Assembly (NCBI RefSeq): GCF_012913485.1
Contig: NZ_CP051774.1
Span: 3,100,001-3,164,000, forward strand
From: Luteolibacter luteus
GTDB lineage: Bacteria; Verrucomicrobiota; Verrucomicrobiia; Verrucomicrobiales; Akkermansiaceae
DNA length: 64,000 bases
Direction of reading: 5' to 3'
Below, piece after piece: positions 1 to 64,000 of this stretch; position 1 is the first letter of the stretch, and each line of letters begins with the position of its first letter. The notes beneath the pieces are model-generated. The model did not search any database. It was not told where the DNA came from and saw only the letters and a list, made by a program, of their open reading frames with translations. The position numbers and the translations under genes were made by a program.

Positions 1-809
1 CCCCGCACCGTTACCTTCTCCGAGTCTTGAACCAGCAGTGGCAACATCAGGCCGTGGAAGACGAAGCGGGAACCTTGCCCGTCAAAGGTCACGGATCTGA
101 GGTCTGCCAGTGGGATCCCGATGGGATGCCAGGTGGGCTGGTCGTGGTTCGAGATGTGGAAGTGTCGCTTGAGCGCCCCGTCATGGTGGAAATGATAGAC
201 TCCCTTCTCCAGCTTCAGGGTGGAGCCCGGAGCCTCGCGCAGGGCTTCCAGTGCCTTGTGCAGGGCAGCTGTCTGATCTTCTTCGACGTTGGGACGGATG
301 CCGAATTCCGCACCGCCCATGGTCCGTGCCTCTTTGGGTGAAGGCTGCTCCCCCTTGATCCACTTCAGGTCCACCCAGTCGGCGTGATCGTATTCCTGCT
401 GTCCCATGTCATCGGCCTGGAGGTAGAGCTTCCGATGAAAGGCGCTCGGCACCGCCACCTCGAAGCTGGCAGGTGCATCGCCAGCCTTCATCACCGGGGA
501 TTCCCACAGCACCGCGGTCCCGGAGAGGATCCGGAACTTCACCGAGCCTTTTCCTGCGCCCACTTCATCGTCCACGCCCGCCAGGCCTTTCAAGCGCACC
601 GCGCCTTCCGGCACCGTTAGGGGCAGCTCAGACACGGCGTGGGATCCCCATCCCTGTTCGTAGCTCTTTCCCGCAAGCGTGAGCGGCTTCCCATCGATCG
701 AGCGGTTCACTTGGACGGCCCCGTAGCTTTGATTGCTCATCGCGAGGTCCTCCGCACTGAAGCCAAACAAGGGAAGCGGCAGGAGGAGAAGAAGAGCTAG
801 CGGGCGCAT
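1..809 (-). CDS. GH110-like alpha-1,3-galactosidase, 3' end outside window
   Basis: Only the first 269 residues are inside the window; the frame runs off the left edge. A signal peptide (MRPLALLLLL...) is followed by an NPCBM-like carbohydrate-binding module at about residues 23-150 (SYEQGWGSHA, VGAGKGSVKF). Next comes the start of a right-handed beta-helix with 'HISNHDQPTW' and 'VTFDGQGSRFVFHG', a pattern known from GH110 exo-alpha-galactosidases. The likely role is removal of terminal alpha-galactose from host or algal glycans outside the cytoplasm. The start at 809 is chosen because it gives a clean signal peptide. The family call rests on these motifs only; another beta-helix glycosidase or lyase is possible because the catalytic part is missing. 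Confidence 0.75.
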   Translation of the reverse strand, partial: MRPLALLLLLPLPLFGFSAEDLAMSNQSYGAVQVNRSIDGKPLTLAGKSYEQGWGSHAVSELPLTVPEGAVRLKGLAGVDDEVGAGKGSVKFRILSGTAVLWESPVMKAGDAPASFEVAVPSAFHRKLYLQADDMGQQEYDHADWVDLKWIKGEQPSPKEARTMGGAEFGIRPNVEEDQTAALHKALEALREAPGSTLKLEKGVYHFHHDGALKRHFHISNHDQPTWHPIGIPLADLRSVTFDGQGSRFVFHGLMLPLLVQDSEKVTVR

Positions 810-902
810 CCGGCTATCCCATCACTTGTCGCCGCGGCTGACAAACTGGATGAAGGGCCAAAATATGCGACCGGCCCGGATCAGCCGGCCCGCTGCTGCC
901 CG

Positions 903-940
903 AAAAAAGAAAGCCGCCCGCGGTGAACCGGGGCGGCTTT
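903..940 (-). terminator. Rho-independent terminator of the lipoamide dehydrogenase gene
   Basis: Stem AAAGCCGCCC (910-919) pairs with GGGCGGCTTT (931-940). Read on the minus strand it is followed by a T-rich run (903-909). It lies 25 bases past the stop of the minus-strand gene. Confidence 0.85.
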
Positions 941-964
941 CAGGAAACAGGGATGCAGCGGGCT

Positions 965-2347
965 TCAGAAGTGGATCGCGTGGCCGTCGGCTGCGAGGGT
1001 CGCTTCGTGAATGACCTCGCTCATCGTCGGGTGAGCGTGGATCGTCGCGTGGATTTCTTCGGAGGTAAGCTCCTGATCCAGCGCCAGACCCATCTCGGCG
1101 ATGAGTTCAGTGGCGTTCTCGCCGATGATGTGGGCACCCAGCAGCTCGCCGTGCTTCTTGCCGAAGAGTAGCTTCGCGAAGCCATCCGGCTCGCCGGAGG
1201 CGATCGCCTTGCCGATCGCCACGAAGGGGATCTTGCCGACCTTATACTCGATGCCTTCTTCCTTCAGCGCACGCTCGGTCTTGCCCACGGAGGCGATCTG
1301 CGGGTGGCAGTAGGTGCAGCCAGGGAAGTTCGTCACCTTCCGCGGCGTATGGCCGTCCACGTAGAGTCCTTCGACGCATTGGATGGCTTCGAAGGATGCG
1401 GTGTGGGCCAGAAGCGGCGGGCCGCTCACGTCACCGATCGCGTAGACGCCCGGGATCGAGGTCTCGTAGCGGTCTCCGGTCTTCACGAAGCCACGGTCGG
1501 TGAGCTCCGGCTGTTGGCCGCCCGGCAGCACCGGCTGGACGCCGATGGCCACGAGCACCACGTCCGCCGTCAGGACGCCGTTTTCCTTTGCTCCTTCCAC
1601 GGTGACTTCCACCTGGTTGCCCTTGACCTCGGTCTTGGTGATCTTGTGATTCGCCAGGCAGCGGATACCCTGCTTGGTGAAAGACTTTTCCAGCGCGTCA
1701 CCGATTTCGTCGTCCTCCACCGGAACCAGGCGCGGCAGCATCTCGACGACGGTCACCTTGGTGCCGAAGGCGTTGTAAATGTAGGCGAATTCGACGCCGA
1801 TCGCGCCGGCACCGATGATGATCATGCTCTTCGGCTGCTTTTCGAGAACCATCGCCTCTTTCGAGCCGATGACCGTCGTGCCATTGAAGGGCAGCGGAGG
1901 CAGCGGGCGGGACTTCGCACCCGTGGCGATGATGATGTGCTTCGCTTCCGCGGTCTGCTTGGAGCCGTCGGCGGCGGTCACTTCCACCTTCCCGGGAGCG
2001 ATGATCGAGCCGAGGCCGCGCACGTAGTCGATCTTGTTCTTTTTGAAGAGGAATTCGATGCCACCGGCGAGGCGGTCGGACACCTTACGGGAGCGGCCCA
2101 CGATCGCCGACCAGTCGTACTGGAGGTTATCGAAGGAGAAACCAAACTCCTTGGCGCGGTGGCTCAGGGTGTGGAAAAGCTCGGCGTTCTTAAGAAGCGC
2201 CTTGGTCGGGATGCAGCCCCAGTTCAGGCAGGTGCCGCCAGCGCGGTCCGCCTCGACGCAGGCGACTTTTTTACCAAGTTGCGCGGCGCGGATTGCTGCG
2301 ACGTAGCCAGCCGGGCCGCCGCCAATAACGATGAGATCGTATGCCAT
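965..2347 (-). CDS. lpdA: Dihydrolipoyl dehydrogenase (E3)
   Basis: 460 residues, the usual length for E3. It reoxidises dihydrolipoamide on 2-oxoacid dehydrogenase or glycine cleavage complexes, passing electrons through a disulfide and FAD to NAD+. Visible are the N-terminal FAD motif GGGPAGY (residues 9-15), the redox-active disulfide GGTCLNWGC (C40 and C45), the NAD-binding GAGAIG motif near residue 180, the FAD motif AIGDV, and the C-terminal active-site HPTMSE (H439, E444). No E1 or E2 gene is adjacent, so the partner complex is encoded elsewhere. It is divergent from the LysR-type gene at 2712 and followed by a strong terminator. Confidence 0.95.
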   Translation of the reverse strand: MAYDLIVIGGGPAGYVAAIRAAQLGKKVACVEADRAGGTCLNWGCIPTKALLKNAELFHTLSHRAKEFGFSFDNLQYDWSAIVGRSRKVSDRLAGGIEFLFKKNKIDYVRGLGSIIAPGKVEVTAADGSKQTAEAKHIIIATGAKSRPLPPLPFNGTTVIGSKEAMVLEKQPKSMIIIGAGAIGVEFAYIYNAFGTKVTVVEMLPRLVPVEDDEIGDALEKSFTKQGIRCLANHKITKTEVKGNQVEVTVEGAKENGVLTADVVLVAIGVQPVLPGGQQPELTDRGFVKTGDRYETSIPGVYAIGDVSGPPLLAHTASFEAIQCVEGLYVDGHTPRKVTNFPGCTYCHPQIASVGKTERALKEEGIEYKVGKIPFVAIGKAIASGEPDGFAKLLFGKKHGELLGAHIIGENATELIAEMGLALDQELTSEEIHATIHAHPTMSEVIHEATLAADGHAIHF

Positions 2348-2711
2348 AATACGGGAGTGCGATGGAGTTCGCGCGGAGCGTGGTGGCGGCCCCCCGGATT
2401 GTCAAAGGGGAAGGGGGGCCGGGTAGCCGCTCTCACTATGCCGTGTCGGTAAAGTTAGGGGGTAAACTTCGGGTATTTTTCTTACATTGAAATTTCAGGA
2501 GTATTGGATTATCTTATATTGCATAATGCATTGGATTTGCTCTCATTGCGGGTGGTATAAGCTCCACAACGCGTTGATGCAGAAAAAATGCGGAGCGCTC
2601 GCGAATACGATTGTTTTGTAACGTGGGCTAACTGATATTGACTTCAGGATTTTTAATTACTACTAACTACAGGCTGTCTCTCCTCGCCCGTTCCCACCCT
2701 CCTCCTCACCC
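2348..2711. other. AT-rich divergent promoter region between lpdA and a LysR-type gene
   Basis: 364 bases without a gene, clearly more AT-rich than the surroundings from about 2455 to 2670. It must carry both divergent promoters. A small palindrome TGCAT-A-ATGCA (2520-2530) sits in the middle. No -10/-35 pair is clear enough to name, and no riboswitch or RNA gene was recognised. Confidence 0.5.
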
Positions 2712-3626
2712 ATGCACCTCGAACCCCTACAGCTACGGGCGTTCAATACACTTTTGAACGAAGGCTCCGTGACCCGCGCGTCGTTGGAACTTCGAACCAG
2801 CCCCTCAAATGTCCGCCGCATTTGGCAGAATCTGGAGGAAGAGCTGGGCGAAAAGCTCTTCAACGCCAACGAACATGGCGAAACCATTCCCACCTGCGCG
2901 GCTAGGGCTCTCGACCGCGAGATGAGCTCGCTCCTTGAGGAAGTCCGCCGTTTTGAAGCCTCGGTCCGCCGGATTCATCGCAGTGGCCGGACCCTGCGCC
3001 TCGGCGCGAACCGGAACGTTTTCAATACCAATCACTTTGGTAAGCTATTCAATACCCTGCGCCACGATGAGCGTTTTCGGATTTCCTTCGTCGAAGTGAA
3101 TGCCGAGGAAGGCCGCGCAGCTTTGGAGGCTGGCGCCTGCGATCTCCTTTTCTCCGTGGACGGAACTCCGGGCCGGAGATTCGATTCACGGGACCTGCCG
3201 CACCTCCCACTCGACGTGGCCTATGAGCGCAGGCCGTCCACCGAGCCCCGTGTGGCTCCCACAGAGCTGGCGGACCTTCAGTGGTCCCTCGCCACCTTCG
3301 CCAAGACTTCCCTAGCTCTGGATACCCTTAAGAAAATTGAGAACTCCGGCGGCGGCAGCGGCAGGCTCTGCTCCCAGCACCAGTTCCTCAGCTGGGCAGA
3401 GGATTCCTTGGATGACGAGACCGAAGCGATGGTCTGCATCCGGCCTGCCTCCTTCAGCCGCCTGCCTCGTGTTTCTTTCCTGCCTTTGGACCTGAATGTC
3501 GGCTATCCGCTCTGTGTGTCCTATCTGAGGCAGCATCCCTACGAGTTCCTACCCTCGATCGTGGACCAGATGAACCGTGCGCTGAACGATCCCTCCCCCC
3601 ATGGATCTCGACCTGGCCTGTCTTGA
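2712..3626 (+). CDS. LysR-type transcriptional regulator, first of an overlapping pair
   Basis: 304 residues. The N-terminal 60 residues look like a LysR winged helix (LRAFNTLLNEGSVTRAS, SNVRRIWQNLEEELGEKLF). A linker helix and a diverged effector-binding region follow (LRLGANRNVFNTNHF; VDGTPGRRFD). The helix-turn-helix lacks the usual 'QPAISxxI' signature, so DNA recognition may be atypical. Its last 26 bases overlap the start of the next LysR-type gene, implying translational coupling. Ligand and targets are unknown. The upstream AT-rich region fits a promoter here. Confidence 0.75.
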   Translation: MHLEPLQLRAFNTLLNEGSVTRASLELRTSPSNVRRIWQNLEEELGEKLFNANEHGETIPTCAARALDREMSSLLEEVRRFEASVRRIHRSGRTLRLGANRNVFNTNHFGKLFNTLRHDERFRISFVEVNAEEGRAALEAGACDLLFSVDGTPGRRFDSRDLPHLPLDVAYERRPSTEPRVAPTELADLQWSLATFAKTSLALDTLKKIENSGGGSGRLCSQHQFLSWAEDSLDDETEAMVCIRPASFSRLPRVSFLPLDLNVGYPLCVSYLRQHPYEFLPSIVDQMNRALNDPSPHGSRPGLS

Positions 3627-4548
3627 GACCTTCGTCCGTCTGGCGGACTGCGGCAGCTTTTCCGAAACGGCGGTGATCCAAAAGATCAGCCAGCCGGCGG
3701 TGAGCCAGCGGATCGCCAAGTTGGAATCCTCCACCGGCCTACGCCTTTTCCTCCGGCATCAGGAGCGGCTTGAGGTTACCCGGGATGGAAAGGAGTTGCT
3801 GGAGATCGCGAGGAAGATCCTTGCCGAGCATGAAGGCCTGGGGATTCGCATGAGCCGCCACGTCCGTGAGTCGAAGGGCGGCGTCCGCGCCATGATCGAT
3901 GGCTCCTTCGCTGGCAATCGCTTGGTGAAAAGCCTCCAGAAAAATCCCATCACCGATACCAGCGTCGAAATCGTCCGACCGAATGGACGCCTTTCGTGGG
4001 TCGAGGCCCTCGAACAGCATGATGTCGACATCGTGGTGACAGGCACCTTCCTTCAAGCAGGGAATGTCCCAACCTTGCAGCGCGTCGAGCTGGATCGCCA
4101 GCGTGGAACCACCATCGCGTGGAACCGCGTTTACTTCGACTTCGACATTGAGAACTTCAGCTTTCCCGAGACCTTGCGCTCCACCATTCTCGTGCCGAGC
4201 GAGCGCTTGATCTCCGGCTATCTGCCCTTCCTCGAAAAATGGTGCCATGACTCCTATGGCACCCTGCCTCCCGATGTGCTTGCCTTCGATGATGAAGAAG
4301 GTGCCCGGGATGCCTGCGTGGCCGGACTTGGCGTTCTGATTTTCCCAGGCGATGCGGCAGCCCGGATGGCCATGAACGCCGGTGAACTCGGTGTCGTGAA
4401 GACCTTCGAGTTCCTTCTTCCGGACGCCTTCAGTTACTCGATCTACGTCCGGGCCGAAGAGCGGAACCAGCGCGTTTTGCAGACCGCTGTTAGAATCGCG
4501 GATGATCACCGCATTGGAAAGCGCAGCCCCTTGGATCACAGGGTCTAA
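3601..4548 (+). CDS. LysR-type transcriptional regulator, second of an overlapping pair
   Basis: 315 residues. The N-terminal helix-turn-helix is canonical: LETFVRLADCGSFSETA, then QPAVSQRIAKLE and LRLFLRH. An effector domain of about 200 residues follows. The start at 3601 lies inside the end of the preceding regulator, so the two are probably made together and might act as a pair or heteromer. That is inference. The exported-protein pair downstream (4630 and 6157) is in the same orientation but 80 bases away, and nothing directly ties it to this regulator. Confidence 0.85.
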   Translation: MDLDLACLETFVRLADCGSFSETAVIQKISQPAVSQRIAKLESSTGLRLFLRHQERLEVTRDGKELLEIARKILAEHEGLGIRMSRHVRESKGGVRAMIDGSFAGNRLVKSLQKNPITDTSVEIVRPNGRLSWVEALEQHDVDIVVTGTFLQAGNVPTLQRVELDRQRGTTIAWNRVYFDFDIENFSFPETLRSTILVPSERLISGYLPFLEKWCHDSYGTLPPDVLAFDDEEGARDACVAGLGVLIFPGDAAARMAMNAGELGVVKTFEFLLPDAFSYSIYVRAEERNQRVLQTAVRIADDHRIGKRSPLDHRV

Positions 4549-4629
4549 CTTGTGGTTATCACGTCATAAGGAGAAAGTCCCGGCGCTCGGTTGAGGAAGT
4601 GCGGCAGGTGGCAGAGCGTTGCCATCGCA

Positions 4630-5877
4630 ATGAAACGCTGTTTATCCCTTACCCTCGCAATCTTGGCCGGCACCCTTGGTGCGTCCCGCGGCCAAACCGT
4701 CGTGGATTCCACCACGCACACCGGTCTATTCAGCCCCTCCGCCAATGTGACGGTGGATCCGATCCCGGATCCGGAGCCGCTCATTGGGATCATCCTGGAT
4801 CCGCCACCCGCCAGCGGTCCCCTCGGAAACTATTGGAACGCCACGGCCTCGGGCGGTGCCGCGATCTTCGCACTTGGTATCGATGCGGCTTCGACCGGGG
4901 CTCAGGTAGCACTCTCCAACAATTCCCTACAATTCAACGTTAGCAATAATCCTCAGAGCGTTCTCGGATTGCTTGGAACCGGCGTCAGCCTCGGATTGCA
5001 ATGGTCTGCTACCGCCACCTTCGATGGCAGTCCCGGACCGGTGGTGAATCTCCAGCCAAACCAGGTTTACCGGATCAGCTTCGATGTGATCGATGACAGC
5101 GGACTGCTCGATTCGACCCTCAATCTTGCCCCGACTTTTGGTGTCGAACTTCTCAACGGTGCCGGCACTCCCGTCGGCTATGTTGGAGGTGGAACCGTGG
5201 CGAGCATCCTCGGCCTTCAACTCGCTCCCGTCTTGGGAGGGCCGAATGGCGCTGCCACCGCGACCGCTCAGTTCCGCACCGGAGCTACGGTCCCGGCAGG
5301 TGCTGCCGCCATTCGTTTCACCGCCTCCGCCGCTCTTCCGGTAACGGCTGTCGGCCTCGGCACGAACTTCGCCTCGGTGTCCAATCTGAAGCTCGTCGCG
5401 GTGGATCCCTATACCCTGTGGATTGAAGACAGCGACGTGGAGGATGAATCGGACTGGGATCGCGATGCGGATCCCGACCACGACGGCCGCCCGAACATCG
5501 AGGAATTCGCCCTTGCCACGGACCCTGCCCGCGGTGATCACGGCGAGACCTTCGTCCGCGTCGGTGATGCGGATGGAGCAGGTCCTGAAACCGCCGTCTG
5601 TGTGATGACCATGGCAGTCTTGGATGACGCCGTGTTCGCCAGCGGAACGGGCGAGAATAGTGGCGATCTGATCGCCCCCACCACCAGCGTCTCCTATCGG
5701 GTCGAAGGGTCCTTTGAACTCATGAATTGGAATCTGGCCATCTCCGAAGTCACGCCGAATGACAGCTTCCGCGCCGGCTTGCCGACGCTTCCCGAGGGTT
5801 GGAGCTATCGCTCCTTCCGCGTGCCAGGCGAAACCTCGGATACCCGGAGGGCTTTCTTGCGCGCTGTGTTCGAATAA
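4630..5877 (+). CDS. Exported protein, paralogue of the PEP-CTERM protein at 6157, with a DxDxD-type C-terminal module
   Basis: 415 residues from ATG 4630. This start is preferred over 4591 because it gives a clean signal peptide (MKRCLSLTLAILAG...RGQ). Residues about 40-260 match the product of 6157 segment by segment (GNYWNATASGG / GNHWNATATGG; TGAQVAL; YRISFDV / YQVSFDV; FASVSNL). The C-terminus differs: instead of PEP-CTERM it has an acidic DRDADPDHDGRPNIEEFALATDP stretch, probably Ca-binding, and a roughly 100-residue beta-rich tail typical of exported verrucomicrobial proteins. Function unknown; probably cell-surface or secreted. Confidence 0.75.
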   Translation: MKRCLSLTLAILAGTLGASRGQTVVDSTTHTGLFSPSANVTVDPIPDPEPLIGIILDPPPASGPLGNYWNATASGGAAIFALGIDAASTGAQVALSNNSLQFNVSNNPQSVLGLLGTGVSLGLQWSATATFDGSPGPVVNLQPNQVYRISFDVIDDSGLLDSTLNLAPTFGVELLNGAGTPVGYVGGGTVASILGLQLAPVLGGPNGAATATAQFRTGATVPAGAAAIRFTASAALPVTAVGLGTNFASVSNLKLVAVDPYTLWIEDSDVEDESDWDRDADPDHDGRPNIEEFALATDPARGDHGETFVRVGDADGAGPETAVCVMTMAVLDDAVFASGTGENSGDLIAPTTSVSYRVEGSFELMNWNLAISEVTPNDSFRAGLPTLPEGWSYRSFRVPGETSDTRRAFLRAVFE

Positions 5878-5889
5878 GGGCGAACAGTT

Positions 5890-5930
5890 GGAGGCGGTTC
5901 CTTTCTCGGGACGTTTTGGGGACCGCCTCC
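5890..5930 (+). terminator. Hairpin downstream of the 4630 gene
   Basis: GGAGGCGGT (5890-5898) pairs with ACCGCCTCC (5922-5930) 12 bases after the stop codon. There is no T-run, so it may be a weak terminator or an mRNA-stabilising hairpin. Confidence 0.45.
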
Positions 5931-5990
5931 CTTATCGTAGTGGCGGTGCCTCCTTCTCCATCTTCCCGCGTGTCAGGACGGGACAGCACC

Positions 5991-6024
5991 GTGGCGGCAC
6001 CCGTAAGGCGACGGGTGCCGCCAC
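5991..6024. repeat. Perfect 14-bp inverted repeat
   Basis: GTGGCGGCACCCGT (5991-6004), a 6-base loop, then its exact complement (6011-6024). The core GGCGGCA/TGCCGCC recurs in the hairpin after the paralogous gene (7044-7076). It could be a terminator without a T-run or an extragenic repeat. Confidence 0.6.
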
Positions 6025-6051
6025 ACATCCCGCCATGGCAATCATAAAAGT

Positions 6052-6077
6052 GTTATCTACGCGATCACGTAGATAAC
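6052..6077. promoter_or_regulatory. Palindrome upstream of the PEP-CTERM gene
   Basis: GTTATCTACG (6052-6061), loop CGATCA, CGTAGATAAC (6068-6077), a perfect 10-bp arm pair. It lies in an AT-rich patch 80 bases before ATG 6157, so it may be an operator or part of the promoter/leader. No regulator can be assigned. Confidence 0.45.
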
Positions 6078-6156
6078 TATTACTTATTGATGGATAAGGA
6101 TAAAGTTCCGCCGCGATATTGAGGGCTTCGCATTTATCCGGCAGCTTGGGCAGTGC

Positions 6157-7014
6157 ATGAAGTGCTGCCTTCCCCTCCTCTGGGCGTTCATGGCCATTAC
6201 CGGGATAGCCGGTGGCCAGACGCTTATCGATGGTACGAACTATCCGGATCTGTTCGGCGGATCGGATAGCGTGACTGTTACCGCGCCCTCCCTGCCGGAT
6301 GGGACCCTGCTTGGTGTTCATCTTGGGGGATCGGCTACCGGTGAACTCGGCAACCATTGGAATGCCACCGCTACCGGCGGGGCCGTCCTCGGTTCAAATC
6401 TTCCGGATATCCTGGTCACCGTGCCCGAAGAGCGGCTCGCGGAGACCGGTGCTCAAGTGGCCCTCGACGGGACATCGCTCCTGTTCAATATCAATAATTC
6501 TCCTGCCTCCATTCTAGGAAGCCTCGGGGTCGGCCTGAGTCTCGCTCTCAATTGGGATGCGACCGTAACCTTCGATGAGCCGGGTGAAATGCTCGTCCTT
6601 GCTCCCAACACGATCTATCAGGTTAGCTTCGACGTCTACGGGGAGAACGGCTTGTTGGAATCGACCTTGGGCCTGGCTCCATCCTTTGGCCTTCAGTTGC
6701 TAGATGGCGGCAGCGCCGTGGATGCCGCCGCCGGAGGGACCTTGGTGAATATCATCGGTCTCCAGTTGCTTGGCGTGGTGGGCTCTCCGCCGGAGTCCGG
6801 ACGGGCAGTGGTGCAATTTGAAACCGGGAACACCGTTTCAGGAAACGCCGCCGGACTTCGTTTCACCGGATCCGCCTTGGTTCCTGCCACCGCACTGGGC
6901 ATCGGCACGCAATTCGCGTCCGTCTCCAATCTCTCCATCACCCAGATCCCCGAGCCTTCCAGCTTGCTACTGGGTCTTCTGGGTGCAGCCGTCGGCTTCA
7001 AACGTCGCCGCTAG
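6157..7014 (+). CDS. PEP-CTERM sorting-domain exported protein
   Basis: 285 residues. Signal peptide MKCCLPLLWAFMAITG..., a beta-rich domain shared with the neighbouring paralogue at 4630, and a canonical PEP-CTERM tail: PEPSS, hydrophobic segment LLLGLLGAAVG, then KRRR at the very C-terminus. In known systems this tail directs membrane sorting and processing by exosortase, giving extracellular or biofilm-matrix proteins. No exosortase gene is in this window. The specific function is unknown. Confidence 0.85.
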   Translation: MKCCLPLLWAFMAITGIAGGQTLIDGTNYPDLFGGSDSVTVTAPSLPDGTLLGVHLGGSATGELGNHWNATATGGAVLGSNLPDILVTVPEERLAETGAQVALDGTSLLFNINNSPASILGSLGVGLSLALNWDATVTFDEPGEMLVLAPNTIYQVSFDVYGENGLLESTLGLAPSFGLQLLDGGSAVDAAAGGTLVNIIGLQLLGVVGSPPESGRAVVQFETGNTVSGNAAGLRFTGSALVPATALGIGTQFASVSNLSITQIPEPSSLLLGLLGAAVGFKRRR

Positions 7015-7043
7015 TCGCTCCCCCGCACTGCCTGAGACAACGT

Positions 7044-7076
7044 CATGGCGGCATCGTGTTGCGCGGTGCCGCCATG
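7044..7076. terminator. Hairpin between convergent genes
   Basis: CATGGCGGCA (7044-7053) pairs perfectly with TGCCGCCATG (7067-7076). It lies between the PEP-CTERM gene (+) and the Ala-rich gene (-) and could serve both. On the plus strand it is followed by ATTTGTT. Confidence 0.6.
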
Positions 7077-7110
7077 ATTTGTTGCAGGATATCGAAGGAT
7101 GCAGACCAAC

Positions 7111-7470
7111 TCAGGCACTCAGCGGAGGCGGGACCGCCTCGGAAGGGGCCGTCGCGGCGTCTGCCGCCTTTTCTGCCGCCTTTTCTGCCGCCCGCTTGCC
7201 GGCGCATGCACCACGGCGGAGCGTCTCCTTGATGCTCGAAGGGATGAACTCTTTCGCGAAGCATGCGGCGAAGCACGCGCTGAATGCGGCTCCGTAGGCG
7301 AGGTCATGAGCCGCACCGGAGAGTGCCTCTTTCAACTTGGGAGCAGCCTCCCGCGCCATCGAGGACGCATCCGACCGGGCGGACTGGAAAGCTTCGGTGA
7401 AGTTCGTGTAGCGCGGGGCTTCTGGTGCCGCCCCCGCCGTTTCCTGTGTGTGTTCGTTGGAATCGTTCAT
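7111..7470 (-). CDS. Small Ala/Lys-rich protein of unknown function
   Basis: 119 residues from ATG 7470; an upstream in-frame ATG at 7530 would add 20 residues. An N-terminal polar stretch is followed by an amphipathic Ala-rich helix region (FTEAFQSARSDASSMAREAAPKLK). Then comes a short hydrophobic segment with two Cys (AAFSACFAACFA) and a repetitive tail of 'AEKAAEKAADAA' type. It could be membrane-associated or a structural or nucleoid-like protein. No family recognised. Confidence 0.55.
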   Translation of the reverse strand: MNDSNEHTQETAGAAPEAPRYTNFTEAFQSARSDASSMAREAAPKLKEALSGAAHDLAYGAAFSACFAACFAKEFIPSSIKETLRRGACAGKRAAEKAAEKAADAATAPSEAVPPPLSA

Positions 7471-7633
7471 GGTGAAATTCGTGGTTGGACGAGCGTGCGG
7501 ATCATCCTCTTCAGGAAATCTTTCCGCCATGGGAAATCATGGCCCCGATTGGAACCACGTCGAAAATTTTTCAATGGATCTCGAATAATCCCGCGGGGCC
7601 TTCGTCCGATCCGGTGAATCCTGATATAAAATC

Positions 7634-7897
7634 ATGAAGAAAATTCTCGGAATCCTCACCATCGCCCTTGCCACCGTTTTTGCCGCTCCTTCGGCGGATG
7701 CACGTCCTCACCATCGCCCTTCGCGCAGCTACGTTGAGTTCCACCGTTCGTGCCGTGGCCCTGCATGGATCGAGCGCTATGTGGCTTACTATGACTCGTG
7801 CGGTCATCCCGTGTGGCGCACGCGGGTGATCCCGATCCGCCGCCATCATCATCATCATGGTGGCTTCTCGGTCCAATTCGGTGGCGGCTGCCGCTGA
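7634..7897 (+). CDS. Small exported His-rich protein
   Basis: 87 residues. Signal peptide MKKILGILTIALATVFA...DA, then a basic, His- and Tyr-rich mature part with HHRPSRSY, three Cys, a run of five His (RRHHHHHGG) and a Gly-Cys end. The His run suggests transition-metal binding in the periplasm, by inference only. It is monocistronic and followed by a good terminator. Confidence 0.6.
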   Translation: MKKILGILTIALATVFAAPSADARPHHRPSRSYVEFHRSCRGPAWIERYVAYYDSCGHPVWRTRVIPIRRHHHHHGGFSVQFGGGCR

Positions 7898-7927
7898 TCC
7901 TTTCCTTTCGAGCCCGTGGTGACGAAT

Positions 7928-7961
7928 GCCCGGCGACGCCTTCTGGTGTCGCCGGGCTTTT
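7928..7961 (+). terminator. Rho-independent terminator of the His-rich protein gene
   Basis: GCCCGGCGAC (7928-7937) pairs perfectly with GTCGCCGGGC (7948-7957), followed by TTTT. Confidence 0.85.
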
Positions 7962-8279
7962 CACACACACACCTATGATCACCCGCTCGTGCAAACGGGT
8001 GAAGCGATCCGCCCCATGATTTCAAACTTGGACACACCGGGGTGACCTGTCCGCGGTGACATGTCCCGTGTCACCGGTGCAGGCATCAATCCGTCGGGGA
8101 ACTCCACCTTGGCTGCGCCAAGGGCGAGCGCCACCAAACAACCGAAAGCGGGCGCTTTCCCCTTCGGATTGATTCGGTATCGCAATGTCGGCGGTCATGA
8201 CGGCATGCGGCTGGATCGCAGACACTTCATGGGCGTGCTGCGTGAAGCGAAGATGATCGCTGCGTGAAAAAGGCGTTCT
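7962..8279. other. Intergenic region with operator-like repeats, no gene seen
   Basis: About 320 bases. From 8041 two near-identical GGTGACCTGTCC / GGTGACATGTCC units occur about 15 bases apart, and the second opens an inverted repeat GGTGACA...TGTCACC. Further on is AAAGCGGGCGCTTT, a perfect 6-bp-arm hairpin near 8147-8160. Open frames here (for example 8061-8267, +) have no recognisable protein character. Confidence 0.4.
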
Positions 8280-9317
8280 TCAGCCTTGGGAAATCGTTCC
8301 GCGCAGCATCACATCCGGACCGAAGCGTTGGAAACGGACATCGTGCAAGGTGACGCCTTCCCCCAAGCCGCCTCCTGCAAGCGCAGGCACCGGTCCTCCA
8401 TTCACCATCGGGGCCATGAAGGCGACCCATTCGTCGACCAGTTTCGCCTCCATCAGCTCCGCGGCCAATCGCCCGCCGCATTCGACCAGTACCGCGCTCA
8501 CTCCCCGCTCATTCACCAAACGACGCAGGACGATCTCCGGATGATCGCGGTCTTCGATTAAGGTGCGCTCGCGATTGGCATCCGTGAAAAGCGGCGCATC
8601 CATCGGCAGCGAACCGGCATCGCGGGTGAGCACCACTCGCCACGGTTGTGCCCGGTCGGCAGCGAGTTCCGGATCCCGCAGGTCCAGTCTCGGATTGTCA
8701 CGCCGCACCGTTTCTCCGGAAGTCAGGACAGCTTCGCATTCGGCGCGCAGGCGTTGTACTTCGGTACGGGCCACTTCACCGGTCAGCCACATCCCCTCGC
8801 CGGGCGGGCGGGTAATGCGGCCATCCAGGCTCATCGCGGTTTTCAGGATCACCCATGGCAGTCCGCTGCGCTGCACCTTGGTAAAGGCACGGATCAGTTT
8901 TGACGCTTCTTCCGAAAGTACTCCGCGGCTCACGCTGATCCCCGCTTCTTCCAACAGCCTGTCTGCCCGGCCCGCATGCGCGGGATTCGGATCTTCCGCG
9001 GCGTAGATCACGCGGCTCACGCCAGCTTCGATCAGGCCATCGGTGCACGGCGGAGTGCGCCCATGGGTCGAACAGGGTTCGAGCGTGACATAGACGGAGC
9101 TGCCCTTCAGCGCGGCTTCTCCATGGGTGCGCTTCACGGCGGCGATCGCCTCCCGTTCCGCATGCGGTAGTCCTGCACCGCGATGCCACCCGGCACCGAG
9201 TTCGACGCCGTCTTTCACGATCACCGAACCCACCGCGGGGTTCGGCGAGGTACGCCCGATCCCCTTGCTACCTTCCTCGATTGCCCGCCGCATCCAGTGC
9301 GCGTCTTCACCTTGCAT
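8280..9317 (-). CDS. ribD: Bifunctional riboflavin deaminase/reductase RibD
   Basis: 345 residues from ATG 9317. The frame stays open to 9557, but the extra N-terminus has no RibD character and would overlap the divergent gene. The N-terminal deaminase domain has SPNPAVGSV and the zinc-binding set HAERE (H52, E54) and PCSTHGRTPPC (C82, C91). The C-terminal reductase domain (about residues 145-345) begins PWVILKTAMSLDGRI and contains VECGG. It deaminates and then reduces the pyrimidine intermediate of riboflavin synthesis. No other rib gene is adjacent. Confidence 0.93.
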   Translation of the reverse strand: MQGEDAHWMRRAIEEGSKGIGRTSPNPAVGSVIVKDGVELGAGWHRGAGLPHAEREAIAAVKRTHGEAALKGSSVYVTLEPCSTHGRTPPCTDGLIEAGVSRVIYAAEDPNPAHAGRADRLLEEAGISVSRGVLSEEASKLIRAFTKVQRSGLPWVILKTAMSLDGRITRPPGEGMWLTGEVARTEVQRLRAECEAVLTSGETVRRDNPRLDLRDPELAADRAQPWRVVLTRDAGSLPMDAPLFTDANRERTLIEDRDHPEIVLRRLVNERGVSAVLVECGGRLAAELMEAKLVDEWVAFMAPMVNGGPVPALAGGGLGEGVTLHDVRFQRFGPDVMLRGTISQG

Positions 9318-9455
9318 GGACAATGAGAGGCCATTTTTCAGAAATCTGCGCAAGCCCCCTTGATCTCCATTGATGGCGCTGCATGTACGCGCCAACTTCG
9401 GTATAAGTGATAGATCCCCTTCTATCATGCGCTCAAAACCTGCAACCCAACGCTC

Positions 9456-9974
9456 ATGAACAAACTCATCCTCGCATTGGCTCTCCTCGCCTCGCTGCCC
9501 GCCTACGCCGACAAGGCGACAGACATCTATAGGGCAGGCATGATTGCCATGGATCAAGGAAACGTGAAGGCCGCTTCCGACGCCTTTAAGGAAGTCCTGC
9601 GCCTGCAGCCCGGAAACGCCAATGCCCGCTATCAGCTCGCCGAGCTACAGCGGAACCAAGGCTCCGTTGCCGCACGGGCCCGCATCAAGAAGATGGAGGA
9701 GTATCAACTCTCCGAGATCAACTTTGCCAAGCTCGGGCTCTCGGAGTCGCTTGAGGCCCTGACCATGCTTATCGAGAAAAAGTCGGAGGAAAAGTTCTCG
9801 CCGAACTTCATGGTCCAGGATCCGTCCAACAAGCTCGGTGACGCGCAAGTGACGCTCTCGGTGAAGAACGTCCCCGCGAAGGCCGCCCTCGATATGGTCC
9901 TGCAACAGGCAGGCGCCGTCGCAAAATATGAAGAGCACGCCATCGTGATCAAGCCGGTGGCCCGGACAAAGTAG
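9456..9974 (+). CDS. Exported TPR protein with secretin-N-like C-terminus
   Basis: 172 residues. Signal peptide MNKLILALALLASLPAYA. One to two tetratricopeptide units follow at about 20-62 (YRAGMIAMDQGNVKAASDAF). The C-terminal segment (VTLSVKNVPAKAALDMVLQQAGAVAKYEE) resembles the STN/secretin N-domain fold. Probably periplasmic and part of a protein-protein assembly. No partner secretin is in the window. Confidence 0.65.
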   Translation: MNKLILALALLASLPAYADKATDIYRAGMIAMDQGNVKAASDAFKEVLRLQPGNANARYQLAELQRNQGSVAARARIKKMEEYQLSEINFAKLGLSESLEALTMLIEKKSEEKFSPNFMVQDPSNKLGDAQVTLSVKNVPAKAALDMVLQQAGAVAKYEEHAIVIKPVARTK

Positions 9975-9982
9975 CCTGGCCC

Positions 9983-10033
9983 CCCCACGCGATGGGGTAA
10001 GGAGACCCCACGCGATTTGGGGGATCGCCTTTT
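9983..10033 (+). terminator. Repeated CCCCACGCGAT hairpins after the TPR gene
   Basis: CCCCACGCGAT occurs twice (9983-9993 and 10006-10016), each followed by GGGG so each can form a small stem. A CCTTTT stretch follows near 10028. The arrangement suggests a compound terminator before the kinase gene. Confidence 0.4.
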
Positions 10034-10063
10034 GCCGCGGAGGATGTCATTGTCCTCCGCGGC

Positions 10064-11425
10064 ATGGTGCCCGATCTCCGCACGCTCTTCCTCGTCATCG
10101 CGCTTCTCTGCGCGGTGCAGGGATTTGGCATGGTGGTCCTGTGGGCCTTGAACCGCCGAATCCCCGGCATCAGTTCCTGGGCCGCCAGCAATGTGCTCAA
10201 TGCCTTCACCATGGCCCTCCTGCCGCTTCAGGGAGTGGTCGCCAGCACGCTTTGGAATACCGTAATTCCAAACTTATGCGCAGTCGCCGCCGCGGTCCTT
10301 TACTATGCAGGTAGTAGCCAATTCCTCGGGAAAACCGGGTGGCAGCGGAACAGCCTGATCTCGGTCGGCCCTTGGCTTCTATCCTTCTTTTACTATCTTT
10401 ATATTCAGGATAACCTGGCGGCGCGGATCTACTTTGCCTCCGCCTTGCTGATCTTTCTGAATGGCGTCACCGGGGTCATGCTGCTCCGGGAAGCAAAGGG
10501 AGGCATGAGGTTCTCCATGCGCTTCACCGGCGTCATGTTCATCCTCTTCACCGGCATGCTGCTGGTCCGCGCCGTGAAGGTCGCGCAGGACCCGCCGCCG
10601 GCGACCTTGTTCGATGACTCCAGCTTCTCGTGGATGGTCTTCATCGGCGTGGCGATCGCCGCATACTTCCGCAGCTTCGGCACCATCCTGATGATCAACC
10701 AGCGCCAGACGCTTGAGCTTGCCGAGCGCCATGCCGCACAGCTCCGTGCGGAAGAAGCACTGGCCGAAGCCCGGCGCGAGGCCATGGAGCAGCGAGTCCT
10801 CCGCCAACGCCAGGCTCTCGTGCGGGACCTCCACGACGGGATCGGCGGCATCACCGCAAACCTTGCGATGCTTGCGGCTCTCGGCCGCGAGGAGGAAACC
10901 GCCGCGCTCCGCGAGGAAACCCTGCGCCACATCCAGACGATCGCCTTGGAGGGAAACCGGGAGGTGCGGAACCTGATGAACACCTTGGAGAACGGCCGCT
11001 TCCATTGGACCGATTGGGTGGCCGACCTGAAAGACTACGCGGTGAAGGCCACCGAGCCCCACGGCATCGCCACCTCCTTCCAGATCAGGGGCTCTTCCTC
11101 CGATGGCGTGATCTCCGATCCGGCCGCAGCCATCTCGCTCACCCGCGCCGTGAAGGAGGCCATCAACAATCTCGCCCGCCATTCCCAAGCCAAGGAAGCC
11201 AGGATCGAGATGGAGTTCGACAAAGGCTCGCTCTCCATCCTCGTCGCGGACAATGGTCGCGGTATCCCCGCGACTCCTTCGGCTGGCCGCGGTTTGCGGA
11301 ATATGACACGCCGCGCCCAAGAGCTCGGCGGCTCCCTCTCCATCGACGGAAATCAAGGCACCACCTTGAAATTCACTCTCCCTTTACCCCTCAAATACCC
11401 CGACATTGACCTTGTCCCAGCATAA
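10064..11425 (+). CDS. Membrane sensor histidine kinase, NarL/DegS type
   Basis: 453 residues. The N-terminal 220 residues hold about six or seven hydrophobic segments (LFLVIALLCAVQGFGMVVLWAL, LLSFFYYLYI, FTGVMFILFTGMLLV). A short coiled region (ERHAAQLRAEEALAEARREAMEQ) leads into a HisKA_3-type box, VRDLHDGIGG, with the phospho-accepting His at residue 257. The C-terminal ATPase domain carries KEAINNLARHS (N box), DNGRGI (G1) and GRGLRNM. The signal sensed by the membrane part is unknown. The stop overlaps the downstream response regulator by 20 bases, so the two form a pair. Confidence 0.9.
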   Translation: MVPDLRTLFLVIALLCAVQGFGMVVLWALNRRIPGISSWAASNVLNAFTMALLPLQGVVASTLWNTVIPNLCAVAAAVLYYAGSSQFLGKTGWQRNSLISVGPWLLSFFYYLYIQDNLAARIYFASALLIFLNGVTGVMLLREAKGGMRFSMRFTGVMFILFTGMLLVRAVKVAQDPPPATLFDDSSFSWMVFIGVAIAAYFRSFGTILMINQRQTLELAERHAAQLRAEEALAEARREAMEQRVLRQRQALVRDLHDGIGGITANLAMLAALGREEETAALREETLRHIQTIALEGNREVRNLMNTLENGRFHWTDWVADLKDYAVKATEPHGIATSFQIRGSSSDGVISDPAAAISLTRAVKEAINNLARHSQAKEARIEMEFDKGSLSILVADNGRGIPATPSAGRGLRNMTRRAQELGGSLSIDGNQGTTLKFTLPLPLKYPDIDLVPA

Positions 11426-12107
11426 TCCAGTCCAGCCTAATTTTTCCGTGATAAGGGTGATTGTGGTAGAGGACGATCCTCGTCTGTTGGAGAACCTGAC
11501 AAAGGTTTTGGCCCGTCGGGAAGACTTCCAAGTGGTCGCGACCTTTGGCTCGGCGGAGGCCGCGCTGGCGGCAGATCCGTGGCATTCGGGGGAGGTACTT
11601 ATTTCGGATATCGACCTGCCGGGAATCTCCGGTGTCGACCTGATCGCGAAGGCTCGCGAGGCAAACCCCAAGCTCCTGCCGCTCGCCTACACGATCTACG
11701 AAGACCGGGATACCGTCTTCGCGGCGCTGAAGGCAGGTGCCTTCGGCTATCTGGTGAAAGGCTGCTCTGCGGAAATGCTCGAATCCTCGATCCGTGAAAT
11801 CGTCCGCGGCGGTGCTCCCATGAGCCCGGCGATCGCCCGCAGGCTCCTCGACCGCTTCTTGGAGGACGTCGCCCCCGAACCTGCCGAGGCACTTTCGCCT
11901 CGCGAGGTGGAACTCCTCCGTCTGGTCGCGGAAGGCCTGCTCTACAAGGAAATCGGGGAGCAGCTCGGCATCAGCCCGCACACGGTCCATACCCACATCA
12001 AGAATATCTACGGCAAGCTCCACGCCACGGATCGCTCCCACGCGCTGCGCCGCGCCCGGATGCTCGGCTATCTCGATCCGCCGGACAATTCGCCGCTGAA
12101 TACCTGA
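11406..12107 (+). CDS. NarL/LuxR-family response regulator
   Basis: 233 residues. The receiver domain (about 15-135) has VEDDPRLLE, the phospho-acceptor D68 in LISDIDLPG, and K-containing GYLVKG. The C-terminal LuxR-type helix-turn-helix (about 165-225) reads LSPREVELLRLVAEGLLYKEIGEQL...HTVHTHIKNIYGKL. It is the cognate regulator of the overlapping kinase gene. The target promoter cannot be told from the sequence. Confidence 0.93.
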   Translation: MTLSQHNPVQPNFSVIRVIVVEDDPRLLENLTKVLARREDFQVVATFGSAEAALAADPWHSGEVLISDIDLPGISGVDLIAKAREANPKLLPLAYTIYEDRDTVFAALKAGAFGYLVKGCSAEMLESSIREIVRGGAPMSPAIARRLLDRFLEDVAPEPAEALSPREVELLRLVAEGLLYKEIGEQLGISPHTVHTHIKNIYGKLHATDRSHALRRARMLGYLDPPDNSPLNT

Positions 12108-12147
12108 GGCCTTGTCGCGGTCCGCTCCTTCCGGGCAAGCTAGCGCG

Positions 12148-12795
12148 GTGAGTGGCAAAGTGGTGATCACGGGAGGCGAGGGCGGATTGGCCCGCGCCAT
12201 CCATGCCGCGTTTGTTGATGCTGGTCTGGATGTCATGGCTCCCGGCCGCGCGGAACTCGATGTGACGGATGAGGCGGGAGCAAAGGACTACTTCCGCCGC
12301 CACTCGCCGGAGCTGCTGGTCTGCAATGCCGGTATCACCCGCGACGCACCCCTCGCGAAGCTCCGTGAGGCCGATTGGGACCAAGTCCTGGCCGTGAATC
12401 TCCGTGGCGCCGCGAACTGCGCCGCCGCCGCATTGAAAGGCATGCTCCGCTCGCGCAGCGGACACATCGTCTTCATCTCCAGCTACTCCGCCATCCATCC
12501 GCCGGCTGGCCAAGCGGCCTACGCCGCGGCGAAGGCCGGCTTGATCGGCTTGGGAAAATCCCTCGCGAAGGAACTTGGCTCTGCCGGCATCCGCGTGAAC
12601 GTGATCCTGCCCGGCTTTCTGGAAACCAGGATGACGGAAGCCGTCTCCCCCGAACGCCGCGATCAGGTGAAATCCGAACACGCCCTCGGTCGCTTCAATA
12701 CCCCGGAAGCCGTCGCCGCCTTCCTGCGCACTCTCCATCTCCACCTGCCCCACACCTCGGGGCAGGTCTTCCAGTTGGATAGCCGCGTGGGATAA
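12148..12795 (+). CDS. Short-chain dehydrogenase/reductase, FabG-like
   Basis: 215 residues from GTG 12148; an in-frame TTG at 12112, four bases after the regulator stop, would add 12 residues. A Rossmann fold starts at once with VVITGGEGGLA, then NAGITRDAPL, the catalytic Ser in FISSYSA, the YAAAKAG Tyr/Lys pair, and RVNVILPGFLETRM. This resembles 3-oxoacyl-ACP reductases, but substrate class cannot be fixed. It probably belongs to the same transcript as the kinase and regulator. It converges on the M56 gene with 9 bases between stops. Confidence 0.82.
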   Translation: MSGKVVITGGEGGLARAIHAAFVDAGLDVMAPGRAELDVTDEAGAKDYFRRHSPELLVCNAGITRDAPLAKLREADWDQVLAVNLRGAANCAAAALKGMLRSRSGHIVFISSYSAIHPPAGQAAYAAAKAGLIGLGKSLAKELGSAGIRVNVILPGFLETRMTEAVSPERRDQVKSEHALGRFNTPEAVAAFLRTLHLHLPHTSGQVFQLDSRVG

Positions 12796-12804
12796 GCCTC
12801 CGCT

Positions 12805-15153
12805 TCAGTCCTCCAGTTGCAACAGCTTCTGTAGGAGTTGCGCGGCGATCGGTCCGGCCACCGAGCCACCATAGAAGAGCTCATCTTCGCGCGACTTGCT
12901 CTCCAAACGGACGGCCACCACATATCGAGGCTCCTCTGCCGGTGCGTAGGCGGTGAAGCTGGCGACATAGCGGCCCGTCACGTAGCGGCCATGTTCGATG
13001 ACCCGGCTTGTCCCCGGAAGGCCCGCCACGGTGATGCCTTCCAGCTTCGCTGCTGCTCCGGTACCCGGCTTGGGCCCATTGACGCTATCGATCAAAGCCT
13101 GGCGGATCACTGCGATCTCTTCGTGATCCACCCCGCGCCGGTCGATAGGAACCGCAGCTTCCACCGGTTCACCGGCGATAAAGACCGGCTGGCGGATCAC
13201 CCCGCTCGCCAGCGTTGAAAGCATCGCCGCCTGGTCGAGCACCGATACCGCCGTCGTTCCGTAGCCGTAGGAAGCGCGCGAAAGATCCAAATCATTCGGT
13301 GCCACAGGATTGGAGGAGTACCATTTCGCAGCAGGAGCTTGCCACATCGCTCCCGCAGCAAGCGGCAGGCTCAGATCGCTCCAGATGCTACGGAACTTCT
13401 CATGACCGAGCTCCATGCCCAGCTGGGTGAAATAAACGTTCGAGGATCGGGCCAGAGCCGTCCCGAGATCGATTTCTCGCTCGATCGGATGCAGATCAGA
13501 GACCACCACCTTGCCGGACGTGAAAAGTCCGGGGCAGAAATACTTGCGGTCGCTGAGATCATGAATTGCACCGCCGAGCGCCACTGGCAGCTTTGCAAAT
13601 GAGGCAGGCTCACACAGTGCTAGCGCGCGATTCAGCAGGGGTTGCTGCCTGTCTTTCTTCCAAACATCGGGTTCTCCTGGAGCCACACCAGCGATGAAGG
13701 CGTTCGGATCGACCGCAGGCCATGAAGCCATCGCCACGACTTCGCCGTTGCGAGGATCCATCACCACAATGCTGCCGCAGCGCTCCTTCGCCGCGAGCTC
13801 GCTCCACGCGAGCCGCTGGACGCGGAGGTCGATCGTGGAGTGCAGCGCCTTTCCCTGTTGCAGCGCCTCGTTGGCCTCCAACCCCGATTGCTTGATCGCC
13901 GCGAGCCCACCAGCACCGGCGGCTTGGACGAAGCCACTCAAATGGCTCACCGCTTCGCGCTCCGGATACCACCGCAGCGGTGGTCTTGCGCGCAGCGCTT
14001 CCGGCATCTTCCCGGGATCGGAGGTCGCGATGATCTCTCCACGTCGGTCCAGGATGTCCGGACGCCGTCCCGGTTTGGCTACAAGTGACGCTTCATCCGC
14101 GGCGCGGATCATCTCGGGCGCAGCGAAACCAAGGATCGCGAGGGAAAAAGTCGCCACCGCGGCACCGGCAGCCATCAGTCCTTCCATCATGCGCCGAAGC
14201 GGAGCCGGAGCCTTCTGGCGGGCCAGAAGCAGATGGATGCGCCCGCCAATCTGCGAGCGCCGCGCCATCGCGAGTCCCGGAAAGCATTGCGCATCCGCCA
14301 CGCTTTCTAACAAATGACCGGCATAGTCCGCCGCCGGCACACCCCCGGCCACCACCGCCTCATCCGCAGCGCGTTCTTGGGCAATGACGAGGCGCGATTG
14401 GACCCACCATGCTGCAGGGTGAAACCAAAGCAGCGCCCGCACCACCCGGCCAAGCCAACGGCAAATCAGGTCGCGGCGGCGCAAGTGATGAAGCTCGTGG
14501 CGCAGCACGGAGTGGAGCCGGTCTTCCGGCCACTCATTCGCCGATATCGGCAGGAGCACCACCGGACGCAGCAGCGAAGCAATTCCCGGCGTCGTTATAT
14601 CCGGAGAAAGCCGCAGGGGTACGAAGTCTGCCGTAGTTCCCGCGATCTCGCGCCATCGCGACAACATTGCATCCGGAGCCCGTATCCCTTTTAATCCTCG
14701 CGATACCACCCAAGCAAACAGGGAAGGGAGCAGGCTGACAAAAGCCCCGGCGATCCACAGCACCGCCAGCTTCTGATTCAGCGAAAGAACAGCACGCTCG
14801 ATCTTTTCAGGCGCGGCCATCACCACGACATCCTCCGTCTCCTTGGCCGCAGTTGGAGCGGCTTCCATGATCGGATCGTCCACCGCGATCATCTCGTCCG
14901 GTTGCTCAGGCATCGTCGGCAGAAAGGTCGCTTCGATCCGGGAGGCCGGTGGAAGCGCCTTCCATGAGACCGGCAGCAGCCCCGAGAAAAAGGCCAGCGG
15001 CAGCAGCAGCGAAAGCCCCAGCCATAGCCGTGCGGCGAGATCGCGTTGCCTCACGCAGGCAATCACGGCACCCCCACAAAGCGCGATCACCAAGGTCTTC
15101 GCGCAGCCCGTCGCGAACCACGAACTCCAGGCAAGATCGAGCGGGAGTTTCAT
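12805..15153 (-). CDS. BlaR1-like receptor: M56 metallopeptidase fused to an FtsI/PBP2-like penicillin-binding domain
   Basis: 782 residues. Four hydrophobic segments (about 10-33, 43-64, 128-150, 325-346) surround an M56 peptidase with RHELHH (H219, E220, H223) and a second acidic helix AQERAADEAVV (E260). After the last membrane segment comes a class-B-PBP-like region: ILDRRGEIIA (about 367), IDLRVQRLA (441), then the transpeptidase domain with S518-F-A-K521 (SxxK) and S570-S-N572 (SxN). The third motif, normally KTGT, reads L712-P-G-T. Classical BlaR1 receptors carry a class-D beta-lactamase-like sensor; this one carries a PBP-like sensor with a lost KTG. It overlaps blaI by 4 bases, so it is the likely antirepressor receptor of that repressor. 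Confidence 0.85.
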   Translation of the reverse strand: MKLPLDLAWSSWFATGCAKTLVIALCGGAVIACVRQRDLAARLWLGLSLLLPLAFFSGLLPVSWKALPPASRIEATFLPTMPEQPDEMIAVDDPIMEAAPTAAKETEDVVVMAAPEKIERAVLSLNQKLAVLWIAGAFVSLLPSLFAWVVSRGLKGIRAPDAMLSRWREIAGTTADFVPLRLSPDITTPGIASLLRPVVLLPISANEWPEDRLHSVLRHELHHLRRRDLICRWLGRVVRALLWFHPAAWWVQSRLVIAQERAADEAVVAGGVPAADYAGHLLESVADAQCFPGLAMARRSQIGGRIHLLLARQKAPAPLRRMMEGLMAAGAAVATFSLAILGFAAPEMIRAADEASLVAKPGRRPDILDRRGEIIATSDPGKMPEALRARPPLRWYPEREAVSHLSGFVQAAGAGGLAAIKQSGLEANEALQQGKALHSTIDLRVQRLAWSELAAKERCGSIVVMDPRNGEVVAMASWPAVDPNAFIAGVAPGEPDVWKKDRQQPLLNRALALCEPASFAKLPVALGGAIHDLSDRKYFCPGLFTSGKVVVSDLHPIEREIDLGTALARSSNVYFTQLGMELGHEKFRSIWSDLSLPLAAGAMWQAPAAKWYSSNPVAPNDLDLSRASYGYGTTAVSVLDQAAMLSTLASGVIRQPVFIAGEPVEAAVPIDRRGVDHEEIAVIRQALIDSVNGPKPGTGAAAKLEGITVAGLPGTSRVIEHGRYVTGRYVASFTAYAPAEEPRYVVAVRLESKSREDELFYGGSVAGPIAAQLLQKLLQLED

Positions 15154-15566
15154 GGCTGCTCTCCTTTCTTCGCCTGCTTCTTCGCCTCGCGCACCAGCGC
15201 TTCCAACTCGGCGATTTCCGCGGCATCCGGTGCCGCACCCTCACCGGTGAAGCGTGCCTGTAGCGCCTGCTTCAGGGAGCCATCAAAAAACACCCGTAGC
15301 ACCTGCTGCAGCGCGCTCTGCCCTGCGATCGCCGGATCCGTGCTCGGCTTGTAGAAAAACTCGCGGCCCTCTTTCCGCCGCGTCACACGACCCTTGCCCT
15401 CCAGGATCATCAGCATCGTCCGGACTCCGTTCGGACTCAGCTCGTCGGGCAGGCGCTCGGTCACCGCACCCACCGTTGCCTCTCCCAGTTCGAAGAGGAT
15501 TTCCATGATCTGCGTCTCCCGCCGTGAAAGGCCGGACAAGGGCTCGGGTTTCTTCTTTCGGGCCAT
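15150..15566 (-). CDS. BlaI/MecI-family repressor
   Basis: 138 residues. A winged-helix DNA-binding domain (about 12-85: LSRRETQIMEILFELGEATVGAV, VRTMLMILEGKGRVTRRKEGRE) is followed by a short dimerisation part (LQQVLRVFFDGSLKQAL), where receptor-triggered cleavage occurs in known family members. The stop overlaps the start of the M56 receptor gene (ATGA), the standard repressor-receptor arrangement. Probably autoregulated through the palindrome at 15606-15629. No beta-lactamase or alternative PBP gene is adjacent, so the regulon lies elsewhere. Confidence 0.9.
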   Translation of the reverse strand: MARKKKPEPLSGLSRRETQIMEILFELGEATVGAVTERLPDELSPNGVRTMLMILEGKGRVTRRKEGREFFYKPSTDPAIAGQSALQQVLRVFFDGSLKQALQARFTGEGAAPDAAEIAELEALVREAKKQAKKGEQP

Positions 15567-15605
15567 GATGGAAGCCTTCTGCCCGACTCCGGCATTCCTC
15601 GCAAG

Positions 15606-15629
15606 CTAAAAACTAAGTTTTTAGTTTTT
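15606..15629. promoter_or_regulatory. Candidate BlaI operator
   Basis: AAAAACTAA (15608-15616), GTTT, TTAGTTTTT (15621-15629): a perfect 9-4-9 inverted repeat. An alternative register is CTAAAAAC-TAA-GTTTTTAG (15606-15624). It contains ACTA-N6-TAGT, resembling the outer half sites of MecI/BlaI operators, and lies 40 bases upstream of the repressor start. Confidence 0.65.
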
Positions 15630-15650
15630 GTGGCCGACCCCTCAGACACC

Positions 15651-16532
15651 TCACCCCGATAGCTCCCTTAGCAACTCCGCCGCCGCCGGCGTATCCTTGC
15701 TTCCCCTCCGCTTCATCAGCGCGATCACCCGGTACATTCCCTTTCCCGAGAAAGACCGCAGCACGATCCCGTCCATCGCGCGGTTCCGTGTCGCCAGCTT
15801 CGGCACCACCGTCACGCCCAGCCCGGAAGCCACCATCGAAAGCGCCGTCCCCAGCTGGTCGCACTGGAGGCCCGGATCCGGCTCACGGATTTTGCACAGT
15901 CGCAGCGTCCGGTCGGAAAGGCAGTGTCCGCCTTTCAGATGGATCAGCTCCGTAGCATTGAGATCGGACGGCGTCGGTGCCGCCTTCCGCGTCGCCAGCG
16001 GATGCTTCGCCGGCGCTGCCAGCAGTAGCGGCTCGCGAAAAAGCTCCTTCACCTGCAGCGACCACTTCTGGCGGTCATGCTCCGGCACATCGCTCAGAAT
16101 GGCGAATTCGATCCGTCCCTCCACCAGCTGCGTGATCAGCTCGTCCGTCCGTGATTCGGAAATGGCGATCGCGATTCCCGGATGCCGCTCGCGGAAGGGC
16201 CCCAGCCACTGCGGCAACAAGTACGGCGCGATCGTCGGGATGATGCCAAAGGCCACCCGTCCCTGCCGCAATTCCCGGCGGTCCGCGAAGGCATCGCGCA
16301 GCTTGTCACGTTCCGCTAGCAGGCGGCTGGCATACTCCATCACCGTCCGACCCGCAGCCGTCGGCTCCACCCCGCGCGCCCGCCGGATCAGCAGCGGCTC
16401 TCCGATCTCGTCTTCCAGCGCCTGGATCTGCTGGCTGATCGCCGGTTGGGAAAGATTGCAACGCTTTGCCGCGGCCGTGAGCGAACCGGATTCGATCACG
16501 CTGGCCAAAAGCTCGAGCTGGCGGAGTTCCAT
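15651..16532 (-). CDS. oxyR: OxyR peroxide-sensing LysR-type activator
   Basis: 293 residues from ATG 16532 ([10 protein letters not shown]); a longer frame to 16592 adds 20 residues unlike the family. N-terminal helix-turn-helix: [25 protein letters not shown]. The redox pair is present as C204 and C213 in [13 protein letters not shown], with the same 9-residue offset as E. coli C199/C208. Oxidation of this pair by hydrogen peroxide activates transcription in known OxyR. It is divergent from the catalase gene with 111 bases between starts, so catalase is the probable target. Confidence 0.92.
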
Positions 16533-16643
16533 AGAGAGGGCGTGAGCTATAAGAAATCCGAATGGCTGCGTTTTCAACCTGCGATTTCTCAAATGCCTCG
16601 GTTTCCGACAGCATCATCGGCGCAACCACTACTTCCATTCCCC

Positions 16644-18122
16644 ATGCAGAAACCCCAGATGACGACCACCGGCGGAAATCCGATCGCCGACAACCAGAAT
16701 TCCATCTCGGCCGGACCACGCGGTCCGCTGCTCCTCCAGGACTACCAGCTTATTGAAAAGCTCGCCCACCAGAACCGAGAGCGCATCCCGGAGCGCGTCG
16801 TGCACGCCAAGGGCTCCGGTGCCTTCGGCACGCTGACCATCACCCACGACATCACCAAGTACACCAAGGCCGCCATCTTCTCTGAAGTCGGGAAGAAGAC
16901 CGATATGCTCCTGCGCTTCTCCACCGTCGCCGGTGAGCGCGGCGCGGCCGATGCCGAGCGCGATGTCCGCGGCTGGGCGCTGAAGTTCTACACCGAGGAA
17001 GGGAACTGGGACCTCGTCGGCAATAACACGCCTGTCTTCTTCGTCCGGGATCCCCTGAAGTTCCCGGACTTCATCCACACCCAGAAGCGTCATCCACGCA
17101 CGAACATGCGCAGCGCCATCGCCATGTGGGATTTCTGGTCGCTCTCTCCGGAGTCGCTGCACCAGGTCACCATCCTCATGTCGGATCGCGGCCTTCCGCT
17201 CAGCTACCGCCATACGAACGGCTACGGCTCGCACACCTACTCCTTCATCAATGCGAAGAACGAGCGCTTCTGGGTGAAGTTCCACTTCAAGACCCAGCAA
17301 GGCATCCGCACCATGACGAATGCGGAAGGCGAGGCCGTCATTGCGAAGGACCGCGAGTCCTCGCAGCGCGACCTCTATGAGGAGATCGAAAAGGGCAACT
17401 TCCCGAAGTGGAAGATGCAGATCCAGATCATGAACGAAGAGGACGCTGAGAAGTGCCCCTTCAATCCCTTCGATCTCACCAAGGTCTGGCCGCACAAGGA
17501 TTACCCGGTCATCGATGTCGGCACCCTCGAGCTGAACCGGAATCCGGAGAACTACTTCCAGGAGATCGAGCAGTCCGCCTTTTCTCCCTCGAATATCGTT
17601 CCCGGCATCAGCTTCTCGCCGGACAAGATGCTGCAGGCCCGCATCTTCTCTTACGCGGACGCCCACCGCTACCGCGTTGGCACCTGGTATGAGGCCCTTC
17701 CGGTGAATCGCCCGAAGAGCGCGGTGAATACCTACCACATGGATGGCTCGATGAACTTTCTCGAGCCGAAGTCGAGCAACGCCTACTACGAGCCGAATAC
17801 CATGGGCGGTCCCGTCCAGGACGATCGCTTCGCCGAGCCGCCGCTGAAGATCTCCGGCGATGCCGATCGCTGGAATCACCGCGATGGCAATGACGACTAC
17901 ACCCAGCCGGGAAATCTCTTCCGCCTGATGAGCGATGCCCAGAAGCAGCAGCTCTTCAGCAACATCGCGGAAGCCATGCACGGCGTGCCGGATGAAATCG
18001 TCCGCCGCCAGCTTGGCCACTTCCACAAGGCGGACCCCGCCTACGCGGGAGGCGTTGCGAAGGCGCTGAAGATCGATTGGGAAACCAGCGGCGCCTACCC
18101 GAACGAGCCCGCGTTGACCTGA
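16644..18122 (+). CDS. katA: Monofunctional heme catalase
   Basis: 492 residues from ATG 16644; 16659 is an alternative start. Small-subunit catalase length. It converts hydrogen peroxide to water and oxygen. Visible are the distal His (H54 in [12 protein letters not shown]), the distal Asn in [11 protein letters not shown] (N127/N128), and the proximal heme ligand Y337 in [14 protein letters not shown]. No signal peptide, so cytoplasmic. Divergent from oxyR and followed by an ankyrin gene, an arrangement also known for catalases elsewhere. Confidence 0.96.
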
Positions 18123-18153
18123 ACCGGTTACCCCCGTTCTCCCCAAGAGACCC

Positions 18154-18182
18154 GCGGGCGGCGGCCCGACCCCGCCGCCCGC
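18154..18182 (+). terminator. GC-rich hairpin between katA and the ankyrin gene
   Basis: GCGGGCGGCGG (18154-18164) pairs perfectly with CCGCCGCCCGC (18172-18182), loop of 7. It lacks a T-run, so it probably attenuates or protects the mRNA rather than ending transcription before the ankyrin gene. Confidence 0.5.
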
Positions 18183-18201
18183 ACATCCCTTCTGAAAATC
18201 C

Positions 18202-18720
18202 ATGACACTCACCGCTGAAGAAGAGCAACGCTACGCCGAGCTGCAGCGCATCGCCCTCGATGCCGCACGCCATGGAGATCTCCCCACGCTGGAGCCCATG
18301 CTGAAAGCCGGCATCTCCGCGAACCTTCGCGACGAAAAGGGAAACACCCTGCTCATGCTCGCCGCCTATCATGGCCAGGCGGACGCCGTCCGCCTTCTTT
18401 TGGATCATCACGCCGATCCGGATGCGCGCAATGACCGCGAGCAGACTCCGCTTGCCGGTGTCGCCTTCAAGGGCCACCTTGATGTTGCACGCATCTTGCT
18501 GGATGGCGGTGCGGATCCCATCGCCGACCAGGGCGGCGGACGCACCCCGGTCATGTTTGCCGCCATGTTCGGCCACACCGAAATGCTGAAGCTCCTCGAG
18601 GGCGCTGCAGCCGCAAAGGGATCCCGCAAGTTCTCGCTCAGCTGGCTGGCCCGTATCATGTCCATTCCTCGCTCCCTCTTCTTCCGCAAGCCGCTGCGGC
18701 CTTTCGTTGCAGCTCCTTGA
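18202..18720 (+). CDS. Ankyrin-repeat partner of catalase
   Basis: 172 residues with about four ankyrin repeats (about 12-135): DLPTLEPMLKAGISANLRD, GNTLLMLAAYHGQADAVRLLL, QTPLAGVAFKGHLDVARILL, RTPVMFAAMFGHTEMLKLL. It ends in a basic tail. Ankyrin proteins encoded next to catalases are known (AnkB with KatB in Pseudomonas aeruginosa is needed for full catalase activity). A similar accessory role is inferred here from position. No signal peptide is seen. It converges on the next gene with a 7-base gap. Confidence 0.8.
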   Translation: MTLTAEEEQRYAELQRIALDAARHGDLPTLEPMLKAGISANLRDEKGNTLLMLAAYHGQADAVRLLLDHHADPDARNDREQTPLAGVAFKGHLDVARILLDGGADPIADQGGGRTPVMFAAMFGHTEMLKLLEGAAAAKGSRKFSLSWLARIMSIPRSLFFRKPLRPFVAAP

Positions 18721-18727
18721 GGGATAT

Positions 18728-20674
18728 TTACTTCGGGTTAATGACCCACCGGACAAACCGCTTGGTTCCCCAATATTCTTTTTCGACGACGAATCGCTGC
18801 AGGTTCTCCACTCCGGTATTCTTGGCCGTCCGCCACGTCCCGGCTTCCAAGCTATTGCTCCACTCCACACTATAAGAGATGTCTTCGACTCCGGACGGCT
18901 TGGTGAATTCCAACAGCATCGCGTAGTTCTGTGATTCGACTTTGGGAAGAAGGTCCGCATCTGGCTTGAGGGGATCGAGGCCGAAGGCGTACTCAATCAA
19001 ATTGCTCAAACCATCGGAATCGGCGTCGAAGTCGTCGGCAGCGCGGCCGGTATTTTCCGGACTGCCAAACTTGGCGGTGCGCCAATCTTCCCGGGTATAA
19101 AGCGTGTCGAAAGTTCCCGTTGAGATCCGCGTCCCCTTCTCGCTTGTAGCCGTGATCCGGTAGTAATACGTGGTTCCAAGCGCGAGACCGGAAAATGGGA
19201 TGGAGAATGACTGGAAGCTTCGGCTTCCGGACATGCCCAATGGCAAGGGGACGGTTGTCCCGTAGGCTTCTGTTGTTCCGTATTCGAGCTTGGCGGTGGT
19301 GTTCCAACCGTTCGGATTCAGAGCGAGATCGATCATTGCGGACGACCGTGTTCTTCCAGTGATCTCGGGACGGGAAATGGAGGGTGGAGCAAGGTCATAG
19401 ACAAAAAGCTCGGAGCCGGTACCGGCTCGGAAGGCCATGTAGTAGACCTTTCCGCCCGTCATGATCGGAGGCTGTACCGAGAGCATGAAGGGAGATAATT
19501 CCGAGTTGTCCGATACCTGATAGGTTCCGGCCGCTGTACCATTGCTCTGCCATAGGGAGCCATCGCCGAAGTAGAAGCAGCCATCCATCGGGATGACCTG
19601 GTTCAAGGTCGGTACTCCGGATTTGATGAGGATCGTCCCTGGCACTGTCCCGTCCGAGCGCCAGAGCTGGTTGGAGCCGTCGTTCAGGCGGGTAGTGAAA
19701 TAAAGCATACCCCCGAAGGCTCCGGGGGTGCCGTAGAAGCTCGTGCCCGGAAGCAATTCATAAGTGCCGGCTTGGGTGCCATCGCTTCGCCACAGGCTCA
19801 CTGAGCCAGGGTTGCTGGTCGAGTTTGCGGCGAAATAGACCAAGCCACCCGCGACGGCAAGTTGACCCGAGACGCCGGAGGCGGAACCGGGAGCGATGTC
19901 CTTTACCATGAAGGTATTCGCGGAGGACCCGTTGCTCCGCCAAAGTTCCCTTCCGAATTCAGCATCATTTCCGGTAAAGAAAAGGGTGCTACCCGATACC
20001 GTGAGGCTGGCAGGGGCGAGATCAGGAACTTCCTTTACCAGGACGGTTGTCGCCGCGGTTCCATCCGTCCGCCACAGAGCTTTGCCGAAACTGGGGTGTG
20101 ATGCGGGAAAATAGAAGGTGCTGCCAAGTCCCGTCCCGGCCTGATTGTTGGTTCCATCCGTTTCTGGCGTCAGGTCTGCGACCCTGAAGGTGCCGAAGGT
20201 ACTGCCATCGGTGCGCCAAAGTTCCCGTCTTTTGGCCGTGAAATAGAGAAGATCCCCGGCACCCACGAAGAGGCGGGGATCGTCGTCGCGACTGAGGGTC
20301 GATAAGATGACCGTGCCACTGGTGGTACCGTCGCTTTTCCATAGCCGATCATACCCACTGCTATCGTGGGCACGGAAGTAGAGGTTTTTCCCCGCTACCG
20401 TGGGCCAGTAGGGCTGGCCGCCGTGGCTGCCGGGACAAAGATCCTTCACCATCACGGTTCCGGCGGTGGTTCCGTCAGTCCTCCAGAGCTCAAGGCCGCT
20501 TGCGCCATCATTGGCGGCGAAAAGTAAGTGATTCCCGACGACTCGTAGCCGTGTGAGGTCCGACAGGGAAGGATCATTACCACTTCGGATATCTTTGAGT
20601 AGGGTAGCACTCGGCATTCCGCCAATGGCGGAAGATGTGACAAGAAGCGCGGCAAAGAGTTGAGGGGTTTTCAT
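18728..20674 (-). CDS. Exported ELWxxDGT-repeat protein
   Basis: 648 residues. Signal peptide MKTPQLFAALLVTSSAIGG. Eight repeats of the ELWxxDGT type follow (ELWRTDGT, RLWKSDGT, ELWRTDGS, ALWRTDGT, ELWRSNGS, SLWRSDGT, QLWRSDGT, SLWQSNGT), giving a probable beta-propeller or extended beta array over about 30-430. A fibronectin-III-like domain (about 440-525) and the verrucomicrobial tail FDADSDGLSNLIEYAFGLDP with a final beta domain complete the protein. Surface or secreted; ligand unknown. Confidence 0.85.
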   Translation of the reverse strand: MKTPQLFAALLVTSSAIGGMPSATLLKDIRSGNDPSLSDLTRLRVVGNHLLFAANDGASGLELWRTDGTTAGTVMVKDLCPGSHGGQPYWPTVAGKNLYFRAHDSSGYDRLWKSDGTTSGTVILSTLSRDDDPRLFVGAGDLLYFTAKRRELWRTDGSTFGTFRVADLTPETDGTNNQAGTGLGSTFYFPASHPSFGKALWRTDGTAATTVLVKEVPDLAPASLTVSGSTLFFTGNDAEFGRELWRSNGSSANTFMVKDIAPGSASGVSGQLAVAGGLVYFAANSTSNPGSVSLWRSDGTQAGTYELLPGTSFYGTPGAFGGMLYFTTRLNDGSNQLWRSDGTVPGTILIKSGVPTLNQVIPMDGCFYFGDGSLWQSNGTAAGTYQVSDNSELSPFMLSVQPPIMTGGKVYYMAFRAGTGSELFVYDLAPPSISRPEITGRTRSSAMIDLALNPNGWNTTAKLEYGTTEAYGTTVPLPLGMSGSRSFQSFSIPFSGLALGTTYYYRITATSEKGTRISTGTFDTLYTREDWRTAKFGSPENTGRAADDFDADSDGLSNLIEYAFGLDPLKPDADLLPKVESQNYAMLLEFTKPSGVEDISYSVEWSNSLEAGTWRTAKNTGVENLQRFVVEKEYWGTKRFVRWVINPK

Positions 20675-20739
20675 GGAGGAGCCCCTAAACTCATCGGAAT
20701 TCAGATCACAATGTCAATACATGATTTATTTTGTAAATA

Positions 20740-20761
20740 CGACAGCTTTTATGTTCTGTCG
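20740..20761 (-). terminator. Weak hairpin after the C25-type peptidase gene
   Basis: CGACAG (20740-20745) and CTGTCG (20756-20761) form a short stem. On the minus strand it is followed by an AT-rich tract (TATTTAC...). It lies just past the stop at 20769. Confidence 0.35.
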
Positions 20762-20768
20762 CGAGAAG

Positions 20769-22274
20769 TCAATTTTCAGCACCTAAAAGCATCGCAAAGA
20801 CGCGGATTCCTGAGGAGTCCGACAGACACAGGCGCAGGGAGCCGGCTTCATTTAGCGCTCCATGCCACTCCTCCTCGCGGCTCATCTCGCTCAGTGTCTT
20901 GAAGTTAAGTGAGTCGTTCACTTGCCGCATCAGATCGTCGGCAGCCGTGGCCGCTCTGGCAGGCTTTTTGAAGGAAAAGCTCCTGATTTCTGGCCGATGT
21001 TGAACGATTAGCCTTGCTCCGGTTGGGAGGTCTTTAGGCTTGGGCACGATCCACGTCCATCCCTCCCGGGAGCGCACGACCTTCGCTTCCAGCGTCTGTG
21101 GCACGAAAAGCCGCGTCGCTGGATCACCGAGCAGATTGTAGATCAGCAGATGATCCGACTTGAGATTCCTGATTTCATTCCTCTTCCCGATCAACAGCGG
21201 TTCGAGCACGGACACGAGCGTCTCGATGATCGGCTCGTGCCGTTCATGGGCTTTCCGGATCGAGGATACCCATGCTTCGCCGAAGGTGTCGCATCCCGGT
21301 TCGCCCAAGCTTCTTAACAAACTCGTAGATCCATAGTAGTTCGTTAGCGGATGGGAATCCACCGAAGCCCCGACACAGGCCACCGGTCCTCCGGGTGCGA
21401 AAAGAAACTCCTCCGCCAGCGAGCGCTTTGCACCATCGGCGAAGGCGCCGCACCGGCACGCGAAAACCACATGCGGCGGGGCAGGCGAGGGCCCGGTCAT
21501 CGCACGGGCATCCTCGGCGCGATAACGCAGCGAGCCGCTCGGCAAGGTGGTGATCCACCAGGAATCTTCCCGGCCATGTCCGATCATCGCGCTTAGCAAT
21601 CCTCCTTGCGCCACCCGCTCGTTGAAATTGACCGCGCTGTCCGCGGGCCAGCCGCAGAAGGGACTTCGGGGATCCGATTGGAGAAACCAGAAGCCCGCCC
21701 AGGGCGGTGCTTCACGCCGCAGCTGCTGCATCACAAAGGGCAGATATGCGAGCTTCAGCACCGACCCGATCTTTCCGAATCCCGGATCACCGGTCCAAAC
21801 AGGCAGGGTCAGGTCCTCTGGAGATGGTGTCCGTGATTCCCAAGCCAGGATTTTCTTTACCACCGCACCAAGCTCCTCCGGCGTCCGCGCTGGAATGCGC
21901 CCCACTGGCACGTCCGGCACCCCGTCATGATCGAGGTCACCGTACGACGAATCACTCACGAATTCCTTCGGATGCTTTGCCAACCAGCCATGGTAAGGAT
22001 GACGCTCGGCACGGGTAAGCCATACCTCACCCGCATCACCCGGCAGATCGTCTCCGAGCAAAAGGATAGCGGCAGGCTTGGTCGTCTGCGCCCCGATGGC
22101 TTTCCGCGGAGCCGCACTACTTTTTACCACCTCCCAGCCCTGTGCTGCGCGGTATTCGCAAAGCGGCGCCGCCTCCTTCAAAAGCTCATCCGGCCCGATG
22201 CACAGCCAAGTCCCGCGCTCCGCTGCGGAAAGCGGCAGGACTATTGAAAGAAGGGCAAGGCGGAGCCAAGACAT
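20769..22274 (-). CDS. Gingipain-like (C25) exported cysteine peptidase
   Basis: 501 residues. Signal peptide MSWLRLALLSIVLPLSA. The signature YGDLDHDGVPDVPVGRIPARTP is typical of C25/gingipain-like domains. The probable catalytic dyad is His in AMIGHGREDSW and Cys in VVFACRCGAFA. A C-terminal beta-rich part (about 390-500) follows. The product is probably a periplasmic or secreted endopeptidase, or an adaptor of type-IX-like surface proteins. Type IX secretion genes are not visible here, and no CTD-type sorting signal is recognised. Confidence 0.75.
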   Translation of the reverse strand: MSWLRLALLSIVLPLSAAERGTWLCIGPDELLKEAAPLCEYRAAQGWEVVKSSAAPRKAIGAQTTKPAAILLLGDDLPGDAGEVWLTRAERHPYHGWLAKHPKEFVSDSSYGDLDHDGVPDVPVGRIPARTPEELGAVVKKILAWESRTPSPEDLTLPVWTGDPGFGKIGSVLKLAYLPFVMQQLRREAPPWAGFWFLQSDPRSPFCGWPADSAVNFNERVAQGGLLSAMIGHGREDSWWITTLPSGSLRYRAEDARAMTGPSPAPPHVVFACRCGAFADGAKRSLAEEFLFAPGGPVACVGASVDSHPLTNYYGSTSLLRSLGEPGCDTFGEAWVSSIRKAHERHEPIIETLVSVLEPLLIGKRNEIRNLKSDHLLIYNLLGDPATRLFVPQTLEAKVVRSREGWTWIVPKPKDLPTGARLIVQHRPEIRSFSFKKPARAATAADDLMRQVNDSLNFKTLSEMSREEEWHGALNEAGSLRLCLSDSSGIRVFAMLLGAEN

Positions 22275-22347
22275 CCCGCGGCCTATACGTCATCCGCCAA
22301 CCGAATGCAGCACCGGAATTCCATCGTTAGAACGGTTCCACGGCAGC

Positions 22348-23130
22348 CTACTTCACAAACCTCAGTTTCCCCCACATCTCCGGGATGTGCATGGCGATCT
22401 CGCCTTGCGGGCTCCAGACCCAGTTGTCCTCCGGATGCTCGCCCTCGGGGATCTTTACCCCGTGTTCGGGCACCCGGACATACTTGCCTTCCTTGACCTC
22501 GTGCTTCCATTCCACCCGCGAGAAATTGATGCGCCAGGTATCGCCAGCCTTCGGCGGGGAGCTGACGCTGCCCTGATGTTTCGCGAGGTCCTTCCAAGGC
22601 AGGAAGACCTCCACGGTCCAGCCGGTATCCGTGTCCGAAGGATCATTGAGCGTGCCTTGGATTTTCACCGCACTCTTCAGGCCCGGGAGATTCGTGCCAT
22701 GGACCGCGGTTCCGCCTTTTGCATAAGGCCTGTCCAAGGTGAGTTCCCAGATGGTGCCCAGCGCGTTGATCTCGAACTCGTAGTAATTGAGCGTATCACC
22801 ATCGGGATCGAGGAAGATCTCGAAATCGTTGTCGTGGAAGATGATCGCGTTCTTCTCGGTGAGTGTGCCCCACACGTGGGGCTCCTTCATCTCCCCGCAG
22901 ACGTGCAGGCCTTCACTGGTCCACAACATCTTGGCCCGCGTCCGGAAGCGCGGCTTGGGCTTCTTGTCTCCCTGGATGTCGATGAAGTCGCTCGTCCACG
23001 TCGCCTTCTCCCACACGGCATCGGAAAGATCGCCGTCGACGATCGGGGCCGTGTCCGAAAAAAGACAATCGTAGCTCAGGGGATCGCCTGCGGAGATCGA
23101 GATGAAAGGGAGGGAAAGGAGCCACTTCAT
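22348..23130 (-). CDS. Exported CBM9-like carbohydrate-binding protein
   Basis: 260 residues from ATG 23130, which gives the signal peptide MKWLLSLPFISISAG; an upstream in-frame ATG at 23166 does not. The body matches CBM9/DOMON-like modules: PIVDGDLSDAVWEKA, FRTRAKMLWTSEGLHV, DNDFEIFLDPDGD, YYEFEINALGTIWEL, GWTVEVFLPWKDL, WRINFSRVEW. Probably binds or senses sugars, or is part of a glycan-processing or c-type-cytochrome-like electron system. No catalytic residues are recognised. Confidence 0.75.
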   Translation of the reverse strand: MKWLLSLPFISISAGDPLSYDCLFSDTAPIVDGDLSDAVWEKATWTSDFIDIQGDKKPKPRFRTRAKMLWTSEGLHVCGEMKEPHVWGTLTEKNAIIFHDNDFEIFLDPDGDTLNYYEFEINALGTIWELTLDRPYAKGGTAVHGTNLPGLKSAVKIQGTLNDPSDTDTGWTVEVFLPWKDLAKHQGSVSSPPKAGDTWRINFSRVEWKHEVKEGKYVRVPEHGVKIPEGEHPEDNWVWSPQGEIAMHIPEMWGKLRFVK

Positions 23131-23308
23131 GGAGCGACCATCGCGGAAAGCCTTCGCCCGGCGCAACGCGGAAGTGAAAGCACGAGCGTCTGGATTGGCA
23201 GTAGAACGCGTCGGGTCATCCTTGTATGAAGCTCCCGTGGAAAAATTCAGACCATCGGGCGCTAGGCGAAATGGCGGGATTTTCGCAGGGCGTTCCTGCC
23301 GGACCGGG

Positions 23309-23343
23309 CCTGTTATTTTTCCTGTTTTAACAGGGATAACAGG
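23309..23343. repeat. Nested palindromic repeat, copy 1
   Basis: CCTGTTA (23309-23315), TTTTT, CCTGTT (23321-23326), TT, AACAGG (23329-23334), GA, TAACAGG (23337-23343): one stem nested inside another. A degenerate copy lies at 52964-52996. It sits in the 305-base divergent gap between 23130 and 23436, which otherwise holds only presumed promoters. Confidence 0.7.
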
Positions 23344-23435
23344 CGGGCGAATTGCCCCGGAAGCTCCCTTTTGGATACCATGGCCGTCACCAGTTTCAGT
23401 TCGACGCCCCGGGGATCACTTCGCAAGCTGCCGTC

Positions 23436-24278
23436 ATGACCTTGAGATCCTTGGCCTGTGTGGTAGCCGGCGTATTGGCCGTCGGCGCGGCAGAAGCGAA
23501 GCCCCTGCGCGTGCTCTCCTACAACCTCCGCTACATCACTTCCGGCGACAAAGGCGAACGCGCCTGGACCGCGCGCCGCGACCAAACGGCGGATCTCATC
23601 AAATCCGACAATGCCGACATCGTGGGCATCCAGGAAGGTCTGCCGCAGATGATGGATGACCTTGCCGATCGCCTCAGCGGCTACGCGACGATTGGCGTGG
23701 GTCGTGAAGATGGCATCGTCCAAGGCGAGCACGCCGCCATCCTGGTGAAGGCAGACCGCTTCCGCATCCAGGACTCCGGGACCTTTTGGCTCTCCGATAC
23801 CCCGGAAATCTGCAACTCCTGCACTTGGGGAAATACCGTCACGCGCATCTGCACCTGGGCAAAGCTCTACGACCGCGAAACCAAGCGCACGCTGCTCTTC
23901 TTCAATACCCACCTCGACCACGCTTCATCGGAAGCCCGCCAAAAAGGGACCGAACTCATCCTCTCCCGCATCGCCCAGCGCAAGGGCCAGGGTCCCGTGA
24001 TTTTTACCGGCGATTTCAATGCCGCCATCGATGATCCGCTTCACGCCGCGATCAAGGCCACCGGCTTCGCCGATGTGTGGCGCGTCGCAAACGGCGACAC
24101 CCCCGAGGAGGAAGCCGGCACCTTCCACGAATTCACCGGTGTGACGAATCGGGCGCGGATCGATTTCATCTACGCCACGCCCGATCTGAAGATCATCGAT
24201 TCAGGAATCATCCGCAGCTCCCTCAACGGGAACTACCCTTCCGACCACTTCCCGGTCCGGGCCACCTTGGATTGGTGA
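23436..24278 (+). CDS. Exported endonuclease/exonuclease/phosphatase-fold protein
   Basis: 280 residues from ATG 23436; the frame opens at 23352 but only the later start gives a signal peptide (MTLRSLACVVAGVLAVGAAEA). EEP-fold motifs in order: LSYNLRYIT (Asn), GIQEGLPQMMDDL (metal Glu), FFNTHLDHAS, ITGDFNA-type 'FTGDFNAAIDDP', RIDFIYAT and the final SDHFPVRATL. Such exported proteins act as phosphodiesterases on nucleic acids, lipids or sugar phosphates; the substrate is unknown. Confidence 0.88.
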   Translation: MTLRSLACVVAGVLAVGAAEAKPLRVLSYNLRYITSGDKGERAWTARRDQTADLIKSDNADIVGIQEGLPQMMDDLADRLSGYATIGVGREDGIVQGEHAAILVKADRFRIQDSGTFWLSDTPEICNSCTWGNTVTRICTWAKLYDRETKRTLLFFNTHLDHASSEARQKGTELILSRIAQRKGQGPVIFTGDFNAAIDDPLHAAIKATGFADVWRVANGDTPEEEAGTFHEFTGVTNRARIDFIYATPDLKIIDSGIIRSSLNGNYPSDHFPVRATLDW

Positions 24279-24289
24279 GCCGGCCACGA

Positions 24290-24322
24290 AAAAGCTCCGG
24301 TCGGCAAGGCCGTCCGGAGCTG
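24290..24322 (-). terminator. Terminator of the glutathione peroxidase gene
   Basis: AGCTCCGG (24294-24301) pairs with CCGGAGCT (24315-24322). On the minus strand the stem is followed by TTTTT (24294-24290). Confidence 0.75.
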
Positions 24323-24347
24323 ATAGGAAAAGAACTGCGAATGGCTC

Positions 24348-24875
24348 TTATTTCAGTGCCTTCTCGATGGCCTCGGTCACTTCGGGGCTATCAGGTGTGG
24401 TCTTTGGCTCGAAGCGAGCGATGGGCTTGCCATCCTTGCCGATGAGGAATTTGCCGAAGTTCCAAGCCACATCGCCCGGGAAAGCGCCTTCCTTGCCGGT
24501 CAGCGCGGCATAGAGCGGGTGCTGTTCAGGGCCCTTCACATGGATCTTCTCCATCAGCGGGAAGCTGACGTCGTACTTGTCCTTGCAGAAAGTGCGGATC
24601 TCTTTCTCGGTGCCAGGTTCCTGGTTGCCGAAGTCATTGCACGGGAAGCCAAGGATCACGAAGTCCTTTTTACGATACTTGTCGTAGATCGTTTCCAGCG
24701 CCTCGTACTGCGGGGTCAGGCCGCACTTCGAAGCGGTGTTCACCACCAGCACCACCTTGCCCTTGTATTCGGCCAGGCTGGTTTCCTTTCCGGTGATGGT
24801 CTTGAAGGGAATGGTGGTCAGGTCCGCCGCCGCAGCGGTGGCCATCAGGACGAGGGAGGCGAGGAGCTTGCGCAT
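24348..24875 (-). CDS. Exported glutathione peroxidase-family thiol peroxidase
   Basis: 175 residues. Signal peptide MRKLLASLVLMATAAAA, so the enzyme acts outside the cytoplasm. The catalytic tetrad elements are Cys51 in NTASKCGLTPQY, Gln85 in DFGNQEPG, and the later WNFGKFL. Cys79 in FPCN is in the place of the usual conserved second Cys region. Probably a Cys-type, thioredoxin-dependent peroxidase reducing lipid or hydrogen peroxides. It sits downstream of alr in the same orientation (53 bases). Confidence 0.9.
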   Translation of the reverse strand: MRKLLASLVLMATAAAADLTTIPFKTITGKETSLAEYKGKVVLVVNTASKCGLTPQYEALETIYDKYRKKDFVILGFPCNDFGNQEPGTEKEIRTFCKDKYDVSFPLMEKIHVKGPEQHPLYAALTGKEGAFPGDVAWNFGKFLIGKDGKPIARFEPKTTPDSPEVTEAIEKALK

Positions 24876-24928
24876 GGTGTGAAGGATACGGCGTGGGAGA
24901 AGATTGCTTGCGGGATATTCCGGGTCCC

Positions 24929-26026
24929 TCAGGCATAGACACGGACCACGCGGGGGGTGATGCCTGTAAGGATTTCCCAGGCGATGGTCCCGGCCTTCGC
25001 CGCCACCTCGTCCACCCGGATATTCTCTCCAAACATTTCCACCTCATCGCCTTCCTCCACATCGCTGTCGGACACGTCCACCATCAGCTGGTCCATCGTC
25101 ACACGGCCCAGCAAGGGGAAGCGCCGACCGCGAATGAAGGCCTCCGCACCGTTCCCGGAAACATGGCGCGGATAGCCGTCGCCGTAGCCGATCCCGATGG
25201 TCGCCACCCGCGTGGGCTTCGTCGTCACAAAGGCACTGCCGTAGGATACCCCGTGGCCTGCGGGCAGGGTGCGGATCAGGGTCACCCGGGATTTGAGGCT
25301 CATCACGTTCTTCAGCTGCACCGGATGTCCCGGTAGTGGCGAGATTCCGTAAAGCATCAGCCCCGGTCGGGTGAGGTTGCAGTCCCCTTGCCCGTAACCG
25401 AGCAGTCCGGCGCTGTTGCAGAGATGCCGCCAGCGGAAGCGCTCCGGCCCGCCGATGGAATGGAGGACCGCCATGTATTTCGCGATCTGCTCGTGCGTTT
25501 GGGCCTCGTTTTCATCCGCGGAGGGCAAGTGCGCTCCGATTCCCTCGATGTCCAGGTTCGGCAGGCCGCCGAGTTCGTCGATCACCTCGGGAAGCTGGTC
25601 GGCCACGAAACCGCCGCGCCCCATCCCGATGTCCACGGAGAGGTGCACCTTCAGCCGGACACCGCGCATGAAGGCCAGGTCGTTGAAATGGCGCGCCTCA
25701 TCCAGAGCGGAAATGCAGGGCGTCCACCCGCGGGCCACGATCTCGGGGCGTTCCTCCGCCCAAGTCGCACCCAGGAGGTAGATCCGGGTCTCCACACCGG
25801 CGTCCGCGATGCGACGTGCCTCGCCGACATTTGCCACGCCAAAGAAGGCGATCTGTTCCGAGGCGAGGACCTTCGCGATTTCTTCCAGCCCGTGGCCATA
25901 GGCGCCGGCCTTCACCACGGCCATCACCTCACAGCCGGCGGCTTCGCGGGCAGAGCGCAGGTTCTCGCGGAGGGCGGACAGATCGATCTCCGCCCAGGCG
26001 CGGGGCGGCGAAATTGGCAGGTTCAC
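24929..26026 (-). CDS. alr: Alanine racemase
   Basis: 365 residues. PLP enzyme making D-alanine for peptidoglycan. The PLP-binding Lys is K39 in VVKAGAYGHG, where the family usually has VVKANAYGHG, so one neighbouring residue is altered. Later motifs are HLSVDIGMGRGG, the second catalytic Tyr in GVSYGSAFVT, and LGRVTMDQLMVDVS. The start at 26026 gives the normal N-terminus (RAWAEIDLSALRENL). Confidence 0.93.
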   Translation of the reverse strand: MNLPISPPRAWAEIDLSALRENLRSAREAAGCEVMAVVKAGAYGHGLEEIAKVLASEQIAFFGVANVGEARRIADAGVETRIYLLGATWAEERPEIVARGWTPCISALDEARHFNDLAFMRGVRLKVHLSVDIGMGRGGFVADQLPEVIDELGGLPNLDIEGIGAHLPSADENEAQTHEQIAKYMAVLHSIGGPERFRWRHLCNSAGLLGYGQGDCNLTRPGLMLYGISPLPGHPVQLKNVMSLKSRVTLIRTLPAGHGVSYGSAFVTTKPTRVATIGIGYGDGYPRHVSGNGAEAFIRGRRFPLLGRVTMDQLMVDVSDSDVEEGDEVEMFGENIRVDEVAAKAGTIAWEILTGITPRVVRVYA

Positions 26027-26092
26027 GGCCGGAGCAAAGCCGCAGCGGGGTGGGGGGGCAAGTGCCAGCTTCCCGCGCCGCAGGATGAAATG

Positions 26093-26479
26093 TCAGAAGG
26101 CATTCGAAAAAAGGAACATCATGGAGATGCCGAAGATCGGGGCGATCACCAGCTGGCTGCAGATCATGAAGGTGAAGGCCTCGTTCCGCCGTGTCGTGCG
26201 CAGGCTTTCGGACTCCGTCGAGGCGATCAGATTGGCAGCAAAAAGGCTGCAACCGATCAGAATGCCGATGACCACGGCCCATCCCGTGTAAAGCAGCACC
26301 GGTGAGTCAGGAAGCATCCCCGGGAATCTTCCCGTTGCCAGGACGAGAACCGCCCCGGCAATCCCCGGCACCATCTCACAGAGGAAGATCAAAAGCACCC
26401 GGGTGAGAGCCGGGATTGCGGGCGGGGGAAGGGAGGGATCCACCTTCCAGAACAGAGCGAAGAGGCGGTCCTTGAGCAA
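26093..26479 (-). CDS. Small membrane protein, second of a tandem pair
   Basis: 128 residues with about three membrane segments (LTRVLLIFLCEMVPGIAGAVLVL, LLYTGWAVVIGILIGCSLFAANLI, FTFMICSQLVIAPIFGISMMFLF). It shares a pattern with the upstream neighbour: 'VPGIAxA' in the first segment, 'FAxxLxAST' after the second, and 'P-(F/M)-x-x-M/I' near the end. It is therefore probably a diverged duplicate, starting 6 bases after it. Function unknown. Confidence 0.65.
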   Translation of the reverse strand: MLKDRLFALFWKVDPSLPPPAIPALTRVLLIFLCEMVPGIAGAVLVLATGRFPGMLPDSPVLLYTGWAVVIGILIGCSLFAANLIASTESESLRTTRRNEAFTFMICSQLVIAPIFGISMMFLFSNAF

Positions 26480-26485
26480 GCATCG

Positions 26486-26836
26486 TCACACCATCGCACT
26501 GAACAAAGCGTCGGAAATCATCGCCATGCCGGGCGTGAGGACGATCTGGAACAAAATCAGGCGGATCACCGAGTGGACGCCCACTTCCCATTTCCGCCGC
26601 TCCTCCGCGGTGGAGGCTAGCAGCTTTCCCGCAAAGACCGTGCACCCGAGAACCACCAGGAGCCAGGTGAGAAGGATCGTCGCGGGGACTGCATGCGAGT
26701 CAGAGCCCCACCACCGCGACATCAGGGGCTCCGCATCCCTCATCGCGGCCATGGCGATCCCGGGGACCACCATGCTGAGCACGATGAGAAATGATTCGAT
26801 TCCCTTCAGTCCTCTTTTCACGCGAGTGGGTAACAC
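26486..26836 (-). CDS. Small membrane protein, first of a tandem pair
   Basis: 116 residues, about three membrane segments (FLIVLSMVVPGIAMAAM, ILLTWLLVVLGCTVFAGKLLA, LILFQIVLTPGMAMI). Paralogue of the downstream product at 26093, with matching 'VPGIA' and 'FAGKLLAST' elements. The two are presumably cotranscribed. No family recognised; a small permease subunit or complex partner is possible. Confidence 0.65.
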   Translation of the reverse strand: MLPTRVKRGLKGIESFLIVLSMVVPGIAMAAMRDAEPLMSRWWGSDSHAVPATILLTWLLVVLGCTVFAGKLLASTAEERRKWEVGVHSVIRLILFQIVLTPGMAMISDALFSAMV

Positions 26837-26922
26837 CTCGCCCCGAAAATGGTTTCGCGCCAGCAGAAAGAAGGCCGCAGGGGATTCTACGTAAACGCTG
26901 TTAGTGAAGGCAGCGCCATTTG

Positions 26923-26944
26923 AAGTACGAGAAATTTCGTACTT
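26923..26944 (-). terminator. Hairpin downstream of the 26952 gene
   Basis: AAGTACGA (26923-26930) and TCGTACTT (26937-26944) form a perfect 8-bp stem with a 6-base loop, just past the minus-strand stop. The tail is CAAATGG, so there is no true T-run. Confidence 0.5.
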
Positions 26945-26951
26945 GGATGGC

Positions 26952-27641
26952 CTAGATCCAACTGGCGATCACACGAACTCTAGTGCGGCTGGAGTCGGTT
27001 TCCAGCTCAATGAAATCGACCGATCTTTCGGTGGGAAAGTCGCTCGTCCAATATTCGGAAACGCTCCAGCTTCCTCCTTTGCCTCTTCCCGGGTAGCTAC
27101 CGGGCGCATTGCGGTGCAACTTCAGTTCGCGGGTCAATCGTTCCGTCTCCGCTGGTGAGCAAGTGAACTCGTAGACATGCTGGGGATCGGCCAAGATGAA
27201 ATCCGTTCCCGTGAAAGAACATTGTATTGCCGTAGCATCAGCCGGGAATTTCACACCGGTTACCGATTCGAATTTCCCGTGGGGGTGTATCTGGGCAATG
27301 GCTAGCGAGATGACGTCCGCGAACGAAATGAAGATCGGGAGAACCAAGGACACCCAGAACTTGTGGGCCCGCAAAGGTCTCCACGATGACGCGATCACAG
27401 ATCCAAAGAGACCCAGTGGCACAGTCAGGATCAGCATGAACCACGAGGTCACCGCGCCGACCGTTGCGCCATGCTGGATTCCCCAGAGAACATTTCCGGA
27501 GCAGACCGCCTGCTTGGCGATGATCCCCAGATATCCGATTAGCCAGACCGTTGCGACCCAGTAAAAGCGGCTCCAAGACCGGATCCGTTTCGTGGAAGCT
27601 GGATCGATGAGAGGCCCTTGTTCTTCTCCGGCGTTTTCCAT
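26952..27641 (-). CDS. Membrane protein of unknown function
   Basis: 229 residues. Three hydrophobic segments (YWVATVWLIGYLGIIA, SWFMLILTVPLGLFGSVIA, FWVSLVLPIFISFADVISLAIA) precede a soluble C-terminal domain of about 110 residues (FILADPQHVYEFTCSPAETERLTRELKL ... WTSDFPTERSVDFIELETD) that probably lies outside the membrane. It starts 7 bases after the acetyltransferase stop, so the two are cotranscribed. No family recognised. Confidence 0.65.
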   Translation of the reverse strand: MENAGEEQGPLIDPASTKRIRSWSRFYWVATVWLIGYLGIIAKQAVCSGNVLWGIQHGATVGAVTSWFMLILTVPLGLFGSVIASSWRPLRAHKFWVSLVLPIFISFADVISLAIAQIHPHGKFESVTGVKFPADATAIQCSFTGTDFILADPQHVYEFTCSPAETERLTRELKLHRNAPGSYPGRGKGGSWSVSEYWTSDFPTERSVDFIELETDSSRTRVRVIASWI

Positions 27642-27648
27642 GGCTCGT

Positions 27649-28086
27649 TCACTTGATGCTTCTCCTGAAACGATACCCTGTCTTCTGGTACCCCATTGCC
27701 TCGTAGAAGAGATGAGCCTCTTCCCGTTGTAGCCCGCTGCTGACCCGGATGTCTGTGATCCCTTGCGAGCGGAAGTACTCCTCCGCCGCGGCGACGAGCG
27801 CTTTCCCCAATCCCTGACGCTGGTAGGTCCCGCCGACCGACAGCGCCAGGATGTAACCCAGCGGTGCCGGTGTCTCGTAGGCTTGGATCTTCACCAGCCC
27901 GATGAAGCCGGCAACCTGGCCACCGCAATCCGCGACAATCGTGAAATGATCTGCGGAGAGGAGTGCCATCCGGGCCCGCACTGCCTCGGCCTCCGTCGGG
28001 TAGCCCAGTTCGGAAAGCAGGCCTGCCAAGTCAGCCGCATCCCCTTTCTGATAGGGCCGGAGCTCGATCTGGGGCGGGATTTCCAT
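27649..28086 (-). CDS. GNAT-family N-acetyltransferase
   Basis: 145 residues from ATG 28086 (MEIPPQIELRPYQKGDA); an in-frame ATG at 28143 is less likely because it runs past the natural GNAT start. The acetyl-CoA pyrophosphate loop is YQRQGLGKALV, followed by the C-terminal 'HLFYEAMGYQKTGYRF' that closes the fold. Substrate unknown. Confidence 0.85.
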   Translation of the reverse strand: MEIPPQIELRPYQKGDAADLAGLLSELGYPTEAEAVRARMALLSADHFTIVADCGGQVAGFIGLVKIQAYETPAPLGYILALSVGGTYQRQGLGKALVAAAEEYFRSQGITDIRVSSGLQREEAHLFYEAMGYQKTGYRFRRSIK

Positions 28087-28189
28087 GCAGCAGGGGGAGA
28101 ATAACCGGCTCCGGGCCGCTCCGGTCAAGGTCTCCGGCCACAAAGTCCTTGCCGGGGGGCGGGGGGAGCGCTTGAAATCTGCTTATCCG

Positions 28190-28387
28190 ATGAAAGTCCT
28201 TTTGCCCCTCCAGATCGCCGTCCTCGTCCAGCTCACTGCTTCCTGCGGATCGACGACTCAAGAGGATTACGCAGGTCCCGCCAGCGGCCGTGATGTCAGC
28301 TGGTCCACCCGTGAGGCAGTTCAGGAAAAGGGCCGCGCTGAAAAGACCGACGTAAAGCCGCTGTCCAGCGACCGTTTCTCGGATTGA
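28190..28387 (+). CDS. Small lipoprotein
   Basis: 65 residues. MKVLLPLQIAVLVQLTASC is a short lipoprotein signal with a slightly unusual lipobox (T-A-S-C). The mature part is polar (GSTTQEDYAG ... LSSDRFSD) with no domain. The start at 28190 is chosen because the longer frame lacks a signal. Its stop codon abuts the 3' end of the convergent tRNA gene. Confidence 0.6.
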   Translation: MKVLLPLQIAVLVQLTASCGSTTQEDYAGPASGRDVSWSTREAVQEKGRAEKTDVKPLSSDRFSD

Positions 28388-28460
28388 TAGGGGCGGCGGG
28401 TATCGAACCCGCGACCTCCCGCTTATAAGGCGGGTGCTCTCACCGCTGAGCTACGCCCCC
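28388..28460 (-). tRNA. tRNA-Ile, anticodon UAU
   Basis: 73 bases, full cloverleaf. Acceptor GGGGGCG/CGCCCCT (one terminal G-U), D stem GCTC/GAGC, anticodon stem CCCGC/GCGGG with loop CTTATAA (anticodon TAT), T stem GCGGG/CCCGC with loop TTCGATA, discriminator A, no encoded CCA. It reads AUA directly; most bacteria instead use a lysidine-modified CAU anticodon. Confidence 0.93.
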
Positions 28461-28562
28461 GTTTCGTGGCGAAACGGGGCGAGATATTCGAAACAGCGGG
28501 AAAACGTTCACTGCCTGCTTTTAAGGTCTTGGGAGCGGCAGGTCAAATTCCTCACGAAAACA

Positions 28563-28594
28563 AAAACCGGCAAGCCGCGAGGCCTGCCGGTTTT
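28563..28594. terminator. Bidirectional terminator
   Basis: AAAACCGGCA (28563-28572) pairs with TGCCGGTTTT (28585-28594). It lies downstream of the minus-strand DUF1080 gene and has A/T tails on both sides. Confidence 0.85.
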
Positions 28595-28623
28595 GCTTTG
28601 AATCGGAGATGCCCGGATGCGCC

Positions 28624-29865
28624 TTAGAGCTCCTTCACCCAGATGTTCGCGAAGTCGATCGAGGAGCCGTGATGCTGCAGGGCGATCTTGCCCTTCGCCG
28701 GGACGTCCGGGAGCTGGGCGTTCTCGATCACCGTTTGGCCGTTGATCGCCACCGTCAGGCGATCACCCTTGATCGTGATCATGGTGCGGTTCCATTCGCC
28801 CACCGGCTTGTCGGCCTTCGCCTTCGGTGTCACACCGGCGATGACCTCGGCCGGTTGCGACTTGTCCGTGCGATAGCCATAGACTTCGCCGGAGCCGCAG
28901 GGCCAGTTCCAGAGGTTCACCTGGCTCTTCGAGTTGCCGCGCAGGTAGATGCCGCTGTCCAGCTCCTGCACTTCCACTTGTTCGCCGGTTTCCTTGCCGT
29001 CGGCGCCGATGATCGGGCGCTTCATCACCGGTCCGGGAGCTGCCCAGCGCCAGTCGAAGATCATGGTCATGTCGCCATACTCCTTGCTGAACCAGAGGTC
29101 CTTGTCCTTCGCTTCGCTGCGGCCGTCGTACTTCAGAATGCCGTTGACCGGACGCCAGTGACCTTCGTCACCCGGCTCGGACTCCCAGCCCTCGAGCGTG
29201 CTTCCGTCGAAGATCTTGGTGAAGCCTTCCTTCTTCGCGCCTTCTTCATTCGCGGCAGGAGGAAGTTCGCAAATGCTGATGCGGCGGAAGGCCACGCGGT
29301 CACCGTGACCACAGAGTGCGATGTGCCCGGAGCGGCGCTTCGCACCTTCATGCTTCGGATCCTGCTTGTTCAGCTCGTCGAGCTTTGCATTGAGGATCAC
29401 CTCGCCGTTGACCGTGACCTGCACGTCGTTGCCATTCACGTAGATGCGCTCCTGGTTCCACTCGCCCACCGGCTTCAGCGGGGCCTTCTTGGCGGCGGCC
29501 AGCTTGTAGAGCGAGCCGTGATACTGGGCGGGCTCGAGGCTCTTGTACTGGTCCGCGGAGTTGTCCAGCACCTGCACTTCCATGCCGACATACGCCGCAT
29601 CGCCGGTGCCCGGGTAGTTGATCCCGATGCCGTTGTTGCCGCCCGCGGGCAGCTTGAATTCGAAATCGAGCGCGTAGTTCGCGTAGGTGCGTTCGGTCAC
29701 CAGGTTGCGGCCTTCCGGCGTGCAGACGATCGCGCCATCTTCCACCACATAGCCTTCACCCTTCCAGCCGGAAAGGTCCTTGCTGTTGAAGAGCGAGAGC
29801 GATTGGAGCTTCGGCTCCGCGGCGGATACGGCGAGTGGAAGGAGAAGAAGGGTGATGGATTTCAT
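28624..29865 (-). CDS. Exported protein with two DUF1080 (3-keto-disaccharide hydrolase-like) domains
   Basis: 413 residues. Signal peptide MKSITLLLLPLAVSAAEP. Two concanavalin-like DUF1080 domains in tandem at about 22-205 (SLFNSKDLSGWKGEG ... VAFRRISICEL) and 215-413 (TKIFDGSTLEGWESEP ... IDFANIWVKEL). DUF1080 members in gut Bacteroides act as 3-keto-glycoside hydrolases after a dehydrogenase oxidises C3 of the sugar. The Gfo/Idh/MocA gene upstream in the same orientation (65 bases) fits that pathway. Confidence 0.88.
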   Translation of the reverse strand: MKSITLLLLPLAVSAAEPKLQSLSLFNSKDLSGWKGEGYVVEDGAIVCTPEGRNLVTERTYANYALDFEFKLPAGGNNGIGINYPGTGDAAYVGMEVQVLDNSADQYKSLEPAQYHGSLYKLAAAKKAPLKPVGEWNQERIYVNGNDVQVTVNGEVILNAKLDELNKQDPKHEGAKRRSGHIALCGHGDRVAFRRISICELPPAANEEGAKKEGFTKIFDGSTLEGWESEPGDEGHWRPVNGILKYDGRSEAKDKDLWFSKEYGDMTMIFDWRWAAPGPVMKRPIIGADGKETGEQVEVQELDSGIYLRGNSKSQVNLWNWPCGSGEVYGYRTDKSQPAEVIAGVTPKAKADKPVGEWNRTMITIKGDRLTVAINGQTVIENAQLPDVPAKGKIALQHHGSSIDFANIWVKEL

Positions 29866-29930
29866 GGTCGGTTAGGAAAAGAGAACAAGGAACGCCGGAC
29901 GTCCATCCCGGAACGCCGGATAAGCTTGGG

Positions 29931-31007
29931 TTAAAGATCGATGGTCTTGCCGGTGCGGAAGCTTTCGTCTGCTGCTTCGACGATACGCATGGAAGCGACC
30001 GCATCATCCATGTGATCGGTCAGATCCGTATCTTCCAGGATTGCCTTGAGGAAGAACTCCTGCTCGCGATGGCACAGGGCATCGTGATCCGGTTCGTCGT
30101 CCAGACGGATCATGTCGTCCGCTTTTACGAAAGTCCCTTCCGCCGTGAGCTGGGAGTGGTGAAGGCGCAGCGATTGAGTCTGCGTGTGCGCATCCACATT
30201 CGAGCTCTGGCCCTCGCCCGCGGCCTTGTCCGCCACGATCGAGACACAGCCCTTCGGGCCCACCACATCTTTCACGAAGAAAGCCACCTCGCTCATCATC
30301 GGACCCCAGCCGGCCTCATACCAGCCTACGGATCCGTCTTCGAAGGTCACCTGCAGCGCACCGTAGTTGATCTTGCCTTCCGGCAGCTCGTCGCTCAGGC
30401 GGGCACCGATCCCGGACACGCGGATCGGGCGGGAGCGGGTCATCTGGCACATCACATCCACGTAGTGCACCCCGCAATCGACCACCGGCGAGATTGAGGA
30501 CATCAGCGCCTTGTGGGTCTTCCAGTTATCTCCGAAGGACTGCTGGTTCAGGTTCATGCGCATGACCAGCGGCTTGCCGAGGGTCTGGGCCACTTCGATA
30601 AATTTGATCCAGCTTGGGTGGTGGCGCAGGATATAGCCGATCACCAGCTTCTTCCCGGTCGCCCTCGCCTTGGCCACGATCGCCTCCGCGGCATCCACAT
30701 TTTCCGCCAGCGGCTTCTCGATGAAGACATGGCAACCGGCTTCAAATGCCGCTTCCGCGTAGGGGCCGTGGGTGTCGGGGTAGGTGGAAATGCTCACCGC
30801 ATCCGGCTTGGTCGCCGCCAGAGCCTCGTGAAAATCCGCGAACTCTGCATAGCCGCCGCCGAGCTCGGCATTCAGCTTTCCGCGGCTTTCCGCGGAGCGG
30901 GTGACGATCCCGCAGATCTCGAAGCCGGGAATGCGATGGTAGGCGAGAGCGTGGGAGCGGCCCATGTGGCCGGCTCCGACGCAGAGGATGCGGATAGGAT
31001 TCTGCAT
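29931..31007 (-). CDS. Gfo/Idh/MocA-family oxidoreductase
   Basis: 358 residues. The N-terminal Rossmann fold (ILCVGAGHMGRSHALAYHR) and the catalytic EKPLAEN (about residue 97) identify the family. The C-terminal alpha/beta domain has the HPSWIKFIEVAQTLG region, DCGVHYVDVMCQM (active-site His) and YGALQVTFEDGSVGWYEAGWGP. No signal peptide, so cytoplasmic. With the DUF1080 gene it probably oxidises a sugar at C3 or reduces a 3-keto product; substrate unknown. Confidence 0.88.
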   Translation of the reverse strand: MQNPIRILCVGAGHMGRSHALAYHRIPGFEICGIVTRSAESRGKLNAELGGGYAEFADFHEALAATKPDAVSISTYPDTHGPYAEAAFEAGCHVFIEKPLAENVDAAEAIVAKARATGKKLVIGYILRHHPSWIKFIEVAQTLGKPLVMRMNLNQQSFGDNWKTHKALMSSISPVVDCGVHYVDVMCQMTRSRPIRVSGIGARLSDELPEGKINYGALQVTFEDGSVGWYEAGWGPMMSEVAFFVKDVVGPKGCVSIVADKAAGEGQSSNVDAHTQTQSLRLHHSQLTAEGTFVKADDMIRLDDEPDHDALCHREQEFFLKAILEDTDLTDHMDDAVASMRIVEAADESFRTGKTIDL

Positions 31008-31134
31008 GATCGGGGCGGTAAAACGACTGAGAGTGACGGATTATTTCACAATCCGCATGACGACAAGCGCCATTGGCGGAGACTGTCACCCCCTCGCCCC
31101 CGCGGGCAAGAGTTCGATTTCGTCCGATCCGGAA

Positions 31135-31169
31135 CAAAAAAACGCCCCGGCCTAGGGCTGCCGGGGCGT
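31135..31169 (-). terminator. Terminator of the small Cys-protein gene
   Basis: ACGCCCCGGC (31142-31151) pairs with GCCGGGGCGT (31160-31169). On the minus strand it is followed by a run of seven T (31142-31136). Confidence 0.85.
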
Positions 31170-31206
31170 AGGGGTTGGCTGGGGTGTGGCCGGACAGGCT
31201 GGTCGC

Positions 31207-31401
31207 TCAGTCGGCCTTGGTGAAGTCACCACACCAGTCTTCCGCTGCGGTCACCGGGAACATGGATTCGAACTTCACCTCGTCATCCACCTCGAAGGCG
31301 ATGGTCTGAGGTGCGTGACGGCGGCATTCGCCGTGATCGTCTTCCAGCTTGTTCCAGTAGGCACAGGCTTCGCAGGCGCGGGTGGTGGTCTTCGTTTTCA
31401 T
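31207..31401 (-). CDS. Small four-Cys protein, probable Zn or Fe site
   Basis: 64 residues from ATG 31401; a longer frame to 31452 includes no better start. Cys pattern: ACEACAYW (CxxC), GECRRHAP and WCGDF. This pattern is familiar from many small bacterial proteins of unknown role with a zinc-ribbon-like or rubredoxin-like fold. Two palindromes at 31465-31519 lie 64-118 bases upstream, so expression may be controlled by a metal or stress repressor. Confidence 0.65.
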   Translation of the reverse strand: MKTKTTTRACEACAYWNKLEDDHGECRRHAPQTIAFEVDDEVKFESMFPVTAAEDWCGDFTKAD

Positions 31402-31464
31402 TCTGAGAAAATGGATTCGCCTAACATGGACTCCATTTTCCCTGCTTTGCAAGGAAAGGATGAC

Positions 31465-31519
31465 TTGAGATGTAGTCTCAACTCGATGGATTTCAATGAA
31501 TTGAGATGTGATCTCAATT
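31465..31519. promoter_or_regulatory. Twin palindromic operator candidates
   Basis: TTGAGA-TGTAG-TCTCAA (31465-31481) and TTGAGA-TGTGA-TCTCAA (31501-31517), centres 36 bases apart. The second extends to 9-bp arms AATTGAGAT/ATCTCAATT around GTG (31499-31519). The 17-bp size, two-fold symmetry and repetition suggest binding of a dimeric regulator at two sites. Confidence 0.6.
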
Positions 31520-31840
31520 GCCTTTCCGAGGGTCAGGGCAATCTAGCGCTAATGCGGAATGCCTGATATCGGATGAAGCCCCGGCCCTCGATCTCACGAG
31601 GCTCCTAGGCCTTAGAGATTTATGGGCCACCGGATCTTGCCCTTGGACAATGATTCGGTGGCCCTGCTTGCCCGGGGTGGGACGAAAAATCGGTAATGAT
31701 TAGCCGGGGCTGGCGCTGATAGCAGGACCGCGGCCTTTCTACGGGGTCAGGCTAGCACGGAGGCAGCCAGCTCACTTGTGCGTCCTTGCCAAAGGATGGC
31801 GCTTAATTGCCATCGGTCCGCATGCACCGTCATTGGGGCT
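31520..31840. other. Gene-free stretch with one hairpin
   Basis: About 320 bases without a credible frame. It contains GGGCCACCG (31624-31632) and CGGTGGCCC (31656-31664), perfect 9-bp arms with a 23-base loop. A small RNA, or a leader of the twin-palindrome transcript on the plus strand, is possible but not supported by more than this hairpin. Confidence 0.4.
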
Positions 31841-32665
31841 CTAGGAGCAGGCCGCTGCGCAGTAGCGCTGCCAAGGTGCCACGAAGGCATCCCCCGGCAC
31901 GGAGAACTCCAGATTCATGCTGCCCAGCGTATCGTAGATCCGCACCGCCGTGCGCGTCTCGCCGTCCACCCGCACCGGCAGCACCCAGATGGCGTGGGCG
32001 TGCGCGGGATCGATCCGCAGAATGCCGTCGCCATGATCGTCGTGGAGCGTGATCGATTGCTGGAAAGACATCCGTCGCGCATCGATGAAGCGGGAGAAGT
32101 CGAAACCCTCCCCGGTGATCCGGCAGTGGAGTTCCAAGCCGAAGTCGATCGCATCCGAAAGAATCGGAGCGAGAGGATGGGCCTCCGGATTCGCGCGCCG
32201 CTGCTCCGCCGCCGCTTGGCAGCAGGGGCAGGACTGGAAGGGCTCGGCCAGCCCCGCGCGCCACTTCAGCAGATCCGGGATCTCCACCTCCTCCTCACAA
32301 AACGCCGCTACGAATTCCTGCAGCCGCGTGCCGCCGTTCAGATCGCCCGGAATCGCGATTCCCAGAGGGAAACGGGCGTGCTCGAAGTCGAATTCGAGCA
32401 CGCCCGAGTGCCGTGGCAACTGGACGATCCGCATCGCGTGTACCCCGGCGATCCGGGATGGTGAGACGGATAGTCCGAGAGAGGGGAAAAGCAGTTGGTT
32501 GGATCCCTCCAGAACGATCTCCCCCGGGTCCGCGATCGCGACCAACTCGGCGGTCAGATTTTTCGCCCGCAGGCAGAGCATGCCCAGTGAGGCGAGTCGC
32601 TCATGGAAATCCGCGGCTTGGTGGCGCAGGCGGATCGGGACTTGGAGAAAGGACGGGGCACTCAT
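31841..32665 (-). CDS. Unrecognised protein with a CPCC motif
   Basis: 274 residues, no signal peptide. Mostly beta-rich with short motifs: LEFDFEHARFPLGIAIPGDLN, EPFQSCPCCQAAAEQRRANPEAHP, FSRFIDARRMSFQQSITLHDDHGDGILRID (the text is quoted in parts). Two further Cys close the C-terminus (YCAAACS). The CPCC may bind metal or form a redox pair. No family recognised; it lies divergent from prfC. Confidence 0.6.
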   Translation of the reverse strand: MSAPSFLQVPIRLRHQAADFHERLASLGMLCLRAKNLTAELVAIADPGEIVLEGSNQLLFPSLGLSVSPSRIAGVHAMRIVQLPRHSGVLEFDFEHARFPLGIAIPGDLNGGTRLQEFVAAFCEEEVEIPDLLKWRAGLAEPFQSCPCCQAAAEQRRANPEAHPLAPILSDAIDFGLELHCRITGEGFDFSRFIDARRMSFQQSITLHDDHGDGILRIDPAHAHAIWVLPVRVDGETRTAVRIYDTLGSMNLEFSVPGDAFVAPWQRYCAAACS

Positions 32666-32904
32666 CGCGGGCGAACAGGACCGGCAGGCGGATGGCGCGC
32701 CGGGGCGCGGGCCCTACCAAGAAGCGGCCCGGCCCCGGCTAACGCGGCAACCGGCTGCATGCATACCGGCTCCCGCAGGCGCTTTGCTGGTGATTGCTTG
32801 CGGAACTTTGGCGGGGAATCGCCCGCCGTGCGGGAAGAACGCGGCCTTGGCAGGGGCCGGGCGGCGTGTTTCCCTCCGGCCCCACCGCCGCCGCTCCGAT
32901 TCCC

Positions 32905-34491
32905 GTGTCCCATCCTTCTTCCATCCGCCGCACCCTCGCCATCATCTCCCACCCGGACGCGGGCAAGACGACGCTGACCGAGAAATTCCTGCTCTACGGG
33001 GGTGCCATCGATCTCGCCGGCAGCGTGACCTCGCGCCGCGACCGCCGCGCGACGACCTCGGACTGGATGGAGCTGGAAAAGCAGCGCGGCATCTCGATCT
33101 CCTCCACCGTCCTCCAGTTCACCTACGGCGGTTTCCACGTGAACCTGCTCGACACCCCCGGTCACGAAGACTTCTCGGAGGACACCTACCGCGTGCTCAC
33201 CGCCGTGGACGCCGTGATCATGGTGGTGGATGCCGGTAAGGGCGTGGAGGCCCGGACGCGCAAGCTCTTCGAAATCTGCCGTCTCCGCGGTATCCCGATC
33301 TTCACCTTCATCAACAAGCTCGACCGGCCGACCCGCTCGCCGATCGATCTCGTCGATGAAATCGAAAACGTCCTCGGCATTGCTTCGCACCCGATGAATT
33401 GGCCCTTGGGCGATGGCCCGCGCTTCCGCGGCATCATCCAGCGTGCGGATGGCCAGCTGAACCTCTTCGAGAAGACGAAGGCCGGTGCCTACCGCGCTCC
33501 CGTTTCCGTGATGGGTCTCACTGACCCGGCGGTGCGCGAGCACGTCGATGGCGATCTGGTGGACAAGGCGATCGAGGAAATGGAGCTGCTCGACATCGCC
33601 GGAGCACCCTTCGATCAGGAGCGCGTGCTCAAGGGCGAGCTGACCCCGGTCTTCTTCGGTTCCGCCGCGAACAATTTCGGCATCCAGCTCCTACTCGATG
33701 GCTTCCTCTCCATGGCCCCGGAACCTTCGGGCCGGAAATCGGGAGAGACCTTGATTGAGCCGGAGGACAAGCGCTTCAGCGGCTTCGTCTTCAAGATCCA
33801 GGCGAACATGAACCCGAAGCACCGGGACCGCATGGCCTTCATCCGCATCGTCTCCGGCAAGTTCGAGCGCGACATGCAGGTCTGGCACGGCTCCGCCGCG
33901 AAACAGATCCGCCTCTCGAACTCGCAGAAGCTTTTCGCGCAAGAGCGTGAGATCGTGGACGAGGCTTTCGCCGGTGACGTTGTCGGCCTGGTGGGCAATC
34001 AGCCCTTTGAGATCGGCGATACCCTGACCACCGATTCTTCGATCAAGTTTGACGAAATCCCGGTCTTCCCGCCGGAGTGTTTCGCCACTATCCGTGGCCG
34101 CACCACTGCCACTGCCAAGCGCTTCCGCGCTGGCATGGACCAGCTGGTGCGTGAAGGCGTGACCCAGCTTTTCGAGAGCGCTGCAGGAACGACCATGATC
34201 TTGGGAGCGGTGGGTCCTCTGCAATTCGAAGTCCTCAAGTATCGCCTCGAAACCGAATACGGTGCGGAGGTCGTCTTGGAGTTTTCGCCGTGGACCGTGA
34301 TCCGTTGGCTCATGGCCGAGGGTGAACCGGTGGGAGGTGTAAATGCTCCCACCGATGATCTTCCCGGCGGCTGCGCCCTCGCGAAGGATTCCGCAGGTCA
34401 CTGGGTGGTCCTTGCGGAGGCCGAGTGGGCCTTGCGCAGCTTCAAGCGTTACCACGAAAACTGGGAACTCGCGGAGCGCTTGGTGAAGTAA
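32905..34491 (+). CDS. prfC: Peptide chain release factor 3
   Basis: 528 residues from GTG 32905, close to the E. coli length of 529; an upstream TTG in frame at 32794 would add 37 unlike residues. A GTPase that recycles RF1/RF2 from the ribosome. G1 SHPDAGKTT, switch region KQRGISISS, G3 DTPGHEDFSEDTYR, G4 NKLDR, then domain II (about 300-390) and the C-terminal RF3 domain (GPLQFEVLKYRL). The window also encodes RF2, though not adjacent. Confidence 0.95.
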   Translation: MSHPSSIRRTLAIISHPDAGKTTLTEKFLLYGGAIDLAGSVTSRRDRRATTSDWMELEKQRGISISSTVLQFTYGGFHVNLLDTPGHEDFSEDTYRVLTAVDAVIMVVDAGKGVEARTRKLFEICRLRGIPIFTFINKLDRPTRSPIDLVDEIENVLGIASHPMNWPLGDGPRFRGIIQRADGQLNLFEKTKAGAYRAPVSVMGLTDPAVREHVDGDLVDKAIEEMELLDIAGAPFDQERVLKGELTPVFFGSAANNFGIQLLLDGFLSMAPEPSGRKSGETLIEPEDKRFSGFVFKIQANMNPKHRDRMAFIRIVSGKFERDMQVWHGSAAKQIRLSNSQKLFAQEREIVDEAFAGDVVGLVGNQPFEIGDTLTTDSSIKFDEIPVFPPECFATIRGRTTATAKRFRAGMDQLVREGVTQLFESAAGTTMILGAVGPLQFEVLKYRLETEYGAEVVLEFSPWTVIRWLMAEGEPVGGVNAPTDDLPGGCALAKDSAGHWVVLAEAEWALRSFKRYHENWELAERLVK

Positions 34492-34521
34492 ATCACCGCG
34501 ATCGTCCGTTCTCTCCGGGCG

Positions 34522-35634
34522 ATGAAAATCCTCCTTCTGTCCCTCTTGCCCTTGGTTGCCCATGGGGCGGGCATCGTGCTTTCCTCGCCATCGGACTATC
34601 AGGTCATCCAGCGGAAAGCCGCGGATCGCGGGGAACTCACGGTTTCTGGCAGTTTGTCGGAGCTTCAGGGAACGCTCGATCTGGAAGTGCGCACCCTCCG
34701 TGCTGGCTCAGCCAGCGCATGGCAGGCGCTTGCCAAAGCAGTGGAGGGGCCCTCATTCACCGGTAAGATCGAGCTGCCCGCGGGTGGCTGGTATCGTATT
34801 GAAGTGCGGGCCATTCACGATGGCCAGCCGCTTGCCGGAGCCGCGATCGATCACGTTGGCATCGGCGAGCTCTTCGTCGTCGCCGGCCAATCGAACTCCG
34901 CGAATCACGGCGAAGAAAAGCAGCTCGCCCGCACCGGTCAGGTCGTGTCCTTCGATGGCCGGCACTGGCAGCCTGCGAATGATCCGCAACCGGGAGCTAG
35001 CGGTGCGGGTGGCAGCTTCATCCCGCCGCTCGGCGATGCGCTTGCCACGCATTTCAAGGTGCCCGTTGGTTTCATCCCCTGCGGCATCGGCGCGACCAGT
35101 GTCCGGGAATGGCTGCCGAAGGGTGCCACCTTCCCGAATCCACCCACTCTAACAGATCGGGTCGAGCAGCTCCCGGATGGCCGTTGGGCCAGCAAGGGGG
35201 AGGCCTTCGCCATGCTTGTGAATCGCATGAAGCAAGCGGGCCCCGGAGGCTTTCGCGCGGTGCTTTGGCACCAAGGCGAGAGCGATGCCAACCAAGCCGA
35301 CTCCACCCGCACCTTGGCGGGTGATCTTTACCGTGAGTATCTGGAAACGATCATTCGCGAGTCCCGTGCGCAAAGCGCCATCGATGCTCCGTGGTTTGTC
35401 GCGCAGACCAGCTATCACATTCCCGGCGACGAATCTTCGCCCGATCTCCGCAGCGGTCAGGCCGCCTTGTGGAAAGACGGTGCCGCGCTGGAAGGGCCGG
35501 ATACCGACGCCTTGAAAGGGGAGTTCCGCGAAGCAGGCGGGAAAGGCGTCCACTTCAGCGGCGAGGGCCTGCGCGAGCATGCTGCTCTTTGGGAGAAGAA
35601 GCTCACTCCATGGCTGGAGCAGCGCCTGAAATAG
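34522..35634 (+). CDS. Exported sialate O-acetylesterase-like SGNH hydrolase
   Basis: 370 residues. Signal peptide MKILLLSLLPLVAHG. After a beta-rich N-terminal part (about 20-110), the SASA-type SGNH domain shows block I FVVAGQSNSANHG (catalytic Ser), the G in GIGATSVREWLP, the block LWHQGESDANQAD, and a C-terminal VHFSGEGL (catalytic His; the Asp is probably the D of an earlier block). Likely deacetylates sugars or xylan-like glycans outside the cytoplasm. Confidence 0.85.
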   Translation: MKILLLSLLPLVAHGAGIVLSSPSDYQVIQRKAADRGELTVSGSLSELQGTLDLEVRTLRAGSASAWQALAKAVEGPSFTGKIELPAGGWYRIEVRAIHDGQPLAGAAIDHVGIGELFVVAGQSNSANHGEEKQLARTGQVVSFDGRHWQPANDPQPGASGAGGSFIPPLGDALATHFKVPVGFIPCGIGATSVREWLPKGATFPNPPTLTDRVEQLPDGRWASKGEAFAMLVNRMKQAGPGGFRAVLWHQGESDANQADSTRTLAGDLYREYLETIIRESRAQSAIDAPWFVAQTSYHIPGDESSPDLRSGQAALWKDGAALEGPDTDALKGEFREAGGKGVHFSGEGLREHAALWEKKLTPWLEQRLK

Positions 35635-35646
35635 GCGGGTGCCTTC

Positions 35647-36585
35647 TTACTTTCGCACGATCGCCCGGGTGGCCCCGCGCTTCATCGCGAATTCCTCCGC
35701 CTTCTCCGCCCCGATCACGCAGGCCGCCGTGTCCAGCCCGTCGCAGATCACCCCGTGCGGGGCGATGACGCTGACTGCCACCTTGTTGGTGATCCCCAGC
35801 CCGGTCTTCGGATCGATGATGTGGGAGTAGCGCTTCCCATCGATCTCCACGAACTGGTGCAGGTCCCCCGCAGTGGAGACGGAGCAGTTCTTCAGCTCCA
35901 CCACTTCCTCCGGTTCCTCCGGGTCAAAGGTCTGGAGCCCCACCCGCCATGCCTCGCGACCTGGCGGCGGATCGCCCAGCCGCAGGTCACCACCCGCCGC
36001 GATGATCGTCTGGGGAAATCCGCGCTTCGCCATCACCTCGAATATCTTCTCCGCCGTGAAGCCCTTCGCGATTCCCCCCAGATCGAGCTGCATGCCCGGC
36101 TTCTTGAGCAGTAGGGTCCCGGCCTCCTCGTCCCATACCGCATCCTGCCAGCCGCACTTGGCCTTGGCCGCTTCCAGCACCTCCGGGTCGGGAAGCTTCT
36201 GGGTTTTCCGGGTCTCCCGCCACAGCTTGGTCAGCGGTCCCAGCGTGGGATCGAAGACTCCGTCCGTGGATCTCGCCATCGCGAAGGATGCTTGGAGCAG
36301 CTCCGCCATGAGGTGAGAGACCTTCACCGGCTGTCCGATTTTCTGGGAAAACTGCATCAGCTCGCTTTCCGGGATGTAGTCGGAGGCGATCGCGTTGATC
36401 TCCTCACCCTTCATGAACGCTTCGTCCGCCGCCTCCTTTGCCGCGGCTCCGTCCGTGCCGTAGCAGGTGATCGCGAAACGAGTGCCCATCAGCGGCCGTT
36501 CGAAGGAAAAGCGCTGCTTCTCCTCCGCCTGCAGGCATCCGAGGCTAAGGGCGAGCAGGAAAAGGGACCGCAGCGGCTTGAGCAT
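35647..36585 (-). CDS. apbE: FAD:protein FMN transferase ApbE
   Basis: 312 residues from ATG 36585; the 36681 start adds 32 residues before a good export signal (MLKPLRSLFLLALSLGCLQA). It attaches FMN to Thr residues of redox proteins such as NqrB/C, RnfG or urocanate reductase, on the outer side of the inner membrane. The MGTRF motif (about residue 32), GGDLRLG, SHIIDPKTG and DGLDTAACVIG are all seen. No flavoprotein target is in the window. The SLGC near residue 18 could be a lipobox. Confidence 0.92.
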   Translation of the reverse strand: MLKPLRSLFLLALSLGCLQAEEKQRFSFERPLMGTRFAITCYGTDGAAAKEAADEAFMKGEEINAIASDYIPESELMQFSQKIGQPVKVSHLMAELLQASFAMARSTDGVFDPTLGPLTKLWRETRKTQKLPDPEVLEAAKAKCGWQDAVWDEEAGTLLLKKPGMQLDLGGIAKGFTAEKIFEVMAKRGFPQTIIAAGGDLRLGDPPPGREAWRVGLQTFDPEEPEEVVELKNCSVSTAGDLHQFVEIDGKRYSHIIDPKTGLGITNKVAVSVIAPHGVICDGLDTAACVIGAEKAEEFAMKRGATRAIVRK

Positions 36586-36803
36586 GCCGGGGATACTGGG
36601 CTGGCCCGGCCCGAAATTCCAAGCAAGGGCCGGATCGATCCCCGGACACCGCATTTTCCGGCCCAAACCGCTCTCCCGCAACGAACTACCCGAAAGTGGG
36701 TTGGACAGACCGCGATTTGTGACGCTAATGTCACATCAAGCGTCGGAAATCACTTTTTGAATTGATTCCGGACCTTCGCTGTCCTCGCCCTAAAACCCAC
36801 CCC

Positions 36804-39800
36804 ATGAAGCTTCTCTCACGGGTCGTATTTCTCGCGACCACCCTCGCGACGGCTTTGTCCGCCGCTCCCGTCAGCGTTGGTGATCCATCATTTGAAGGGA
36901 ACGCCTTGGGTCAAGGCGGCTACTGGTATGACCTTTCCCCGGAATGGACCGGCAGCAACGGCCCGAGCAATGGCAGCGCCTTCGAGGAATACATCAATGG
37001 CTTCTCCTCCACCGGCACCGACCACCTCGGCATGGAGTTGGGCTATGATGTCTGGCAGGACCTCGGAGTCACCTATCAGGCGAATACCCGCTACACCCTG
37101 ACCGTAGGCGCGGGAAACCGCGGCGGCCTTACCCAGCCCGGAAACCTCACCCAATACGTTCTCGCGGACAGCACCGGTGCCATTCATGCGACCGGACAAT
37201 TCAATGCCTCCACCTTGCCGTCCCAGAGCTTTGGCGATGCCCCGGCTTTGGTCTTTGACACCCCCGACAAGCCGGAATCGGTCGGCAGGACGATCCGCAT
37301 TCTCCTGCAGGCACGCGGGACCGGCCGCTCGCACTTCGACAACATCCGCCTGGATGCCGCCTCATTGATTCCGCCGGGAGGAGCCGCCCTGGCAAATGGC
37401 GAGGCCACTGCCATCACCACCACGACCGCCACCCTCAACGGGGCGGTGATGGATGTCGGCGATGGTGCGCCCTCGATTACCCTCTTCTGGGGAACCACCA
37501 ATGGCGGTGTGAATGCAGCCAATTGGCAGCACTCCCAAACCCTGCCGGGAACCCATACCGGCGCTTTCACCGGAAACATCAGCGGCCTCACCGCCGGCAC
37601 CACGTATTTCTTTAGCGCCCGCGGGACAAATAGTGCCGGGGATTCCTGGGCGCTTGCCGCGGAGAGTTTCGAAACCACTCCCTTGCCTCCCGTGGTGAGC
37701 AACATGGCCGCCACCGGCATCCGGGCTACCGGTGCCAGCGTGGGCGCGGAGGTGACTTCGGGCGGTAGTGAACAGCCCGCGGTGACCCTCTACTATGGCA
37801 CTACCGATGGCGGTGCTGTTCCGGGCAATTGGACGTCTTCGGTGAGCTTGGGGAATGGCACCGGTAGCCTTTTCACGGACCTCACCGGCCTTGCTGCCAG
37901 CACCACCTACTATTTCCGCGCCTTCGCCCAGAATTCGGGTGGCAGCGCCTGGGCTGGCTCGTCTTCTTCCTTCGCCACCCTTGCCGTCTCGCTTCCTTCG
38001 GTCGTGAACCGCAGCGCCGAAGGGATCACCGGAACCACCGCAAGCCTCCGCGGCGAGGTCACCGGCGACGGCAACGATGCTCCCGCGGTCACCATCTTCT
38101 ATGGAACCGCCAATGGCGGGACGAATCCCGGGAACTGGGCTTCTTCGGTCGATCTCTCCGCGCTGTCAGGCGACTACAGCTATTTCGTCACCGGCCTGAA
38201 TCCGACCACCACCTACTATTTTCGTAGTAGGGCGGTGAATGCCGCGGGCACTGCCTGGGCACCGGACACGCTGAGCTTCGCCACTACCCCGCTGGTGCCG
38301 AATACCGCGGTGATCAACGAGATCCACTACAAGCCCGCCGACAAGACCAGCCTGGAAGAATTCATCGAGCTCCACAATCCGGGCGATACCGCCTTGGACT
38401 TGTCGGGTTGGACCCTTTCCGATGCGGTCACCTACACCTTCCCCGGCGGCACCACCTTGCCCGCCGGTGGCTATCTCGTCGTGGCGGAGAAGCCGGCGGT
38501 CATCCTTTCAAAGTACGGGAAGACCGCTCTGGGTCCTTGGACCGGCAAGCTGAACTCGACCGGGGAGACCATTGATCTCCGCGATGGCGCCGCCGCCCTC
38601 AAGGATCGGGTGAGCTACGGGGTCGGCTTCCCTTGGCCCACCGGCTCGGATGGCGGCGGAAACTCGGCCGAGCTGATCCATCCCGGCTTGGACAATGATC
38701 TTGGCGGCTCTTGGCGGCCCTCCGGCTACGTCGAGACAGCGCCCGAGATCTTCATCGCTTCGGAAGCGACCGGATGGCGCTACAAGAAAGGCAGTGCTGA
38801 GGCATCCGGCCCGGTCGATGCCTGGCGCGCCGTCTCTTTCAACGATAGCACCTGGCCGGAAGGGCAGGCAGGCATTGGCTACGGGGATCCTGGAGTAAAT
38901 ACCTCCCTGCCGGACATGCGGAACAACTACCGCAGCGTTTATTTCCGGAAGGCCTTCACGGTTTCCAGCGACGCGATTCCCGACCAGCTGCGGCTTCGGG
39001 TGCGCGTGGATGACGGCTGCGTGATCTGGATCAACGGGCAGGAAGTCCATCGCATCAACGTGGATGCCGGTCAATTGGCCTACAATTACCTCGCGCCTCA
39101 GAATCACGAAAACGATTGGGAGGAAATCACCATTCCCAACACGGGGGATCTCCTTTTCGGCGGGACAAACGTGATCGCGGTCCACGCCTTCAACACTTCC
39201 GTGGGTAGCAGCGATTTCTCGATGGATCTTGAGCTGTCCACATTTGTGAACGACTCCCCGCAGCCAACGCCGGGCACGGTGAATTCCGTACGGCGCGCGG
39301 TGAACCTGATCCCGCCCCAGATCCGCCAGGTGGCCCATGCGCCGGTCTCTCCAGCACCCGGCCAAGCGGTCACGATCACGGCGCGGATCACCGACCCGAA
39401 TGGCGTGGGCGCGGTGAGCCTGTCCTACCAGACCGTGGACCCGGGCTCCTATATTCGTCTGACGGATGCCGCCTATGCGACTTCCTGGACCACCGTTCCG
39501 ATGCGGGACAACGGCTCGAGCGGAGATGCCACCGCGAATGACTCCATCTACACCGCGCGCATCCCGGCGGCCACCCAGACGAACCGCCGCCTGGTCCGCT
39601 ATAGGATTAACTTCGCCGACGACCAGGGAAATGCCGCCACGGTTCCCTATGAGGATGACGAGCAGCCGAACTTTGCTTACTATGTCTATAGTGGATTGCC
39701 CGCTTGGCAGGGGGCCTTCCGGCCGGGCAGCACCACGTTGCAGAGCTTCCCCTCCACTTTGCTCGATGACCTCCCGGTCTATTCGCTGATCGCGAATGGT

Positions 39801-42422
39801 TCCGACGTGATCAATTCGCAGTACAGCGGGGGTTCCGATGCGGTGCGCTTCCGCGGCACTTTCGTTTACAACGGCGTGGTCTACGATCACATCGAGTTCA
39901 AGAACCGCGGCGAGGCCTCGACCTACGTTTCGGGAAAGAACAAGTGGCGCTTCTTCTTCAACCGGGGCCGCGATCTCCCTGCGAAGAGCAACTTCGGGGA
40001 GAACTACTCGGAAGGCTGGGGCTCCTTCTCCGGTGATGCCTGTGCCAGCCCTTGGGCAGCCGTGCATCGCGGCATGGCAGGTGTGGAGGAAGCCACTTCC
40101 TACAAGGTCTTCCAGTTGGGCGGCGTCCCTTCTCCAAACACCCATTACTATCACTTCCGCGTGGTTCGCGGTACCACCGAAACCCCTGCGGCGGGAAGCT
40201 CCGTCAACGATCCCATCGGCTCCGGCGATGGCCAGTACGCCGGCGATTTCTGGGGCCTCTATCTTGCCGTCGAGCAGCCCGATGGCTCCTTCCTCGACGA
40301 GCGCGGCCTCCCCGATGGCAGCGTCTATAAGATCGAAGACAATGGCGGCGACAAAAAGAGCCAGGGAGCTACCCAGCCCATCGACTCTTCCGATTGGAAT
40401 GCCTTCCGGGATGCCCACGTGTATGCGGACCCCACCGAGGCCTGGTGGCGCGCGAACATGGACATGAACGCCTACTACACCTTCCATGCCCTCAGCCGCC
40501 TGACCGGGAATGTCGACCTCCGCGGCGGCTTCAATCACTACTTCTACCACCGCTCTACCGATAACCGCTGGCTGCCCCTGCCTTGGGACCTCGATATGAT
40601 GTTCCTGCCGCGGTCCCACTGGAGTACCAACATCAATGGCACCAACTACCCCGGCGTCATTCATGCCCACAAATCGCTGCTCCAGAACCCCGCGCTGGCA
40701 CTCGAGTATCGGAACCGTGCCCGCGAGCTCCTCGATCTCCTGGCGTCTGATTCCACCGCGGGCGGCGGCCAGATCGGCCAGCTCATCGATGAGTTCGCGC
40801 AGATCGTGAATCCCGCCGGCCAGGCCCTCACTTGGGCAGATGCGGATGCGGCGATGTGGAACCTCCACCCGCGCACCCAGGGAAGCGATGGCAATGCCGG
40901 CGGGCAAACCAGTCACCGCGGCAATTTCTACCGCACCACCTTCTACGACAACCGCATGGGCGGCGATTGGATCCGCTGGCTGCGCAGTCCCGCCTCATCC
41001 GGAACAATGGAGCATGAGGACTCGATGGTCTACCTGCGCGATTACGCGACCAATGCCTGGGACGGCGGCGCCTGGAGCGTGAACAATGGCGACCAGCTCG
41101 GATACGGCTACCAATACGTTGCCTCGGAAGCAGCGGATGCCGCGATTCCCCAGAAGCCCTTCGTCACCTACGCCGGCCCGGCAGGCTATCCGGTCAGCGA
41201 TCTGAAGTTCACCTCTTCCGCCTTTGCCGATCCCCAGGGCGTCGGCACCTATGCGAAGACCCAGTGGCGTCTTGCCGAGATCTCAGGCCCCGGAGTTCCC
41301 GGCTACACCGCGGGCAGCCCGCGAAAGTACGAGATCAATAGTATCTGGACCTCGGAGAGTGCCTCGGCACCGGGATCCATCAACATTCCCTTCGGGATCA
41401 CCCAGGCCGGAAAGACCTACCGCGTGCGCGTCCGCCATCAGGACAGCAGCGGCCGCTGGAGTAGCTGGTCCGCCCCGGCCCAGTTCGCCGCCACGCCGCC
41501 GCCTCCGGGCCAGCTGATGCACTATTGGAACTTCAATGGCGCGAATTTCCTGAATCCCTCCCAGACCATTGGTGGCGCGACCCTGGCATCTGTCGTGACC
41601 AGTGGTGCGGAGGTCATCCAGCACGGCGCACAGGATCAGGGCTTCGCCGGGATCAATGCGCGCAATGACGATCCGGTCGGTTCCCATCTGCGCGTGAACA
41701 ATCCGCTCGGTGCCACGCTCACCTTCGCGCTTCCCACGACCGGCTATGAGAATGTCGTCGTCCAATACGAAACCCGCCGCTCTGGCAGTGGTGCAGGCAT
41801 TCAGAAGGTCTCCTACACCTTGGACGGCACCGCGTTCACGCCCTTCACCACCATCCTCCCTCCGGATGCCGATCCCACCTTGCAGGTGCTCGATTTCCGC
41901 GCCGTGGCCGGCGTCAGCAATAATCCGCTCTTCGGGCTGCGCATCACCTTCGTCCAAGGCAGCGGCGGCATCGGGGGCAACAACCGCTTCGACAACGTCA
42001 CCGTCGAGGGTGACCAACTCGCACTGGTGCCCGGCACCTATGCGCACTGGCGCTCCACCGAATTCAGCGGGCCGGACGCGACGAATGACAGCATCTCGGG
42101 TGCCGAGGCAATGCCCGCGGGAGATGGCATCGCGAACATCGTCCGCTATGCCCACGGCGTCGGGCCCTATGCCCCGGTCCATCACTTGCTCCCGCGCATC
42201 GCCACGGATGGGAATGCCCGGGTATTCCGCTTCCGCTATGATGCTTCCAAGACCGACCTCGTCTGGAAGGTAAAGGCCTCCGATGAGCTTGCCGGCTGGA
42301 CCCAGACGCTCTTCGATAGCACCACAAGTACGATCCCCCCGCTCGTGGACGGATGGCTCTCCGTGGAACTGCCCTCGTCCGGATCAAAGATCTTCGCCCG
42401 CCTCGAGCTCAGCGCGGACTAA
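36804..42422 (+). CDS. Giant exported protein with fibronectin-III repeats, lamin-tail and CotH-like kinase domains
   Basis: 1872 residues from ATG 36804, preferred over 36762 for its signal peptide (MKLLSRVVFLATTLATALSAAP). Domain order: N-terminal beta domain (about 20-190); three similar fibronectin-III-like repeats (about 195-500: 'TLNGAV', 'FYGT..GG', 'GLT..TTYF'); lamin-tail domain (about 502-660, VINEIHYKPADK); a jelly-roll part; CotH-like kinase (about 985-1275: VRFRGTF, KWRFFFNRG, WGLYLAVEQPDGSFLDERGL, LPLPWDLDMMF); more beta modules; and a C-terminal domain. A surface protein, possibly with protein-phosphorylating or glycan-binding ability. Confidence 0.82.
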   Translation: MKLLSRVVFLATTLATALSAAPVSVGDPSFEGNALGQGGYWYDLSPEWTGSNGPSNGSAFEEYINGFSSTGTDHLGMELGYDVWQDLGVTYQANTRYTLTVGAGNRGGLTQPGNLTQYVLADSTGAIHATGQFNASTLPSQSFGDAPALVFDTPDKPESVGRTIRILLQARGTGRSHFDNIRLDAASLIPPGGAALANGEATAITTTTATLNGAVMDVGDGAPSITLFWGTTNGGVNAANWQHSQTLPGTHTGAFTGNISGLTAGTTYFFSARGTNSAGDSWALAAESFETTPLPPVVSNMAATGIRATGASVGAEVTSGGSEQPAVTLYYGTTDGGAVPGNWTSSVSLGNGTGSLFTDLTGLAASTTYYFRAFAQNSGGSAWAGSSSSFATLAVSLPSVVNRSAEGITGTTASLRGEVTGDGNDAPAVTIFYGTANGGTNPGNWASSVDLSALSGDYSYFVTGLNPTTTYYFRSRAVNAAGTAWAPDTLSFATTPLVPNTAVINEIHYKPADKTSLEEFIELHNPGDTALDLSGWTLSDAVTYTFPGGTTLPAGGYLVVAEKPAVILSKYGKTALGPWTGKLNSTGETIDLRDGAAALKDRVSYGVGFPWPTGSDGGGNSAELIHPGLDNDLGGSWRPSGYVETAPEIFIASEATGWRYKKGSAEASGPVDAWRAVSFNDSTWPEGQAGIGYGDPGVNTSLPDMRNNYRSVYFRKAFTVSSDAIPDQLRLRVRVDDGCVIWINGQEVHRINVDAGQLAYNYLAPQNHENDWEEITIPNTGDLLFGGTNVIAVHAFNTSVGSSDFSMDLELSTFVNDSPQPTPGTVNSVRRAVNLIPPQIRQVAHAPVSPAPGQAVTITARITDPNGVGAVSLSYQTVDPGSYIRLTDAAYATSWTTVPMRDNGSSGDATANDSIYTARIPAATQTNRRLVRYRINFADDQGNAATVPYEDDEQPNFAYYVYSGLPAWQGAFRPGSTTLQSFPSTLLDDLPVYSLIANGSDVINSQYSGGSDAVRFRGTFVYNGVVYDHIEFKNRGEASTYVSGKNKWRFFFNRGRDLPAKSNFGENYSEGWGSFSGDACASPWAAVHRGMAGVEEATSYKVFQLGGVPSPNTHYYHFRVVRGTTETPAAGSSVNDPIGSGDGQYAGDFWGLYLAVEQPDGSFLDERGLPDGSVYKIEDNGGDKKSQGATQPIDSSDWNAFRDAHVYADPTEAWWRANMDMNAYYTFHALSRLTGNVDLRGGFNHYFYHRSTDNRWLPLPWDLDMMFLPRSHWSTNINGTNYPGVIHAHKSLLQNPALALEYRNRARELLDLLASDSTAGGGQIGQLIDEFAQIVNPAGQALTWADADAAMWNLHPRTQGSDGNAGGQTSHRGNFYRTTFYDNRMGGDWIRWLRSPASSGTMEHEDSMVYLRDYATNAWDGGAWSVNNGDQLGYGYQYVASEAADAAIPQKPFVTYAGPAGYPVSDLKFTSSAFADPQGVGTYAKTQWRLAEISGPGVPGYTAGSPRKYEINSIWTSESASAPGSINIPFGITQAGKTYRVRVRHQDSSGRWSSWSAPAQFAATPPPPGQLMHYWNFNGANFLNPSQTIGGATLASVVTSGAEVIQHGAQDQGFAGINARNDDPVGSHLRVNNPLGATLTFALPTTGYENVVVQYETRRSGSGAGIQKVSYTLDGTAFTPFTTILPPDADPTLQVLDFRAVAGVSNNPLFGLRITFVQGSGGIGGNNRFDNVTVEGDQLALVPGTYAHWRSTEFSGPDATNDSISGAEAMPAGDGIANIVRYAHGVGPYAPVHHLLPRIATDGNARVFRFRYDASKTDLVWKVKASDELAGWTQTLFDSTTSTIPPLVDGWLSVELPSSGSKIFARLELSAD

Positions 42423-42451
42423 GCGGCCACGACTCGATCATTGAAAAGAGA

Positions 42452-42483
42452 AACCCCGGACTGGCCTCAACCAATCCGGGGTT
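42452..42483. terminator. Terminator between convergent genes
   Basis: AACCCCGGA (42452-42460) pairs with TCCGGGGTT (42475-42483). On the minus strand it is followed by TCTCTTTTC, so it serves prfB at least. Confidence 0.7.
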
Positions 42484-42516
42484 CCTGTCTGAAGTTCTCT
42501 AGGATCCAGGCTAGCC

Positions 42517-43657
42517 TCAATCATCCTCGTCCTTCACGCCCTTCACGCGGACCTTGCCGCGCAGCTTGGCTTCGATGAACGCATCGATATCGCCATCCAT
42601 CACATGCTGGATGTTGCCGGTCTCCTGGCCGGTGCGCAGGTCGAGGACCTTCTGATACGGCTGGAAGACATAGGAACGGATCTGGTTGCCCCACGCGATG
42701 TCGCCCTTCTCGCCGTAGGCGCGTTCGGCCTCGGCCTTGCGCTTGTCTTCCTCAAGCTGGAACAACTTCGCCTTCAGGATCTCGTAGGCGAGCTCCTTGT
42801 TGGCGCCTTGTGAGCGGGCATTGGTGGAACGGATCAGGATGCCGGTGGGCAAGTGGCGCAAGAGCACGCCGGTTTCCACCTTGTTCACGTTCTGGCCGCC
42901 CTTGCCGCCGGATCGCATCGTCGTGATCTCGATGTCCTTCTCGTTGATCTCGATCTTGATCTCGTCGTTGATCTCCGGCGTCGCATCCACCGAGGCGAAT
43001 GACGTGTGGCGCTTGCCCGCGGAGTCGAAGGGGGAGATGCGCACCAGCCGGTGCACCCCGCGCTCGTTCTTCAGGTAGCCGTAGGCGTATTCGCCCGTGA
43101 CCTTGATCGAGGCACCGCGCAGGCCGGCCTCGTCGCCGTCTTCCCAATAAATCGTCTCGCAGGTGAAGCCCTTGCGCTCCGCCCAGCGGGTATACATGCG
43201 GAAAAGCATCTGCGCCCAATCACAGGCCTCCGTGCCGCCCGCACCCGCCTGGATGACCAGGTAGCAGGAAGACGAATCGTTCGGCCGGTCGAGCAGCGTC
43301 AGTAGCTCGAAGGAGGAAATGTCCTGATCCAGCTCGGCTGCGGCATTCACCGCCTCCAAGGCGGCGTCGTGGTCGTCGAACTCCTTCGCCAGCTCGATGC
43401 CGGCCATCAGGTCGGCGTAGCGGCCGTTGAGTCTTTCGAAGCCTCCGAGCTTCTTCTTCAGGCCGGAGATGCGCGTGTTCGTCGCGCGGGCCTTCTCCTG
43501 ATTGTTCCAGAATTCCGGGTCGCCCATGGCGGCCTCGAGGGATCCGATCTCCCGTTCCAGGGTCGGGACGTCAAAGATACCTCCCGAGCTGGGTCAGACG
43601 GCTCTTCAGAGCGTCCGTATCCAGCGCCGAGAGGTCGGCGGTTTGCTGTTCTGCCAT
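42517..43657 (-). CDS. prfB: Peptide chain release factor 2, programmed +1 frameshift
   Basis: 379 residues after frameshifting: 28 codons from ATG 43657 to CTT (43576-43574), then one T is skipped and reading resumes at GAC (43572). The in-frame TGA is 43573-43571. The product recognises UGA and UAA stop codons and releases the peptide. Motifs include the stop-codon-reading SPF ([13 protein letters not shown]) and the catalytic GGQ ([15 protein letters not shown]). The site is the classic autoregulatory one: low RF2 favours the frameshift. It is not a pseudogene. Confidence 0.95.
43570..43585 (-). promoter_or_regulatory. RF2 +1 frameshift signal
   Basis: Minus-strand reading: SD-like GGGAGG, then TAT CTT TGA C. 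The order, the CTT-TGA-C slippery core and the SD-like spacing match the known prfB recoding site. Confidence 0.93.
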
Positions 43658-43816
43658 AAGTGGGCGGGAAGCTGGGGCGGCGCGGCGGCGGAGTCAAGGA
43701 GGAGGATAAGGGCGGGGTGGGGGGAGTCCCCGGCGCGTTTCGCAGGCTTGCTTCCGGAGCGGGGCGAGCTATGAAGGGAATTTGTGGAGGCTTTCCAGCC
43801 TCCCAGAGATTCACCG

Positions 43817-44194
43817 ATGTCACGCCTCGCCTCCATCTTCACCTGCTTGCTGGCCCTCTTGGTCGCCAGCCCGCTGTGTTGTTGCGCGGGTGAAGTCGTG
43901 AAACAGGAACTCGCCAAGGAGAAGCACTCCTGCTGCTGCGGCGGGGAGGGGAAGGACAAGAAATCCCCGGATCACGATTGCCAATGCGCGACCGATGACC
44001 CGCGGGAAATGCCCGACCCGCTCTTGCCGGCAAATCCGCCGGTCACGCTGAACCTCGCCCTTGAACCGGCGAGCACTTGGCTACCCGTGGCGGCGGAGAC
44101 GGACGCGAACCTGCGCCCGCGCTGGCAGCCCTCCATCCCATGGCACGCACCGCCGGGCGAACGCCGGGCGCTTTTGGTCAGCCGGACCCTGTGA
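43817..44194 (+). CDS. Exported Cys-rich peptide A (CCC motif), probable metal binder
   Basis: 125 residues from ATG 43817; 43784 is an upstream in-frame alternative without a signal. A hydrophobic leader (MSRLASIFTCLLALLVASPL) runs into CCC (residues 21-23), then HSCCCGG (39-41), DHDCQCA (C55, C57) and a Pro-rich tail without Cys. The product of 49568 has the same layout (CCC at 21-23, HCCGG, EHCLCA). Both flank the copper genes, so copper (or similar metal) binding outside the cytoplasm is inferred. Confidence 0.7.
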   Translation: MSRLASIFTCLLALLVASPLCCCAGEVVKQELAKEKHSCCCGGEGKDKKSPDHDCQCATDDPREMPDPLLPANPPVTLNLALEPASTWLPVAAETDANLRPRWQPSIPWHAPPGERRALLVSRTL

Positions 44195-44205
44195 AGACGA
44201 AACGG

Positions 44206-44226
44206 CGCGGCAACTTTCTTGCCGCG
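44206..44226 (+). terminator. Hairpin after the CCC-peptide A gene
   Basis: CGCGGCAA (44206-44213), loop CTTTC, TTGCCGCG (44219-44226), perfect. No T-run, so it is likely a partial terminator or processing hairpin. Confidence 0.45.
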
Positions 44227-44321
44227 ATCCGATGGCAGCATGCATGCGCCGCATTCCGCTTTCAGGCGGAGCTGTCGCCATGCCGGGCCCACCGTTTCTG
44301 TTCCTTCACCATGTCCGTTTC

Positions 44322-44945
44322 ATGAAAACGTTTTCCCTATGCCTGCTGGCCGCCACTGCCACCGCGGGTGCCCATCCGGTTTCCTTTGAGGGCGCTTGGC
44401 AGCTCATGCTGGGCGGCACCGATACCGTCCAAAACTTCGAGGTCTACAATTCTTACACGCCGAAGACCGCCTTCGGCCTGCACGCCATGCGCTTCGAGGA
44501 CGAGCGCGATGACGACTACTACACCGGCCTCCAGCACAATTGGCTGCTCCACCGCTGGAATCTCCCGGAAGCCCAGGCGAACCTCTACTTCGGCCTTGGG
44601 GCCGGTGCCGCGAAGCAGGATGGCGAATCCGCCGCACCTGCCGGCCTTGGCTTCTTCCGCGCTGACTACGAGACCCGGCGCATCTACACCGCCTTCGAAA
44701 CCAAGTTCATCAGCTCCGAGGACGTCTCCCGCGCCGTCACCAGCGCCTCCTTCGGAGTCGCCCCGTACAAGGCGGAATTCGAAGAGCTCAATACCTGGCT
44801 CATCGTCCAGTTCGAGCACGTCAGCGGCATGGAGGATGACCTCGATATCATCCCGAAGATCCGCCTCTTCAAGGGTCCCTATTTCCTCGAACTCGGCTGC
44901 TCGCTGGATGGCGATCCGCTGATCAATTTCATGATCCATTTCTAA
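44322..44945 (+). CDS. Exported beta-rich protein in the copper island
   Basis: 207 residues from ATG 44322 (MKTFSLCLLAATATAGA). Alternating hydrophobic/polar strands throughout (WQLMLGG, TAFGLHAMRF, NLYFGLGAG, TYETRRIYTAFETKF-like segments) ending in NFMIHF with a C-terminal Phe, as in small outer-membrane barrels. It has few Cys/His and is probably an outer-membrane protein; its link to copper is positional. No family recognised. Confidence 0.6.
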   Translation: MKTFSLCLLAATATAGAHPVSFEGAWQLMLGGTDTVQNFEVYNSYTPKTAFGLHAMRFEDERDDDYYTGLQHNWLLHRWNLPEAQANLYFGLGAGAAKQDGESAAPAGLGFFRADYETRRIYTAFETKFISSEDVSRAVTSASFGVAPYKAEFEELNTWLIVQFEHVSGMEDDLDIIPKIRLFKGPYFLELGCSLDGDPLINFMIHF

Positions 44946-44966
44946 ACCAATTTCATTTCCACGCTT

Positions 44967-45308
44967 ATGAACCACTCCATCATTCTCAGCCTGCTCGGAG
45001 CCTGGCTCTTCCTCTCCGGCTCCGCACGCGCCGCCACCGAACGCACCATGACCGTGAAGACCACCGTCGATGGCATGGTCTGTTCCTTCTGCGCCCAGGG
45101 CATCGTCGCCCACTTCAAGAAGCACCCCGCCGTCTCGAACGTTCACGTCGATCTCACCCGCAAGGTTGTCCTTCTCGAGGAAAAGAAGGGCTCCAGCATC
45201 AGCGACAAGGAGATCACCGAGTTCATCAAGAAATCCGGCTTTGAACCCAAAAAGGTCGAACGCGTCAGCGAGTCCTTCGAGAAGGTAAAGGCCGACAAGA
45301 AATCTTAG
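44967..45308 (+). CDS. Periplasmic HMA-domain metal-binding protein
   Basis: 113 residues. Signal peptide MNHSIILSLLGAWLFLSGSARA, then one heavy-metal-associated domain with GMVCSFC (C39, C42), betalpha-betabeta order (VTVKTTVDG ... VSNVHVDLTRKVVLLEE ... IKKSGFEPKKV) and a Lys-rich tail. A soluble carrier of Cu(I) or Hg(II) type (MerP-like), probably handing metal to the efflux proteins downstream. Confidence 0.88.
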   Translation: MNHSIILSLLGAWLFLSGSARAATERTMTVKTTVDGMVCSFCAQGIVAHFKKHPAVSNVHVDLTRKVVLLEEKKGSSISDKEITEFIKKSGFEPKKVERVSESFEKVKADKKS

Positions 45309-45320
45309 CGCCATCCATCA

Positions 45321-45716
45321 ATGAGTCTTTGGCGTCGCGAAGCATCGGAACGACTCCCCGAGCTGCAGAACATCATTGCCTCGCGGCTCGTCGACAGCCC
45401 CATGATGCTCTGGATCGAGCTCAATATTAAATTCGAGAAGCTCAGCAAGAGCCAGCCGCCGCCCATCGATCTCCTCCGGCGGATCTGGCGCTACTGCGAG
45501 TGGTCCCTTCAGCACGGTAGCCCGGAGGTGCAGACCGCTGCAGCCTTGGGCTTCTGCGAGCATTTGATCCAGACCCCGGAGCGCGCGGCCCTGCTTCCTC
45601 AGATCATGAGCTCGGCCGACTACATCGGGCTCAGGAAGCTCATGGAATATCATCACAGTCCTGCCGAGGTCGACGAATGGTCCCGCAAGCTCTGGCCCAA
45701 ACGCATCGGGCGCTAA
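45321..45716 (+). CDS. Small all-alpha protein of unknown function (possibly DUF7674)
   Basis: 131 residues, helical, no signal peptide or Cys cluster (two lone Cys). Strong amphipathic helices (LWIELNIKFEKLSKSQ, LLRRIWRYCEWSLQHGSPEVQTAAALGFCEHLI). It resembles small cytosolic proteins annotated as DUF7674, but that match is from memory of the pattern. It lies between the HMA gene and csoR, so it may be a regulator accessory. Confidence 0.55.
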   Translation: MSLWRREASERLPELQNIIASRLVDSPMMLWIELNIKFEKLSKSQPPPIDLLRRIWRYCEWSLQHGSPEVQTAAALGFCEHLIQTPERAALLPQIMSSADYIGLRKLMEYHHSPAEVDEWSRKLWPKRIGR

Positions 45717-45754
45717 CCGCGAGGAGCGGAAAAATTCCATTTACAAATATACCC

Positions 45755-45771
45755 ATACCCCCTATAGGTAT
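45755..45771. promoter_or_regulatory. Candidate CsoR operator
   Basis: ATACC-CCCTATA-GGTAT, 17 bases, partly palindromic, with a C-tract centre as in CsoR/CstR-type sites. It ends 4 bases before the csoR start, which fits autoregulation. Confidence 0.6.
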
Positions 45772-45775
45772 TTGC

Positions 45776-46051
45776 ATGCAGCGCGGGTGCCACGAAACGA
45801 AGCCTCTTCTCGGCCGGGTAAACCGGATTGTCGGGCAGATGCAGGGAATCGGACGCATGATCGAGGAAAACCGGGAGTGCCCGGAAATCCTGAACACCAT
45901 CTCCGCCATTCACTCCGCGCTGCGCGGCCTTGAGGCGAAGCTGCTCGAAGACCACGTCCGCCATTGCGTCACCGAAGCTGCCACCGATGCGAAGCAGCTT
46001 GACCGCCGCATGGAAGAACTCATCGAGCTCTACAAAAGACGCCTGGCCTGA
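45776..46051 (+). CDS. csoR: CsoR-family copper-sensing repressor
   Basis: 91 residues from ATG 45776; the frame opens at 45677, but upstream residues are not family-like. An all-alpha DUF156 fold ([21 protein letters not shown]). The Cu(I) ligand set is C35 in RECPEIL, and H60 and C64 in LEDHVRHCV, matching the Cys36/His61/Cys65 pattern of CsoR, so copper rather than formaldehyde or sulfur sensing. The copA start is 5 bases downstream. Confidence 0.9.
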
Positions 46052-46056
46052 TAGCC

Positions 46057-48399
<2,343 letters not shown>

Positions 48400-48409
48400 A
48401 TCCGCCACC

Positions 48410-49525
48410 ATGAGTTGCTGTAACAATAAACCGGCATCGTCCTGCTGCAGTCCTGCTCCGGAGACCACGGCTTCCTGCTGTGGCGGACCGGCCGGGCAGG
48501 AAGCTTCCTCCTGCTGCTCGCCATCGTCGAAGGGCAGGGTCGATTGGCTGCTCTGGGGATCCCTCCTGCTCGTTGCCGCGGGGATTGCCGGACACTTCAT
48601 CGGCATGGGGCCCAAGTGGTGGCACACTTTCTCGCATGGCAGTTGGGAATTCATGAGCAAGGCCTGGTGGGGTCTCCTCGCCGGCATCGTTGCGGTCGGT
48701 GTGATCGGCCGCATGCCCCAGGAACTCATCACCGGCCTGCTCGGAAAGAGTGGCAGCTTCAGCGGCATCCTCCGCGCCACCTTCGCAGGGACGCTTCTGG
48801 ATCTCTGCAATCATGGCATCCTCATGGTCGGTGCGCAGCTCTACAGGAAAGGCGCATCCTTGGGGCAGACCCTCGCCTTTCTCGTCGCCAGCCCATGGAA
48901 TTCGCTGTCGCTCACGCTCATCCTCGCCTCCCTGATCGGCTGGAAGTGGATGCTGCTCTTCATCATCCTTTCGATGATGATCGGCGTTCTCACCGGATGG
49001 ATCGCCGACTTGCTGGTGAAGCGGGGCAAGCTGCCCGCGAACCCGAATCATCGCGAGCTTCCCGAAGACTTCCGCTTTGGACCCGCCTTCCGTGAAGGGC
49101 TCTCCCGCGTGAAGCCCACGGGTGAAAACCTGAAGGCCATCGCCAAGGCCGGCATGAGCGAGTCCCGCATGATCCTCCGCTGGATCTTCTTCGGCGTGGT
49201 CCTCGCCGCTGCCATCCGTGCCTTCGTGCCGAATGAAATCTTCTCCCAATACTTCGGCCCCAGCCTGCTCGGCCTCGCGCTCACCCTGGTCGCCACCACC
49301 CTGATCGAAGTCTGCTCGGAAGGCTCCAGCCCGATCGCCGCGGATCTGCTTACCCGCGCAGCGGCTCCGGGAAATGCCTTCACCTTCCTCATGGCCGGTG
49401 CCGCCACCGACTACACCGAGGTCATGGTCTTGCGGGAGACGACGAAGTCTTGGAAGGCCGCGCTCGCCCTGCCGCTAATCACCGTTCCGCAGGTCTTGCT
49501 CGTCGCTTGGTTGTTGAATCGCTAA
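48410..49525 (+). CDS. SO_0444/DUF318-type heavy-metal permease with a Cys-rich N-terminus
   Basis: 371 residues. The first 40 residues contain four CC pairs (3-4, 12-13, 23-24, 35-36) in the pattern 'SCC..P', an apparent metal-binding lead. About eight membrane segments follow (WLLWGSLLLVAAGIAGHFIGM; FMSKAWWGLLAGIVAVGVIG; TLLDLCNHGILMVGAQL; ...). The family (SO_0444/ArsP-like) exports Cu or Zn and similar ions. It starts 10 bases after copA and is probably cotranscribed. Confidence 0.85.
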   Translation: MSCCNNKPASSCCSPAPETTASCCGGPAGQEASSCCSPSSKGRVDWLLWGSLLLVAAGIAGHFIGMGPKWWHTFSHGSWEFMSKAWWGLLAGIVAVGVIGRMPQELITGLLGKSGSFSGILRATFAGTLLDLCNHGILMVGAQLYRKGASLGQTLAFLVASPWNSLSLTLILASLIGWKWMLLFIILSMMIGVLTGWIADLLVKRGKLPANPNHRELPEDFRFGPAFREGLSRVKPTGENLKAIAKAGMSESRMILRWIFFGVVLAAAIRAFVPNEIFSQYFGPSLLGLALTLVATTLIEVCSEGSSPIAADLLTRAAAPGNAFTFLMAGAATDYTEVMVLRETTKSWKAALALPLITVPQVLLVAWLLNR

Positions 49526-49567
49526 AGGAATACGCTAGCGTCAATTAGCTCTTAAAAAGGTCCCGTC

Positions 49568-49930
49568 ATGAATCTTCTCCGCAGCCTCTTGGCCTTGGTC
49601 TTCGCGATCGTCATCGCGAATCCAGCCTGCTGCTGCACGGTCAAGAAGGTGGATGAGCCGGTGAAGACCAGCCACTGCTGTGGCGGGACCAAGCAGGAGA
49701 AAAAGCAGGCTCCCGAGCACTGCCTCTGCGCGGCGAAGAATCCGAAGCTCCAGGAAGATCCGCCGGTGATCCCGGCCTTCACGGCTCTCGAGCTGCCGCC
49801 GATCCTGCCATCGTTCGGGGAGCTGATCGTGCCGGAAGTGCCGGCGCGCGAGGTCGCCGCGGTCGATTTCCATCACGATGCCGGGCCGCCCTTGCGCAGG
49901 CTCGCCTTGCTACAGAGGTTTTTGATTTGA
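49568..49930 (+). CDS. Exported Cys-rich peptide B (CCC motif), paralogue of A
   Basis: 120 residues. Leader MNLLRSLLALVFAIVIANPA runs straight into CCC (21-23), then SHCCGG (37-38), PEHCLCA (C52, C54) and a Pro-rich Cys-free tail, the same design as the 43817 product with little identity in the tail. Leader and Cys spacing are conserved, so the pair is a distinct small family. It lies between the permease and the multicopper oxidase. Confidence 0.7.
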   Translation: MNLLRSLLALVFAIVIANPACCCTVKKVDEPVKTSHCCGGTKQEKKQAPEHCLCAAKNPKLQEDPPVIPAFTALELPPILPSFGELIVPEVPAREVAAVDFHHDAGPPLRRLALLQRFLI

Positions 49931-50099
49931 TGCGGATGACGGCTCCTTCCGCCCGCAGTGGAACGACCGCGTCGTTTCAGTGCTCCGGGTCCTGAAGAAG
50001 GAACGCCGCTTTCAATCCATCGCGGATCCATACCCGGATCCCTCGATCTCATCCGCAAATCATCTCATCCGGAGCCCCGTCGTTCCGGAACCTTTAGCC

Positions 50100-52178
50100 A
50101 TGAAACATTTCCTTCTACTTCTCCTTTTTCTAACAGCCGCTCATGCGCGCATCGTCGAGTATGACCTCGAGGTCGCCGAACAGTCATGGACACCCGGCGG
50201 CAAGGTGAAAGCCGTCCGCGCCCTCACGCTGAATGGCGGCATCCCCGGGCCCACGCTCCGCTTCCGGGAGGGCGATACCGCCCGCATCCGCGTGCATAAT
50301 CGCCTCAAGGGCGAAGAGACTTCCATCCACTGGCACGGCCTCATCTTGCCAAATGCCCAGGATGGGGTCCCGCACGTCACCACCCCTCCGATCAAGCCCG
50401 GTACCACCCACACCTTCGAGTTCCCGCTGGTCCACTCTGGCACCTACTGGTACCACAGCCACACCGGCCTTCAGGAACAAGTCGGCATCTACGGCTCCAT
50501 CGTGATCGAGCCGAAGAACGGCGAGCCGGTCCGCGCGGACCGCGATCACGTCGTCGTGCTTTCCGATTGGACCACCGAGTCACCGGAGGAAGTCATGCGC
50601 ACCCTGATGCGTGGCAGCGATTGGTATGCGCTGAAGAAAGGCAGCATGCAGAGCCTCATCGGTGCGGCGAAGGCCGGAGCCCTGAAGGAATTCTGGGAGC
50701 GCGAGCGCTCGCGCATGCCCGCCATGGATGTCTCCGATGTCGCCTACGATGCCTTCCTCGCCAATGGAAAGCAATCGATCACCCTGCCCGGAAAACCCGG
50801 CGATAAGGTCCGTCTCCGCGTCATCAATGCCGCCGCTTCCACCTACTTCTACCTGCACTCCGCCACCGGTCCGCTGAAGATCGTTGCCGCGGATGGCCCC
50901 GCCGTGGAACCGCTCTCCGTGAACCGCCTGCTGATGGGCATGGCGGAGACTTACGATGTCATCGTGACCATTCCGCCGGGCGGTCAGTGGGAAGTCCGCG
51001 CCACCGCTCAGGATGGCTCGGGCCATGCCTCGATCTTGCTCGGCAGCGGCGAACTCCATTCCCCGGCCGAAATCCCGCGGCCGGACAACTACCGCATGGA
51101 TTCCCATCTCATGGCCGCCATGGACGATATGGATGATGACGACATGCCCGGCATGAAGATGGATGGGGATACCGGCATGAAAATGGATCACCCCAAGATG
51201 AAGATGGCGAAGGCAGGAGAGCCGGAGCGCCCGCTCTCACCTTACTCGAAGCTCCGCTCGCGGGAGTCGACCGCCTTCAAGGCCTCGCTGCCGCGCCGCT
51301 CGATGGAGCTTCGCCTCACCGGAGACATGGAGCGCTACATCTGGTCCTTCAATGGCAAGACCATGGCCGAAGACGGTGTGATCAAGATCAAGAAGGGCGA
51401 GGTCCTTCGCCTCGAGCTCATCAATGACACGATGATGCATCACCCCATCCACCTTCACGGCCACTTCTTCCGCGTGCTGGAAGGGCAGGGGAGTCGCACG
51501 CCCTTGAAGCACACCGTCGATGTGCCGCCCATGGGCAAGCGCACCATCGAGTTCGAGGCGAATGAATACGGCGATTGGCTCTTCCACTGCCACTTGCTCT
51601 ACCACATGCACGCCGGCATGGCGCGGGTCTTCTCCTATGAAGAGCAGGGCCCCGATCACGTCCCGCACATGGGCGAGCACGCGCACGATCCGCTCTACTT
51701 CATGCTCGATGGCTCGCTCCAGAGCCACATGAGCGAGGGAATGCTCACCGTCATGAATTCGCGGAATGACTTCTTCGGTTCGTGGGATGTCGGCTGGGGT
51801 GAAGAGGATGACACCGAGTACGAGATCGATCTCGGCTGGAAGCGCTATTTCAATCCGAACTTCTCCACCGTCCTCGGCTGGCGCTTCACGAATATGGAAG
51901 ATGCCGAGAACCGCGCCTTTGCCGGCGTGGAATACCGGCTGCCCTACCTGATCGGAAGCTCCTTGCAGATCGACAGCGAGGGCGATGCCCGCATCGGCCT
52001 TTCGAAGGCACTCCAGATCACCGACCGCCTCGGCGTCTTCGCCGGCGTGGAATACGACACCAACACCGAATGGGAGTGGACGCTCGGAGCTGACTACATC
52101 CTCACCAAGCAATTCTCCCTGATCACCCAGTACCACTCCGAGCACGGCTTCGGCGGTGGCTTCAGTTTCCGGTTCTAA
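50100..52178 (+). CDS. Multicopper oxidase fused to a C-terminal outer-membrane barrel
   Basis: 692 residues from ATG 50100, which gives a plain Sec signal (MKHFLLLLLFLTAAHA) without the twin-arginine motif usual in CopA-type oxidases. Cupredoxin domains with the copper sites HWHG (77-80), WYHSH (117-121), HPIHLHG (448-454) and HCHLLYHMHAGM (496-507). A Met/Asp-rich loop (about 333-369, GMKMDGDTGMKM) sits where PcoA/CopA oxidases carry copper-binding Met repeats. Residues about 555-692 are alternating strands ending in FSFRF, like the CopB outer-membrane barrel. It probably oxidises Cu(I) at the outer membrane. Confidence 0.85.
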   Translation: MKHFLLLLLFLTAAHARIVEYDLEVAEQSWTPGGKVKAVRALTLNGGIPGPTLRFREGDTARIRVHNRLKGEETSIHWHGLILPNAQDGVPHVTTPPIKPGTTHTFEFPLVHSGTYWYHSHTGLQEQVGIYGSIVIEPKNGEPVRADRDHVVVLSDWTTESPEEVMRTLMRGSDWYALKKGSMQSLIGAAKAGALKEFWERERSRMPAMDVSDVAYDAFLANGKQSITLPGKPGDKVRLRVINAAASTYFYLHSATGPLKIVAADGPAVEPLSVNRLLMGMAETYDVIVTIPPGGQWEVRATAQDGSGHASILLGSGELHSPAEIPRPDNYRMDSHLMAAMDDMDDDDMPGMKMDGDTGMKMDHPKMKMAKAGEPERPLSPYSKLRSRESTAFKASLPRRSMELRLTGDMERYIWSFNGKTMAEDGVIKIKKGEVLRLELINDTMMHHPIHLHGHFFRVLEGQGSRTPLKHTVDVPPMGKRTIEFEANEYGDWLFHCHLLYHMHAGMARVFSYEEQGPDHVPHMGEHAHDPLYFMLDGSLQSHMSEGMLTVMNSRNDFFGSWDVGWGEEDDTEYEIDLGWKRYFNPNFSTVLGWRFTNMEDAENRAFAGVEYRLPYLIGSSLQIDSEGDARIGLSKALQITDRLGVFAGVEYDTNTEWEWTLGADYILTKQFSLITQYHSEHGFGGGFSFRF

Positions 52179-52214
52179 CAAAAACAACAAACTACCAACG
52201 ACAACAACCTCAAC

Positions 52215-52460
52215 ATGATGAAAACGACCATTACTCTTCTCACCACCATCTTCCTCGCCTCCTGCGCCGCCACCGCCAGCAGCTCGGCAGCCACGAAGCC
52301 GTACACCAAAAGCACCTGCGCGGTGACCGACAACAAGCTCGGCTCCATGGGCTCGCCCGTCACCAAGGTCTACGACGGCCAGGAAGTGAAATTCTGCTGC
52401 AAGCCCTGCGTGGCAAAATTCGAGAAGAACCCTCGGAAATACCTCGCGAAGATCCGCTAA
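52215..52460 (+). CDS. Small YHS-like lipoprotein with a CCxxC motif, copy 1
   Basis: 81 residues. Lipobox LASC (C17). The mature part has STCAVT (C35), VYDGQEVKFCCKPC (C61, C62, C65) and KFEKNPRKYL, matching the next gene's product residue for residue in these motifs. The YHS/TRASH-like pattern indicates Cu(I) or other soft-metal binding at the membrane surface. It is 36 bases downstream of the oxidase. Confidence 0.78.
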   Translation: MMKTTITLLTTIFLASCAATASSSAATKPYTKSTCAVTDNKLGSMGSPVTKVYDGQEVKFCCKPCVAKFEKNPRKYLAKIR

Positions 52461-52523
52461 TTCCATCGAATCAGGGCTGGGGCAAATCCTGCCCCGGCCC
52501 GCTTTCCATCCTTTCCCAGATCC

Positions 52524-52838
52524 ATGAAATCCACGCTTCTTTTTCTCATCTCGTTCGGACTCCTCTCCTGTGCCACCAAGGCACCTGGCTCCACTGCCGC
52601 TGCCGCTGCCGACACGAAGGCGGATACCAGAAAGGTCGCCAAGAAAGTTTCCGCCAAGCCGAAGGCCTATCCGCTCAAAACCTGTCTCGTCACCGGAGAT
52701 GGCCTCGATGACATGGACGAGCGGGTTTCCACCGTCTACGAAGGCCAGACCTTCGAGTTCTGCTGCAAGCCCTGCCTGAAGAAGTTCAACAAGAACCCGG
52801 GCAAATACGTGGAGGAACTCAAGAAAGCCCAGCAGTGA
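52524..52838 (+). CDS. Small YHS-like lipoprotein with a CCxxC motif, copy 2
   Basis: 104 residues. Lipobox LLSC (C16). A longer Lys/Ala linker precedes KTCLVTGDG (C54) and FEFCCKPC (C80, C81, C84) and KFNKNPGKYV. A tandem duplicate of the upstream gene with a diverged linker. Probable metal-binding lipoprotein at the end of the copper island. Confidence 0.78.
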   Translation: MKSTLLFLISFGLLSCATKAPGSTAAAAADTKADTRKVAKKVSAKPKAYPLKTCLVTGDGLDDMDERVSTVYEGQTFEFCCKPCLKKFNKNPGKYVEELKKAQQ

Positions 52839-52963
52839 GTCTCTTGGCTTTTGCTGGGTGGCAATGCTCTCCACACGGGGACCACTGACCCCGCTTTCAC
52901 AAAACCGGCCTCTCCCCTATACCGGAATCAAAGCGCTCATGCGCTGCGGTGGGGAGACGGCCA

Positions 52964-52996
52964 CCTGTTATTTTTCTTGTTGTAACAGGCGGAACA
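52964..52996. repeat. Nested palindromic repeat, degenerate copy 2
   Basis: CCTGTTA (52964-52970), TTTTT, CTTGTT, GT, AACAGG (52984-52989), CGG, AACAGG (ends about 52997). Same order as copy 1 at 23309, with one arm mismatched. It lies in the 278-base gap after the copper island. Confidence 0.65.
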
Positions 52997-53116
52997 GGCA
53001 GCCGCACCGCAGTGAAATTCACCGCGATCTCGGGCGGGGACCACAGGAATTTCCCGGGGAATCGCCAGGCGCGTTTGTAGTCCCAAAGATGCCGCCAACC
53101 CTGAGAGCCTTCCTTT

Positions 53117-53401
53117 GTGCAGCTGCTGCTGAGTCTGGTCATTCGCATCCTCTCCGGAGAGAGGCTGGAGAGATCCACGCCCGCGCGGAATGCCTTCTGG
53201 CTCAGCTTCCTTGCCATCTTCCCGGCCGCGGTCTTTCTTCCCGGAAAAGCAGTCTCGGTCCTCGACGGCCAACTCTCCGACCAATGGTTCGTCGCCGCGA
53301 TGCTCGTGGCGGTGATTCCCTTCCTCGGCATCACCCTGGCGCTTGCCAGAATCTTCCGCCGTTTTCCGTTCGCGCTCATCCCCGTGGCCTTGGCGACCTA
53401 G
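53117..53401 (+). CDS. Small membrane protein
   Basis: 94 residues from GTG 53117. Two hydrophobic segments (NAFWLSFLAIFPAAVFL; WFVAAMLVAVIPFLGITLALA) with a basic end. No family recognised, and the start is uncertain because no clear RBS is seen. Confidence 0.5.
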   Translation: MQLLLSLVIRILSGERLERSTPARNAFWLSFLAIFPAAVFLPGKAVSVLDGQLSDQWFVAAMLVAVIPFLGITLALARIFRRFPFALIPVALAT

Positions 53402-53492
53402 TGGGGCGTCGCTGCCCACCTTTGGAAAAAGATCCCCTGAGCCCGCAGGTCCGCAATTGCACCGCCGCCCCGGCTCCCTATCCTGCGGCCCC

Positions 53493-55550
53493 ATGCGCCC
53501 GTTCTGCATCGCAGGCATCCTCCTCTCCGCACTCTCCACCGCCCTCGCCGACGAAGGGATGTGGCTCTTCAACAATCCGCCCGTCCGGCAGGTGAAGGAG
53601 AAGTACGGCTTCGACATCACCCCGGAGTGGCTGGAGCACCTGCAGAAATCCTCCGTGCGCTTCGGTAATGGCGGCTCCGGATCCTTCGCCTCGGCGAACG
53701 GGCTCATTCTCACGAATCACCATGTCGGCTCCGGCATGATCGAAAAGCTCAGCACCCCGGAGCGCGACCTTCTGGAGGAGGGCTTTTATGCGAAGACTGC
53801 AGGGGAGGAGCTGAAGTGCCCGGATCTCGAGCTGAATGTCCTGATCAGCATCGAGGACGTCACCGAGCGGGTGAATGCCGCCGTCGATCCCCAAGCCTCT
53901 CCCGAAGATGCATCGAAGCAGCGGCGCATCACCATCGCCGGGATCGAGAAGGAGTCGGATGAAAAGAGCGGCCTTCGCAGTGACGTGGTCACCCTCTATC
54001 AAGGAGGCGCTTATCACCTCTACCGCTATCACCGCTACACGGATGTCCGCCTCGTCTTCGCGCCGGACGTGAAGGCCGCGGCCTTCGGGGGGGATCCGGA
54101 TAACTTCGAGTTTCCCCGCTTCTGCCTCGATTACTGCTTCTTCCGCGCCTACGAGAACGACGAACCCGCCAAGACCCCCGATTTCCTGAAGTGGAATCCC
54201 GCAGGGGCCAAGGAAGGCGAACTCATCTTCACCTCCGGTCATCCCGGCCGCACCAATCGTTCCGTCACTCTCGCACAGCTCGAGAACATGCGGGACGACG
54301 CCTTTCCCTATCGCCTTGAGCAGATCTTCCGCGGCGAGGCGACCATGCGTGCCTGGTCGGATCGCGATCTCGAAAACGCCCGCCGCGCCAAGGGATCGAT
54401 CACCGGCATTCAGAATGGCCGTAAGGCACTGGCCGCCCGCTTGAATGGCCTGCTCGATCCGGCCTTCATGGCCCGCAAGGCGGAGTCGGAGAAGGCGATG
54501 CATGAAGCCTTCAGCCAAAAGGACGAATGGAAGAAGGCCGCAGCTGCCTTTTCCAAGATCCGCAAGACCAAGGATTCCTCCAAGGAGCTGGAGTCGCGCT
54601 TGCGCATGTTCGAAGGCGGGGATGCCTTCGGCACACAGCTCTTTGGCATTGCGCGCGCCTTGCTGCGTGCCGGAGATCAGCGCGTCATGGAGGACAAGAT
54701 GCGCCTTCCCGAGTTTCAGGAAAAGGAGCGCGTTTCCCTCGAACTCGACCTCTTCTCCGACGAGCCGGTCTACAAGAACTTCGAAGTGGTGAAGATGACC
54801 AATGCCCTCACCTTCCTTTGCGTGAAGCTGGGTGCCACCGATCCTCTCGTGAAGAAGATCCTCGCGGGCAAGTCACCGGCCGATCGCGCCACGGAACTCG
54901 TCATGGGCACCGGCTTGGAAGACGTCGCGCTCCGGAAGAAGCTCTATGAAGGTGGCAAGGATGCCGTGGCTCAAGCGCAGGATCCGATGATCGGGCTCGC
55001 ACGCCTCGTCGATGATGAAGCCCTGCGGCTCCGTCAGGAAGGCGAAGCCGCTGCGGAAGTAATCGAGCAGGCCCACCAGAGCATCGCGAAGGCCCGCTTC
55101 GCGCTCCAAGGTGACAGCACCTATCCGGATGCCACTTTCTCCCTGCGCATCTCCTACGGCACCGTGAAGGGCTATGAGGACGAAGGCGTGACCATCCCTG
55201 CCCAAACCACCTTCGGGGGCATGCAGAAGCGCCACGACGGGCAAGGCAAGGTGGCTCCCTTTGATTTCTCCAGTGAATGGGAAGCCCGCTCTTCCTCGCT
55301 CGATTCGGACGCTCCTTTGAACTTCGTCAGCACCAACGACATCACTGGCGGTAACTCCGGCAGCCCTGTCGTGAATCAAAGGGGCGAATTGATCGGACTC
55401 GTCTTCGATACAAATGCTCCGGGCCTTGTGTCCGACTTCGCCTACACCGATGTGAAGGGTCGTTGCGTCTCCGTTCACCCGGCAGGCATCATCGAGTCCC
55501 TGAAGAAGATCTATCAGGCCGATCGCGTGATTGCCGAACTCAGCCTCTGA
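53493..55550 (+). CDS. Exported S46-family dipeptidyl peptidase
   Basis: 685 residues from ATG 53493, which gives the signal peptide MRPFCIAGILLSALSTALA. Chymotrypsin-like S46 (DPP7/DPP11) features: catalytic His in ILTNHHV, Asp in FGGDPDNFEFPRF, Ser in TGGNSGSPV, with a long helical insert between. Dipeptides are removed from N-termini, giving peptide nutrition. The residue that separates DPP7 from DPP11 specificity could not be placed. The trmL start follows in 9 bases. Confidence 0.92.
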   Translation: MRPFCIAGILLSALSTALADEGMWLFNNPPVRQVKEKYGFDITPEWLEHLQKSSVRFGNGGSGSFASANGLILTNHHVGSGMIEKLSTPERDLLEEGFYAKTAGEELKCPDLELNVLISIEDVTERVNAAVDPQASPEDASKQRRITIAGIEKESDEKSGLRSDVVTLYQGGAYHLYRYHRYTDVRLVFAPDVKAAAFGGDPDNFEFPRFCLDYCFFRAYENDEPAKTPDFLKWNPAGAKEGELIFTSGHPGRTNRSVTLAQLENMRDDAFPYRLEQIFRGEATMRAWSDRDLENARRAKGSITGIQNGRKALAARLNGLLDPAFMARKAESEKAMHEAFSQKDEWKKAAAAFSKIRKTKDSSKELESRLRMFEGGDAFGTQLFGIARALLRAGDQRVMEDKMRLPEFQEKERVSLELDLFSDEPVYKNFEVVKMTNALTFLCVKLGATDPLVKKILAGKSPADRATELVMGTGLEDVALRKKLYEGGKDAVAQAQDPMIGLARLVDDEALRLRQEGEAAAEVIEQAHQSIAKARFALQGDSTYPDATFSLRISYGTVKGYEDEGVTIPAQTTFGGMQKRHDGQGKVAPFDFSSEWEARSSSLDSDAPLNFVSTNDITGGNSGSPVVNQRGELIGLVFDTNAPGLVSDFAYTDVKGRCVSVHPAGIIESLKKIYQADRVIAELSL

Positions 55551-55559
55551 CTTCATCCC

Positions 55560-56018
55560 GTGCTCCACATCGTCCTCGTTGCTCCCGAGATCCCGCACAA
55601 TGCCGGTGCCGCGGGAAGGCTCGCGCTCGCCACGGCCTCGCGCCTCCACCTCGTGAAACCGCTCGGGTTTTCCTTGGATGACAAGCACGTCCGCCGTACC
55701 GGTCTCGACTACTGGAAGGATGTCGATCTGCATGTCTGGGAAAACTTCGAGGAATTGAAAGCGGCGGCGGATCCCTCCGCCCGCTTCTGGTATCTCAGTA
55801 CAAAGACCACCCGCGCGCATTGGGATGCGGACTTCAAGGATGGCGACTACCTTGTCTTCGGCTGCGAGACCCGCGGCCTGCCGGAGGCCGTTGTCCAGGC
55901 CGCCGGAGATCACGGCCTGCGCATCCCGATGGTGGAGGGCGGCACGCGCAGCTTGAATCTATCCACCGCCATCGCGATCACCCTCTACGAGGCCGTTAGA
56001 CAGCGATCCTGCTCCTGA
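55560..56018 (+). CDS. trmL: tRNA (cytidine/uridine(34)-2'-O)-methyltransferase TrmL
   Basis: 152 residues from GTG 55560. SPOUT fold methylating the wobble base of tRNA-Leu in E. coli. Motifs: VAPEIPHNAGAAGRLA (usually PxNTGN; here HNAGAA), VFGCETRGLP, and IPMVEGGTRSLNLSTAIAITLYEA. It is probably cotranscribed with the S46 gene. Confidence 0.9.
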   Translation: MLHIVLVAPEIPHNAGAAGRLALATASRLHLVKPLGFSLDDKHVRRTGLDYWKDVDLHVWENFEELKAAADPSARFWYLSTKTTRAHWDADFKDGDYLVFGCETRGLPEAVVQAAGDHGLRIPMVEGGTRSLNLSTAIAITLYEAVRQRSCS

Positions 56019-56094
56019 ACTTCCCTGTGACGCCTTCGTTCCGGGGATCATTATGCTTGAGGATGGTTATCATTCAACTATCCAAGAATGAGCA

Positions 56095-58944
56095 ATGAAA
56101 TGTCTCGGCCTTTTCTCCCGAATGGCTGGACGCTTGATGGTGGCAGTCTCCCTCCTTGTGACTGCTGCTGCCGACCAAGCGCCCCTGACGGCCTCACAAG
56201 TGGCGACCCTTGCCTATAACAAGGGCTTCCGCGGTGGTTCCTTGATGGCCGCCATTGCGGTCGCGTCCGCGGAGTCGTCCTTCGACCCTGATGCAGTTTG
56301 CAACAATCTTCAGGAGATCGACGGCGCGAACCAACCGATTTTCTATCCAAACGGGAAACCGAAGATCGCGACCATCTCTACTTATGACGGCACCATGCTG
56401 CCGCTCAATCAGATCTATAATCTGAGCTCCGGCGGCCGGGGAAAGGTCATTGGTCACTGCCGAGGCCTTTGGCAGATCAACAGCATGCACTACGGCGGCA
56501 TTTCGAATGCGGCCACCTTCGACCCCGCGGTTGCAGTAGGCCATGCTTGGGACATCACACGCGGTGGCGGTTCCTGGGCCATGTGGACCAGTGTGATGAC
56601 GGGTAGCGCTTGGCAGCCCGCCCGCCTTGCCATGGCGCGTGCCGCTGCCCGCGCGATCGACCCGACCGTGCTTCCAGAGAATGTTGCCGCGGGTACCCGC
56701 ATCCGTGCATGGACCAGCGGTGGCGCCGTGCGCGCTACAGCGGGCGGTGCTTTCATCCGCTCGGTTCGTCAGGGAGATACCGGCACGATTCTCGCCGGAC
56801 CGGTGATGGCCTCCATCACCCAGAAAATCCACACCAGCCAGCATCTCTGGTATCGGATCCAATGGGACCACGGGACCACCGGCTGGTGTGTGGAGGAGTA
56901 TCTTACCCAGAACCCCAGCGCGGTTCAGATCGCATCGCAGGCCTACAATCCGTTTCCTGAGAATGGAAAAGTCAGGCTTCCGATCCATCAGGTGAACCTC
57001 CAGTGGAATATCGGCGCGAATACCAAGGAGATCCGCCTGCGCTTTGGAACGGACCCCGCCTTGGCGACTCCTGACACCGTGAAGTTGACCGGCGGATTCC
57101 AGACCGCATGGACCGCGTCGGGTCTTCAGAATTACCAGAACTACTACTGGCGCGTGGATTCCGTGAGCGGGAATGGCACTCTTGTCCAAGGTCCCACCTG
57201 GACTTTCCGCACCGTGCCGGTCGCGCCTCAACCGGTGACGCTCTCCAATATCACCGTCACCCCGAAGCCCGCGGGTGTCGGCCAGATGATTACCATCCGC
57301 GGCTTGGCTTCTTCACCAGGACCACAGCCGGTCATTATCGGTGCTTCCGTGGGTACCCGCAGCGATCCTGATCGCGATCTGGTCTTCAATGTTCCGGGAG
57401 GAAATGTGCCTACCCAGTTCACCCGCACCTTCCAACTCCCTGCCGACCTCGGTTTCGGCAGCTATGAATTGGTCGTCGCCGCATGGCAGGATGCCGATGG
57501 GAACAATACGATCGAATTTGGCGATCCGCGCATTACCCAAGCCACGGTTCCGGCAGGTGTGGTGATCGGTGACGTCACTCTTCCCGGCATCGCGAATCTC
57601 TCCGCCTCATCCGCCACTCATTTGCCGAATCAGGCCATCCAGCTTTCCGCCACCGCGACAGATAGCGGCGGCTCGGGCCTGGCCGGGGTCTACTTCTATC
57701 GCGCGATTGCCGAGAGCAATCCCGTTAACTGGATGGTGGTCGCGTATCGTCCTGCGACAGGAAATGGTCCGGTCACTCTAACTGCTCAGGACAATCCTCC
57801 GACGGAAGGACTCTATTGGTACGAGATGGAAGCCGTTGATGCCGGTGGAAACCGTCGGCGCTTGGCCGCTCCGGCTCCTGTCCGCATTCAGATCCCCGAT
57901 CTCGCGCCTCCTGTCGCCACCTGGGTGAATCCGGAGAACGGTATGACCATTGGCGGGGGCATTACCGTCACGGGGCAGGCCACCGATGACCGTTCGGTCG
58001 CAAGCGTTTACTACCGGGTCAATGGCGGTGCGTGGGTCCAGGTCTTCCAGAATTTTTACCAGTGGTCGGCTTCGGTGAATCTACAGCCCGGCTCCAATCT
58101 CATCGAGATGAGAGCAGTCGATATCGTCGGCAAGTCATCGCAGATCGAGCCTCTCTATCTCTATTCGACCGGCGGCGGTCCCTCCGTGTTCGATGAACGG
58201 ATCGATTTCAATGGCAATCAGTTGGGCTCCCATTGGCAGGTCGATGCTTCCGGTCCCTTCGACAATGGAATTGCGAACGAACGCTTGCAGGCAACGCAAG
58301 GGAACACCGCCGCCATCCGTACCAACAAGACCGTGCCGGCCAATACCATCGGGGTGGAGCTTCGCTTCGCTGCTGATAGCGGATCGGGCGTCTATTGGCA
58401 GGACAATGCCTCGCGCGAGTGGCGTATCGCGCTGAAGCAGAACCAGAACATGCTCGAGGTGGGTTACCTCGGCGCTGTTCAGAATGTGGCGATTCCCGGA
58501 GGCTTCAGCCAGCAATCGCGTATCCGGACTTTGTGGCGGGATGGCCACATCGAGATCGAGTTTGTTCTCCAAGGACAGCAACAGCCGATCGCACACGACC
58601 TCGCATTTCCCCTTCTGAAGCTTTCGAATCTAACCGGAATGATGGAGTTCCGCGTGCAAGCGGACTTCTCGAATTCCGCGACCATGGATGACATCCAGCT
58701 CCGGGCCCTGCGTCCTTGGGATCGCTTCGTGATCGAGAGGCATTCCATGAAATCCGGACAAAATTCGAAGCTTCGCTGGCCTTCCTTTGCGGGACGCTCG
58801 TATGCGATCGAAACCTCGCCCACCATGGGTGCCAACACCTGGACAGAGGCCGGACAAGTTCTCAGCCAAGGCTTGGTTACCGAGCAAACTTTCACCATGC
58901 CCGCAGGCAAGCGCCGTTTCGTCCGGGTGCGCGAGCTGCCCTGA
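56095..58944 (+). CDS. Exported lytic-transglycosylase-like protein with beta-rich modules
   Basis: 949 residues. Signal peptide to about 27. N-terminal SLT/lysozyme-like domain (about 30-175): the likely catalytic Glu is E60 in AVASAESSFDP, with GLWQIN (about 122) and AWDITRGGGSWAMWTS. Then an SH3-like part (IRSVRQGDTGTIL; WYRIQWDHGTTGWCVEEYL), Ig/fibronectin-like modules (about 290-720), a LamG-like region (about 730-890) and the verrucomicrobial end domain. Possibly cell-wall or external polymer cleavage with surface retention. Confidence 0.72.
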   Translation: MKCLGLFSRMAGRLMVAVSLLVTAAADQAPLTASQVATLAYNKGFRGGSLMAAIAVASAESSFDPDAVCNNLQEIDGANQPIFYPNGKPKIATISTYDGTMLPLNQIYNLSSGGRGKVIGHCRGLWQINSMHYGGISNAATFDPAVAVGHAWDITRGGGSWAMWTSVMTGSAWQPARLAMARAAARAIDPTVLPENVAAGTRIRAWTSGGAVRATAGGAFIRSVRQGDTGTILAGPVMASITQKIHTSQHLWYRIQWDHGTTGWCVEEYLTQNPSAVQIASQAYNPFPENGKVRLPIHQVNLQWNIGANTKEIRLRFGTDPALATPDTVKLTGGFQTAWTASGLQNYQNYYWRVDSVSGNGTLVQGPTWTFRTVPVAPQPVTLSNITVTPKPAGVGQMITIRGLASSPGPQPVIIGASVGTRSDPDRDLVFNVPGGNVPTQFTRTFQLPADLGFGSYELVVAAWQDADGNNTIEFGDPRITQATVPAGVVIGDVTLPGIANLSASSATHLPNQAIQLSATATDSGGSGLAGVYFYRAIAESNPVNWMVVAYRPATGNGPVTLTAQDNPPTEGLYWYEMEAVDAGGNRRRLAAPAPVRIQIPDLAPPVATWVNPENGMTIGGGITVTGQATDDRSVASVYYRVNGGAWVQVFQNFYQWSASVNLQPGSNLIEMRAVDIVGKSSQIEPLYLYSTGGGPSVFDERIDFNGNQLGSHWQVDASGPFDNGIANERLQATQGNTAAIRTNKTVPANTIGVELRFAADSGSGVYWQDNASREWRIALKQNQNMLEVGYLGAVQNVAIPGGFSQQSRIRTLWRDGHIEIEFVLQGQQQPIAHDLAFPLLKLSNLTGMMEFRVQADFSNSATMDDIQLRALRPWDRFVIERHSMKSGQNSKLRWPSFAGRSYAIETSPTMGANTWTEAGQVLSQGLVTEQTFTMPAGKRRFVRVRELP

Positions 58945-59001
58945 TGTCCCCGTTGTTTCCGGTTGCGCAGTCCGCGGATTTCGCGTTTCTCGCAACCTAG
59001 A

Positions 59002-61074
59002 TTGAAGACCTCCTCCATCGCCCTATTTGCGGTTGCGACCGCCCCCTTGGCAGCGCAGGTAACCCTGCCGGAAATGACGGTTCTTGCCGAACGCCGCGGC
59101 GGCAGCGTGGCGGACATGCCCGGCTGGACATTGGCGGAATGGGACCGCGTGGAGCTTTCGAAGGAAGCGCCGCGCACCCTTGATGAACTTCTGGCGGACG
59201 AGCCGTCATTCTCCCTCTACCGCCGCCAGACCTCGCTCTTCGGAAATCCCACTTCGGCGGGCGTGAGCCTGCGGAATACCGGTGCCACCGCTGCCTCCCG
59301 CACCTTGGTCCTGCTCGATGGCATCCCGCAAAATGATCCCTTCGGCGGCTGGGTTTATTGGGCGCGCCACGACCCGGCGACCTTGGAGTCGGTGCGCATT
59401 GTTCCTTCGGCGCGATCCGTCGTGTGGGGCAATCAAAGCCCTGCAGGCGTGGTCCAGCTTACCAGTCATCCGGCCTTTGAAGAGCGGCACCTGCTGCGCA
59501 TCGGCGGTGGCAGCCAAGGAACGATCTCGGCCGCGACTTCTCACAATCTCGTCGGTGAAGACGGGAAGCTCGCCTTCGCCTTCTCCGCCTTCGGCATGCA
59601 CTCGGATGGCTTCGATGCCGTTCCTTCCTGGCAGCGCGGGATCATCGACCGGCGGCTCGATATCGATGTCATCGGCGCGGATCTCAAGGTCGCATGGCTC
59701 GCCGCGCCTGGCCTCGTCGTGGAGCCGAAGTTCTCCTGGTACGAGGAGAACCGTGGCAATGGCACCCCTCTCGCGGGCAACTCGACCGAGGCCATCGATC
59801 TCTCGCTACGCATCACCTCGGAGGCGGACGCCGGCTTCTCATGGCAAGCGCTCGCCTACTATCAGCAGCGCCGCTTTGAATCGATGTTCACTTCGGTGAA
59901 TGCGGCCCGCAGCGCCGAGAATCCCTCGCTCGACCAATTCCATGTCCCCGGAACCGGCACCGGTGGTGCCTTCACCCTCAAGTGGGAACCCGCAGGGCCA
60001 TGGTCGGTCACCGCAGGCGCGGACCTTCGTCAAATTCATGGTGCCACGAATGAAGATGCCACCTTCATCGGCGGACGCTTCACCCGTCGTCGCCAAGCCG
60101 GCGGCGAGCAAGGGCTCACTGGCCTCTTCGTTTCGGCTGGCTACGAGATGGAGTCGAGGACCCGCATCGATGCCAGCTTGCGCGGCGATGCCTGGTGGCT
60201 TGAAGACGGACGGCGCTTGGAGACCTCATTGGTCACCGGCCTGCCGTTGCGCACGGATATCCAGCCGGACCGGGATGGCGTGGAGCCCTCCTTCTCGCTC
60301 GCGTTAACGCATCCCGCCACGGACGACCTCGAACTCGGCCTTTCCGCCGGTACCAGCTTCCGCCTGCCCACCCTGAACGAGTTGCATCGCCCCTTCCGGG
60401 TGCGGAACGACATCGTGGAAGCAAACCCGGCACTTGATCCCGAGCGCTTCTATAGCCTCGAAGGCACACTCGATTGGCAAGCCGCGAAGAGCCTGAAGTT
60501 CAACTCCGCGCTCTTTTACAACTGGATCCGCGATGCCATCGCGAATGTTCCCATCACCGATCCCGCGCAGATCGCCGCCATCTTTGGCACCATCCCCGCG
60601 GGTGGTTCCGGCTCGCAGCGCCAGAATGTGGATGAAGCCCAGGTCTTCGGCGTCGAGGCGGGCCTCGAATGGGAGCCACGCCAGGAATGGACCTTCGGTC
60701 TCAATGGTATCTGGAGCGAAACCGAGTTCACCGACTCCTCGCGCCAGCCGCTCTTGGAAGGGAAGCCCTTCCCGCAAGCCCCCGATCTGAGGCTGAATGC
60801 CTCCGCGGAGTGGCATTTCACGGAGAAGCTCACCTTCTTCACCGGCTACGAATACGGATCCTATCAATACGACGATGCCCTCGCCGCGCGCCGCATCCCC
60901 AGCTATACCAGCGCGAAGATCGGCGCGACCTGGCAGGCGCGCGAGGACCTCCTGCTTCATGCTCGCGTGGACAATCTCTTCGACAAGGAGATCGCCACCG
61001 GACTCAGCAGCGATGGCATCCGCACGATCGCGGCACCGCGTTCCCTCTGGGTCGGCGCGGAGTGGTCCTTCTGA
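59002..61074 (+). CDS. TonB-dependent outer-membrane receptor
   Basis: 690 residues from TTG 59002 (signal (L)KTSSIALFAVATAPLAAQ); an in-frame TTG at 58963 is the alternative. Plug domain (about 20-150: LPEMTVLAER, TLDELLADEPSFSLYRRQ, SAGVSLRNTGATAASRTLVLLDGIPQNDPFGG, VVWGNQSPAGVVQLTS) and a 22-strand type barrel to the C-terminal WSF. The ligand is unknown. Two PQQ-type dehydrogenases follow in the same direction (75-base gap), so PQQ uptake (as for E. coli PqqU/YncD) is one idea, not supported by motif. Confidence 0.88.
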   Translation: MKTSSIALFAVATAPLAAQVTLPEMTVLAERRGGSVADMPGWTLAEWDRVELSKEAPRTLDELLADEPSFSLYRRQTSLFGNPTSAGVSLRNTGATAASRTLVLLDGIPQNDPFGGWVYWARHDPATLESVRIVPSARSVVWGNQSPAGVVQLTSHPAFEERHLLRIGGGSQGTISAATSHNLVGEDGKLAFAFSAFGMHSDGFDAVPSWQRGIIDRRLDIDVIGADLKVAWLAAPGLVVEPKFSWYEENRGNGTPLAGNSTEAIDLSLRITSEADAGFSWQALAYYQQRRFESMFTSVNAARSAENPSLDQFHVPGTGTGGAFTLKWEPAGPWSVTAGADLRQIHGATNEDATFIGGRFTRRRQAGGEQGLTGLFVSAGYEMESRTRIDASLRGDAWWLEDGRRLETSLVTGLPLRTDIQPDRDGVEPSFSLALTHPATDDLELGLSAGTSFRLPTLNELHRPFRVRNDIVEANPALDPERFYSLEGTLDWQAAKSLKFNSALFYNWIRDAIANVPITDPAQIAAIFGTIPAGGSGSQRQNVDEAQVFGVEAGLEWEPRQEWTFGLNGIWSETEFTDSSRQPLLEGKPFPQAPDLRLNASAEWHFTEKLTFFTGYEYGSYQYDDALAARRIPSYTSAKIGATWQAREDLLLHARVDNLFDKEIATGLSSDGIRTIAAPRSLWVGAEWSF

Positions 61075-61148
61075 GGGAAATCTTGGAATAAAACCACAGA
61101 ACGGGAATTGGATTCACCGGACTTCACTCGTAAGAGTCGCTCAACCAC

Positions 61149-62567
61149 ATGAAACGCCTCCTCCTTGCTGCCGCGCTGACGGTGCCGCTCCACGCCCAGG
61201 ACCAGCCTGACTACTCGAAAATGAAGACCGATCAGGTCTTCGAGCAACTTTGCTCCGGCTGCCACGGCAAGGATCTCAGCGGTGGCCAGGGTGGCTCGCT
61301 GATTGATGGCGAGTGGAAGCACGGCAGTTCGGACGATGAGCTACTGAAGTCGATCAAGGAGGGCAATGCCCAGCTGGGGATGACTCCTTTCAAGACCATC
61401 CTCGATGACCGCCAGATCCGCTCGCTCGTCATCTTCATCCGCGAAAAGGAGAAGCAGGCGAAGGAGAAGGGCATGACTTTCCCCAAGCCCGAGCCGGGCA
61501 AGGTTACCAAGACCGAGCACGAGAGCTACAAGATCGAGATGGTGGTCGAGGAAGGCCTGAAGAACCCCTGGGCCATCGCCTTCCTTCCGGATGGCCGCAA
61601 GCTCGTCACCGAGAAGGCGGGCCGCCTCCGCATCATCGAGGCCGATGGCAAGCTGAACCCCGAACCGGTAAAGGGCACGCCGCAGATCATCGATCACGGC
61701 CAAGGCGGCTTGATGGAAGTGGCTGTCCATCCGGACTACGAAAAGAACGGCTGGATCTACCTTGGCTTCGCCGATGGGACCCGTGAGGGCCGCGATGTGA
61801 AGACGATCACCGCTTACGTCCGCGGGAAGCTGAAGGATGGCGAGTGGGTGGAGCAACAGCAGATCTGGAAGGCTGATTCGAAGTTCTACACCGGTGCCGG
61901 CGTCCATTTCGGGACCCGCATCGTCTTCGACAAGGGCTACATCTACTTCCCCGTCGGCGAGCGCGGCGGAAACATGGAGGCTCAGGATGTGGAGAATGCG
62001 AAGGGCAAGATTTACCGCCTCTTCGAAGATGGCCGTGTGCCGGAGGACAATCCGAAGTTTGAGGGCAAGACCCCCGTTCCCGGTCTCTGGACCTATGGCC
62101 ACCGTAATCCGCAGGGCCTCGATATCGATCCGCGCGACGGCTCGATCTACGACACCGAGCACGGCCCGCGCGGTGGCGACGAGCTGAACTGGATCCAGCC
62201 CGGCCACAACTACGGCTGGCCGGTCATCACTTACGGCATGAACTACGACGGCACGCCGATCACCGGTAAGACGGCCGAGGAGGGCATGGATCAGCCGCTG
62301 ACCTACTGGCAGCCGAGTATCGCCACTTGCGGGCTTTCCTTCTACCGCGGCGACAAGTTCCCGAAGTGGAAGAACGACCTCTTTGCCGGGGCGCTTGCCC
62401 AGCAGGAGATCCGCCGCCTGCGGATCGTGGATCACAAGGTGACGGAGCAGGAAATCGTGCTGAAGAACATCGGTCGCGTGCGTGACGTCACGGACGCTCC
62501 GGACGGTTTCATTTACGTCATTCTGAATGGTCCGGATCGCATTGTGCGGCTGGTTCCGGCAGAGTGA
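61149..62567 (+). CDS. PQQ-type sugar dehydrogenase with N-terminal cytochrome c
   Basis: 472 residues. Signal peptide MKRLLLAAALTVPLHAQ, a cytochrome c domain with CSGCHG (C35, C38, H39; distal Met in LGMTPF), then a six-bladed glucose/sorbosone dehydrogenase propeller (about 125-470: GLKNPWAIAFLPDGRKLVTEKAGRLRII, TYGHRNPQGLDIDP, DTEHGPRGGDELN). Periplasmic sugar oxidation feeding electrons straight into its heme. The next gene has the reverse domain order and overlaps by four bases (GTGA). Confidence 0.9.
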   Translation: MKRLLLAAALTVPLHAQDQPDYSKMKTDQVFEQLCSGCHGKDLSGGQGGSLIDGEWKHGSSDDELLKSIKEGNAQLGMTPFKTILDDRQIRSLVIFIREKEKQAKEKGMTFPKPEPGKVTKTEHESYKIEMVVEEGLKNPWAIAFLPDGRKLVTEKAGRLRIIEADGKLNPEPVKGTPQIIDHGQGGLMEVAVHPDYEKNGWIYLGFADGTREGRDVKTITAYVRGKLKDGEWVEQQQIWKADSKFYTGAGVHFGTRIVFDKGYIYFPVGERGGNMEAQDVENAKGKIYRLFEDGRVPEDNPKFEGKTPVPGLWTYGHRNPQGLDIDPRDGSIYDTEHGPRGGDELNWIQPGHNYGWPVITYGMNYDGTPITGKTAEEGMDQPLTYWQPSIATCGLSFYRGDKFPKWKNDLFAGALAQQEIRRLRIVDHKVTEQEIVLKNIGRVRDVTDAPDGFIYVILNGPDRIVRLVPAE

Positions 62568-63994
62568 AGGGAGTGAAATCCCTGCTCCTCCTCACGGCAC
62601 CGGCGTTGGCCGGTGCCGCCCCGCTTTCCATTTCCGCTCCACCGGATGCCGCGCTGGTCACCCCGCACCGCATCGAAGTGCTGGCGGAGGGGTTGAAGGT
62701 GCCGTGGGAGCTGCGCTTCCTGCCGGATGGGCGGCAGATCTTCACCGAGCGGATCGGCCGGGTGAGGATCATCGAGGATGGGAAGCTTCTGGATGAGCCC
62801 GCACTGATCCTACCCGCAGCCCAAGGGAACAAGATGGGGCTCTTGGGTCTCGTCCTGGCTCCGGATTTCGAGAAGACCGGTCACCTCTTTCTCGCTTGGG
62901 ACAAGCAGCTCGGGGAGCGCCGCTTCGAGTTGCGCATGGAGCGCTACCGCTTGGAGGGTAATAAGCTGGTCGAGCCGAAGACCATCATTGAAGGGATCGC
63001 CGCGAATCAGAATCACACCGGCTGCCGCCTCGAATTCGGTCCGGATGGGAAGCTCTACATGACCACTGGCGATGCCGACCAAGCCGAGGGTTCCCAGAAG
63101 CTTGATCAGCTCCACGGCAAGATCCTGCGCTTTAACGCGGACGGGAGCGTGCCGGACGACAATCCCTTCGTGGGCAAGGAGGGCGCTCGCCCCGAGATCT
63201 GGTCCTACGGCCACCGGAATCCGCAGGGCCTCGCCTTCCAACCCGGGACCGGCCGCCTCTACGAATCCGAGCACGGCCCGCTTCATGGGGATGAGGTGAA
63301 CTTGATCGAAAAGGGCGCAAACTACGGCTGGCCCGTGATTTCGCACCGCCGCGAGGCCGAGGGGATGCGCGTGCCGCTGATCGAAGTCACCCCGGCGGTC
63401 GGCCCCGGCAGGCTGCTCTTTTACCAAGGGAAAGCCTTCCCGGAGTTGCGCGGCTCGCTGCTGCTGTGCTGCCTCCGCGGCTCGGCGGTCTTCCGGATTT
63501 CCCTCGGCGGCGATGGGCTGCCGGTCCACATCGAGCGCCTCTGGCACGAGAAATGGGGGCGGATCCGCTTCATCAATGAGGCTCCGGACGGCTCACTGTG
63601 GCTCGGCACTTCCATGCAGGATCCGCCCGAAGGCCGGCCGAACGAAGGTGATGACAAGCTGATCCACATCACCGCCGACCCAAAGGGCACGGTCGAAAAG
63701 GTGGCGGGAAACGCCGTCGAGCCGGTGCTTTTGACTCCGGCAACGGTCGATCCGGAAAAAATCATTGCCGCCGCCTGTGCCTCCTGTCACGGACCCGGCC
63801 TCGCCGGCGGTGAAAAGCGCGGACTTCTTTCAGGGGAGTTCAAACATGTCACAAATCCCGCCGATTTGGAAAAAACGATTCGCGATGGCCTCCCCGCTGC
63901 GGGCATGCCTCCGGCCTCGGGGCTGTTGAGCGACAGGCAGATAGGCATTGTTGCCGAGTTCATTCGCCAGAAGCGGGCCGCATCTTCGAATTGA
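62564..63994 (+). CDS. PQQ-type sugar dehydrogenase with C-terminal cytochrome c
   Basis: 476 residues from GTG 62564; GTG 62573, also in frame, is equally plausible and starts the signal peptide. The propeller comes first (about 40-375: GLKVPWELRFLPDGRQIFTE, SYGHRNPQGLAFQPG, SEHGPLHGDEVN), then a cytochrome c domain with CASCHG (C405, C408, H409) and a C-terminal AGMPP. Paralogue of the upstream product with the heme module at the opposite end. It ends 6 bases before the window edge. Confidence 0.9.
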   Translation: MKGVKSLLLLTAPALAGAAPLSISAPPDAALVTPHRIEVLAEGLKVPWELRFLPDGRQIFTERIGRVRIIEDGKLLDEPALILPAAQGNKMGLLGLVLAPDFEKTGHLFLAWDKQLGERRFELRMERYRLEGNKLVEPKTIIEGIAANQNHTGCRLEFGPDGKLYMTTGDADQAEGSQKLDQLHGKILRFNADGSVPDDNPFVGKEGARPEIWSYGHRNPQGLAFQPGTGRLYESEHGPLHGDEVNLIEKGANYGWPVISHRREAEGMRVPLIEVTPAVGPGRLLFYQGKAFPELRGSLLLCCLRGSAVFRISLGGDGLPVHIERLWHEKWGRIRFINEAPDGSLWLGTSMQDPPEGRPNEGDDKLIHITADPKGTVEKVAGNAVEPVLLTPATVDPEKIIAAACASCHGPGLAGGEKRGLLSGEFKHVTNPADLEKTIRDGLPAAGMPPASGLLSDRQIGIVAEFIRQKRAASSN

Positions 63995-64000
63995 AATTAG

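Follow-up and report, generated by a model that had tools for sequence, protein, structure and literature searches.

The window, the whole stretch of 64,000 nucleotides of Luteolibacter luteus DNA that was analysed, carries a CopA-type multicopper oxidase and a CopB-type outer-membrane barrel in one open frame, the architecture that has been described as a fused PcoA-PcoB (PMC3548706). The open reading frame is present where it had been predicted, at 50100..52178 on the + strand, and encodes 692 amino acids plus a stop codon (ORF, Pfam and AlphaFold2 evidence). Formally the protein fits neither parent definition, scoring 430.4 bits against a cut-off of 478.95 for TIGR01480 and 16.0 against 27 bits for PF05275, and because it lies below both cut-offs we treat it as a relative of CopA and CopB in fused form. 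We consider it probable that nature has here joined the PcoA/PcoB (CopA/CopB) copper-resistance pair into a single chain, exported by Sec, in which a periplasmic, barrel-tethered oxidase oxidises Cu(I) beside a CopB-like pore. The architecture, the homology of the barrel to CopB, the conserved copper sites, the missing Tat motif and an asymmetry in the barrel loops were established by computation.

Oxidase domain and copper sites

The protein opens with a Sec-like signal peptide at about residues 1–16 (50100..50147, +; cleavage site placed by eye). Its leader, MKHFLLLLLFLTAAHA, has no twin arginine, as the original prediction had read it, and fused homologues have similar leaders. The three-domain multicopper oxidase that follows occupies residues 17–515 (50148..51644, +), with the Pfam domains Cu-oxidase_3, Cu-oxidase and Cu-oxidase_2 spanning residues 25–515. 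TIGR01480 is the best NCBIfam match; three more fused members also fall under its cut-off (413.5–427.1 bits), whereas the three CopAs scored that are encoded apart from CopB (split CopAs) lie above it, at 727.3–995.1 bits. The 50 Foldseek matches listed for the full-length model are oxidases throughout.

All four predicted copper-site motifs are in place on the + strand: HWHG at residues 77–80 (50328..50339), HSH at residues 119–121 (50454..50462), HPIHLHGH at residues 448–455 (51441..51464) and HCHLLYHMHAGM at residues 496–507 (51585..51620). Together they supply the complete ligand set, 12/12 type 1 and type 2/3 positions, and each of these (the histidines of the first two motifs, His 448, 451 and 453 of the third, and residues 496, 497, 498, 502 and 507 of the fourth) is invariant in 68/68 aligned full-length homologues, a selection from the loci collected at that stage. 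A Met/Asp-rich loop is present as predicted, at about residues 340–371 (51117..51212, +; low model confidence at 348–361), and is variable, the loop region holding from 1 to 31 Met across the 68 homologues. A short His-containing linker at residues 516–532 (51645..51695, +), delimited in the barrel/linker alignment of the 68 homologues, then leads into a 12-stranded outer-membrane barrel at residues 533–692 (51696..52175, +) with an aromatic FRF end. The predicted C-terminal barrel thus stands, with its start corrected: in the AlphaFold2 model the strands begin at residue 533, not at about 555, and run to 691.

Barrel fold, homology and orientation

AlphaFold2 modelled the full-length protein from the 68-sequence alignment with a mean pLDDT of 91.8 and a pTM of 0.90, placing 12 barrel strands between residues 533 and 691, and the barrel modelled alone again has 12 strands (pLDDT 95.6). 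The solved PcoB barrel also has 12 strands (PMC9210255). In a Foldseek search with the barrel, PcoB (7PGE) ranks first, at E 7.6e-6; re-examination of the matches with VIA-align gives 7PGE a Z of 16.4 over 161/162 residues, with OMPLA as runner-up at Z 14.9. A soluble C-terminus had been named as an outcome that would count against the prediction; the models and structural matches return a 12-stranded outer-membrane barrel instead, and they rule out a soluble or spurious tail.

Searches with the isolated C-terminus in Pfam give matches that are all under the curated cut-offs (OMP_b-brl 17.8 bits, DUF481 16.7 bits, and CopB itself at the score given above). NCBIfam yields nothing above cut-off with the C-terminus alone, and phmmer against the PDB finds only OmpK36, at E 0.15. 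Pfam CopB reaches E 0.01 in just 21/68 fused barrels, and no family matches more of them. The HMMER comparison with PF05275 that had been proposed as a check is therefore sub-threshold and would not settle the identity of the barrel; fold, profile–profile and reverse-profile tests do. In an hmmsearch of the PDB, 7PGE comes second (E 0.0034), behind a designed barrel. Aligned by hhalign with six CopBs from plasmids, the tails of the 68 fused proteins give a probability of 96.8 and E 2.9e-10 over 115 columns. When an HMM of the fused tails was run against 5191 ORFs, from all loci then collected, 127 matched at E 0.01; 114 of these were fused-like (>600 aa or >60 bits) and the other 13 were all stand-alone CopBs, out of 15 in the set. 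On 470 further ORFs from 14 Bacteroidota loci it matched 14, all of them CopB and together accounting for every one of these loci. Overall, the fused-barrel profile found 27/29 stand-alone CopBs (L124 and L125 were missed) and zero other stand-alone ORFs among the 5661 scanned. The next-best place for the profile in the window's own genome has E 0.157. The reverse profile singles out CopB, which rules out a generic outer-membrane barrel unrelated to it, and because the Foldseek, VIA-align, profile–profile and reverse-profile tests agree, we conclude that the barrel is homologous to PcoB/CopB.

Four positions, G593, P615, G685 and G687, are invariant in 68/68 barrels, and the C-terminal residue is F, Y or W in 104/105 fused proteins. 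Barrel-assembly signals usually end in an aromatic residue of this kind. We also looked in the 68 homologues for the PcoB pore residue E187, which is not conserved: the position aligned to it by hhalign, on an inferred numbering offset, is Gly in the window's protein and acidic in 23/68. Conduction via PcoB's own path is thus not supported by residue conservation.

In the 68 homologues the five even-to-odd barrel turns are 2–4 residues long, with a standard deviation of 0 in four of the five, while of the odd-to-even loops, six in number, two are invariant in length, one extends to 7 residues and the other three to as many as 19, 34 and 22. Length-variable loops are found only on the barrel side opposite both termini. 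Since the long, variable loops of outer-membrane barrels are extracellular, both termini, and with them the oxidase, are placed in the periplasm. The loop asymmetry speaks against a surface-facing oxidase, and the 'outer-membrane-anchored' oxidase of the original prediction, right as to the barrel, is to be understood as periplasm-facing. The linker has a median length of 23 residues in the homologues, counted from residue 514. A strongly His-enriched linker taking the place of PcoB's N-terminal region was considered and set aside; the enrichment is modest (6.5% His against 3.8% overall in the 68 homologues, with at least two His in just 32/68) and is not used as evidence.

Distribution, export signals and gene neighbourhood

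The proposed search for the same architecture across Verrucomicrobiota, the window's phylum, gave matches at E 1e-30 in 39 of 387 genomes; read off the listed match ranges, the match runs on into the barrel in 30 and does not in 9. One of the 30 fused-bearing genomes has both forms, and one of the 9 holds a distant oxidase without CopB. In Bacteroidota, the phylum of the Algoriphagus locus L065, 72 of 296 genomes match at E 1e-100; in 48 the match covers both the oxidase and the barrel, in 21 it breaks off near the oxidase end and in 3 it is partial. Both searches used fused queries, which biases them to fused matches. The CopB family, used as a query independent of these, was above cut-off in just 8/374 genomes of the window's phylum, and two weaker matches lie inside fused genes. 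The premise that CopA and CopB are normally separate holds for the well-studied proteobacterial systems, but in both sampled phyla the fused form is the commoner one with fused queries (30 vs 9; 48 vs 21). Loss of the C-terminus from close homologues, which would have spoken against the prediction, is not what we find; they keep the barrel.

We also scanned GTDB with peptides of the fused protein, a query that favours fused matches; of the 303 loci obtained, the best 80 were kept, and almost every one of these matches the query over its full length. Fused records among these best 80 come from Verrucomicrobiota, Bacteroidota, Thermodesulfobacteriota, Nitrospirota, Planctomycetota, Myxococcota, Caldifarciminota and Bdellovibrionota, many of them metagenome bins, with phyla known from a single record less secure. 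Besides these eight phyla there is a partly masked Dependentiae record (L102), and a Fusobacteriota plasmid (Ilyobacter) also carries the fused form. Cultured environmental carriers include Brevifollis gellanilyticus (L046) and Chitinophaga strains (L084–L095). In all, 114 ORFs match the query, from which nine were dropped (L056 and L098, for want of a usable start; also L021 and L111, the two pieces each of L033 and L099, and the second, partial L100 ORF), leaving 105 fused ORFs from 104 loci and 102 distinct sequences, the window's own included. With so many ORFs and loci sharing the architecture, the fusion is no artefact of assembly or gene calling in a single genome.

Where CopA is split, copB adjoins it in 9/9 Verrucomicrobiota loci (L121–L129) and in 14/14 Bacteroidota loci (L133–L146, which are 14 of the 24 places in that phylum where the match stops near the oxidase end; copB is in two ORFs in L136). 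In the set of 15 split loci, six are plasmid regions chosen for an annotated or matched copB and are uninformative on the frequency with which the two genes occur together. L130 (genome G052), a distant oxidase of 474 residues that has no CopB, is not in the split counts and served as outgroup of one tree only, that of 67 rows. Genome G372 carries both forms, with the split pair (L129) lying about 1.6 kb from the fused gene. A stand-alone CopB was not found in the window's genome at E up to 10, nor in five out of five other fused-bearing genomes searched at E up to 0.001.

A maximum-likelihood tree was built from the oxidase domains only, with 58 rows and 486 columns. In it the fused sequences (37) and the split ones (20) each make up one side of a branch, with support of 100/100 and 100/99 and presence in 100% of 200 bootstrap trees. 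An earlier quick tree, with 67 rows, agrees, with weaker support (85) for the fused side. The sampled tree is unrooted, and one fusion or one fission accounts for it. A 958-residue fusion from Legionella fallonii, whose barrel is nearer the split-CopB profile (E 2.8e-27) than the window-family profile (E 5.1e-8), joins the tree on the branch between the fused and split groups; it may be independent or early, and its place is unsure because its branch is long.

The two groups also differ in their leaders. A twin-arginine leader is present in 26/29 split CopAs (12/15 in one set, 14/14 in the Bacteroidota set) and has the RRxF form in 24/29; L115, L120 and L127 have no Tat motif. RRxF occurs in 1/105 fused proteins, the borderline L013, where the arginines are residues 2–3 of a GTG or later start, and adjacent arginines precede a hydrophobic stretch in 5/105 (L013, L015, L044, L063 and L091). 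Signal types were judged by motif, and the heuristic used to choose start codons leans towards those that give a hydrophobic leader. When the frames are read from stop to stop, upstream untranslated letters included, RRxF is found in 2/105 fused frames (L013 and the second L045 gene, whose motif lies upstream of the chosen start) against 24/29 split; the pattern of RR followed by any hydrophobic stretch, at 23/105 against 24/29, is less telling. The original prediction had reasoned that the protein must arrive unfolded at the outer membrane for barrel insertion and that copper would therefore be loaded outside the cytoplasm. This argument for Sec rather than Tat, by which Tat cannot carry a folded barrel and loading must take place in the periplasm, gains support from the RRxF contrast. 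The contrast is consistent with the view that fusion forces Sec export and falls short of proving it, because three split CopAs also have no Tat motif and because fusion changes only once on the tree; in essence it is one contrast between two clades. As those split CopAs illustrate, a switch to Sec does not need fusion.

Upstream of the fused gene, all on the + strand, lie genes for a CsoR/FrmR-type metal-sensing repressor (45677..46051; PF02583, 86.4 bits), a P1B-type metal ATPase with HMBD motifs (46057..48399; PF00122, and PF19335 in two stretches), an ArsP_1-family permease (48410..49525; PF03773, 117.9 bits) and a small protein, rich in Cys and beginning with a hydrophobic leader (49568..49930), for which no Pfam or NCBIfam family was found. 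ATPase homologues (E 1e-5, fragments counted) occur in the flanks of 41/104 fused loci, flanks that differ in length, and homologues of the Cys-rich protein at 9/104, its own locus counted. The permease shows sub-threshold similarity to SO_0444-type Cu/Zn efflux (NF033936, 101.1 bits against a cut-off of 300). Directly downstream is a YHS/TRASH-domain protein with a lipobox-like LASC (52215..52460, +; PF04945 30.0 bits, cut-off 30.3), followed by a second YHS-domain protein (52524..52838, +; PF04945 35.2 bits). Among the 105 fused genes, 38 are followed by a YHS-domain gene within 1.5 kb; 6 of the 105 have fewer than 400 bases of downstream sequence. The 38 comprise 37 of the 50 fused genes of Verrucomicrobiota and Planctomycetota and a single one of an unclassified bin, with 0/43 in Bacteroidota. 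By a loose pattern, 18/38 of the downstream YHS genes have a lipobox. The YHS protein may act as a copper donor or acceptor.

Mechanism and relation to known systems

We propose that the fused protein would be exported unfolded via Sec, and that its C-terminal 160 residues would be inserted, presumably by BAM, as a 12-stranded barrel with both ends periplasmic. The N-terminal oxidase would fold and take up copper in the periplasm, tethered by the linker of about 17 residues at the barrel's periplasmic mouth. Cu(I) from the P-type ATPase of the same cluster would most likely be oxidised there to Cu(II) with oxygen, and Cu(II) could cross the outer membrane via the adjoining CopB-like pore. The putative direction of crossing touches on a dispute over PcoB, for which uptake is put forward in one account (PMC9210255) and efflux in another (PMC12509749). 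In Caulobacter the N-terminal region of PcoB stabilises PcoA and is a proposed docking site (PMC12509749); fusion would make docking of the oxidase on the barrel permanent. A bolder version, which we regard as rather unlikely, is a single-chain 'oxidise and eject' device, in which the docked oxidase channels Cu(I) oxidation and Cu(II) exit without periplasmic release and, in Verrucomicrobiota, is loaded after Sec export by the neighbouring YHS copper protein, the whole forming an old clade in at least eight phyla that replaces the Tat-exported two-gene system.

The lack of a conserved PcoB E187 equivalent keeps alive a reading, in our estimate somewhat unlikely, in which the barrel merely anchors the oxidase at the outer membrane and no longer conducts copper. 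The barrel is also shorter than PcoB's, and the long His/Met-rich N-terminal region of PcoB, critical for function and copper efflux in a 2025 study (PMC12509749), has no counterpart beyond the short linker. Against a mere anchor, the barrel is kept in at least eight phyla with its four invariant positions, and a lipoprotein leader could presumably anchor as easily. Classical autotransporters likewise combine an N-terminal passenger with a C-terminal 12-stranded barrel, a layout that would allow the oxidase to pass through the barrel and work at the cell surface, and several are among the VIA-align matches (3qq2, Z 13.3; 3kvn, Z 11.6). However, PcoB ranks first structurally and the sequence profiles single out CopB; the linker is short and shows a helix only at H525-528 in the AlphaFold2 model, with no pore-spanning helix in the predicted secondary structure, and the split counterpart PcoA is described as periplasmic (PMC7558416, PMC9210255), so that we hold surface display to be very improbable. 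The substrate might instead be chiefly Fe(II), phenols or siderophores rather than Cu(I), with copper tolerance as a side effect, given that PcoA-type oxidases have been proposed to oxidise Fe(II) too (PMC5566968); the Met-rich loop and the copper-type gene cluster, neither of them decisive, favour copper, and we think this alternative improbable.

The favoured reading, of a Sec-exported oxidase tethered beside a CopB-like pore, bears on two disputed points, whether PcoA and PcoB act as one unit and in which direction PcoB moves copper (PMC9210255, PMC12509749). A widespread natural fusion strongly suggests that PcoA and PcoB work jointly at the outer membrane, and the fused protein offers a single chain for measuring both oxidation and transport. 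The near-complete export contrast provides a natural case in which an enzyme usually exported folded would have to cross the inner membrane unfolded and be copper-loaded outside.

The architecture itself is less novel than the original prediction held. Fused PcoA-PcoB of Legionella species was noted briefly in print in 2012 (PMC3548706), and an oxidase of Bizionia argentinensis, termed a putative periplasm oxidase in 2024, combines a signal peptide of 19 residues with a C-terminal part described as porin-like and 'with some similarity to PcoB' (PMC11213822); the latter protein probably belongs to the same clade as the window's. In a survey of outer-membrane families from 2016, CopB proteins, those of Bacteroidetes among them, have a mean size of 424 +/- 265 residues (PMC4827864), a spread that hints at fused members, which the relevant part of that survey leaves unstated. 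Our searches of the open-licence PubMed Central literature turned up no treatment of the fused form as a family, and no description of its breadth, its clean separation from two-gene systems, the Tat/Sec contrast or the downstream YHS gene. Database records name the fused proteins by their oxidase domain only, for example 'multicopper oxidase domain-containing protein', and the outer-membrane half has been overlooked for this reason.

The Legionella fusion and the Bizionia oxidase resemble the window's protein in joining an oxidase and a PcoB-like region in one chain, and the accounts of them, so far as these passages go, are brief mentions without family-wide or export analysis (PMC3548706, PMC11213822). 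With PcoA/CopA (TIGR01480) the protein shares a three-domain oxidase, the full copper ligand set and a Met-rich loop, and plasmid PcoA is about 42% identical over 65% of the fused query, which corresponds to the oxidase part. PcoA bears a Tat signal peptide (PMC7558416), a trait absent, as judged by motif, from the fused leader with its lack of a twin arginine; the fused protein differs further in falling under the family cut-off and in carrying a barrel. PcoB/CopB (PF05275, 7PGE) is encoded by a separate gene and has a long disordered His/Met-rich N-terminal region, whereas the fused protein has neither, lies under the Pfam cut-off and has a barrel of 162 residues, against 198 in the solved PcoB chain. 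The two nevertheless have in common a 12-stranded barrel and an aromatic C-terminus, and PcoB is the top structural match and a significant profile–profile match of the fused barrel.

Genes flanking the oxidase-barrel fusion

Immediately 5' of the fused gene lies an open reading frame (49568-49930) for a small cysteine-rich protein with a hydrophobic leader and the motifs CCCT, HCCGG and HCLCA. Pfam and NCBIfam give no family for this protein, homologues of which are found at 9 of the 104 fused loci, the window's own included. On the 3' side, the fused gene is followed by two genes for small YHS/TRASH-domain proteins (52215-52460 and 52524-52838). A YHS gene follows the fused gene in 37/50 cases from Verrucomicrobiota and Planctomycetota and in none of the 43 fused genes checked from Bacteroidota. 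It is possible that the YHS proteins act as a dedicated copper partner of the fused oxidase-barrel protein.

Variation among the fused homologues

A subset of the fused homologues (from loci L007, L009, L012, L013, L019, L046 and L052) carries a CxxC motif directly after the signal peptide (e.g. ACDDCK or ACEECGG), which is absent from the window's own protein. This motif could possibly bind metal or provide a cysteine for lipid attachment. The fused copies at three other loci (L021, L099 and L033) are interrupted by a stop or spread over two ORFs, so either the gene is sometimes lost or these breaks are assembly errors.

Additional fusions and mixed loci

A Legionella fallonii plasmid encodes an oxidase-CopB fusion of 958 residues (locus L147, 2477-5353), the barrel of which is nearer to the split-CopB profile; this may represent an independent fusion. 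Locus L045 contains a tandem pair of different fused genes (6001-8007 and 8581-10851), the second sharing just 45% identity with the window's protein; within the fused clade of the tree, the two belong to separate regions. In one genome of the Verrucomicrobiota sample (G372; locus L129, 2528-9134), a fused oxidase-barrel gene lies approximately 1.6 kb from a copA-copB pair of the split, Tat-type form, offering a natural side-by-side comparison of the two arrangements.
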